This document shows positions 1 to 33,038 of a stretch of 33,038 nucleotides of DNA, piece after piece. The stretch is from a virus. The stretch lies in the IMG/VR virus record IMGVR_UViG_3300031951_000730, positions 1 to 33,038 of that record. One strand, written 5' to 3'. Position 1 is the first letter of the stretch. Each line of letters starts with the position of its first letter. The notes under the pieces were generated by a model. The model was not told where the DNA came from, searched no databases, and saw only the letters and a program-made list of their open reading frames with translations. The translations under genes and the position numbers were made by a program.

Positions 1-12
1 AGGACAGGGTTA

Positions 13-1989
13 ATGGCAGTAGATATGCGAGCTCGCTATTTCGGGGAATTCGACGAGGGCGTGATGCCGTCGTCGTTCGGCGTACTCCCGCAGGCGGTAC
101 CCCAACCCTCGGCGTTTGAAGTCATGCCAACGCCCAGCGCGGCGCCTATCATGGACACGCCTCGTCAAGCGGCGGTTATGCCAATGGCGACACAGGCCGC
201 GCCTGCCGTAGACTTGGCGGGCTTGAGCGGTCTAAGCAGCTTGTACGGTATGAACTTTGGTTCGGACTTTGGTGGCGGCTCACAGGGTGGCGGAATATAT
301 CCGACCAACCCTGACTTGCAAATGTTCAAAGCGCCGTTGTCGAGTAAAGGCAACCCGACTGCATACGGCGACAACTACATATCCGTGACATCGCCAACGC
401 AAGCCTTCCGTCTCGTTGATAAGAATACCGGCAAAGTCGTGTACGAGGGTGTTGGTTACGAGGGCGCGCAGGAGGCCATTGATCGCGCCAGTGCGCTCAC
501 CGCCGAGAAAGGCGCAAAGGCGCAGTGGCAGATACAGACGCCGAACCCTCAGCAGCCGAGCGGATACAGCACTGTTGCTAACGAGAAGCGGAACCAAAGC
601 ACACTCGGCGACATAGCCAGTGTTGCGCTTCCTGTCGGTATGGCCCTCTTGACTGGCGGCATGAGCCTACCGGCGCAGATGGCTGCGGCGGGTATAGCGG
701 GCGCGGCAGGCGCAGGATTGGCCGGTAGAAACCCAGCCACAGCAGGTTTACTTAGCGCAGCAACAGCCGGTATTATGGGCGGCACTGGCGCTAACGAGGC
801 CATCGGTCGCGCAGTAAGCAATGTTGGTGGGGCACTTGCAGGCAAGACCGCCGAAGAAGTAGCAAAAACAGCCGCAGAAAAAGCCGCCGAGCAGATTGTT
901 GTCACCGGCCTTTCGAAGGCGGCGCAGGGCGCGGGCAGCGCCATAGGCAACACGCTGCTGTCTCAAGGCATAAAAGGCGGACTGAGCGAAATAACAGGCT
1001 TCAAGACGCCTGCTGAAAAGTTTGCGAATGAGCCGCTTCCCGACACGTTCCAGCCACCCTTGGACGACGCCATTGTTGTTAGCGGGAGCAGGCTCCGGCC
1101 TGCGGTTCCAAACTACGGCGGCGCGTTGGCAGGCGTGGCTTCTCCTATCGCCACGGAGTTTCTACCAAAGAGCGTGCTGCCTGAGCCTTTACCGTCGGAA
1201 ACTACAGCCCCAGAACCCGCAGACGACGCCATTGTTGTTAGTGGTAGGCTCCCCACAAAGACACCACCGCTAATAGCCGGTATTGAAACCGCGATGCCCG
1301 CGATAACAGCGGGCGCGCTTACGGCAGCGCAGACGGGAGGCGCGCCAAACGACAAGCTCACTGCCAAAGACGCCGCTAACTATCTGCGCCTAGCGAGCCT
1401 TGCCGCTGGCCTGATTGGCGGCGGTGGCGGCGGTGGCGGGGGAGGCGGCGCGGCCGGCTCCCAGGCAATCAACCCTATCTTCTCGGCCAAACTGCCCACG
1501 CCCGGCGCAGGTGGCGCGTTCAAGGTCGGCGGTCTCGACTACACGACACCGCCTGCAACCGATACATATCGCTACGCCATGGGCCCTGCGATGGACATTC
1601 CCGCTGGCATGGACTTGCGCAGCGCTACATCGCCATACGCTGGCTACGGCCCAGGCACACTGGGCGAGGAGACCTTCAAGCGGGTCACCGGCATGTCCCA
1701 CGGCGGCGCAATGGGCTACGCACGCGGCTCATCCCGCGATAGCTTTGCCGTTGATGGCCCCGGCACTGGCCGCTCGGACGACATCCCTGCGGTGCTTTCC
1801 GATGGCGAATATGTGATTGACGCAGAGACCGTTGCCCTTCTGGGCGATGGCTCAAGCAAAGCTGGCGCAAAGAAACTCGACGAGATGCGCGTAAAACTTC
1901 GTAAACATAAAGGCCGCAACTTGGCTAAGGGCAAGTTTAGTGTTAATGCTAAGCGGCCTGAGAAATACCTGTCAGGAGGACGTACGTAA
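13..1989 (+). CDS. Virion-associated protein with Gly-rich segments and IVV[T/S]G motifs
   Basis: A 658-residue protein of the late region. Residues about 200-330 are rich in Ala and Gly with hydrophobic stretches, and an 11-Gly run lies near 469-479. The C-terminus (about 578-626) has the GxGTGxSDDIPAxLSDGEYVID pattern that I recognise from many uncharacterised phage structural proteins, followed by a basic tail. Three IVV[T/S]G motifs occur at residues 295, 354 and 407, the last two in a near-identical DDAIVVSG context. The ATG at 13 follows an AGGACAGG sequence, so the gene is probably complete. Its stop shares one base with the next start. The role is inferred from context: a virion protein delivered or exposed late. 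No enzymatic motif was seen. Confidence 0.75.
   Translation: MAVDMRARYFGEFDEGVMPSSFGVLPQAVPQPSAFEVMPTPSAAPIMDTPRQAAVMPMATQAAPAVDLAGLSGLSSLYGMNFGSDFGGGSQGGGIYPTNPDLQMFKAPLSSKGNPTAYGDNYISVTSPTQAFRLVDKNTGKVVYEGVGYEGAQEAIDRASALTAEKGAKAQWQIQTPNPQQPSGYSTVANEKRNQSTLGDIASVALPVGMALLTGGMSLPAQMAAAGIAGAAGAGLAGRNPATAGLLSAATAGIMGGTGANEAIGRAVSNVGGALAGKTAEEVAKTAAEKAAEQIVVTGLSKAAQGAGSAIGNTLLSQGIKGGLSEITGFKTPAEKFANEPLPDTFQPPLDDAIVVSGSRLRPAVPNYGGALAGVASPIATEFLPKSVLPEPLPSETTAPEPADDAIVVSGRLPTKTPPLIAGIETAMPAITAGALTAAQTGGAPNDKLTAKDAANYLRLASLAAGLIGGGGGGGGGGGAAGSQAINPIFSAKLPTPGAGGAFKVGGLDYTTPPATDTYRYAMGPAMDIPAGMDLRSATSPYAGYGPGTLGEETFKRVTGMSHGGAMGYARGSSRDSFAVDGPGTGRSDDIPAVLSDGEYVIDAETVALLGDGSSKAGAKKLDEMRVKLRKHKGRNLAKGKFSVNAKRPEKYLSGGRT
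1063..1241 (+). repeat. Direct repeat of 20 bp inside the virion gene (1063-1082 and 1222-1241)
   Basis: Two identical 20-base copies of gacgacgccattgttgttag start 159 bp apart and encode the DDAIVVSG motifs. The identity covers third codon positions too, which suggests a recent segmental duplication rather than convergence of the protein motif. Confidence 0.8.
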
Positions 1990-3137
1990 TGGGCTTTTTG
2001 GATTTCCTGACAGAGGGTAAGCCCGTCGAGGCTGTTCCTGTCTCATCCACCCAGCAGACAATTCTGCCGGACTGGTACACAAACTACGCGATGGACATCC
2101 TCGCTAACCAGCAAGCGGTCGCAGCGCGCCCGTTTCAGGAATATGTCGACGCGTCAGGCAAGGCGATCCCGCGCGTTGCTGACTTTGCGCCGGATCAGCA
2201 AGCCGGCTTCCAGGCGACGCGTGAAGGCGCGTTCACTTTCCGCCCTGAGCTTAACACCGCAGCGACCAAGACGCAGGACGTCTTCGGGCGCTCGGCCATG
2301 GGCGTTGCGCAGCCGTCCTTCCAGCAGTCCGGTCAGTACACCGCGCAGAGCACGGACCCGACGGGTCTCGGCATGGCGCAGCCTTATCTGGGTCAGGCCG
2401 GTCAGACGTCGGTGCAGAACATCGGCCAGTATATGAACCCATACACTGAGCAGGTCGTCAATCGCATTGGCCAGCTCGGCACGCGCACGCTTCAAGAGCA
2501 AGTGCTGCCTGGTATCGAGGGCGAGATGATCCGCGCCGGTCAGTTTGGCGGCACACGTCAAGCTGAACTTACCGGCCGCGCCATCCGCGACGCAATGGAA
2601 GGCATCTCGGCGCAGCAGGCGCAGGCATTGCAGCAGGGTTTCACAACGGCGGCTGGATTGTCTCAGGGCGACCTCGCACGGCAGGCGCAACTCGCGCAGA
2701 CTGCTGGTGGCTTGGGCTTCCAGCAGCAGGGCGCTCTGGCGCAGGCTGGCCAGCAGATGGGCGCGCTCGGCGCACAGATGGGCAACATGTACAACGTCGA
2801 CACCTCGAACCAGCTCGCAACGGCAGACCAGCTTGCTCAGATGGCGCAGCAGCGTCAGCAGCAAGAGCTTACCGGCGCAGGCGCTCTCCAACAGATTGGT
2901 GCGCAGCAGCAGGCTCTGGCGCAGCGGAACCTCGACATCGCTCGCGAAGACTTCTTGGCGCGGCAAGCATATCCGCAGGAGCAGATCAAGGCCATGACTG
3001 GCGCGCTGCAAGGCGTGCAGCCAGCCGTGCCTCAGGCTGCGACGAAGGTCGGCACAGAAGTGCCAGGCGCGTTCCAGCCGTCGCTGCTCAGCCAGGTCGG
3101 CCAAGCGTACGCAACGTATAAGGGACTGGGTGGCTAA
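1989..3137 (+). CDS. Gln/Ala-rich phage structural protein
   Basis: A 382-residue protein opening with MGFLDFLTEGKP. Residues about 20-60 hold an aromatic patch (PDWYTNYAMDIL), and residues about 170-340 are dominated by Gln and Ala, suggesting long helices or coiled coils. The segment GEMIRAGQFGGTRQAEL is one I recognise from uncharacterised structural proteins of marine and freshwater phages. The ATG overlaps the preceding TAA by one base (TAATG), with an AGGAGGA Shine-Dalgarno sequence just upstream, so the start is firm. Position between other virion genes suggests an internal or tail-associated virion protein. No catalytic motif was seen. Confidence 0.75.
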   Translation: MGFLDFLTEGKPVEAVPVSSTQQTILPDWYTNYAMDILANQQAVAARPFQEYVDASGKAIPRVADFAPDQQAGFQATREGAFTFRPELNTAATKTQDVFGRSAMGVAQPSFQQSGQYTAQSTDPTGLGMAQPYLGQAGQTSVQNIGQYMNPYTEQVVNRIGQLGTRTLQEQVLPGIEGEMIRAGQFGGTRQAELTGRAIRDAMEGISAQQAQALQQGFTTAAGLSQGDLARQAQLAQTAGGLGFQQQGALAQAGQQMGALGAQMGNMYNVDTSNQLATADQLAQMAQQRQQQELTGAGALQQIGAQQQALAQRNLDIAREDFLARQAYPQEQIKAMTGALQGVQPAVPQAATKVGTEVPGAFQPSLLSQVGQAYATYKGLGG

Positions 3138-3139
3138 AG

Positions 3140-3778
3140 ATGGACGAAGATTTGGATACGATCGGCGACAACGCAGAGACAGAGGCTACGCTTCCTGTAA
3201 GCGACAACCTCGGTGGCCTCAGCGCTGCCGACGCGTTCTCTGCGTACCAAACAGCGCAGAAGAGCATTAGCGATCAGATTAATGCCAACATCAATCTGCT
3301 GACCGCCGCGCAGAAGAGACTGCGCGAGCGCCGCGCAGGGCCGTCCAACTCAGAAAAATGGCTGGCTATCGCTGCTGCGCTAGGCAAGCCGACCAAGACC
3401 GGATCGTTCGGCGAAAGTCTTGGCAACCTGAACGAGACCCTGCTCAGTCAGGAGGCGATGAAGCGCAAGGCACAAGAAGAGCGTGACATGCTACTCGAGC
3501 AGTACGGCATGAAAATCGGCGGTGAGCAGCTTCGCATGCTTCAGTCGGGCGCTTCGCAAGCTGCGCAGCTTTATCGGGCGGCTCTGGCCGCCAAAAATAA
3601 AGACCCGTTCAGAGGCGCGGTGTATGTCCCGGAAGAAGACCGTTGGGCTATGCGCCCCGGATCGGAAGGGGGTCCGCCCGTACTCACCCCCGAGCAGGTT
3701 GCGGAACTCTCGCGAGATCCAAAAAATAGCGGCATGAAGTTTTACACGACTGATGGTCGTCCCCTGGAGATCAAGTAA
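3140..3778 (+). CDS. Small phage structural protein, coiled-coil rich
   Basis: A 212-residue protein. Residues about 30-125 are helical and charged, with several KR/ER pairs (QKRLRERRAGPSNSEKWLAIAAALGKPT), a pattern seen in short internal virion proteins of this phage type. The C-terminus (about 160-212) is rich in Pro and Gly. It starts two bases after the preceding stop and its TAA shares a base with the next ATG, so it belongs to the same late operon. I do not recognise a named family. Function as a virion or assembly component is inferred only from context. Confidence 0.7.
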   Translation: MDEDLDTIGDNAETEATLPVSDNLGGLSAADAFSAYQTAQKSISDQINANINLLTAAQKRLRERRAGPSNSEKWLAIAAALGKPTKTGSFGESLGNLNETLLSQEAMKRKAQEERDMLLEQYGMKIGGEQLRMLQSGASQAAQLYRAALAAKNKDPFRGAVYVPEEDRWAMRPGSEGGPPVLTPEQVAELSRDPKNSGMKFYTTDGRPLEIK

Positions 3779-6700
3779 TGGCAGATCCCTACGCCCCATT
3801 CGCTAGGCCCTCACAGGAAGGGCCCACGCTTAAGCAGCGCGCAACCGAGACAAACATCGCGCAGTCTGGCGCGTCGGCGGCTTCTTCAGCCGCAACGGCG
3901 GAGCGCACAGAGAAGCTGACGCCGCTCGAGGCTACAGAAAAGCAGCTCGATATCCAAGCCAAGGAAGACAAAGCCGCCAGAGAGGCGGCAGCTAGGGCAG
4001 CGGCGGCGCGGGCGAAGGCCACTCAAGCGCAGGAGCGCATAAATACTGTCCTCGAAAAGTTGGCGCAAGCGCGCCGTTTAGTTAGCAACTTCTCCACGGG
4101 ATACGGTTCGCTTTTGAGCGGCCTTCCGACGACGGACGCACGCACCCTGAAAGGCATACTTGGGCCTGAAGGCACTATTGGGTCGCAGATATTGTTGCGC
4201 ACTATGGACGAGTTGCGGCAGGGATCCGCCGCAGGCGCAACCGGCCTCGGCGCGATGGACCGCAATGAAAACGCGACACTGAAAAGCAGCATTACAAGCC
4301 TTGATCTTGGGCGCAGCCCAGAAGAAGTGCTGCAATCAATTAACGAAATCGAGCGTAGCTTCCGCCGTTATGGCGCAATCACGAGCGGTTTCAATCCTGA
4401 CGAGCGTGAAGTCGCAATCCAGTTCGGCCTCGTTCCGCCTGAAGACAGAAAAGATAGCCGCGGCATACCGGCTGGAACTATCGGCGGCGCAACCTCGGAA
4501 GAAAACGTCGTGCGTCCTTCAGAGCGGCGTGGCCTTAACGTGACGGTGTCTAAGATGTTATCGGAAGGCCGCAGCGCCGCAGACATCAAGGCATACCTAA
4601 ATAATGTAGAACCGGGCCTCGGCGAAAAAACCGTCAATCTTGATTGGTGGGAAAGCGAGATGAAAAAGCCCAAGGCGCAGCAAAAGTATCGCCCCGAAGA
4701 CTATGTCGACGTTGAGACGCTTCGCACAGAAGCTTCTGCGCCAGAGAAAGCTATCGGCAGCTTTGCCCAGTCGCCTGTAGGCACCGCGCTTTTAGGCGCG
4801 ACTGACTTCGCAACGGGAGGTATATTACCTCAGTTCACTGGCGATCCTGAAGCTACGCGCGCCGCCATCAAAGGCGCAGAGCTTGATCGACCTGGCATGT
4901 TTTTGGCGGGGCAAGCCATCGGCGGTATATCCGGCCTTGCGGGGGCGGAGGGCGCTCTACTAGCTAAATACGGCCCTGAGCTGGCGGCTAAATACGGTAT
5001 CCCCGCGATATCGGCGCTTCAAAGCGCGCTTTACGGGTACAGCACCTCGGACGAAAAAGGGCTATCTGCACTCCCCGACGCTCTGCAAAGCGGCGCCCTC
5101 GCGTACGGCGGTGGCAAGGCGGGCGAATATCTCGGTAAGGGTTTTGGAAAAGTCGTAGGCGGCGTTGGTGACGAGGCCGTAGATTTCTTACGCGCACGGG
5201 GCGTCCCGCTTAATTTTGGCGAGATCGTGGGCGGCAAGGCGCGTGAGTTCACAGGGAAAATGGCCGACCTACCTGTCGTTGGGCCTTTTGTTTCTGCGCG
5301 ATTGAGCGAGGGCGCTGAGGGTTTTAACCGCGCCGCCTTTAACGAGGCGCTTCAAGACCTCGGCGAAAAGTACGCAGACATCGGCCCTGATATCGGTGAG
5401 CGCGGGCTGCGCGCGGCGCGGAGGCAAGTGTCGAACGCGTTCAATGACGCGCTTGAAGGTGTGCAGTTGACGCAGGACGACGTGTTCCAGCGGAACCTGT
5501 CCAACACGTACACTGCGCTTGGTGAACTGCCAGACGTCGGTCCGAAGTTGCTTAAAGCGCTAAACGACCAGCTTGGCGAATTGCTGAAGCCGGGACGCAG
5601 TCTCACAGGCAAGGAAGTGCAAGCCGCCCTTAGCAAAGTAGACCGCATTGGGCGCAGCTTCAAAAACAACGAACTTTACGCGAGTAGTATCGCCCCACGC
5701 CTAAACGCCGTGAGCGACGAAATTCGTGGCGTTGTTGAAAGGCAAGCGCCGGATGTGCTTCCGAAGTTTGACGCGGCGCGCAGCGCCTACCGAAAAGTCA
5801 GCATCGTAAATGACGCCGTTAAGCGCGCTACAAAGGGCGAAGGCGTGGGTACTCGCGGTATTTTCTCCCCAGAAGATTTGCAAGCTGCGGGCATGGCGAA
5901 TGCCGAGAAGTATACCGGTAAGGGCTCCTCGGTCTCTCGCGGGTATCCTTTACAGGATTTAGCGGAAGCGGGCATAGACGTGATGGTGCCACCAAGCCGT
6001 TCAGGTTTAGGGTTCTCACTGCCGTTGACTGCCGCAGGCCTCGTCGGTGGCGCGAACTACCTCGCGCAGCCGGGACAGCAAACGAACCCCGTTACTGGTG
6101 TGACAACTGGAGAAGAGCGCGATCCTATCACGTCTGGGATATACGGTTTAAGTGCTGCTGGCCTCGCCACACTGCCGTTTACCCGCACAGGCCAGAAAGC
6201 AATCACCAGTTTCATGCTTTCACCTCGGGCCAAGTTTCTTCAAGATGCGGGTGCGTTAATCGAGAAGTACGGGCCGCAAGCTTTAGGTGGCTCTTTCGGC
6301 GCGACGTTTGGGGGAATACCCACTCGCGGCACTCCAGACGTAACTGGCACTGCTCCAGTAGAGTTTCAGCCGGTTCAAGTGTCGCCTAAAAACCTAACGC
6401 AAGAAGCCGCTGCGGAAGGCGCAGTGCCGGAAGAGGGCGCCGTCTTAGTAGATGACCGCCCAACGGAGATGCGCGAGGACGGACGCCGCTATTTCGTAGG
6501 GACCAACGAACTTGCCGACGCAGAAGAAACATATCCCGGCGATCCAGCGCGGGGGTTTGCGATGGGCGGCATGGCCCATAGCTTTGGTTCAAAGCCGGAA
6601 AGCAGCGCGCCTTCGTACGCGCTGGCAGAAGCTGAAAGCCCACCCCCCGTGTTCTCTACGCTGTTGCCAATGAAAACCGGCGGCGCTGCTAAGAAAGCCA

Positions 6701-6807
6701 CTCGCCGCGCGCCGGCAAAGACGATAGATGAGCTCATGCAGCGCTACACCCCATCAGGCAAGGCGACCCTTGCCGACATGGCACGACACTACGGCATGCG
6801 CCGCTAA
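3778..6807 (+). CDS. Large ejection-like internal virion protein
   Basis: A 1009-residue protein, the largest in the window. Residues about 20-100 form a charged Ala-rich helix (KEDKAAREAAARAAAARAK). Residues about 335-480 alternate Gly-rich hydrophobic segments that could insert into membrane. Residues about 475-740 (RARGVPLNFGEIVGGKAREF, EGFNRAAFNEAL, then PLQDLAEAGIDVM) match the layout of large internal proteins I recognise from many prophages and podoviruses, usually annotated only as structural or DNA-ejection proteins. The C-terminus carries another FAMGGMAHSFG-type Gly/Met segment like the first gene of the window. Start and stop are tightly spaced with neighbours. DNA ejection is inferred from context and composition. 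Confidence 0.7.
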   Translation: MADPYAPFARPSQEGPTLKQRATETNIAQSGASAASSAATAERTEKLTPLEATEKQLDIQAKEDKAAREAAARAAAARAKATQAQERINTVLEKLAQARRLVSNFSTGYGSLLSGLPTTDARTLKGILGPEGTIGSQILLRTMDELRQGSAAGATGLGAMDRNENATLKSSITSLDLGRSPEEVLQSINEIERSFRRYGAITSGFNPDEREVAIQFGLVPPEDRKDSRGIPAGTIGGATSEENVVRPSERRGLNVTVSKMLSEGRSAADIKAYLNNVEPGLGEKTVNLDWWESEMKKPKAQQKYRPEDYVDVETLRTEASAPEKAIGSFAQSPVGTALLGATDFATGGILPQFTGDPEATRAAIKGAELDRPGMFLAGQAIGGISGLAGAEGALLAKYGPELAAKYGIPAISALQSALYGYSTSDEKGLSALPDALQSGALAYGGGKAGEYLGKGFGKVVGGVGDEAVDFLRARGVPLNFGEIVGGKAREFTGKMADLPVVGPFVSARLSEGAEGFNRAAFNEALQDLGEKYADIGPDIGERGLRAARRQVSNAFNDALEGVQLTQDDVFQRNLSNTYTALGELPDVGPKLLKALNDQLGELLKPGRSLTGKEVQAALSKVDRIGRSFKNNELYASSIAPRLNAVSDEIRGVVERQAPDVLPKFDAARSAYRKVSIVNDAVKRATKGEGVGTRGIFSPEDLQAAGMANAEKYTGKGSSVSRGYPLQDLAEAGIDVMVPPSRSGLGFSLPLTAAGLVGGANYLAQPGQQTNPVTGVTTGEERDPITSGIYGLSAAGLATLPFTRTGQKAITSFMLSPRAKFLQDAGALIEKYGPQALGGSFGATFGGIPTRGTPDVTGTAPVEFQPVQVSPKNLTQEAAAEGAVPEEGAVLVDDRPTEMREDGRRYFVGTNELADAEETYPGDPARGFAMGGMAHSFGSKPESSAPSYALAEAESPPPVFSTLLPMKTGGAAKKATRRAPAKTIDELMQRYTPSGKATLADMARHYGMRR

Positions 6808-6822
6808 GAAGGATATACGTTA

Positions 6823-8697
6823 ATGGCTGCTGGCGACGGGTTCGAGGTTTCGTTTTACAACGACGAGACGGGTCAGTGGGAGGTCGCTTACCGCGACCCT
6901 CCGGCGAAGCCTCTTGCAGTACGCAAGGACAGCTCGAAGGCAACTGAGAAGCGTCGCTTTGAAGCGAAGCGAGCCGAGCGGCTTCGGGCCAACGAGGCAG
7001 CGACCGCAAACATAGACAAGCTCGGCAGCGGCATCGCGTCGATACCGGGCCGCGTCGTGAACTACATCAAGTCGTCAACACCCTCAAGCGTTGGCCGTGA
7101 CGTCAAGGGCATCGCGAGAGCCACCTATGACGCGGCGGTGGAAGATCCGAACGCCTTTGCCGAAGACGCAATCTTCTCGCCCCTCGCCGCCATCCGTGAC
7201 TTCGGCGACGTCCGCGAGACCGCACGCAAGTTGCGTGCACAGGGCCGCGATGCCGAGGCTGAGAAGATGGAAGCTATGGCCGGAACGGCCATACTGTCCG
7301 CCGTGCCTATCCTCGGACGGCCCGCAGGCGTTGCCACACGTAAGGCGATTAAAGCCGCAGAGAAGACTGCTATTAAAGGCGCAGCGAAGGCCGCAGCTCC
7401 TAAACCTAAAGCAGCCGCGCCTAAAGCAAAACCGTTAGCGGCCAAACGCCCTGCGCAGTTAGAAGGGGCCGACAGCCCGTTCATGGTGAGCACGCGACGC
7501 CCTACCGCGCCCAACTACGCGACCCAAGGTAATCCCGACGAGCAACTTCTTATTCAAACAGGTGAAGCATTGCGCGCTGCTCCCGCCGCCTTTGAGAAGA
7601 ATATGGGCATGCTTGCCGAGGAACCGTTTATGCGGGGTATGGCGGGCGCAAGCCCAGAACGGATATACGAAGAGGGTGTTCGCCGTGGAGCGGACAACCT
7701 CAAGTTCATCATGTCGGATTTGATGTCGCCGGAGAAAGTAGAAGCTGCACGGGGTTGGTATCCAACCGCTCAGATGGTATCGGCACGCGCTGCTGAACGC
7801 GCTGGATTGCCGCCAGAAGCAGGCTACGGCGTCGCCGCTGTTACCTCACCTCAGACGCCGTGGGACATCAACGTCGCTCGCGTAGACCGGATGATGGACA
7901 TGTACGGCGATAGGTTCGCCACAGATCCCGCAGCCGCACGCAAATACATCGAAGGCCGCATCGCTACGGAAAAGAAGCCTGGAGCCATCGCAGCTCTCGG
8001 CCCTGATTACGCAGAACGGATTGCGGCCATGCCGTACGAGGAGCTGCCCGACAAGTTTGCCAAATTTGCCCGCGTTTCTTTGGCCGATGCCACGCGGAAC
8101 GACCCGATAGTGCGCAAGATAGACCTTTCCGGTGAGTACGGCGATCCCTATGGCAGCATGACTTGGGGTAGTGGCGACAGCGTCAGCAAAGCTCTGGCCA
8201 TCATGGACAATCCGTCTATGGAAGGCATAAACGCGCAACTATTGGGCGGCGGTAAAGTTCCGTCCTTCTTCAACAATATCGCCAACCCTTACAGCGCCGC
8301 GCCCATATCGACTATCGACACGCACAGTGCAGGCGCAGCGTCGCTGTTCCCCGGCGGCGGTAATGACCCTATCGTGTACCGTGCAATGGGTCTTGGTGGG
8401 ACTAAAGAAGCTCCCGCAGCCGCTGATGTAGCCCGCACTGGGTCGAAGGGTTTGTACGGTCCAATCTCGGACATGCACACTCTGGCCGCCAAAGAAATGG
8501 GTTTTGACGCGCCGCGCGAAGTGCAGTCCGCCACGTGGGAAGGCGTTCGCGATCTTTGGGGTCAGGAAGGCAAAACGCCTGAACTGAAGAAAGCTATCGC
8601 TGACATCTGGAACAATTCCAGTTCGCCGGACGAGGCGCGGTTCCTGATTGCGGATTTGCTCGGAAAGCCCGTGCGCCGCATGTTCCAAGTCAAATAA
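6823..8697 (+). CDS. Virion-region protein with DUF7178-like C-terminal domain
   Basis: A 624-residue protein. The N-terminal 200 residues are charged, ending in a Lys/Ala/Pro-rich linker (about 185-215). The C-terminal 400 residues have an ordered set of motifs: GYGVAAVTSPQTPWDINVAR (about 339-358), then GGGKVPSFFNNI with STIDTHSAGAA (about 470-508), then a late PREVQSATWEGVRD (about 565-578). That order resembles what I recall of the phage family DUF7178, whose function is unknown and whose helical core is reminiscent of HhH-type DNA glycosylases. It follows AAGGATATACGTTA at the start. It is the last rightward late gene and overlaps the convergent 8690-8842 gene by 8 bases. An enzyme carried in the virion is possible but unproven. 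Confidence 0.65.
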   Translation: MAAGDGFEVSFYNDETGQWEVAYRDPPAKPLAVRKDSSKATEKRRFEAKRAERLRANEAATANIDKLGSGIASIPGRVVNYIKSSTPSSVGRDVKGIARATYDAAVEDPNAFAEDAIFSPLAAIRDFGDVRETARKLRAQGRDAEAEKMEAMAGTAILSAVPILGRPAGVATRKAIKAAEKTAIKGAAKAAAPKPKAAAPKAKPLAAKRPAQLEGADSPFMVSTRRPTAPNYATQGNPDEQLLIQTGEALRAAPAAFEKNMGMLAEEPFMRGMAGASPERIYEEGVRRGADNLKFIMSDLMSPEKVEAARGWYPTAQMVSARAAERAGLPPEAGYGVAAVTSPQTPWDINVARVDRMMDMYGDRFATDPAAARKYIEGRIATEKKPGAIAALGPDYAERIAAMPYEELPDKFAKFARVSLADATRNDPIVRKIDLSGEYGDPYGSMTWGSGDSVSKALAIMDNPSMEGINAQLLGGGKVPSFFNNIANPYSAAPISTIDTHSAGAASLFPGGGNDPIVYRAMGLGGTKEAPAAADVARTGSKGLYGPISDMHTLAAKEMGFDAPREVQSATWEGVRDLWGQEGKTPELKKAIADIWNNSSSPDEARFLIADLLGKPVRRMFQVK

Positions 8698-8842
8698 TAC
8701 GAAGGTCGGGGGGCAACTGCTCCTCGGCCTCTTCGTCCCAATCTTCTGGAAGGTTCCCGTCGTACATCACCCACAAATAGTTTTCGCGGGTGCGAGGCAT
8801 ACCTAATTCAGCAAGCACCAAATCGTAACTATCTACTGTCAA
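8690..8842 (-). CDS. Small conserved phage protein (50 aa, TTG start)
   Basis: Translates to a 50-residue acidic protein with LAELGMPRTRENYLWVMYDG in its first half and a Glu/Asp-rich end closing with LPPDLRII. Short proteins with a YLxxxYxGxxPxxWxxExExxLP pattern are common in alphaproteobacterial and aquatic phages; none has a known function as far as I recall. The TTG start overlaps the TGA of the upstream leftward gene (TTGA), implying translational coupling. It is the last gene of the leftward arm and its end overlaps the convergent virion gene by 8 bases. A TTG start is less usual; no in-frame ATG lies closer than residue 15. Confidence 0.7.
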   Translation of the reverse strand: MTVDSYDLVLAELGMPRTRENYLWVMYDGNLPEDWDEEAEEQLPPDLRII

Positions 8843-9171
8843 CGTCCGTCTCCCTTAGCTTCGGCCAGCAACGCGGCATAGGCGATATTATCCTCGGCGC
8901 TGTCGGCGTGGTAGTCGCTGCGCGTGAACAGGCGCACCAGCTTGACTTGCTGCATGAACATCCAACCCTCGCTCTCGGTCAGGTCGCGGCCTGTGATGGC
9001 GTTGAACGCCGCCACGACCTTGCTCATCGACCTCTCGCCCTGTGGCTCGTCGTAGGTCTGCCCCCGCTCGTGCATCAGCGCCGCAGCTCGGCCCAGCAGC
9101 TCGGCAGCCTTCGGCTCCGGCACCTTGGCCATCTCGTTGAGCTCTTCATTAACATCTTTAATCGCTTTCAT
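8839..9171 (-). CDS. DUF6378-like phage protein
   Basis: A 110-residue protein. Residues about 28-90 hold RAAALMHERGQTYDEPQGER, then a helical WMFMQQVKLVRL, DSAEDNIAYAALLAEA segment. This order fits the DUF6378 family (RGxxYGxPxENxxR followed by KLxRL and DNxxDxxxY), found widely in phages beside DNA-metabolism genes and proposed by some to be related to MazG-like all-alpha NTP pyrophosphatases. The usual YG is YD here. The ATG at 9171 has AAGGAAAA upstream and lies 14 bases inside the helicase gene end. Function is unknown; a nucleotide-metabolism role is inference. Confidence 0.75.
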   Translation of the reverse strand: MKAIKDVNEELNEMAKVPEPKAAELLGRAAALMHERGQTYDEPQGERSMSKVVAAFNAITGRDLTESEGWMFMQQVKLVRLFTRSDYHADSAEDNIAYAALLAEAKGDGR

Positions 9172-10531
9172 GTTTTTTCCTTTTCAATGCCTCAAGCAGC
9201 ACCTCTTGAACGGTCTTCTTTGACCGCAAGCGCTCGAGGATCATGTCGTCCACAGTATCGCGCGCCATCAGGTAGTGCACGAGCACAGGCCGGTTTAGCC
9301 CTGCTTGCGCTTGCCTCATGGGCCCAATACGCTCGATGATTTGCAAATGCTCTTCTAGGTTCCAGTTGAGCGAGAAGAAGGCGAGGATGTTGCCCCCTTC
9401 TGCGAGATTAAGTCCGTGTCCCGCCGACGCAGGGTGAGCGAATAGTAACGACGTCCGTCCGGCGTTCCAGTCGCGGATCGTGTCAGACTTAGCGTCCAGA
9501 ACCCTGCCTTTAGGGTAACGGCTTTGTAGCCGGGCCAAGTCGCTCTTGAAATGGTAGGCCACCATGACGGGCGCGCCGTTGGCTTCTTCGATGACGCTAT
9601 CGAGCGCATCCAGTTTAGCATCGTGCACCTCCTCCCATGTACCGTTGTCGTCGACGTAAGCGGCTCCGTTAGCAAGCTGCAAACACTTCATTGTGCGTGC
9701 CGCAGCGTTCGCTGCCTCTATACCACCATTGCCCAGATCCGCGAACATGTGTTTTTCCATGTCACTATAGACCGCCCGCGCCTTGCGCGGCATGTCTACG
9801 TAAATCGGATTGTGTATCGGCTCATCGACCGGCAGCGCGTCGACCGTCAAGCAGACGTCACGCAGGCGGTTCTCAATCTCCTTCTGGGCGTTGGGCAGCG
9901 GCTGGAGGCTGAAGCCGTCCCAGCCCTTAGCAAACCAGCGATCGGTGAAGGCGCTGAAGGTGCGGCCCAGACGCTCGCCCTTGTCGAGGAACCATGTCTG
10001 GCCCCACAGATCCTTGAGACCGTTGGGGTTGGGCGTGCCGGTCAGCCCGATAAAGCGGTTCACTTTGCTGTGCACCACCTTACCGAGTGCCCCGGCACGT
10101 TTGCTCCCCTGCCGCAGGCGAAAGCTCTTGAGGCGCGTCAGCTCGTCTGCAACGACCGTCTTGAACGGCCACGCGTCGCCGACCGCCTCTTGCAGCCACA
10201 CAAGGTTGTCGTAGTTCATCGTGTAGATGTCGGCGTCGATGTCAAGCGCCGCTTTACGCTCCTTGGCGCTGCCGCAGATCGTTGAGACGCGCAGGTGCTT
10301 GAGGTGGTCCCACTTCGCGATCTCGTCAGGCCACGTCGTCTTAGCGACGCGTAAGGGCGCCAGCACGAGCACTGGGTATACGTCGTCGACCACAGACAGG
10401 TTGTCGAGGCTGGTCAGCGTCGTGACCGTCTTGCCGCCGCCCATTGGCATCCACAAGGCACAGCGCGGCTTTGTGTAGAGCCACTGCATCGCCGGACGCT
10501 GGTAGTCGTGGGGTGTGAAGACTTTGGTCAT
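9158..10531 (-). CDS. SNF2-type superfamily 2 DEAD/DEAH helicase
   Basis: A 457-residue ATP-dependent helicase or translocase, acting on DNA during replication or recombination. Visible motifs: Q-like HDYQ (8-11), Walker A GGGKT (31-35), motif II DELT (129-132, a DE-only variant typical of phage SNF2-like helicases), motif III TGTP (164-167), motif V ASAGHGLNL (368-376) and motif VI with ERIGPMRQAQ (400-409). Length matches the short phage version with no accessory domains. Its ATG overlaps the TGA of the VRR-NUC gene (ATGA). Helicase plus VRR-NUC pairs are a recurring phage combination, suggesting joint action on branched DNA. Family assignment is firm; the exact substrate is not. Confidence 0.92.
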   Translation of the reverse strand: MTKVFTPHDYQRPAMQWLYTKPRCALWMPMGGGKTVTTLTSLDNLSVVDDVYPVLVLAPLRVAKTTWPDEIAKWDHLKHLRVSTICGSAKERKAALDIDADIYTMNYDNLVWLQEAVGDAWPFKTVVADELTRLKSFRLRQGSKRAGALGKVVHSKVNRFIGLTGTPNPNGLKDLWGQTWFLDKGERLGRTFSAFTDRWFAKGWDGFSLQPLPNAQKEIENRLRDVCLTVDALPVDEPIHNPIYVDMPRKARAVYSDMEKHMFADLGNGGIEAANAAARTMKCLQLANGAAYVDDNGTWEEVHDAKLDALDSVIEEANGAPVMVAYHFKSDLARLQSRYPKGRVLDAKSDTIRDWNAGRTSLLFAHPASAGHGLNLAEGGNILAFFSLNWNLEEHLQIIERIGPMRQAQAGLNRPVLVHYLMARDTVDDMILERLRSKKTVQEVLLEALKRKKHESD

Positions 10532-10806
10532 CGCAGCTCTGACACGACCGCGTCGATGCCCTCGATCGTCGACACAGTATAGACTGGGATGCCGGCGTCC
10601 TGCATGCGCCTGACTTCACGCTCCTGTAGCTTGCTGTAGCGGTCGCCTTCGGCCTTAACCTCGATGAAGGCGAGGCGAGGCCACGTCCACCACACAAAGC
10701 AGTCAGGACAGCCTCTGCGGCCTTCCCAACGCACCTTGCGGTATTGGCCGCCGCTCTGCTGCACAACACGCTTGAGATGCGCCTGTAGCTTGCCTGCGGG
10801 GGTCAT
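10528..10806 (-). CDS. VRR-NUC domain nuclease
   Basis: A 92-residue stand-alone VRR-NUC domain, a PD-(D/E)XK nuclease related to the FAN1 catalytic module and to phage Holliday-junction or flap nucleases. Seen: a GRRGCPDCF segment supplying the first Asp (about 33-36), FIEVKAEGDRYSKLQ with the E-x-K catalytic pair (about 48-50) and the downstream QEREVRRMQDAG helix, ending in a VSTIEGIDAVV segment. The full set of catalytic residues is present. It overlaps both neighbours by 4 bases (ATGA), so it is translationally coupled to the helicase and to the small gene upstream. Confidence 0.92.
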   Translation of the reverse strand: MTPAGKLQAHLKRVVQQSGGQYRKVRWEGRRGCPDCFVWWTWPRLAFIEVKAEGDRYSKLQEREVRRMQDAGIPVYTVSTIEGIDAVVSELR

Positions 10807-11000
10807 GCAGGCCTTCTGCCGATAGACCAGTTAGCAGATATGCGAACTTCGCTGTTTGGCATGCACCAGATCTCGCCGCTGTCATCTAGTGCGACGACCC
10901 AGAGCAGGTCGTGCTCGATGCCGTAGTCGATGACGGCAAAGGCGAGGGCGGCGCCCTTGCTCGTCTTCATGGGTATGGTGGTTTGAAGTTGCGTGAACAC
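10803..11000 (-). CDS. Small hypothetical phage protein (65 aa, GTG start)
   Basis: A 65-residue protein, or 55 residues if the in-frame ATG at codon 11 is used. The core reads FAVIDYGIEHDLLWVVALDD and then GEIWCMPNSEVR, a small beta-rich pattern with a single Cys. I recognise the DLLWVxALDxxGExWxVPNxxVR type of short protein from phage replication regions, always without known function. The GTG at 11000 has AAGGA 7 bases upstream, inside the end of the polymerase gene, which supports the longer form. The 3' end overlaps the VRR-NUC start. Confidence 0.7.
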   Translation of the reverse strand: MFTQLQTTIPMKTSKGAALAFAVIDYGIEHDLLWVVALDDSGEIWCMPNSEVRISANWSIGRRPA

Positions 11001-11003
11001 GCC

Positions 11004-12935
11004 TCAGTCCTTCTTGTAGCGGCGCGTCTCGAAGCCAGCCGCAGCAAGCGGCAGCCCCAACGACCAGCCGGGATTGGTGGACATGATGCGCGACAGCTCG
11101 TCGACCGAATACTCGTCGGTGTCTGGCGTCTCGGTGATCAGCTCGTCATGCACGTGCAGGCAGACGGCGTAACCGGCAGCTTCAGCGCGGAACATGCCGG
11201 ATGCCAGCACGTCACGCGCAACGGCCTGCACGACGTTCTCGGCCAGCTTGCCGCCGTAAGTCTCGATCGTCTCCCACTTCTTGGTGTACTGGTTGACGCC
11301 CTGATACACGATCGTGCCTTCATCAAGGCCCGCGTTCGGGTAGCAGAGGTAGCGCCCGCTCGGCAGCTTGATGCGCAGCCAGTTGTCCTTGTAGCCGATT
11401 GATAAGTCGCGCACCGTGAAGCGCTTATTGGGCGCGCGGATTGCGTCCTTTACGGCGCGCTCCAGATCGTACCACAGCGAGACGACGGCCTTGTGCGCCT
11501 TGCGCCACGCCTCGACGATGCGCTTGACCTCGTCCTCAGGCAGGAACACGCCATAAAGCGCAGCCATGCTGCTGAACGCCCCGACGCTGCCCTGATAGCC
11601 CAGAGCCAGCTCCTGCACCTTGCCGATCTGGCGCTCGTCCTTCGTGACGTCCTCGGCCTTCTTGTTGAAGGACTTGGCGTAGGCCAGCTTATAGAGATCG
11701 TGACCGACGCCTGCGTCGAACTGCTTAAACGCCTCGGTCTTCCAGTCCTCGCCGGCCAGCCACGCAAGCACGCGCCCTTCGATGTTGGACAGGTCGGAGA
11801 CGACCAGTTTGCACCCCGGCGCAGCGATGAGTGCCCCGCGCACGGCGCTCGAGCATAGCTCGGACACGTTGTCGAACAGCAGGTCTTCCGCGTCGAGCTT
11901 CATGGCGTCGATGCCGAAGTCGATCTGCGCTTGCTTCATTGTCGGACGTGGCAGGTTCTGAGGCTGAAAGAGGCGGCCTCCCCAGCGTCCTGTACGAGAT
12001 GCACCGCAGAACTGAAGCGTGCCGCGCAAGCGCCCGTCGGCACTCGTCGCCTTCAGCAGCACCTTATATTTGGCAGGAGACGTTGCTGAAGCCTGCTGTC
12101 TGATCTCTAGCAGCTCCCGCACCTCTGGCGTCAAGGTGCCTTGCAGCAACGTGCTGACGGTGCCCTTCTTGAGGTCCGGCGTCGTGAACGCCAGCGTCTG
12201 CTCGAGATGCTCAAGAAACTTGCCGCGCTGGGTCAGCGAGCCGACCGCGCCGTTGGTTAGAATTCGGGTTCGCTCAGCCAGATCTCGCGAGCTTCTTTGA
12301 AAAGCTCGTAGTGCAGCGTTTGCGAGCTCAACATCGATGGCGATACCACGGTCATTAATTTTCTGATCGAGGAGCCACAGAGCGCGTTCACCTCCATGAC
12401 GGTTCCAGTCTGGGAGCAGTCGGTATACGACGCGCATTGCGTCCACATCGAGGCGGGCGTATTCGATGAAGGCTGCCCACTCGTCGGGATGTGTGTCACG
12501 GTTAGCCCTCCTGAGTTTCACGTTCTTTGGCCGAGGCTTCGTGAGCAAGTGTATCAGCTTTTTACCTGCTTTGTCTTTAGCTTTATCTTGCGGGACGCCT
12601 AAAACGTCACACAGCGCACCCAGCGAACCGGGCAGGCCATGCGCCAGCGCGATGACCATCGTGTCCTCGACCTTATCGAGAGGCATGTGCACGCCGCAAT
12701 GGCGCAGCACCGTGCGATCGAAGGCGCTGTTGTGGATCACGATTTTGTCCGCCGTGTCGATCATCATCTGGACGCTGTCCAGCGAGCCGCGCTCGGTCAG
12801 GTCCATGACCTCAACCGGCTCGTCGTCGAACGCGTACGCCACAAGAAGCACCTCGGCATTCTCCGCGTACTTGTGCGTGCCATGCGTGATCGGCGTCTCG
12901 CTGTACGTTTCGAGGTCGAGCCAGAGCGTCGTCAT
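11004..12935 (-). CDS. Family A DNA polymerase with 3'-5' exonuclease
   Basis: A 643-residue replicative DNA polymerase. The proofreading domain is intact: motif ExoI D7-L-E9, ExoII N69 with D73, ExoIII Y159-x3-D163. The polymerase domain shows motif A SDLSNIEGR (380-388, with metal-binding D381), motif B starting R435-x3-K439 and continuing GYQG, and motif C HDE (596-598). The 5'-3' exonuclease domain is absent, as usual for phage versions, and motif B has the phage-type YQG instead of YG. The ATG overlaps the TGA of the HTH gene (ATGA), so its translation is probably tied to that gene and to the structured leader upstream of it. Confidence 0.96.
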   Translation of the reverse strand: MTTLWLDLETYSETPITHGTHKYAENAEVLLVAYAFDDEPVEVMDLTERGSLDSVQMMIDTADKIVIHNSAFDRTVLRHCGVHMPLDKVEDTMVIALAHGLPGSLGALCDVLGVPQDKAKDKAGKKLIHLLTKPRPKNVKLRRANRDTHPDEWAAFIEYARLDVDAMRVVYRLLPDWNRHGGERALWLLDQKINDRGIAIDVELANAALRAFQRSSRDLAERTRILTNGAVGSLTQRGKFLEHLEQTLAFTTPDLKKGTVSTLLQGTLTPEVRELLEIRQQASATSPAKYKVLLKATSADGRLRGTLQFCGASRTGRWGGRLFQPQNLPRPTMKQAQIDFGIDAMKLDAEDLLFDNVSELCSSAVRGALIAAPGCKLVVSDLSNIEGRVLAWLAGEDWKTEAFKQFDAGVGHDLYKLAYAKSFNKKAEDVTKDERQIGKVQELALGYQGSVGAFSSMAALYGVFLPEDEVKRIVEAWRKAHKAVVSLWYDLERAVKDAIRAPNKRFTVRDLSIGYKDNWLRIKLPSGRYLCYPNAGLDEGTIVYQGVNQYTKKWETIETYGGKLAENVVQAVARDVLASGMFRAEAAGYAVCLHVHDELITETPDTDEYSVDELSRIMSTNPGWSLGLPLAAAGFETRRYKKD

Positions 12936-13234
12936 CCGCGAAGACCGTGAATGATCTCGCTTACGCGGCCGCCATCGATGTTGAAGACCCGGCCGATCTC
13001 ACGGTTGGGCATATCGGGATTTGCAAGCACGAATGCGCGCACTTGATCGCGGATCGCAGCCGTAATGCGTGCCGATTTTGTTTTTGCGTGCTTCTTTGCC
13101 GGGCGGCGGAAAGACGCGTTTGCGAGGCGCGTAACCTCGCTGGCTATCTCTTCGTGGCGTTCGGGATGGTTGCGCAGTTCGTCAGCAAGCTTCCACAGCT
13201 CAGTGCGAATAACGATGATTGATAAATGTTCCAT
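12932..13234 (-). CDS. Helix-turn-helix protein upstream of the polymerase
   Basis: A 100-residue protein. Residues about 56-100 form a HTH-like unit with IRDQVRAFVLANPDM, then PNREIGRVFNIDGGRVSEII, resembling the small homeodomain-like HTH of phage regulators and HNH-associated proteins (NxxIGxxFxxxxGRVSEI). The N-terminal 50 residues are helical and charged, followed by a Lys-rich linker. It has a strong GGAGG sequence at 13244-13248, which can be masked by two upstream segments (see the leader). It overlaps the polymerase start by 4 bases. It may regulate its own operon; that is inference. Confidence 0.78.
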   Translation of the reverse strand: MEHLSIIVIRTELWKLADELRNHPERHEEIASEVTRLANASFRRPAKKHAKTKSARITAAIRDQVRAFVLANPDMPNREIGRVFNIDGGRVSEIIHGLRG

Positions 13235-13374
13235 TCGTAGTGTCCTCCGTTCAGGTGAGGCGCGCAGCGGTTATCAAGCAAACGGAGGGACATCCGCACA
13301 CTGCGCGCCTCGCCAGAAGGGAGGACGCTGCGGCAGGTGACTTCCAACCCCGCCGCAGCGCCCCTCTTATACGC
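13235..13374 (-). promoter_or_regulatory. Structured leader RNA with two anti-Shine-Dalgarno segments
   Basis: The 140 bases between the GapR stop and the HTH start hold no gene but can fold strongly in the leftward transcript. A 9-bp stem pairs 13352-13360 with 13326-13334. An 11-bp stem GAGGCGCGCAG/CTGCGCGCCTC pairs 13301-13311 with 13257-13267. Inside its loop, CCTCCGTT (13281-13288) is exactly complementary to AACGGAGG (13244-13251), which contains the HTH gene's ribosome binding site; this is a pseudoknot-type order. A second segment, GTCCTCC (13320-13326), can instead pair with GGAGGAC (13242-13248). The two pairings compete for the same site. No U-run follows the stems, so they are not classical terminators. 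A translational switch is inferred; the ligand or partner is unknown. Confidence 0.6.
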
Positions 13375-13632
13375 TTAGATCAGGTCTAAGCCAATAGCGC
13401 TGGCGTAAAGATCCAACAGCGCCGCTTCTTCGCGGCGGCTGTCGGCGTCCTTCTTGCGCAGAGCGACCAGCTTCTTGATGATCTTGGTGTCGAAGCCGAC
13501 GGCCTTAGCCTCACCATAGACGCTCTTGATGAACTCCATGATGTCCTGCTTCTCGTCCTCGAGCTTCTCTACGCGCTCGATGATCAGGCGGAGCTGATCA
13601 CCGGCAACGCTGTTGTGTCCTAGTTCAGACAT
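13375..13632 (-). CDS. gapR: GapR-like nucleoid-associated protein (DUF2312)
   Basis: An 85-residue protein matching the GapR/DUF2312 family nearly end to end: [20 protein letters not shown], then [20 protein letters not shown], then [22 protein letters not shown]. In Caulobacter, GapR binds overtwisted DNA ahead of replication forks and stimulates topoisomerases. The family is typical of Alphaproteobacteria and their phages, so this is the best host clue in the window. The ATG at 13632 has a GGAGGG sequence upstream. It sits between the ssDNA-binding protein and the polymerase genes, consistent with a replication role; whether it serves the phage fork or disturbs the host GapR is not known. 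Confidence 0.9.
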
Positions 13633-13643
13633 GCCAGCCCTCC

Positions 13644-14219
13644 TTAAAGAAAGTCAGCGCCGTCAGCCGACGGCTCGAGATCGGCGAAGTCGTCAACCGA
13701 CGCACCGCCACCGCCAGAGAAGCCTTCGCCGTCACGCACAAAGCGCACACCGAGCAGACCGCAGTTGATGCGGCGTCCGTACTTCGGGTGGTCCTGAGCG
13801 TAAATGTCGACGACGGCGTCAACATAGCAGCCGGCGTAGAACACGCCGTCACGAGCCGTCACAGGGCGCTTGGCGCGGTCGAACGTCTTAGGCCCCGGCT
13901 TATCAGCGCCGGTGCGCGAGTTGAGGTGGTACATGCCTTGGAAGCCGTCGTACACTTCGCCGGTCTTCTTGTTCTTGTACGGGCCCTTGACGAAGGCGTT
14001 CTTCTTATCCTCGTTGATGATGTCGAGGGCGCCGTCGGCCTTCTCGCCCCACTTTTCCTTGGCGACCTCCGCGATGGCGGCCTCAAGCTTCTTCACGTTG
14101 GCGCTCTTGGGGTCGATGATGAACTTAGCCGAGTAGGCTGCCTTCTCATCGGCGCCAAAGCTCTTGGCCTCAAAGATGTCGGGGAACGACAGGCGGACGT
14201 CTTCAATTACAACTTTCAT
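13644..14219 (-). CDS. DUF2815 single-stranded-DNA-binding protein
   Basis: A 191-residue protein of the DUF2815 family, treated as the phage ssDNA-binding protein. Seen: the opening [14 protein letters not shown], then [23 protein letters not shown] (about 28-50), [44 protein letters not shown] (OB-like strands, about 114-143) and a Gly-rich linker ending in an acidic DGADFL tail. Acidic C-terminal tips recruit partner proteins in SSBs. The start carries the AAGGAAACTACGAAC-ATG pattern shared with several other genes here. Its neighbours, a Cas4-like nuclease and primase, form the standard replication and recombination set of such phages. Confidence 0.88.
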
Positions 14220-14237
14220 GTTCGTAGTTTCCTTATA

Positions 14238-15392
14238 TCAGCGGTCGGCGAAATCATCGGCGACAGCGGTTGTGGCCTTCTCAGGCCGTTTGTCAGCCGC
14301 GGGTGCGACAGACAGCTTACCTTCGGGGCGGTGGGTCAGCTCATCGAGCAGCTTCAGCCCTTCGGGATCTTTCTTGAGCAGCTTCTCAGCCGTTGCCGGC
14401 GAGATGAACTTCTCCTCATACATCTCATCACGCTTCAGGACGGCGCCAAGGCGGTCCTGAGCGTCTTTGGCATCAGACCACGCCCGATTGCCCTTACGGC
14501 CTTCTACGAGCTTGTAGCCGGTCACGTCGAGGCCCTTAGTGAGACGACGCTCGACTTCGGCGCGGATGCTCTTGCACCACTGCTCGATGAGATCGACGCG
14601 GCCCATGGCAACGCTGAGCGCGTTGTCGCCCAGATCGGCGAAGTCATCGGCCGTTGCAATCTCGTCGGTCGTCTCGTCCACAATCGCCTGCAACGCAGGG
14701 CAGCTCGACTTAGCCTTGCAGAACTTGCACTGCTTCTCGCCGGGCGCAGGCTCCGCCTTATCGTTGCGTGTCGCCTCTGCACCGCTGCTGACCTTCTTGG
14801 CAAAAGCCATCAGATCATCAGCCCTGATCCAATGCTCGGCCACGTGGTTGAGGCGCGGCTGGTGGATGACCATGCAGATGTCGGCGAAGTCGCCGAGCTG
14901 CTCATAGGCCTCCATCGCACCGAGCGCGTACATCATGGCCTGCTCGTTGCCGTCGGCATAGACCTTTACGCCCATGCCATATTTAAGGTCGACGACCGTT
15001 AGGCGCTTCTCCGCGGCGTGGATGATGACAGCGTCGCTGGTGCCGGTGGCATCGGTCTCGCCAGTCATGTGGCCGATCGGCACGCGCTGCTCGACGAGCA
15101 AGACGCCGCCCTGAGCGTACTCGCGGACCAGCTTCACATAGTCCTCAACGTACGCGACCATAACCTTGTCGACCGTGAAGTCGAAGCCATCGATCGTGTG
15201 CTTCTCGCCGATGCGCTCAGCGGCAGGCTTAGTGCCGTCCAGCTCTTCGGACGCGAGCAAGTGCGCCAGCGTGCCTTCAGCGGCGTATGGGCTGCTGTCG
15301 TCTGGGTACGGCGCCTCAAGCGCCGGAGACGCAGGGCAGCGCATCCAGCGATGCGCGCCCGACGGCGACAGTTTGGCGTGCAGGCCGCTCAT
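14238..15392 (-). CDS. DUF2800 Cas4/RecB-like PD-(D/E)XK nuclease
   Basis: A 384-residue DUF2800 protein. It has HRWMRCPAS (C19), AAEGTLAHLLASE with H44, the catalytic GTSD (117-120) and VVDLKYG with D135 and K137 (the D/ExK pair), then the cluster C222-x2-C225-x5-C231. Together with C19 this is the four-cysteine layout that holds a 4Fe-4S cluster in Cas4 and AddB nucleases. The family is proposed to act as the exonuclease of phage recombination next to DUF2815. It ends 18 bases before the DUF2815 gene start and overlaps the 140-residue upstream gene by 4 bases. No CRISPR is nearby; this is a phage replication nuclease. Confidence 0.9.
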   Translation of the reverse strand: MSGLHAKLSPSGAHRWMRCPASPALEAPYPDDSSPYAAEGTLAHLLASEELDGTKPAAERIGEKHTIDGFDFTVDKVMVAYVEDYVKLVREYAQGGVLLVEQRVPIGHMTGETDATGTSDAVIIHAAEKRLTVVDLKYGMGVKVYADGNEQAMMYALGAMEAYEQLGDFADICMVIHQPRLNHVAEHWIRADDLMAFAKKVSSGAEATRNDKAEPAPGEKQCKFCKAKSSCPALQAIVDETTDEIATADDFADLGDNALSVAMGRVDLIEQWCKSIRAEVERRLTKGLDVTGYKLVEGRKGNRAWSDAKDAQDRLGAVLKRDEMYEEKFISPATAEKLLKKDPEGLKLLDELTHRPEGKLSVAPAADKRPEKATTAVADDFADR

Positions 15393-15811
15393 GCGCCGAG
15401 CTCGTCGTTGATCGCGTTGACCAGCTCCTGCCAGCGCTCGCTGGCAAGGTGCGACGCTTTGATGACGCCGAAGCGACCGAGCACTTCCTGCCCGACAGGC
15501 TTGCCCTTCACCTCGACCAGCTTGAGCACCAGCGGGGTGACGACGGTGTCAAAGTCCGGCACGTCATCCTGCGCCGCAGGGGCAGGGGTAGAAGAGGGTT
15601 CCTCCGTCGTCGGCTGGCTCTCGATAGCTTCTGCAACTGGGGCACTCTTGGGGGCCGGCGTAGGGTCCACGAGTGCGACTTCGGCGACCTCCGCACGGGT
15701 CTGAGCTGGGGCAGATGCTGCGTGTACAACAATCAGACGACCGCCCAGAGCCAACGCCTTGTCGGCCAGTTCTTCCAGCGATGCGGCGGTAATTTCGATG
15801 CGGTAGCTCAC
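15389..15811 (-). CDS. Phage replication-associated two-domain protein
   Basis: A 140-residue protein with two conserved ends joined by a low-complexity linker. The N-terminus (MSYRIEITAASLEELADKAL) forms a small beta-alpha unit. Residues about 52-84 are rich in Pro, Ala, Ser and Glu. The C-terminal domain (about 86-140) contains VLGRFGVIKASHLASERWQELVNAI, a pattern I recognise from proteins beside phage SSB and recombinase genes, where it probably serves as a DNA-binding or partner-binding helical module. ATGA overlaps occur on both sides, so it is coupled to the DUF2800 nuclease. The exact function is unknown. Confidence 0.68.
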   Translation of the reverse strand: MSYRIEITAASLEELADKALALGGRLIVVHAASAPAQTRAEVAEVALVDPTPAPKSAPVAEAIESQPTTEEPSSTPAPAAQDDVPDFDTVVTPLVLKLVEVKGKPVGQEVLGRFGVIKASHLASERWQELVNAINDELGA

Positions 15812-16056
15812 TTTACGTTCTCCAGTTCATTTTCAAGGTAGCGGATGGTTTGGTTCGCCTCGGCGATCTCTTCCTTAAGGTCGTTGATCTCGGCGTTCAG
15901 GTCAGCGATCTCGTTTTGGTTTGCGTGCTCGAGGTCGAAGAGTGCGTCAGCCAGACGCTCGGCCAGCACCATAGACAGCTCGTCGCCGCCCTCCTTGGCT
16001 AACACGAGTATCGTGGCATTGTCGCACTGGCGATAATAGTTACGGTCTTTTGTCAT
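15808..16056 (-). CDS. Small coiled-coil phage protein
   Basis: An 82-residue protein. Residues about 5-40 include YYRQCDNATILVLAKEGG and DELSMVLAERLADAL; residues 40-82 form a long acidic coiled coil (EIADLNAEINDLKEEIAEAN). Proteins with a gDELxxxLAeRL helix are frequent next to phage ssDNA-binding proteins and have no assigned function. Its start has GAGGGAAACTACGAC-ATG, one of five such start contexts in the window. It overlaps the next gene by 4 bases. Probably a dimer; partner unknown. Confidence 0.72.
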   Translation of the reverse strand: MTKDRNYYRQCDNATILVLAKEGGDELSMVLAERLADALFDLEHANQNEIADLNAEINDLKEEIAEANQTIRYLENELENVK

Positions 16057-16069
16057 GTCGTAGTTTCCC

Positions 16070-16249
16070 TCAAAAGTTCCATGGTGTTGCGCCGTACTGC
16101 TCGGCGAGCTGGCGCGCTTCGCGCTTGCCCGCTACAGTCAGAGCGACGACATTGCTGCGGCGCCCATTGGCTATCTGGTTGATGTAAAGCGTTGCCGGAT
16201 AACGCTTAGTTTTTGAGGTAAATTCAGCGGCAAGTACATCGTTTGTCAT
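16070..16249 (-). CDS. Small hypothetical protein (59 aa)
   Basis: Reads as a 59-residue protein opening MTNDVLAAEFTSKTKRYPAT and closing AEQYGATPWNF. It is basic and looks like a small alpha/beta fold; I do not recognise a family. The start context TAGGGAAACTACGAA-ATG matches that of the next gene downstream, 13 bases after this stop. It is the first gene after the promoter with operator at 16285-16313, and so heads the leftward recombination-replication operon. Confidence 0.72.
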   Translation of the reverse strand: MTNDVLAAEFTSKTKRYPATLYINQIANGRRSNVVALTVAGKREARQLAEQYGATPWNF

Positions 16250-16284
16250 TTCGTAGTTTCCCTATTTCGTTGCTTGGAGTGTAA

Positions 16285-16313
16285 CCCATAGCGATGCAAG
16301 CATTTACTTGCAA
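16285..16313 (-). promoter_or_regulatory. Leftward promoter with TGCAAG-N6-CTTGCA operator (site 1)
   Basis: Between the primase stop (16321) and the 59-residue gene lie a -35-like TTGCAA (16308-16313) and, 17 bases on, a weak -10 TATGGG (16285-16290), read leftward. The -35 is embedded in a perfect 6-6-6 palindrome TGCAAG-CATTTA-CTTGCA (16295-16312). A CCAAGCAACGA sequence follows near the expected start of transcription. The palindrome recurs at sites 2 and 3. Repression by a phage regulator, perhaps the Cro-like protein at 18441, is inferred. Confidence 0.6.
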
Positions 16314-16320
16314 CCCCCAA

Positions 16321-18426
16321 TTAGCTTGTCATGAAAATAATCTTTCCATGGTCGATCACGAGTGGCGCTTCGGGGCCTTTCACTAGGCTCTTGAGGGCGC
16401 GCTGGATGTCCTGCTTACGCACGTCACGCTTGCCCGGCTCAGGGGCAGGCATGCCATCGACGCATAGCTGCACGAAGGCGCCCATGTCCATGTCCGCGGC
16501 GAACGGGTCGACTGATGCCTCGATCGTCTCAAGGATGTGCGTCTCAATGCGCCCAAGCTTCTTAATGCCCTTGCGCGGCTTGTCGTCCGCGTCAGGCTTC
16601 GGCAGCTCAGCCTCGATCGCGACGCAGCTCGTAATCGCTTCGCCATCATCATCCAGCCCGACATCGACGATCTCAAGCTTGAAGCCCCAGCTCAGGCCGT
16701 CGTCGCCGTCCTTCATCTTAGTCGTTCGGATCTCGCGCTGGCCGTTCTCGTGCTTGAGCACTTCGATCTCTGCGTCGACCGCGGCGCGGATGCCCGACCA
16801 GCCACGGCTGCCCCGCGCTGCGTCCTTGCCCGAGTGATGGATCATGCCGATCGTCGCCTCGGTGGCTAGGCCGAGCGCCCGGCTGTTGGCCAGCACGAGG
16901 CCCATGTCCTCACCGGCGTTCTCGTTGGCGCCCGGCGTCACCTGCGCCAAGGTGTCGATCGCGATGAAGTCAGCGCCACCGACCGCAGCAACCGCCTTGA
17001 CCAGCTCGCTGATGTCGTCCTTGAGCATGAAGTTAGGCGGCAAGGTTATGACGCCGATGTGGAGGTCGTCCGGGTTTATATCGTGATGCCGGCAGTAGGC
17101 CTCGAAGCGCTTGCCCACGCCTCCGCTGCCTTCGGCCGCAATCAGGATCACGCGGACCATCTGCGTCTTGCGCCCGCGCCAGTCTACGCCCCGCGCCATA
17201 GCGGCGAGCATGTCGATCAGGACAAAGCTCTTGCCGCTGCCCGACGCGCCGTAGATCATGACGAGTTCGGCTTTGGGTATGACGCCCTTGATTAGCCACT
17301 CAACCGGCTTGCGCCGCGTAAGCTCGGCGGCCGAGAAAACTGAGAACTTGCCGTCAAAGTCTGGCGGCGTCTGCATGCCGTGCGTTGGGTTGGCGGCGGC
17401 CGTCTCGGCGGCCAGCTCGGCCACCTGCTTCAGCTCATTTACGGACGCCGCCTGAGTAGGGTTTGCGGTGAGCGTGCCTCCCGCCTTCTTAGCCAGCTTG
17501 ATCACGGTCGCCATGGTCACCTGCCGGTGGCCGTTGCCGACGCGCCGATCGAAGCTGTCCCACTGGCCGCGCAGGCCTTCGGTGCTGGGGTAGGATGAGC
17601 CGCCGGTCGACCACTCGTCCCACATCTCGAAGCCGTCGTCGCCACCCTCGGTCTCGTGGTGTAGCGCCATGCCGACCTTGATCCAGTCTTCGCGGCCCAT
17701 GTCGGGGTCGAGCGCCGCGAGCAGCTCTGCCATCTGCGCAATGCTCAGGCCCAGCTTCGGCTCGTGGCCGATCATGAAGTCGGCAGGGTCGTGCTGCTTG
17801 GACGCCGTACTCGCCGCGAAGCGCGCCTCACACAGCGTGACCACCTTGGAGGTAGGCGCTGAGATGCGGTTGTCGTTGCCGACCAGCTCGCAGATCGTTG
17901 TCTGCCGGCCGGTTATGGTGACGAAGCCGTTTGTGTTGAAGGTCTCGAAGCCATAGCGCCCGCCCTCGGCGTAGCTCTTATGGTTGCCGAGGTTGCCGCG
18001 CACAAAGGCACGCACGCCCTCGCCACTGGGCGAGTACTCGCTGTAGGTGTTGGCGATGATCTCGTTGATCTCAGGCGGCAGCGAGCCGTCAGGCGCGACG
18101 CACTTGTCGAAGTCCAGCGCCGTGATGCCCCAGTCGGGCATGAGCGCAAAGCCGACACCGTCGTAGCCTTTGCGCACCGCCTCGTCGCGCGCCATGTGGA
18201 AAGCAGTCAGCTTACCGCGATCCTGCGGCGAGCCCTGCTGCCCGAAGCGCCGGCCGCCCTCTACATAGTACGGCACCTTGCGCGGCTTCGCCTCGCCGGG
18301 GTGCTGCTCATAGCGCCACACCAGCCACGCAGGAAGCGCCTTAAGCTCCTCGGGCGCGTCGAGCGTGCGGTTTTGAGGCGAAATAGTCGCGACTTTGGGC
18401 ATGGATGTGTCCCTTTCATCCGGCAT
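16321..18426 (-). CDS. Primase-polymerase/helicase fusion (PriCT_2 and RepA-like AAA ATPase)
   Basis: A 701-residue replication protein. The N-terminal 190 residues are a primase-polymerase-like domain with WRYEQHPGEAKPRKVPY, ITALDFDKC (101-109, likely catalytic Asp pair D105/D107) and SPSGEGVRAF (132-141). Residues about 228-315 are a PriCT_2 domain (AELLAALDPDMGREDWIKVG). The ATPase has Walker A GASGSGKS (393-400), Walker B FIAIDT (487-492) and the RepA-type MIHHSGK (528-534), typical of hexameric SF4-like helicases. The C-terminus is winged-helix-like. The ATG at 18426 follows GGAGGG by 7 bases; an internal ATG at codon 9 has a weaker site. The protein would unwind and prime at the phage fork. 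Confidence 0.9.
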   Translation of the reverse strand: MPDERDTSMPKVATISPQNRTLDAPEELKALPAWLVWRYEQHPGEAKPRKVPYYVEGGRRFGQQGSPQDRGKLTAFHMARDEAVRKGYDGVGFALMPDWGITALDFDKCVAPDGSLPPEINEIIANTYSEYSPSGEGVRAFVRGNLGNHKSYAEGGRYGFETFNTNGFVTITGRQTTICELVGNDNRISAPTSKVVTLCEARFAASTASKQHDPADFMIGHEPKLGLSIAQMAELLAALDPDMGREDWIKVGMALHHETEGGDDGFEMWDEWSTGGSSYPSTEGLRGQWDSFDRRVGNGHRQVTMATVIKLAKKAGGTLTANPTQAASVNELKQVAELAAETAAANPTHGMQTPPDFDGKFSVFSAAELTRRKPVEWLIKGVIPKAELVMIYGASGSGKSFVLIDMLAAMARGVDWRGRKTQMVRVILIAAEGSGGVGKRFEAYCRHHDINPDDLHIGVITLPPNFMLKDDISELVKAVAAVGGADFIAIDTLAQVTPGANENAGEDMGLVLANSRALGLATEATIGMIHHSGKDAARGSRGWSGIRAAVDAEIEVLKHENGQREIRTTKMKDGDDGLSWGFKLEIVDVGLDDDGEAITSCVAIEAELPKPDADDKPRKGIKKLGRIETHILETIEASVDPFAADMDMGAFVQLCVDGMPAPEPGKRDVRKQDIQRALKSLVKGPEAPLVIDHGKIIFMTS

Positions 18427-18440
18427 GTGTGGCCCTCCAA

Positions 18441-18683
18441 CTAGAGGAGGTCTTGAGCTACATCGGCCACGTCAGTGACACGCACGAGCTTGGTGATCTC
18501 TGGGTCGAGCAGCTCGGCCGCAGGCACCCCATATATCTCGCTTACCTGCTCTGCGCGCTTCGGCGTCAGCCAGCCGCGTTGCAGCCACTGGTAGACCGCC
18601 TGATGGGACACGCCGACCGTCCGAGAGAAGGCGGTAACGCCCCCTGCGAACTGGACCGCGCGTGCTAGTCCTGATTGTTCCAC
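18441..18683 (-). CDS. Cro/YdaS-like HTH repressor
   Basis: An 80-residue DNA-binding protein. Residues 7-50 (LARAVQFAGGVTAFSRTVGV, then SHQAVYQWLQRGW, then PKRAEQVSEIYGVP) form a Cro/YdaS-type helix-turn-helix, a standard small phage repressor. The C-terminal 30 residues are helical and acidic. I chose the GTG at 18683 because AAGGAG lies 6 bases upstream; an ATG at 18698 is in frame but has no ribosome site, and would put AAGGAG inside the coding region. It lies 14 bases before the primase gene. It is the only classical repressor in the window and so the leading candidate for binding the TGCAAG-N6-CTTGCA sites. No CI-like partner or integrase is seen. Confidence 0.85.
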   Translation of the reverse strand: MEQSGLARAVQFAGGVTAFSRTVGVSHQAVYQWLQRGWLTPKRAEQVSEIYGVPAAELLDPEITKLVRVTDVADVAQDLL

Positions 18684-18729
18684 TATGTGCTCCTTCATGC
18701 TGAACTGGTCAGCCTACATTAAAGCGATT

Positions 18730-18742
18730 GCTTGATACAAGC
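18730..18742. promoter_or_regulatory. Palindrome GCTTG-ATA-CAAGC before the repressor gene
   Basis: The 71 bases between the repressor and the small membrane protein hold no gene. They contain GCTTGATACAAGC, with 5-bp arms built from the same CAAGC/GCTTG word as the three promoter operators but in a different arrangement. It could be a self-regulatory site for the repressor. A leftward promoter here is not convincing: TTGTAT (18735-18740) has no good -10 at the right distance. Confidence 0.35.
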
Positions 18743-18770
18743 CATAAACGGCCGGCGACGCATTTAGCTG

Positions 18771-18899
18771 TCAGCCCCACCATTCCTCTTCCATCTCTTC
18801 GCGCTCTTCTTGTGTGATCTCCGGGCGCGTGGCGATCATATAGCACGTCAAACCAAACAGGCCGATGATGGTGACAAAGAGCCAGTTGCTGCTAGTCAT
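18771..18899 (-). CDS. Small single-pass membrane protein (42 aa)
   Basis: Translates to 42 residues: a short polar start, a hydrophobic segment at about 6-23 (WLFVTIIGLFGLTCYMIA), then an acidic tail ending EEMEEEWWG. A single membrane span with an acidic C-terminus is predicted. The ATG overlaps the stop of the upstream leftward gene (ATGA), supporting that it is real. Small membrane proteins in early phage operons include host-takeover and exclusion factors; a holin role is less likely in an early operon but cannot be excluded. I recognise no family. Confidence 0.68.
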   Translation of the reverse strand: MTSSNWLFVTIIGLFGLTCYMIATRPEITQEEREEMEEEWWG

Positions 18900-19102
18900 G
18901 CCGCGATCTTCTTGTTGGTGCGCGTCTCAACCTCTTGGCGCAGCATGTGAGGCGCAAGGCCCCAGCAGCGCTCAGCCATCTCGAACTCGCGGCACAGCTC
19001 ACGCACGCGCGTGTCGAGCACTCGCTGCTCTTTGCGTAGCTTCTCCTGCTTCGCCAGCACGCGGGCTGCTTCCCTGATGATGTCGTTGGTGTCTCGTGTC
19101 AT
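18896..19102 (-). CDS. Small basic coiled-coil protein (68 aa)
   Basis: A 68-residue helical protein: IIREAARVLAKQEKLRKEQR followed by LDTRVRELCREFEMAERCWG and a basic end. The ATG at 19102 has AAGGAG 8 bases upstream and overlaps the stop of the upstream gene (ATGA); a longer in-frame form from 19138 lacks a ribosome site. The content of Arg, Lys and Glu suggests a coiled coil. No family recognised and no function assigned. It is translationally coupled to both neighbours. Confidence 0.68.
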   Translation of the reverse strand: MTRDTNDIIREAARVLAKQEKLRKEQRVLDTRVRELCREFEMAERCWGLAPHMLRQEVETRTNKKIAA

Positions 19103-19380
19103 TGTATCGTCTCCTTTGTGTGGCGGGCGCCGGTCCAATGCTCTTGCATCGTGATCGCGTCGGCGACCATCTCGAGCACTGTCGTGCCATACTCTTGAAG
19201 CTTGGGGTCAAGCCCAGGCTCGAATAGGAAGTCGGCGGCGTTCTTGTTTAGCCAAGTGACGATCAGGCGCCGCTCGACAACGGTGCCCAGGTGAGAGGCT
19301 GAGCCGAGCATATCGCTCAGCTCTTCCTCGGACAGATACTCGCCGTCGTCCTCTGGCGCCGTGTTGTCGTTCGCCATCAT
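19099..19380 (-). CDS. Hypothetical acidic protein (93 aa)
   Basis: A 93-residue protein starting MMANDNTAPEDDGEYLSEEE. The N-terminal 20 residues are acidic and likely disordered; the remainder (LGTVVERRLIVTWLNKNAADFLFEPGLDPKL) is a mixed helical domain. The start was set at the ATG at 19380 that overlaps the upstream TGA; a longer in-frame reading from 19452 would overlap the neighbour by 76 bases and opens with non-conserved-looking sequence. I do not recognise a family. Confidence 0.62.
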   Translation of the reverse strand: MMANDNTAPEDDGEYLSEEELSDMLGSASHLGTVVERRLIVTWLNKNAADFLFEPGLDPKLQEYGTTVLEMVADAITMQEHWTGARHTKETIQ

Positions 19381-19670
19381 GGGTAGACCGCCGCGGGTAC
19401 CAGCTCTGACCACCAGACCGGGTTGATCGCGCCCTTCTTGCGCACTGAGCACAAGAGCAGCTCGACCTCGCGCTGGGCGTCGCTGTGATTGCGGGGGTAG
19501 ACGTGCTCCTCGCCCGTTGCTGGGTCGATGAACAGGTCGTGCGTACGGAAGCCAATGTTGTGGCGCAGGATGCGACCAGTGTCGGTGTCGTAAGCCGTGA
19601 CGTAGTACTCGATCACATCGATCGGGCCTTCCTCAAACAGCTCGTATTCAACGTCGAAGGTGTAGGTCAT
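19377..19670 (-). CDS. Hypothetical protein (97 aa)
   Basis: A 97-residue protein with a strand-rich pattern: TYTFDVEYELFEEGPIDVIE, then YYVTAYDTDTGRILRHNIGF, then a helix and a Trp pair near residue 86. The alternation of polar and hydrophobic residues suggests a small beta sandwich. A weak AGAAGG site lies upstream, inside the end of the preceding gene. Its TGA overlaps the next ATG. No family recognised; membership of the early accessory operon is its only context. Confidence 0.62.
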   Translation of the reverse strand: MTYTFDVEYELFEEGPIDVIEYYVTAYDTDTGRILRHNIGFRTHDLFIDPATGEEHVYPRNHSDAQREVELLLCSVRKKGAINPVWWSELVPAAVYP

Positions 19671-19671
19671 G

Positions 19672-20142
19672 TCAATTAGCCTTCTTGCGTGTTATCAGGC
19701 GTCCGGTTTTCGGATCGCGCTGGATGCTGGCCGCGAGCTGTTTCTTGAGCTCATAGTTCTCAACCTTAAGGTTGGTGCACAAAATCTTAAGCAGGCCCAT
19801 GTTGTTAGCCGCCTCGCCGCGAACGGCAAACGTAGTGTTATACTTCTCGCGGAGCTCTCGCAGCATCCTCTTGAGAGACTTAATCTCGTTGTTGCGGCGC
19901 TCGACTACGCCAGCGCGGCGCTTGAGGTTGCTCTCAAGTCTGCTGATCTTCTTAGCCGGAGCGCTCAGGTTGGACAGCTCGCGGCGCAGGGCGGCGTTGT
20001 CGCGCTTCAGCTCTTCCAGCAAGATGCTCTTCTTGGCCCACTCTGCCTGCTGCTGCGTCTCTTCGACGCGGTATGTCTCGTAGCCTGCTTCGAGCTGGGC
20101 TTTAAGTTTGCGGACCTCAGCCCATGGGTTAAAAATGCTCAT
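19672..20142 (-). CDS. Long coiled-coil early protein (156 aa)
   Basis: A 156-residue protein that is almost entirely helical coiled coil: AEVRKLKAQLEAGYETYRVE, EELKRDNAALRRELSNL, SRLESNLKRRAGVVERRNNE and ENYELKKQLAASI. The C-terminus is basic (TGRLITRKKAN). The ATG at 20142 is preceded by GAGGAG at 7 bases, overriding a longer form from 20163. It probably oligomerises; the role is unknown. Its gene is the fourth in the operon that starts at the site 2 promoter upstream of 20565, reading leftward. Confidence 0.65.
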   Translation of the reverse strand: MSIFNPWAEVRKLKAQLEAGYETYRVEETQQQAEWAKKSILLEELKRDNAALRRELSNLSAPAKKISRLESNLKRRAGVVERRNNEIKSLKRMLRELREKYNTTFAVRGEAANNMGLLKILCTNLKVENYELKKQLAASIQRDPKTGRLITRKKAN

Positions 20143-20143
20143 G

Positions 20144-20305
20144 TCAGTACTCCTCCTCGTCAAAGATAGTCTTTTGGTACTCAGCCTCGACGTGGTCGAG
20201 GTAGGCTTGCTCCTCAGGCGTGAGCGGGCCCTTCTTGCTGAAGATGCCCCAGAGCTTGTCGTCCAGTTGGCGGACAGGTGTGGTGATGAGAGAGATGCTG
20301 TGCAT
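20144..20305 (-). CDS. Small acidic protein (53 aa)
   Basis: Reads as 53 residues with SISLITTPVRQLDDKLWGIF near the N-terminus, a GPLTPEEQAYLDHVE helix, and an acidic DEEEY end. It starts at an ATG 5 bases after the stop of the 84-residue gene and stops just before the coiled-coil gene; its last codons contain the GAGGAG used by that next gene. The gene fills the 168-base gap exactly, supporting it as real. No family recognised. Its weak ribosome site GGTGAT suggests coupling to the gene upstream. Confidence 0.65.
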   Translation of the reverse strand: MHSISLITTPVRQLDDKLWGIFSKKGPLTPEEQAYLDHVEAEYQKTIFDEEEY

Positions 20306-20310
20306 GCCGA

Positions 20311-20565
20311 TCACCCAATGTGCACAGCGTTGTCGGCGTCGATTGCGGCGAGGAACACCTCCTCGACCGTTAGCTGGCCGTGCCAGTCTTCGAAGCCGTC
20401 AGTGTCTTCGCGGCGATAGTCGTTCCAGCGGTCGGCAAGATACTCGTCGCGGATCAGCTCGAGCTTAGCTTCATGCTCGAGTGACAGCTCGTCAGTAGCG
20501 AGGTAGTGCCTTACAGCTTCTGCCATCAGCGCTGCGGTGCGTTCGTCTTTGGTCCAGTCAATCAT
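20311..20565 (-). CDS. Hypothetical early protein (84 aa)
   Basis: An 84-residue acidic helical protein, MIDWTKDERTAALMAEAVRH, then DELSLEHEAKLELIRDEYLA, then a Trp-containing DWHGQLTVEEVFLA. The ATG at 20565 has AAGGAG 8 bases upstream (AAGGAGACATCGAC-ATG); a longer form starting at 20673 would run through the promoter at site 2 and is rejected. It is the first gene after the operator-promoter at 20600-20628. The function is unknown. Confidence 0.68.
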   Translation of the reverse strand: MIDWTKDERTAALMAEAVRHYLATDELSLEHEAKLELIRDEYLADRWNDYRREDTDGFEDWHGQLTVEEVFLAAIDADNAVHIG

Positions 20566-20599
20566 GTCGATGTCTCCTTGTGCTTGCTTGATGAGACTA

Positions 20600-20628
20600 T
20601 CCTTAGACGTGCAAGCGATTACTTGCAA
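20600..20628 (-). promoter_or_regulatory. Leftward promoter with TGCAAG-N6-CTTGCA operator (site 2)
   Basis: Leftward -35 TTGCAA (20623-20628), 17-base spacer, -10 TAAGGA (20600-20605). The -35 lies in the palindrome TGCAAG-CGATTA-CTTGCA (20610-20627). CAAGCAAGC follows at 20582-20590, near the transcription start, then the AAGGAG of the 84-residue gene. The upstream side (20629-20650) is AT-rich and repeats a CTTGTGCA word also seen at site 3. Gene-free bases 20566-20647 are otherwise unexplained. Confidence 0.68.
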
Positions 20629-20647
20629 GCCCCTTGTGCAAAATAAT

Positions 20648-20776
20648 TCACTTTTTCTTTTCGAGTGTCTCACGCGCCAGTTGCATGGGCTTTGGCCAAC
20701 CGCCTGCGATGCGCTTCAACGCGGCGCGGAGCCGATCGATCTCGTCGAGTAGCGCCTGATGCTCTGCGCCGGTCAT
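20648..20776 (-). CDS. Small helical protein (42 aa)
   Basis: Translates to 42 residues: AEHQALLDEIDRLRAALKRI, a Gly-Trp-Pro turn, then MQLARETLEKKK. It has the look of a short basic coiled coil. The ATG overlaps the stop of the 177-residue gene (ATGA), supporting translation. It is the last gene before the site 2 promoter, and no terminator is visible after it, so upstream transcription probably runs through into the next operon. Confidence 0.62.
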   Translation of the reverse strand: MTGAEHQALLDEIDRLRAALKRIAGGWPKPMQLARETLEKKK

Positions 20777-21306
20777 TCGCAATTCCAGACTTCTGTTGTG
20801 GTCATGATGTCAGTCGGCCAGCCGGTGTCGACGGTGAAGCTGCGCTCCTCGAAAAGCAGCATGTTGGTCGGCCTGATCAGCAGGCGGTCGCCTTCCGTCC
20901 GCATGAACATGAACTCCTTCGACTGCTCTGGTGCCGCGCTGAACCCGTCGCTGTGCGGGCAGGCGGTGAACAGGCACGTCGCTTTATCGTCGGTGCCGTC
21001 GTAGCGCGCCTCCAGATCCGCCAGATAGTCGTAGCGGATGACGTCGAACTCGGTGCCGTAGCAGTCCCAGACCTGCGCGTCTTGCAGTGACCATAAAAGC
21101 TCTGGCCACGCGTTGAAGGCTATCGCATGCGGTGGCACGTTGCGGTAGACCGCGCCACACTCTAGCATGATGTGACAGCCCCAAGCGCGGTTCGGTGTCG
21201 AGCGTATGGCGAACCACACGGCTGGCTCGAAGCCCTCGCCGTCCTTGCGGATGAACGCGCTGTCCACGTAGACATACAGGTGGTGCGGCAGGTTGCGGCT
21301 GCTCAC
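20773..21306 (-). CDS. Hypothetical phage protein (177 aa)
   Basis: A 177-residue protein with many aromatics and a mixed alpha/beta pattern: LYVYVDSAFIRKDGEGFEPA, WFAIRSTPNRAWGCHIMLE, then ECGAVYRNVPPHAIAFNAWP. The sequence YRNVPPHAI and the central WDCYG are features I associate with uncharacterised early proteins of freshwater phages; I know no function. It overlaps both neighbouring genes by 4 bases. Four Cys residues are scattered without a clear zinc-binding spacing. Confidence 0.68.
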   Translation of the reverse strand: MSSRNLPHHLYVYVDSAFIRKDGEGFEPAVWFAIRSTPNRAWGCHIMLECGAVYRNVPPHAIAFNAWPELLWSLQDAQVWDCYGTEFDVIRYDYLADLEARYDGTDDKATCLFTACPHSDGFSAAPEQSKEFMFMRTEGDRLLIRPTNMLLFEERSFTVDTGWPTDIMTTTEVWNCE

Positions 21307-21500
21307 TTGCCGCGTTCCCGCATGGCGACATCGAAGTCGTGGGCTGCGGCGCGCATGTACTGGCCGATGAAGATGGCGGCGGCTTGGGGTTCGTCCTCTG
21401 GCGAGAAGCCGAAGATCCTCCCGAAGGCTTTGGAGCCCTCGTATGCGTACAGGTCGGCCGTCATGTGGGCCTGTCCCATTGCGTCGTCTGGGGTAATCAT
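21303..21500 (-). CDS. Hypothetical small protein (65 aa)
   Basis: A 65-residue protein: ITPDDAMGQAHMTADLYAYE, then GRIFGFSPEDEPQAAAIFIG, then a helix ending MRERGK. Ala and Met rich, probably all-helical. Both ends overlap neighbours by 4 bases (ATGA). No family recognised; an early accessory gene by position. Confidence 0.62.
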   Translation of the reverse strand: MITPDDAMGQAHMTADLYAYEGSKAFGRIFGFSPEDEPQAAAIFIGQYMRAAAHDFDVAMRERGK

Positions 21501-21751
21501 TTCACTTCTCCTTTGTTGTTGTCCGTCACCTGCGGCAGCTCGTCGCCCTCAGACGTCGTCACTAAGTGCGTCTCGTCCTTGATCTTGTAGCCCACCTTCT
21601 CGAAGCCAATGAACATGGCGGCGACAGTGTACTTGCCCTCAGGCGTGGTGGCGTTGACCGTGGCGATCAGAGCGCCGGTCTCGGGGTGCACGAACTGGAG
21701 CTGCCCAGGCATTAGGACGTTGTCCCTGCAGATAAGGTCAGGCTTGGTCAC
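21497..21751 (-). CDS. Hypothetical small protein (84 aa)
   Basis: An 84-residue protein, mostly beta-like: MPGQLQFVHPETGALIATVN, TPEGKYTVAAMFIGFEKVG, then a charged C-terminus. It lies in a chain of 4-base overlaps with both neighbours. I do not recognise the family and see no motif that points to a function. Confidence 0.62.
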   Translation of the reverse strand: MTKPDLICRDNVLMPGQLQFVHPETGALIATVNATTPEGKYTVAAMFIGFEKVGYKIKDETHLVTTSEGDELPQVTDNNKGEVK

Positions 21752-22134
21752 AGCAAGATGCTCACGATCACGAAGAACAGCAGGGCCACAGCGCCCATCA
21801 CGCCCAGCGCTATGAGCTTGTCGGTCCGTGGCGGCGTCGTTGCGTCGTCGCCGTAGATGCTCTCTGGGCGGCTGGGGTAGACGCGCTCGATCTCAGCGTC
21901 ACCCAGCCTAGCCATGAGCTTCGCGTCTTCGAAGACGCTGTCGCGGATCATGGCTGCGCGCTTGGGCCCCACGCCCTTCACGTCAGCCGCCAGCGTCTCC
22001 GCGTCGACGTCCATCACGTCGCCCGCAGTAATGTAGCCGGCGCGCTCGAGGTTATCGAGCAGGCGGCTCATTGGCATCACGTCGCCCAGAGGCTTGTTGC
22101 GCCAGGCGTAGCTTAGGTTGTCAGTCATAGTCAT
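21748..22134 (-). CDS. Helix-hairpin-helix protein with C-terminal membrane anchor
   Basis: A 128-residue protein with an unusual pairing. Residues 24-68 (SRLLDNLERAGYITAGDVMD, then AADVKGVGPKRAAMIRDS) look like a helix-hairpin-helix or RNAP alpha-CTD-like DNA-binding unit, with the hairpin GVGPKRA. Residues about 107-128 (LIALGVMGAVALLFFVIVSI and LL) form one membrane span at the extreme C-terminus, so the protein is probably tail-anchored with its DNA-binding part in the cytoplasm. The start lies in the AGGAGCACA-ATGACTATGAC context duplicated before the next gene upstream. Membrane tethering of phage DNA is inferred. Confidence 0.75.
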   Translation of the reverse strand: MTMTDNLSYAWRNKPLGDVMPMSRLLDNLERAGYITAGDVMDVDAETLAADVKGVGPKRAAMIRDSVFEDAKLMARLGDAEIERVYPSRPESIYGDDATTPPRTDKLIALGVMGAVALLFFVIVSILL

Positions 22135-22381
22135 TGTGCTCCTTTGTTTATTAGCGCTCTTCGACCATTAAGTCGGCGAGGGTGTACGCATGGATGGCAA
22201 GATCAGCATGCGAAGAGCCGTCATAGCGTGGATTGCCTAGCATCCCGTTGATCACGTGAGCCGCGAAGTAATCGCGTAGGGTCATGCCGTCGTTAAAGTC
22301 GTAAAAGGTGTCAGGGACGGCGTTCGGGAACGCGAGTGGTCCTTTTGGTAATTTGTCTTCGGTCATAGTCATTGTGCTCCT
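22124..22381 (-). repeat. Duplicated 20-bp start-site cassette (22124-22143 and 22362-22381)
   Basis: Two identical copies of AGGAGCACAATGACTATGAC (leftward) surround the starts of the 128- and 73-residue genes. They include the Shine-Dalgarno sequence, the spacer and the first four codons. The identity suggests a duplicated or recombined start cassette. Confidence 0.8.
22151..22372 (-). CDS. Small conserved phage protein (73 aa)
   Basis: A 73-residue protein. Its core, GMTLRDYFAAHVINGMLGNP followed by a helix with AYTLADLMVEER, matches a widespread phage protein pattern (GMTLRDYFAAxAMxGLL and then YxxADxMLxxR) which I know only as uncharacterised. The start uses AGGAGC 4 bases upstream and overlaps the preceding TGA by 4 bases. 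Its function is unknown despite wide conservation. Confidence 0.75.
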   Translation of the reverse strand: MTMTEDKLPKGPLAFPNAVPDTFYDFNDGMTLRDYFAAHVINGMLGNPRYDGSSHADLAIHAYTLADLMVEER

Positions 22382-23259
22382 ATTTTAAGTTCATAGTCCT
22401 TGTGAACGAAACCCGGCGCGCCGTTCACGAACGCGGCCGACACCCAGTAACGGTTGCCGCTCTTGCCGGTGCGGTAATGCCCCCGGCGCAAGTGTGAGCG
22501 GGGCGACGCATGCGTGCCGCTACCCTTGCGCGTCTTGCTCTGAGGCTTGGGCTCGCCGATCACCAATGTCTTGTAGGTGAAGAGAGGCGTCTGCCCCCTG
22601 ATGCGCCGCACGCGGTTCGCTTTGGCGTCCGGCGGCACGTCGGTCGAGGTTGTGACGTTGTTGCACAGCGCGTAGCAGATTGACGTGTGTATCTGAAGCA
22701 TTGGGCCGAGCTGGGCTATGAGCGCCTCCTTCATGGCTTTAAGGTCGGCCATGTCCATGTGGGCGTTTCTTACCATAAACATCTCGGTCATGCCTGGTAT
22801 CAACTCCATTGCCGCGCGCGGCATGCCGCGCTCATTAATGCCGGCCACCTCTACGTCGTAATGTAGCTGCGCTTTGAAAAACGAGCCGGTCCAACCCTCA
22901 GAAGCACCGGACGCGGGGTCGCCGAACAGGAAGTGGATCTCCGCGTGGTCCTGCTTGTCGATCACGATCAGGACCAGTGCGCCGACGTATCTGCGCCCGT
23001 CATTTACAGCCGGCACATTGTCTACCTCATACGCGGTGACCGGATAGGGCGGCCGAAAGTCATGAGCCTCGAGCACATCGTGGTACGGGTATGGAGGCAG
23101 CACTGGCACCGTGAACTTAACAGCGCGACGCGCAGTCCGGTGAAGGAACTTTAGGTATTTGCGTGGTCCCGGCTCGCGAGGGAACTCCTTATCCATACTA
23201 TCCAAGGCGTGGGTCAGGTACTGACCCAGCTTAGGCTGAAACTGATAGCGCTTGTCCAT
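22369..23259 (-). CDS. Phage protein with HLRRGHYR C-terminal motif (296 aa)
   Basis: A 296-residue protein. Residues about 100-185 are beta/alpha (YVGALVLIVIDKQDHAEIHF). The C-terminal 60 residues contain SPRSHLRRGHYRTGKSGNRY and then AAFVNGAPGFVHKDYEL, a motif I recognise from many uncharacterised phage proteins in early regions. The motif carries several basic and aromatic residues and may bind nucleic acid. The ATG at 23259 has AGGAG 8 bases upstream. A hairpin with a UUCG loop separates it from the first gene of the operon. The function is unknown. Confidence 0.72.
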   Translation of the reverse strand: MDKRYQFQPKLGQYLTHALDSMDKEFPREPGPRKYLKFLHRTARRAVKFTVPVLPPYPYHDVLEAHDFRPPYPVTAYEVDNVPAVNDGRRYVGALVLIVIDKQDHAEIHFLFGDPASGASEGWTGSFFKAQLHYDVEVAGINERGMPRAAMELIPGMTEMFMVRNAHMDMADLKAMKEALIAQLGPMLQIHTSICYALCNNVTTSTDVPPDAKANRVRRIRGQTPLFTYKTLVIGEPKPQSKTRKGSGTHASPRSHLRRGHYRTGKSGNRYWVSAAFVNGAPGFVHKDYELKIGAQ

Positions 23260-23278
23260 GCCGCCTTCTCCTGTTTGT

Positions 23279-23296
23279 GGGGAGCCGAAGCTCCCC
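23279..23296 (-). other. UUCG-tetraloop hairpin between the first two leftward genes
   Basis: In the leftward transcript GGGGAGC-UUCG-GCUCCCC forms a perfect 7-bp stem closed by C(UUCG)G, an extra-stable tetraloop. It lies after the stop of the 67-residue gene and before the AGGAG site of the next gene. No U-run follows, so it is not a simple terminator; a role in mRNA stability or partial attenuation is inferred. Confidence 0.75.
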
Positions 23297-23304
23297 TGTG
23301 GTGG

Positions 23305-23508
23305 TTACTGGTTGGCGACGATCTCGACATAGGCGTCGACACGATCGGCCATGCGCTGCGCGTCGTTGTCAGCAGCCCAGCGGCGCTCATACAGATTGCC
23401 TTCGAAACTGTAGAGCTCGCCGCGATAACGAAACTCGAGAAGTGCCTGGTAGCCCTTGCTGCCCTTGTGGCATGGGACGGTGCGAATGCGGGTAGTGTAC
23501 TTAGTCAT
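23305..23508 (-). CDS. First gene of the leftward operon (67 aa hypothetical)
   Basis: A 67-residue protein, basic and mixed alpha/beta: TTRIRTVPCHKGSKGYQALL, FRYRGELYSFEGNLYERRWA, then an acidic helix. The start at 23508 has AAAGGAG 8 bases upstream and follows the strongest of the three operator-promoters. As the first early gene it could be a host-takeover factor; I recognise no family and see no catalytic motif. Confidence 0.7.
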   Translation of the reverse strand: MTKYTTRIRTVPCHKGSKGYQALLEFRYRGELYSFEGNLYERRWAADNDAQRMADRVDAYVEIVANQ

Positions 23509-23539
23509 TTAGCGTCTCCTTTGCTTGCTTGACTGGGTC

Positions 23540-23567
23540 AGTATACACTGCAAGCAGATACTTGCAA
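23540..23567 (-). promoter_or_regulatory. Leftward early promoter with TGCAAG-N6-CTTGCA operator (site 3)
   Basis: Leftward -35 TTGCAA (23562-23567), 16-base spacer, near-consensus -10 TATACT (23540-23545). The -35 is in the palindrome TGCAAG-CAGATA-CTTGCA (23549-23566). CAAGCAAGC follows at 23523-23531, then the AAAGGAG of the 67-residue gene. Upstream, 23577-23601 is AT-rich and could act as an UP element. This is the best-looking promoter of the set and would drive the whole leftward arm. Confidence 0.75.
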
Positions 23568-23858
23568 GTCCCTTGAGCAAAAAAGTTAAAATAAATTTAA
23601 ACCCACCCAAACTCATGCAAGCAAGCGCTTGCCAGCGTGCAGCACTAGCCGCGTTGCAGCATCGCGTTGCAGTGCTGCAGGCAAGCGCGGCATGCAACGC
23701 GTGCTGCAACGTGAGGGGGTTACCCCTTTAGGGGTACCCCCACGGTGCTGCGACGTTGCACGTGCTGGGGCCACGATGCGCTGCGCCGATCTGGCGTTGG
23801 GCTAACACTCGTTTTGGATTTCCATTCGCAACGTGCTGCACGGCGCGGCTCATCTCAG
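23568..23858. other. Divergent intergenic region, candidate replication origin
   Basis: These 291 bases hold no gene. An AT-rich tract (about 23577-23601) is followed by GCAAGCGCTTGC (23621-23632, perfect palindrome) and repeats of a GTGCTGCA(A/C)(C/G) word: forward at 23672, 23701, 23745 (GTGCTGCGACG) and 23833, reversed at 23635-23646 and 23651-23662, plus partial copies such as GTTGCA at 23666 and 23755. A GC hairpin sits at 23715-23741. AT tract plus iterons between divergent early and late units resembles a replication origin. No DnaA box was recognised, and the low base complexity means chance repeats cannot be ruled out. Confidence 0.45.
23715..23741. other. GC-rich hairpin GGGGGT-TACCCC-TTTA-GGGGTACCCCC
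   Basis: An 11-bp inverted repeat with one bulged T and a TTTA loop. It contains two near-copies of GGGGTACCCC. It is symmetric for both strands and lacks a flanking T-run, so it may be an origin structure, a protein-binding site or a barrier to transcription between divergent units rather than a classical terminator. Confidence 0.65.
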
Positions 23859-23887
23859 TTGACACTGTTGCGTTGTGGTTGTATTGC
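23859..23887 (+). promoter_or_regulatory. Rightward sigma70-like promoter
   Basis: TTGACA (23859-23864), 17-base spacer, TATTGC (23882-23887). It lies 29 bases before the 23916 start and would drive the terminase-capsid arm. GTTGTG (23872-23877) and CACAAC (23890-23895) form an inverted repeat across the -10 and could be an operator; this differs from the leftward TGCAAG operator, so the two arms may be controlled separately. Confidence 0.6.
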
Positions 23888-23915
23888 TACACAACCCAAC
23901 ATGTAGGAGGCTATT

Positions 23916-24218
23916 ATGTTTGATTTAAGTAAAGTTGGTCAGAAGCGCGGCGCGGCAGTGCCTTGGACAGCAGCGTGCGTCGCTACCGTAGCTCGCAAGG
24001 CGTGCGCTCAGGGCGGTGAGATATCTCAGGAAGAGTTTTTGAAAGCCTGCACTGAACTGGCACCTGCGCCAAAGGAGGGCGCTCGAGATGTACGCAGGCA
24101 GGTGTTGATGCGCGCCATCAAGGATATGGTGAAGCGGAAAACATTCCCGATGGACGTCGTCGGGCGGTTCTTCGTGCCGCCGCCGTCTGAGCACGCCGAG
24201 GGTTTGGATTTAATTTGA
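23916..24218 (+). CDS. Hypothetical protein, first rightward gene (100 aa)
   Basis: A 100-residue basic helical protein: PWTAACVATVARKACAQGGE, EEFLKACTELAPAPKEGARD, then RRQVLMRAIKDMVKRKTFPM. The layout (helix, turn, helix, basic helix) fits a small DNA-binding protein, but no named motif is clear. AGGAGG lies 5 bases before the ATG. It follows the rightward promoter directly and precedes another small gene, then the terminase. Confidence 0.72.
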   Translation: MFDLSKVGQKRGAAVPWTAACVATVARKACAQGGEISQEEFLKACTELAPAPKEGARDVRRQVLMRAIKDMVKRKTFPMDVVGRFFVPPPSEHAEGLDLI

Positions 24219-24231
24219 GGGAGACTACGAA

Positions 24232-24615
24232 ATGTTGAGTACGCAAATGAAGCAAGACATCGAGACGCTGGTTGAAGTCGTGACGGATGACAGCTCGATC
24301 GCGAAGCTGTTGCAGCGCAAGTATAACACCAAGATCTCGGTGGTTGAGGTTCGCAAGTATCGTTTGGCCAAGACGGCGATTGCGGAGCAGAAGCCAGAGA
24401 CGCCAGAGGAGCTCGCGATCGTCGTTGAGGAGGCTCGACGACAGGCGCCGATGCGGGTCGGCACGTCGCTTGAGGAGGGGAGCAATAATTTGCTGGCTGC
24501 GTTGTGCCGCTGGGCGTTCAAGCATGGCAAGCTGTTGCCGAACCTGACGCTTCAGCAGCAGCGCGATCGTGCCCGAGCTGATGGCTATTCGGGAGTGATT
24601 GAAGGCTGGGCTTGA
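24232..24615 (+). CDS. Hypothetical protein upstream of terminase (127 aa)
   Basis: A 127-residue protein. Residues about 3-48 (MKQDIETLVEVVTDDSSIAK, then YNTKISVVEVRKYRLAK) look like a helix-turn-helix-style DNA-binding segment. The C-terminus has NNLLAALCRWAFKHGKLLPN. The start has GAGGGAGACTACGAA-ATG, the same pattern as several leftward early genes, which makes it the only rightward gene with this cassette. Together with the 100-residue gene it may control packaging or late expression; this is inferred from position. Confidence 0.7.
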   Translation: MLSTQMKQDIETLVEVVTDDSSIAKLLQRKYNTKISVVEVRKYRLAKTAIAEQKPETPEELAIVVEEARRQAPMRVGTSLEEGSNNLLAALCRWAFKHGKLLPNLTLQQQRDRARADGYSGVIEGWA

Positions 24616-24683
24616 GATGTGTCGCTCGAGGTGCTATCTAGGCGACTTCAGTGGAAGCTTGAGGACGCATCGCGAGCACGCAC

Positions 24684-25178
24684 ATGCCATATCCGACTAA
24701 ACGCAAACCCGAAGTGGTTGAAGAGATCTTGCACCGTTTGTCGAATGGCGAGCCGCTGGCTGCTATTTGCCGATCGGACGAGAAGTTTCCGCATCCGTCT
24801 GCATGGCTGGATTGGATACGTGCAGACGAAAGTCTAGCCATCGCGTACGCACACGCGCGCGACGTGGGCGCAGATGCCATAGCTGAGGACGCGCTGGCAA
24901 TCATCGACGCAGAGCCTGAGCGGGTCATCGAGCTTGATGACGAAGGCAAGCAGTCGCGCAGCCGCATCGACAGCGCAGCAGTTACGTGGGCGCGCAACCG
25001 CGCAGACCTGCGCCTGAAGCTGCTCGCAAAGTGGAACCCCAAGAAGTACGGCGAGAAGCAGGACGTCAACATCGGCAACAAAGAGGGCGAGACCCTCAAG
25101 GCCGAGGTGTCGATCGTGTCGCCTGAGCTCATGCAAGAGCTGGCTGATCTGGCAATCAAGACACCCGAAGGCAAGTGA
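24684..25178 (+). CDS. terS: Terminase small subunit
   Basis: A 164-residue protein that would recognise the phage packaging site and present DNA to the large subunit. Residues about 10-50 contain a HTH (EEILHRLSNGEPLAAICRSD, then HPSAWLDWIRAD), followed by a helix with AYAHARDVGADAIAEDALAI and then the ARNRADLRLKLLAKWNPKKY segment, which is typical of TerS proteins of this type (WLxxKxxPKKYGDK). It ends directly overlapping the large subunit gene (GTGA). An in-frame stop at 24660 rules out a longer start; no good ribosome site precedes the ATG. The 66 bases before it hold nothing I recognise. Confidence 0.85.
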   Translation: MPYPTKRKPEVVEEILHRLSNGEPLAAICRSDEKFPHPSAWLDWIRADESLAIAYAHARDVGADAIAEDALAIIDAEPERVIELDDEGKQSRSRIDSAAVTWARNRADLRLKLLAKWNPKKYGEKQDVNIGNKEGETLKAEVSIVSPELMQELADLAIKTPEGK

Positions 25179-26647
25179 CCATTGACGCATCCGTCCTGTC
25201 GCGCCTCGACGAAAGGCAAGCACGCTTCCTCGTGTGGCAGAAGCGCTGGGGAAAGACAGCGCGGCCTAATCAAGTCCCTGAAGTGGCGGCCGCGCTCCAA
25301 GACAAAGACCCGCAGTTTACCGAGTGCGGCTATCTGGCAGGGCGCGGTTACGGTAAGACGCGCGTCGGAGCAGAGTGGCTGGCACGGAAAGTTTTTCTCG
25401 ATCCGTCAGGGTTCGACAGCGCGGTGATCGCGCCGACCTATCAGGACGTGAAGTTCACCTGCTTCGAGAACGGGCTGCTCGACATCATCCCGCCTGAGCT
25501 GGTCAAAGCATACAACAAGACCGACATGACGATCGAGATGTTCAACTGCACAGGCGGTGTGTCACTGATACGCGGCTTCACGGCTGAGAAGCCTGAGCGC
25601 TTACGCGGCCCGCAGCACACACGCATCTGGGCGGACGAGCTGGCGGCTTGGCCGTACGACGACGTGTGGGACATGGCCATGATGGGCCTGCGCCTGGGCG
25701 ACAAGCCGCAGGTGCTGTGGACCACGACGCCCAAGCCCAAGGACATCATCCGCAAGCTCACCGCGCCGAACCCCGGCCGGCTGATCGTGGCCGGCTCGAC
25801 GTACGACAACAAGACGAACCTGCCCGACAGCTTCTTCGACCAGCTTCAGCAGTACGAGGGCACGACGCTCGGCCGGCAGGAGCTGTACGGCGAGCTGATC
25901 GATCCCGAAGAGAGCGGCATCGTGAAGCGGTCGCAGTTCCGCCTGTGGCCACACGACAAGCCGCTGCCTACGTTCGACCTTGTCATCCTGTCGCTCGACA
26001 CGGCGTTCACCGAGAAGACGATGGACAAGCGGTCAGGTGATCCCGACCCGACAGCCTGCACGGTCTGGGGCGTGTTCCACCACGAGAAGCGCAACAACAT
26101 CATGTTGCTCGACTGCTGGGAAGACCACCTCGGCATGCCCGACCTGATCCGGCGCGTGAAGAAAGAGATGAACATCGCGTATGGCGATGACGGCGACACC
26201 GCGCTGATCAAGCCGATGTTCGGCAGCGCGAAGCCGATGACGTCCGGGCGCAAGCCCGACATCCTGCTGATCGAAGACAAGGGCAGCGGCATCAGCCTGC
26301 GCCAGATGCTGGAGCGCGAGGGCCTCGAGGCCTACGCATACAACCCAGGGCGAGCCGACAAGCTGACGCGTCTGCACATCGTGTCGCCGATCTTCGCACG
26401 CAAGATGGTCTGGCTGCCTGAGAGCGCGTCGCACCCCGGCCGGCCGCGCAACTGGATCGACCCGCTGCTGCACCAACTGTGCGCCTTCACAGGCCCAGGC
26501 AGCATCAAGCACGATGACTTTGTGGACAGCACGACGCAGGCGCTCAGGCTATGCATGGACAAGCGACTGCTTGATGCTGTACAAGCACGCAAAGACGAGA
26601 TGGTTGCGCCACCACGCAAACCAGTAACTAACCCCTACGCCGCATAA
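25175..26647 (+). CDS. terL: Terminase large subunit
   Basis: A 490-residue packaging ATPase and nuclease. Walker A is GRGYGKT (56-62), Walker B RIWADEL with D154/E155, and a TTTP coupling motif lies at 183-186. The RNase H-like nuclease shows LSLDTAF (D275), LIEDKG (E367/D368) and a late HDDFVDS (D447/D448/D451). All catalytic residues are present and the length is standard. It starts at GTG overlapping the TerS stop. It pairs with the portal gene 12 bases downstream to move DNA into the prohead. Cos or headful packaging cannot be told from the sequence alone. Confidence 0.95.
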   Translation: MTIDASVLSRLDERQARFLVWQKRWGKTARPNQVPEVAAALQDKDPQFTECGYLAGRGYGKTRVGAEWLARKVFLDPSGFDSAVIAPTYQDVKFTCFENGLLDIIPPELVKAYNKTDMTIEMFNCTGGVSLIRGFTAEKPERLRGPQHTRIWADELAAWPYDDVWDMAMMGLRLGDKPQVLWTTTPKPKDIIRKLTAPNPGRLIVAGSTYDNKTNLPDSFFDQLQQYEGTTLGRQELYGELIDPEESGIVKRSQFRLWPHDKPLPTFDLVILSLDTAFTEKTMDKRSGDPDPTACTVWGVFHHEKRNNIMLLDCWEDHLGMPDLIRRVKKEMNIAYGDDGDTALIKPMFGSAKPMTSGRKPDILLIEDKGSGISLRQMLEREGLEAYAYNPGRADKLTRLHIVSPIFARKMVWLPESASHPGRPRNWIDPLLHQLCAFTGPGSIKHDDFVDSTTQALRLCMDKRLLDAVQARKDEMVAPPRKPVTNPYAA

Positions 26648-26658
26648 AGGACGAGGCC

Positions 26659-29187
26659 ATGGACGAAGACGAGAACATCCTTACTGGCGAGATGATCGAG
26701 CTGCCCGACGACGAGGATGATAGCGTCATCGACACCGAGGACGGCGGCGCGATCGTGCGCCTGGACGACGGCGAAGGCGACGCACGCTCTGACGACTTCT
26801 ACGCCAACCTGGCCGAGACGATGTCTGAGAGCGAGCTGTCCGAGATCGCACGCACCTATCTCGACGTGGTCGGCAAGGACAAGCAGGCGCGCAAGAAGCG
26901 CGACGAGCAGTACGAGGAAGGCCTGCGCCGCACTGGGCTAGGCGACGACGCACCGGGCGGTGCGCAGTTCCAAGGCGCGACCAAGGTTGTGCACCCGATG
27001 CTGACCGAGGCCTGCGTCGACTTCTCGGCCCGCGCCATCAAGGAACTGTTCCCACCGCAGGGCCCGGTCAAGGACTTCATCCCCGGCGAGCCGACAGGCG
27101 ACAAGGTCAAGAAGGCCAAGCGCAAGACCGACTTCATGAACTGGCAGCTCACGACGCAGTCGCCTGAGTTCCGCGCAGAGCTCGAGCAGCTCTTGACGCA
27201 GGTGCCGCTCGGCGGCGCACAGTACATGAAGGTGACGTGGAACGAACCGCGCAACCGGCCGGACTTCCTGTTCGTCGCGATCGACGACATGTACCTGCCG
27301 TTCGCCGCGACCAACTTCTATTCGGCGCAGCGCAAGACGCACGTCCAGTATCTGACGCAGCTCGACTATCAGCGCCGCGTTAAGCAGGGCATGTACCGCG
27401 ACGTCGACCTAGCGCCGGTCAGCATGGAGCCTGACTTCAGCTTGGCTGAGAAGGCCAACATGAAGATCGAGGGCCGCGACGAGAGCAGCTACAACGAGGA
27501 CGGTCTGCGCACCGTCTATGAGATCTACGTCATCTCCGACATCGAGGGCGATGAGGCGCTGCCTTACATCGTCACGATCGACAAGACGACGTCGAAGGTG
27601 CTCAGCATCTACCGCAACTGGGACGAGCTGGACGAGGCGAAGGAAGAGCTTCAGTGGTTCGTCGAGTTCCCGTTCGTGCCATGGCGCGGCGCCTACCCGA
27701 TCGGCCTGCCACACATGGTCGGCGGTCTGTCTGCTGCCGCAACCGGCGCGCTGCGTGCGCTGCTCGACGCGGCGCACATCAGCAACAGCCAGACGATGCT
27801 CAAGCTGAAGGGCGGCTCGAAGGGCGGCCAGTCGCTTGAGATCCAACCGACGCAGGTCATGGAGATCGAGGGCGGCATGGCTGCGGACGACATCCGCAAG
27901 CTGATCATGCCTCTGCCTTACTCGCCGCCTAACCCAGTGCTGTTCAGCCTGCTTGGCTTCCTGGTCGACGCCGGCAAGGGCGTCATCCGCACGACGATGG
28001 AGGACATCGCCGACGGTAACCCGAACGCGCCGGTCGGCACAACGCTGGCTAAGCTCGAGCAGGGCATGGTCGTGTTCAGCGCCATCCATGCGCGCATGCA
28101 CAACAGCATGGCTAAGCTGCTCGGCATCCTGCACCGCCTCAACGCGATGTACCTCAACGACGAGGACATCGAGGACGAGGTCGGCGAAGAGCTGGCGTCG
28201 CGTCAGGACTTCGAGGGCCCGCTCGACGTGGTGCCCGTGTCCGACCCGAACATCTTCAGCGAGGCGCAGCGCTTCGCCCAGATCCAGGCGGTGGCACAGC
28301 GCAGTGCCGCGCTGCCGCAACTGTACAACCAGCGCAAGGTAGAGGAGCGCATCCTCGAGACGCTGAAGATCCCGAACGCCAAGGATCTGCTCAACCCGGC
28401 GCTGGAGCCGAAGGAGCAGAACGCGGTGAACGAGAACGTGGCGGCGACCATGAGCCGGCCGATCGTGGCGTTCCCAGAGCAAGACCACATCGCGCATCTC
28501 AAGACGCACTTGGCGTATCTGATGAACCCAGCGCTGGGCATGAACCCGCTCATCGCGCCGACGTTCATCCCGGCGATCCTCAACCACCTCAAGGAGCACA
28601 TCGCGCTCTGGTACGCCACCAGCGTATTCGACCTGGGCACCGAGGCGACCGGCACCGACATCGGCGACATGCTCAAGGATATCAAAGACACCGAAGCAAA
28701 GCAGGCGTTCGACGCCATGCTGGCCGAGGCGTCCCAGACCGTGGCTGCCTCGGCTGCCGACGTGTTCGCATCGCTGCCGCCCGTCATCCAGCAGGCGCAG
28801 CAGCTCATGCAGCAGTTTGCACCGCAGCCTCCGATGGATCCGAACGTGCAGCTCGCACAGCAGCAGATGCAGATGCAGACGCAGCGTGACCAGCAGCGTG
28901 CGGCGATCGACGCACAGAAGCTCCAGCTCACGGCGCAAGACGCGCAACAGAAGGCGCAACTGGACGCGGCCAAGCTTCAGCTCGACGCGCAGCAGATGCA
29001 GCAGCGCATGGCCGCTGACCAGCAGCGCCAAGAGGGCGAGACCCAGCGCAAGATGGCCGAGCTGCAAGTGCGCCAGGCTATGAACACGCAAGACAACCTG
29101 ACGGCAATGGAGCTGGCACAGCTCGAGGTCGAGACAGGCGAACGCATCGCGGTGTCCACGGGCACCGGGATTAACCCGCAACCGTAA
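26659..29187 (+). CDS. Portal protein (P22-like superfamily, long form)
   Basis: An 842-residue portal. An acidic N-terminus (about 1-65) precedes the GAQFQGATKVVHPMLTEACV segment (about 99-118), then the KAKRKTDFMNWQL and FVEFPFVPWRGAYPIGLPHM stretches, typical of portals from podoviruses and other phages with a P22-type fold. Residues about 720-830 are a Gln/Ala-rich coiled coil (QQAQQLMQQFAPQPPMDPN, QQKAQLDAAKLQLDAQQMQQ), which may form a barrel in the assembled ring. The length is high for the family because of this tail. Position between terminase and scaffold is as expected. Confidence 0.85.
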   Translation: MDEDENILTGEMIELPDDEDDSVIDTEDGGAIVRLDDGEGDARSDDFYANLAETMSESELSEIARTYLDVVGKDKQARKKRDEQYEEGLRRTGLGDDAPGGAQFQGATKVVHPMLTEACVDFSARAIKELFPPQGPVKDFIPGEPTGDKVKKAKRKTDFMNWQLTTQSPEFRAELEQLLTQVPLGGAQYMKVTWNEPRNRPDFLFVAIDDMYLPFAATNFYSAQRKTHVQYLTQLDYQRRVKQGMYRDVDLAPVSMEPDFSLAEKANMKIEGRDESSYNEDGLRTVYEIYVISDIEGDEALPYIVTIDKTTSKVLSIYRNWDELDEAKEELQWFVEFPFVPWRGAYPIGLPHMVGGLSAAATGALRALLDAAHISNSQTMLKLKGGSKGGQSLEIQPTQVMEIEGGMAADDIRKLIMPLPYSPPNPVLFSLLGFLVDAGKGVIRTTMEDIADGNPNAPVGTTLAKLEQGMVVFSAIHARMHNSMAKLLGILHRLNAMYLNDEDIEDEVGEELASRQDFEGPLDVVPVSDPNIFSEAQRFAQIQAVAQRSAALPQLYNQRKVEERILETLKIPNAKDLLNPALEPKEQNAVNENVAATMSRPIVAFPEQDHIAHLKTHLAYLMNPALGMNPLIAPTFIPAILNHLKEHIALWYATSVFDLGTEATGTDIGDMLKDIKDTEAKQAFDAMLAEASQTVAASAADVFASLPPVIQQAQQLMQQFAPQPPMDPNVQLAQQQMQMQTQRDQQRAAIDAQKLQLTAQDAQQKAQLDAAKLQLDAQQMQQRMAADQQRQEGETQRKMAELQVRQAMNTQDNLTAMELAQLEVETGERIAVSTGTGINPQP

Positions 29188-29197
29188 GGAGGCCGCA

Positions 29198-29323
29198 ATG
29201 GCTAAGAGCGACAAACCTAAGACAAGCCAAGTTGCCCAGATGGGCGAAGGCATCAAGCAGCACAAGCGGATGGCCATGGGCGAGATGCCCAAGGTCCCGT
29301 CGACGCCTAAGACGCCTGCGTGA
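29198..29323 (+). CDS. Small conserved basic protein (41 aa)
   Basis: Translates to 41 residues, MAKSDKPKTSQVAQMGEGIK, then HKRMAMGEMPKVPSTPKT. AAGGAGG lies 5 bases before the ATG. Its last codons overlap the GTG start of the next gene. A GxxKHKRMAMG pattern recurs in tiny proteins beside portal genes in this type of phage, as I recall, but none has a known role. A virion or assembly component is inferred from position. Confidence 0.75.
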   Translation: MAKSDKPKTSQVAQMGEGIKQHKRMAMGEMPKVPSTPKTPA

Positions 29324-29514
29324 GAATTGAGACCCTGTTACAGCGCCTGGAGCAATCGCAAACCGACTTGGCCCGCGATGCGCTGCAACAGCCTCAATCC
29401 CGCGATCTGTTCGAGTATGGACGGGTCGTGGGTATGTATTCCGGTCTGGAATTAGCCAAAACCGCGTTGATCGACATGGTGGCTGAGAAGGAACGGAAGG
29501 AGTTTGACCTATAA
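29320..29514 (+). CDS. Small head-region protein (64 aa, GTG start)
   Basis: A 64-residue helical protein: RIETLLQRLEQSQTDLARDA, then FEYGRVVGMYSGLELAKTAL and a charged KERKEFDL end. GTG overlaps the previous TGA (GTGA). The layout, two helices around a GRxxGxxxGLExA turn, is common to short proteins found between portal and scaffold genes in such phages; function unknown. Confidence 0.68.
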   Translation: MRIETLLQRLEQSQTDLARDALQQPQSRDLFEYGRVVGMYSGLELAKTALIDMVAEKERKEFDL

Positions 29515-29533
29515 CTTGCAGGAAGGAGCACCC

Positions 29534-29962
29534 ATGCAAGACTACGTTTTGAATAAAGTGAATTTTGATTATGCCAACATCGACGAGGCCTTCCCGCCCG
29601 TCGACCCTGGCGTTCAACCCTTCGGCAGCCGCGTGCTTTGTCAGATCCGTCTGGCGAAGAAGAAGACGGCTGGCGGCATCATCCTGACCGGCGATACCAA
29701 GGACACTGAGACTTGGAACACGCAGGTTGCAAAGGTGGTGGCGGTTGGCGACTTGGCGTACAAGAACCGCAACACCCAAGAGGCTTGGCCTGAGGGTTCG
29801 TGGGCACTGCCGGGGGACTTTGTCCGCGTCCCCAAATACGGCGGCGATAAGTGGACCGTTAAGATCGATGATGACCAAGAGGTCATCTTCATAATCCTCA
29901 ACGATCTGGATCTCATTGGCAAAGTCACGGGCGACCCGCTCGCGGTGAAGGCCTTCGTGTGA
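29534..29962 (+). CDS. GroES-like co-chaperonin
   Basis: A 142-residue Cpn10-like protein. From residue about 29 it follows GroES: FGSRVLCQIRLAKKKTAGGI with the mobile loop GGIILTG (47-53), which keeps the I-I-L triplet that binds GroEL, then AKVVAVGDLAY, LPGDFVRVPKYGG and the closing VIFIILNDLDLIGKVTG strand. The N-terminal 28 residues are extra. The ATG at 29534 has AGGAGC 5 bases upstream; a longer TTG form has no good site. Its place just before scaffold and capsid suggests help in capsid folding, as T4 gp31 and phage RB49 CocO do with host GroEL. Confidence 0.85.
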   Translation: MQDYVLNKVNFDYANIDEAFPPVDPGVQPFGSRVLCQIRLAKKKTAGGIILTGDTKDTETWNTQVAKVVAVGDLAYKNRNTQEAWPEGSWALPGDFVRVPKYGGDKWTVKIDDDQEVIFIILNDLDLIGKVTGDPLAVKAFV

Positions 29963-29990
29963 TCCATAAGGCTAACGAAAGGAGCCGGTC

Positions 29991-30944
29991 ATGGCTGAAG
30001 TAACACGTGAAGACGACGAAGAAATGGTGATCGTCGAGCCCGGCGCGGAGCCGGAAGCTCAGGAAGACGACGCTCAAGCTAACGAACCTGAAGACGATCA
30101 GGACGACGACGATTATGAGGACGAGCGCACTGGCGTCTCGGAAGACGACAGCGAAGACGAGATCGTCGACAAGAACAAGAAGGTCCGCGAGCAGCGCACG
30201 AAGCGGCGCCAGCTACAGAAGCAGGCTAAGGAGCGCTCACAGCGCGAGTTAGAATTCCTGCGTCAGCAGAACGCCGCAATGGAGGCACGTCTGCGCGCCG
30301 TCGAGGGCAACACGCTCTCGCAGCAAGCTCAGACGATCGACCAGCAGTATCAGCGGGCGCTTTACGAAGCGCAGCAAGCTGAGACGATCATTGCCCGCGC
30401 AGTCGAAGCCGGCAACGGCGACGACGTGTCTGTTGCCCTGCGTCTGCGTGACGAGGCCAAGGAGCGCGCCCAGCAGCTTGGCTATGCCAAGCAGCAAGCT
30501 GAGCAGTATGCGCATCAGGCGGCACAGCCGCAGGCCGACCCGCGCGTCGTGGACTACGCCAAGCAGTGGCTCGACGCCAACCCCTGGTACAACCCACAGG
30601 GCCGCGACGAGGACAGCGCAGTCACCAAAGCGATCGACAATGCGCTTGCAGCGGAGGGATGGAACCCGTCGTCTGAAGAGTATTGGCACGAGCTGACGCG
30701 CCGCGTTGCTTCGCGTATTGGCTCCGACGAGGCACCTGCGCGTAACCAAGCGGCACCCCGTCGCAAGGCTCCGCCGACAGGCACAACCCGCGAACACGCA
30801 CCTGTTTCGACTAAAAACGAAGTGGTAGTGACAGCGGAAAGAAAACAGGCTATGATCGATGCCGGAGTGTGGGATGACCCTGTCGCCCGCACCCGTTACT
30901 TGAAGGCGTATCAGGCCTACGACCGTGAAAACACAGCTCGCTAA
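29991..30944 (+). CDS. Head scaffolding protein
   Basis: A 317-residue protein with the composition of phage scaffolds. The first 60 residues are extremely acidic (Asp/Glu runs). Residues about 60-110 are a basic coiled coil (KVREQRTKRRQLQKQAKERS), followed by Gln/Ala-rich helices to about 185 (QQYQRALYEAQQAETIIARA). The C-terminal part has WNPSSEEYWHELTRRVASRI and ends with a VWDDPVARTRYLKAYQAYDR motif, which I associate with C-terminal capsid-binding helices. It lies between co-chaperonin and capsid genes, the usual scaffold position. Confidence 0.8.
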   Translation: MAEVTREDDEEMVIVEPGAEPEAQEDDAQANEPEDDQDDDDYEDERTGVSEDDSEDEIVDKNKKVREQRTKRRQLQKQAKERSQRELEFLRQQNAAMEARLRAVEGNTLSQQAQTIDQQYQRALYEAQQAETIIARAVEAGNGDDVSVALRLRDEAKERAQQLGYAKQQAEQYAHQAAQPQADPRVVDYAKQWLDANPWYNPQGRDEDSAVTKAIDNALAAEGWNPSSEEYWHELTRRVASRIGSDEAPARNQAAPRRKAPPTGTTREHAPVSTKNEVVVTAERKQAMIDAGVWDDPVARTRYLKAYQAYDRENTAR

Positions 30945-30959
30945 AAAAGGAGAGAGCTA

Positions 30960-31502
30960 ATGACTGAAGAACGTATGGATGACCGTCTCAAGAAGGAACT
31001 TGGGGTTAGCCGCCAAAGTCGTGCAGCGGAGGACCGTACTATTACGGAAAACCGCGAGATGACAGATGATGAGCGGCTCGAGATGTTCCGCATGAACCTA
31101 TACAACGACCATTTACCGAATATCCCCGACATTCCAGGATATCATGTTTGCTGGCTCACGACGACTAACAAGTCCGACACCATCCAACAGCGCTCACGGC
31201 TCGGCTACGAGTTGATCCGCGCTGAAGATGTACCGGGCATGGAACTAGTCACGCAAAAGACTGGCGAGTACGCTGGTTGCATTGCGGTTAACGAGATGCT
31301 CGCGGCTAAGCTGCCCTTGTCCCTGTACTACAGGTACATGCAGGAAGCTCACCACGACGCCCCGTTGCGTGAAGAGGAAAAGCTCGAAGAGACAGCCATG
31401 CTCATGAAAGAGCAAGCTGAACGAGCTGGTGGCAGACTACTGGAAAGTGATGGGATGCGGGAAGTGGGCGACTATGCTCCGACCAGAGGCATCTTTGACT
31501 GA
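30960..31502 (+). CDS. Head-region protein (180 aa)
   Basis: A 180-residue protein. A charged N-terminus (MTEERMDDRLKKELGVSRQS) is followed by PNIPDIPGYHVCWLTTTNKS and then RSRLGYELIRAEDVPGMELV, a pattern I recognise from uncharacterised proteins lying between scaffold and capsid genes in podoviruses of aquatic bacteria. The Cys/Trp-containing CWLTTTN segment is its signature. The C-terminus is acidic, then YAPTRGIFD. GGAGAG lies 6 bases before the ATG. A minor head or assembly role is inferred. Confidence 0.72.
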   Translation: MTEERMDDRLKKELGVSRQSRAAEDRTITENREMTDDERLEMFRMNLYNDHLPNIPDIPGYHVCWLTTTNKSDTIQQRSRLGYELIRAEDVPGMELVTQKTGEYAGCIAVNEMLAAKLPLSLYYRYMQEAHHDAPLREEEKLEETAMLMKEQAERAGGRLLESDGMREVGDYAPTRGIFD

Positions 31503-31522
31503 TGGTCGGTCTCTCAACCATC
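31501..31522 (+). other. Weak hairpin before the decoration-like gene
   Basis: GATGGT (31501-31506) and ACCATC (31517-31522) can pair with a 10-base loop, right after the upstream stop. No T-run follows, so it is not a clear terminator. It may be an RNA processing or translation-tuning site before the highly expressed capsid genes, or chance. Confidence 0.3.
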
Positions 31523-31537
31523 AAAGGATAAAAGGCT

Positions 31538-32113
31538 ATGACCACTACTGCTCAGCCGTATGGTCTGCGTCCTTCATCGCACCCCTCGGGTACGATCCGT
31601 CCGGTGGCTTACACCATCGCGACGGGGTACGCAGTCAACATCTTCCAGAACCAGCCGGTTCGCATTGCCCCCGCCACTTCGGGCGGCCAAACTGAAGGCA
31701 CAATCGTTGCAGCAGCAACGGGCGAAGCTTTCATTGGCTCGTTCCAAGGTGTGGAGTTCACAGATAGCGACGGCCGCTATCGCGTGAGCAACAAGTGGAC
31801 TGCGTCCACTTCGGCAACCACCATCACTGCTTATGTCACGTCCGACCCAACGATTGTCTACGAAGTGCAGACAAACGCCAACGTCGTCACTGCTGACATC
31901 GGCAAACAGTACGACTTCGCAAACACGCTTGTGGGTAACACCACGACTGGTTTGTCGTCTGCCGCACTGGATGTTGCTTCGGCCGCCGCCAACGCATCTG
32001 TTCGTCTTATCGGCCTCAGCACCGCTGTGGAAGATACGGCTACCGACGCGTATCTCACTGTTGAAGTCCAAATCAGCGAACACCAGTTCATCGCTGATAA
32101 GGCCGCTATCTAA
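31538..32113 (+). CDS. Head decoration-like structural protein
   Basis: A 191-residue protein, mostly beta strands, rich in Thr, Ala and Val. It opens MTTTAQPYGLRPSSHPSGTI, then YTIATGYAVNIFQNQPVRIA (GLRP followed by a YAxxIFxxxPV segment) and ends ISEHQFIADKAAI. This pattern is recurrent in proteins directly before the major capsid gene in such phages; capsid cement or decoration is the likely role. AAAAGG lies close before the ATG. It ends 14 bases before the capsid gene. Confidence 0.75.
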   Translation: MTTTAQPYGLRPSSHPSGTIRPVAYTIATGYAVNIFQNQPVRIAPATSGGQTEGTIVAAATGEAFIGSFQGVEFTDSDGRYRVSNKWTASTSATTITAYVTSDPTIVYEVQTNANVVTADIGKQYDFANTLVGNTTTGLSSAALDVASAAANASVRLIGLSTAVEDTATDAYLTVEVQISEHQFIADKAAI

Positions 32114-32127
32114 GGAGGGCTTGAACA

Positions 32128-33038
32128 ATGGCTACCCCAATGAGAAGTACAGACTTCCGCTCTATTGTAGAGCCTATCCTGAACGAAGAGTTCAATGGCA
32201 TCTACGACCAGCGGGCTGACGAGTATGCGCAGGTCTTCAAGACCTTCCAAGGCATTGCTCGTAACTACCACGAAGAACCCGTCCTGTACGGTTTCGGTGC
32301 TGCACCGGAACTTCCAGACGGCATGCCGGTCACCTATCAGTCGGGTGGCGTGCTCTTCATTCAGCGTTACGTCTACAAGGTCTACGGCCTTGCATTCGCG
32401 CTGACGAAGGTGCTCGTCGAAGACGGCGACCACATCCGTATCGGTCAGACCTATGCTCGTCACCTTGCACAGTCGCTGATCGAAACGAAGGAAACCCTTG
32501 GCGCAAACATTCTGAACCGTGCATTCAACGGTTCGTATGTCGGCGGCGACGGCAAGTCCCTCGTTGCCACGGATCACCCGCTCGCTAACGGTGCTACCTT
32601 CAGCAACCAGCTCAACACGGCTGCGGCTCTGTCGCAAACGTCGCTTGAGCAGCTTCTCATCCAGATCCGCAACGCTGTTGACAACAACGGCAAGCGCATC
32701 CGTTTGACGCCTAAGAAGATCGTCGCTGGTCCAAGCAACGTCTTCCAAGCTGAAGTTTTGCTGAAGTCGGTTCTCCGCACTGGTACTGCTGACAACGATA
32801 TCAACCCCGTGAAAAGCATGGGGCTGCTGGCGGAAGGTCAGGCCAACCTCTCGCGTATCACTTCGTCCACCGCTTGGTGGGTTGAAACCGATGCGCCTGA
32901 AGGCCTGAAGCTCGCCATGCGTCGTGGTCTTGAAAAGTCCATGGAAGGCGACTTCGAAACAGACAGCATGCGCTATAAAGCGACCGAAAGGTATGCCTTC
33001 GGGTGGACCGATCCACGCGGTATTTACGGTACGCCTGG
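32128..33038 (+). CDS. Major capsid protein, 3' end outside the window
   Basis: The first 303 residues of the major capsid protein; the reading frame is open at the window end. It resembles Mu gpT-like (HK97-fold) capsid proteins: MRSTDFRSIVEPILNEEFNG at the N-terminus, VYGLAFALTKVLVEDGD, then the diagnostic VATDHPLANGATFSNQLNTA followed by LSQTSLEQLLIQI, then PKKIVAGPSNVFQAEVLLKS and the closing YAFGWTDPRGIYG. GGAGGG lies upstream of the ATG, consistent with high expression. Only the last residues should be missing, judging from the usual position of the WTDPRGIYG end. Confidence 0.88.
   Translation, partial: MATPMRSTDFRSIVEPILNEEFNGIYDQRADEYAQVFKTFQGIARNYHEEPVLYGFGAAPELPDGMPVTYQSGGVLFIQRYVYKVYGLAFALTKVLVEDGDHIRIGQTYARHLAQSLIETKETLGANILNRAFNGSYVGGDGKSLVATDHPLANGATFSNQLNTAAALSQTSLEQLLIQIRNAVDNNGKRIRLTPKKIVAGPSNVFQAEVLLKSVLRTGTADNDINPVKSMGLLAEGQANLSRITSSTAWWVETDAPEGLKLAMRRGLEKSMEGDFETDSMRYKATERYAFGWTDPRGIYGTP

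Follow-up and report, generated by a model that had tools for sequence, protein, structure and literature searches.

Introduction

To our knowledge, autogenous control of phage replication proteins through mRNA folds has been detailed mainly in T4-like phages. Pseudoknots that sequester the Shine-Dalgarno (SD) sequence are common riboswitch expression platforms; in particular, the SAM-II and preQ1-II riboswitches incorporate the SD region in a pseudoknot. In T4, the gp43 and gp32 operators are autogenous, so replication proteins that close an mRNA fold have been seen before, and the gene 43 operator is a hairpin-loop of 18 bases (16 in RB69) that precedes the start codon by approximately 40 bases (PMC3014915). 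The T4 gene 32 pseudoknot, which according to the same review is perhaps the sole viral pseudoknot in translational autoregulation, lies 67 nt upstream, where it nucleates cooperative binding across a site that is itself unstructured (PMC3014915). In phage Mu, Com bound to a nearby short hairpin opens the translation inhibition structure of mom (PMC6483171).

Here, we describe a leader from a 33,038-base viral contig, in which the replication module is encoded leftward; this whole stretch of DNA is called the window below. As in T4 and RB69 gene 43, structured RNA directly precedes a phage DNA polymerase gene and lies at or near the ribosome site, and the logic proposed here is likewise one in which polymerase synthesis is autocontrolled. 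However, the T4 gene 43 operator is small and has no pseudoknot, whereas the leader described here contains a 20-25 bp stem that includes the SD, an additional stem (P0) and a pseudoknot. In place of the small gp43-type hairpin with a conserved loop upstream of the SD, the window leader thus has a long SD-including stem. Additionally, the T4 DNA polymerase belongs to family B, while the polymerase considered here belongs to family A. The resemblance to T4 gene 32 lies in a phage replication gene, a leader pseudoknot and, as we propose here, translational control; in T4 the pseudoknot is distant and the gene encodes the single-stranded DNA-binding protein (SSB), whereas here the pseudoknot covers the ribosome site and the gene encodes the polymerase. 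The Mu com-mom system has its start region in a stem before the Mom gene, as do two of our leaders (L074 and L121; PF25680), but unlike Mu mom, most leaders here precede a polymerase or HTH gene. The SAM-II and preQ1-II riboswitches are alike in their SD-region pseudoknot, but the alignment of the leaders described here shows no conserved unpaired ligand core, and there is no Rfam match.

The initial annotation of this locus knew of no named RNA class with such a layout, and this holds: Rfam 15 returned no match at the gathering threshold in the window, where the best sub-threshold matches were mostly eukaryotic miRNA and snoRNA models. The literature, with subscription journals partly covered, yielded no account of the leader or of RNA motifs at gapR/DUF2815 loci, an absence that is not proof. 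The element is a real, conserved and apparently undescribed phage mRNA leader.

Genomic context of the leader

The leftward gene order of the window begins with an AAA/PriCT-2 protein, a DUF2800 exonuclease-like protein, an Enc34-type ssDNA-binding protein and a GapR homologue (13375-13632, minus strand; PF10073). The leader is followed by an HTH-like small protein (12932-13234, minus strand; start codon 13232-13234), a family-A DNA polymerase with a 3'-5' exonuclease domain (11004-12935, minus strand; PF00476 and PF01612), a VRR nuclease and a SNF2-type helicase. The HTH-like protein showed 42% identity to the post-leader HTH protein of the relative L095, and its gene is joined to the polymerase gene by an ATGA overlap, just as the initial annotation had described. 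Directly past the gapR stop, we found a -10-like TATAAG (13366-13371, minus strand), whose position is kept in most relatives, at a spacing of 17 nt from a -35-like TTGGCT within the gapR 3' end (13389-13394, minus strand). Of the leaders that have the TATA, 25/25 showed a codon ending in T in the -35 region, versus 7/15 of those that lack it. A simple sigma-70 promoter scan did not have the TTGGCT/TATAAG site among its listed sites. We infer that TTGG-N17-TATA is a promoter whose transcript would begin near the base of P0, which in the window coincides with the predicted start at approximately 13358-13362.

The HTH protein revealed no relatives as a probe in a single-sequence scan, and its L095 version revealed none among cultured phages; therefore, relatives were collected by polymerase and GapR searches of IMG/VR. 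These relatives contained 63 distinct leaders of the same plan (approximately 60 sequence variants), located between gapR and the family-A polymerase, with one copy per record. Among 44 leaders examined, the polymerase directly followed the leader in 26, with no HTH gene between, and an HTH protein of the window's family followed in 12 and also in L106, for which an earlier ATG had been taken as the start. A nuclease-like protein followed in L018, L078 and L102 (assigned by eye, with no firm Pfam match), and a Mom-family gene lay between leader and polymerase in L074 (near 2217) and L121 (360-974). The HTH protein had been suggested as a ligand of the leader; because its gene is absent from many members, HTH sensing is not a general rule.

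In 58 distinct post-gapR stretches, which were picked by the synteny of gapR upstream of the polymerase and not by the stem, a long stem (score 16-27) was present in 49, while shuffled versions scored no more than 15. Additionally, a context-blind scan of 2.9 million IMG/VR viral contigs for the stem pattern matched 70 contigs. The polymerase was downstream in 68 of these, and the remaining two end too soon; gapR was upstream in 62, with seven cut off and one (L157) carrying a truncated gapR. A covariance model of the leader (R1) gave the window, itself among the 37 rows that built the model, a score of 76.1 bits (E ~1e-23), and 76 bits on the minus strand compared with 45 bits on the other strand. 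The window shows both the R1 plan, namely P1/P2 with GG(C/U)GAG...CU(A/U)CC and the SD in the 3' strand, and the R1 placement, with gapR upstream and a DNA polymerase downstream. Weaker scores were obtained for L125 (45 bits), L136 (31 bits) and L126 (23 bits), whose leaders are possibly related to the R1 family. A prophage search of genome contigs revealed only four polymerase relatives, with an R1 match in neither of the two genomes tested. Among cultured phages searched by DNA similarity, the full element was absent and only a short form was found, in the Caulobacter phages RW and KcrB (C. vibrioides CB15); RW and its relatives have P0, a shorter P1, a tiny loop and no pseudoknot. The claim of a pseudoknot-bearing, structured leader on the ribosome site of the polymerase operon is upheld in relatives. 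The RNA fold is conserved and stays with the ribosome site of whichever gene opens that operon.

Overall fold of the window leader

The stems and complementary segments of the initial annotation were all found at their positions on the minus strand. P2 is an 11-bp stem of GAGGCGCGCAG (13301-13311) with CUGCGCGCCUC (13257-13267), evident from both fold and alignment. The first anti-SD segment, GUCCUCC (13320-13326), is exactly complementary to GGAGGAC (13242-13248), which holds the SD sequence GGAGG (13244-13248); these are the two arms of P1a, and they show two-sided changes in relatives. The second anti-SD segment, CCUCCGUU (13281-13288), lies in the loop and is the exact complement of AACGGAGG (13244-13251). 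A further 9-bp stem pairs CGCUGCGGC (13352-13360) with GCCGCAGCG (13326-13334), and base 13326 is common to this stem and the GUCCUCC segment.

The minimum free energy of the window leader was -89 kcal/mol, compared with -64.5 +/- 4.5 kcal/mol in shuffles (z -5.4), and none of 200 shuffles was as good. In this fold, the GUCCUCC-GGAGGAC pairing and the 11-bp stem form one continuous long hairpin (P1+P2) and are not alternatives to each other. The 9-bp stem can be extended to 12-14 pairs (P0; 5' arm 13349-13362, 3' arm 13324-13337) and is a separate hairpin abutting P1+P2 upstream; P0 has 11-17 pairs in 40/41 leaders, with differing sequences. The long hairpin consists of P1a, the C13319.C13249 mismatch, UUC/GAA, the U13315.U13253 mismatch, GG/CC, the C13312.A13256 mismatch and P2, all mismatches being 1x1; the arms of P1b are UUC.GG (13313-13318) and CC.GAA (13250-13255), as seen in the alignment. 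The loop also contains a conserved 3' segment, UGCUUGAUAACC (13269-13280), for which the window clade shows no conserved partner. The sole alternative pairing in the window is that of the loop segment CCUCCGUU with the SD region AACGGAGG. All of these pairings cover the ribosome site; therefore, the fold is best described as a lock. The leader contains no terminator-like site and no U-tract after the GC stem, and is thus no intrinsic terminator.

Three further candidates were rejected. An ON state could arise if an extended P0 took up the first anti-SD and so acted as an anti-anti-SD; such pairing is possible by eye in the window (GGGG with UCCU) and L084 but is not kept in L005, L006, L020, L034 or L040. 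The loop sequence UUGAUAA could pair with UUAUCAA, which spans codons 4-6 of the window HTH gene, but the 7 bp are within chance and the rest of the clade lacks them. A leader peptide in the form of an in-frame TTG ORF occurs in L004 and L010, with no counterpart in other clades.

The length of the stem bears on cleavage by a host enzyme. In the lambda N leader, RNase III cleavage frees the ribosome site, and P1/P2 offers 22 pairs with 1x1 internal loops, or approximately two helical turns, that host RNase III might cut to the same effect. However, the apical loop would still be paired to the start region after the cut in pseudoknotted members, and we consider an RNase III-gated leader quite unlikely. 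The initial annotation had also raised temperature sensing, and the SD is indeed buried in a mismatch-bearing stem. This stem is GC-rich, and in the model the SD opens gradually and to a small extent as the temperature rises to 50 °C, where the unpaired probability of SD bases does not exceed approximately 0.2 (energy model only, with the pseudoknot uncounted); an RNA thermometer is therefore scarcely credible.

Stem covariation and the never-paired position

Covariation in relatives, which had been named as a check on the proposed fold, was evident in the 37-leader alignment, in which 17 of the 22 stem pairs showed both-side changes with pairing kept (kinship not corrected for). In the same alignment, 95.7% of cells were paired compared with 43-57% in slid registers, and 0/500 shuffles reached any of these measures; the pairing figures are inflated because rows were partly picked by a stem filter, with 39 filtered rows required to carry the mismatch beside GG/CC. 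The synteny-chosen set described above and the partner-swap test of the pseudoknot are free of this bias. RNAalifold, unaided, arrived at this stem together with its internal mismatches.

Upon comparison of the 63 distinct leaders, we found the GG/CC of P1b to be invariant and the adjacent position (C13312 and A13256 in the window) never to be paired: it was C.A in 50, U.U in 12 and C.C in one. The context-free pattern scan permits C.A, U.U, C.U or a paired U-A here, and its hits included no paired case among distinct leaders. In L126, which is outside the 63-leader set, this position is a paired U-A. Judged from the alignment, the GG/CC beside a constant C.A/U.U position resembles a site at which a trans-acting protein would make contact.

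The same comparison distinguishes RNA from DNA. The element sits in a replication module, and its long inverted repeats could form cruciforms, so that an origin or a set of protein-binding inverted repeats acting as DNA might be considered. However, G-U outnumbered A-C by 17 to 3 at the tested stem positions of the 63 leaders and by 32 to 5 in another count, which indicates that the element acts as RNA of the leftward strand. The register is also fixed relative to the SD and the start codon, whether the next gene encodes a polymerase, an HTH, a nuclease-like or a Mom protein, and a DNA-level element is very improbable.

Pseudoknot between the loop and the ribosome site

In 43 of 61 distinct leaders (approximately 70%), a loop segment of 7-13 nt was strongly complementary to part of the stretch between the SD and the first bases beyond the start codon, compared with 1.8 for shuffled loops. 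Loops paired with their own tails scored 1265 versus 1029 +/- 27 for swapped partners, a value reached in 0/10,000 permutations (kinship not corrected for), so that the loop-tail pairs co-vary as well. In particular, loop GAUAA occurred with tail UUAUC, and loop GAUAC with tail GUAUC, in 32/33 cases. Different sequences form the pairing in different clades: GGUUGUCCCA with UGGGACAACC in L034, L037 and L038, GCUGAUCCUUC with GAAGGAUCAGC in L110, and GGGUGUCCUC with GAGGACACCU in L074. The pairing is weak or absent in some clades (L020, L021, L093 and L216). Judged from these complementarities, the pseudoknot is a family feature, though not a universal one.

In most members, the partner of the loop lies 3' of the SD, in the spacer to the start codon, and P1 and the pseudoknot can therefore coexist. 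Members of the window clade instead offer the SD itself as partner, so their pseudoknot would compete with P1; it would be of 10 bp (L006), 8 bp (the window), 8 bp with one G-U (L007) or 6 bp (L004 and L005), which is short in the window, L004 and L005. There, P1 is the stronger of the two (-16.6 versus -12.0 kcal/mol, before any pseudoknot cost). The proposed competition thus fits the window clade, but in relatives the pairings are usually compatible. The idea that the two anti-SD segments form a switch found no support in the analysis, as both cover the same SD and neither state is ON; both pairings hide the ribosome site, and we therefore regard them as two locks rather than an on/off pair.

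The loop might also be expected to hold a ligand. In a riboswitch, binding of a metabolite (for instance a nucleotide) to the loop or to the internal loops would alter SD access. Such an element would share the SD-sequestering pseudoknot, and many members keep the loop sequence GUUGCUGAUAAC. However, GUUGCUGAUAAC, the equivalent of UGCUUGAUAACC in the window, is the pseudoknot strand in most relatives, and this pairing accounts for its conservation. The segment changes freely between clades (GGUUGUCCCA, GGGUGUCCUC), and the alignment has no invariant unpaired core of the aptamer kind. A loop-based aptamer is disfavored because the loop is variable and, in RW, nearly absent, and we regard a riboswitch as improbable.

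The wide variation in loop sequence and length is also in line with an unregulated brake, a fold that sets a low, constant translation of the polymerase with no ligand; so are the persistence of a shortened version in RW and the SD being predicted as mostly closed at every temperature modeled. A weak SD would nevertheless be a simpler route to the same end, and the always-mismatched position, the invariant GG/CC and the co-varying second lock exceed the needs of a brake, which leaves this explanation unlikely.

Variant leaders

In L155 (on the same contig as L120) and L187, the HTH gene behind the leader is a 16-codon relic (MKLTIPQIRDILHGKR and MKFTIPQIREILHGKR, respectively), and the leader, start codon and polymerase junction are kept. 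This natural deletion suggests that the body of the HTH gene is dispensable while the start and the coupling are retained. In L105 (2500-2710), L157 and L198, the leader is joined to a truncated gapR and has lost both the promoter-like site and the 5' arm of P0, and P1/P2 and an 11-bp pseudoknot remain. In L020, L021, L093, L161, L165 and L174, where the polymerase is directly next, the UAUCAGC tail is lost and the loop GUUGCUGAUAC is kept; sisters of the L020 clade with HTH or nuclease-like inserts retain the loop-tail pairing.

Other leaders depart further from this plan. Bordetella phage BPP-1 and its relatives (L061 2190-2330, L122 and L126) have a two-hairpin leader between the SSB and the polymerase operon, which consists of P0 and a nearly perfect stem of 16-22 bp, with the SD likely outside the stem. 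L127 and L130 have a different leader upstream of the polymerase, with a CACCCGG...CCGGGUG hairpin whose 3' arm could instead pair downstream (GGGUGUUUUGCAAAG with UUUGCAAAGCACCC) in an attenuator-like manner. In L169 and L186, the ORF after the leader (MPPKTLTGVGAVMSAAHRDREGALHGHTWEITAWF...) resembles, by eye, the QueD/6-pyruvoyl-tetrahydropterin synthase type, which would fit deazaguanine DNA modification.

Proposed function of the leader

We propose, with a probability of roughly 0.6, that the leader acts in cis as a translational operator on the polymerase operon, under the control of a trans-acting protein. The transcript would begin near the P0 base and fold into P0, after which the 20-25 bp P1/P2 stem would form with the SD in its 3' strand; in most variants, a pseudoknot would follow, in which the apical loop takes as its partner either the SD or the spacer that leads to the start codon. 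The two locks together would hold initiation at the first gene low, and where another gene precedes the polymerase, ATGA coupling would extend the low initiation to the polymerase. In the most likely logic, which is that of feedback, a phage replication protein in excess would keep the fold closed, as do T4 gp43 and gp32; alternatively, a Com-type opener might act on the fold. Translational repression, the promoter, and the protein ligand with its identity and sign are what we infer beyond the fold itself. A narrower form of the operator reading, held tentatively and open to real doubt, is a pseudoknot operator that is double-locked and replisome-sensing, which would make it a new class of phage regulatory RNA. 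Under this reading, a replication protein would recognize the conserved stem mismatch and tune polymerase synthesis, while the first gene behind the leader (polymerase, HTH protein, nuclease or Mom) is swapped.

The leaders described here are a large, well-covarying set in unrelated phages that appears to control polymerase dose. The set offers a covariance model, defined compensatory pairs and natural variants that lack single parts, and the cultured Caulobacter phages with the short form are accessible at the bench. The regulatory RNA stays put while the genes between leader and polymerase come and go, and the leader most likely represents a form of control over polymerase production that had not been described before.
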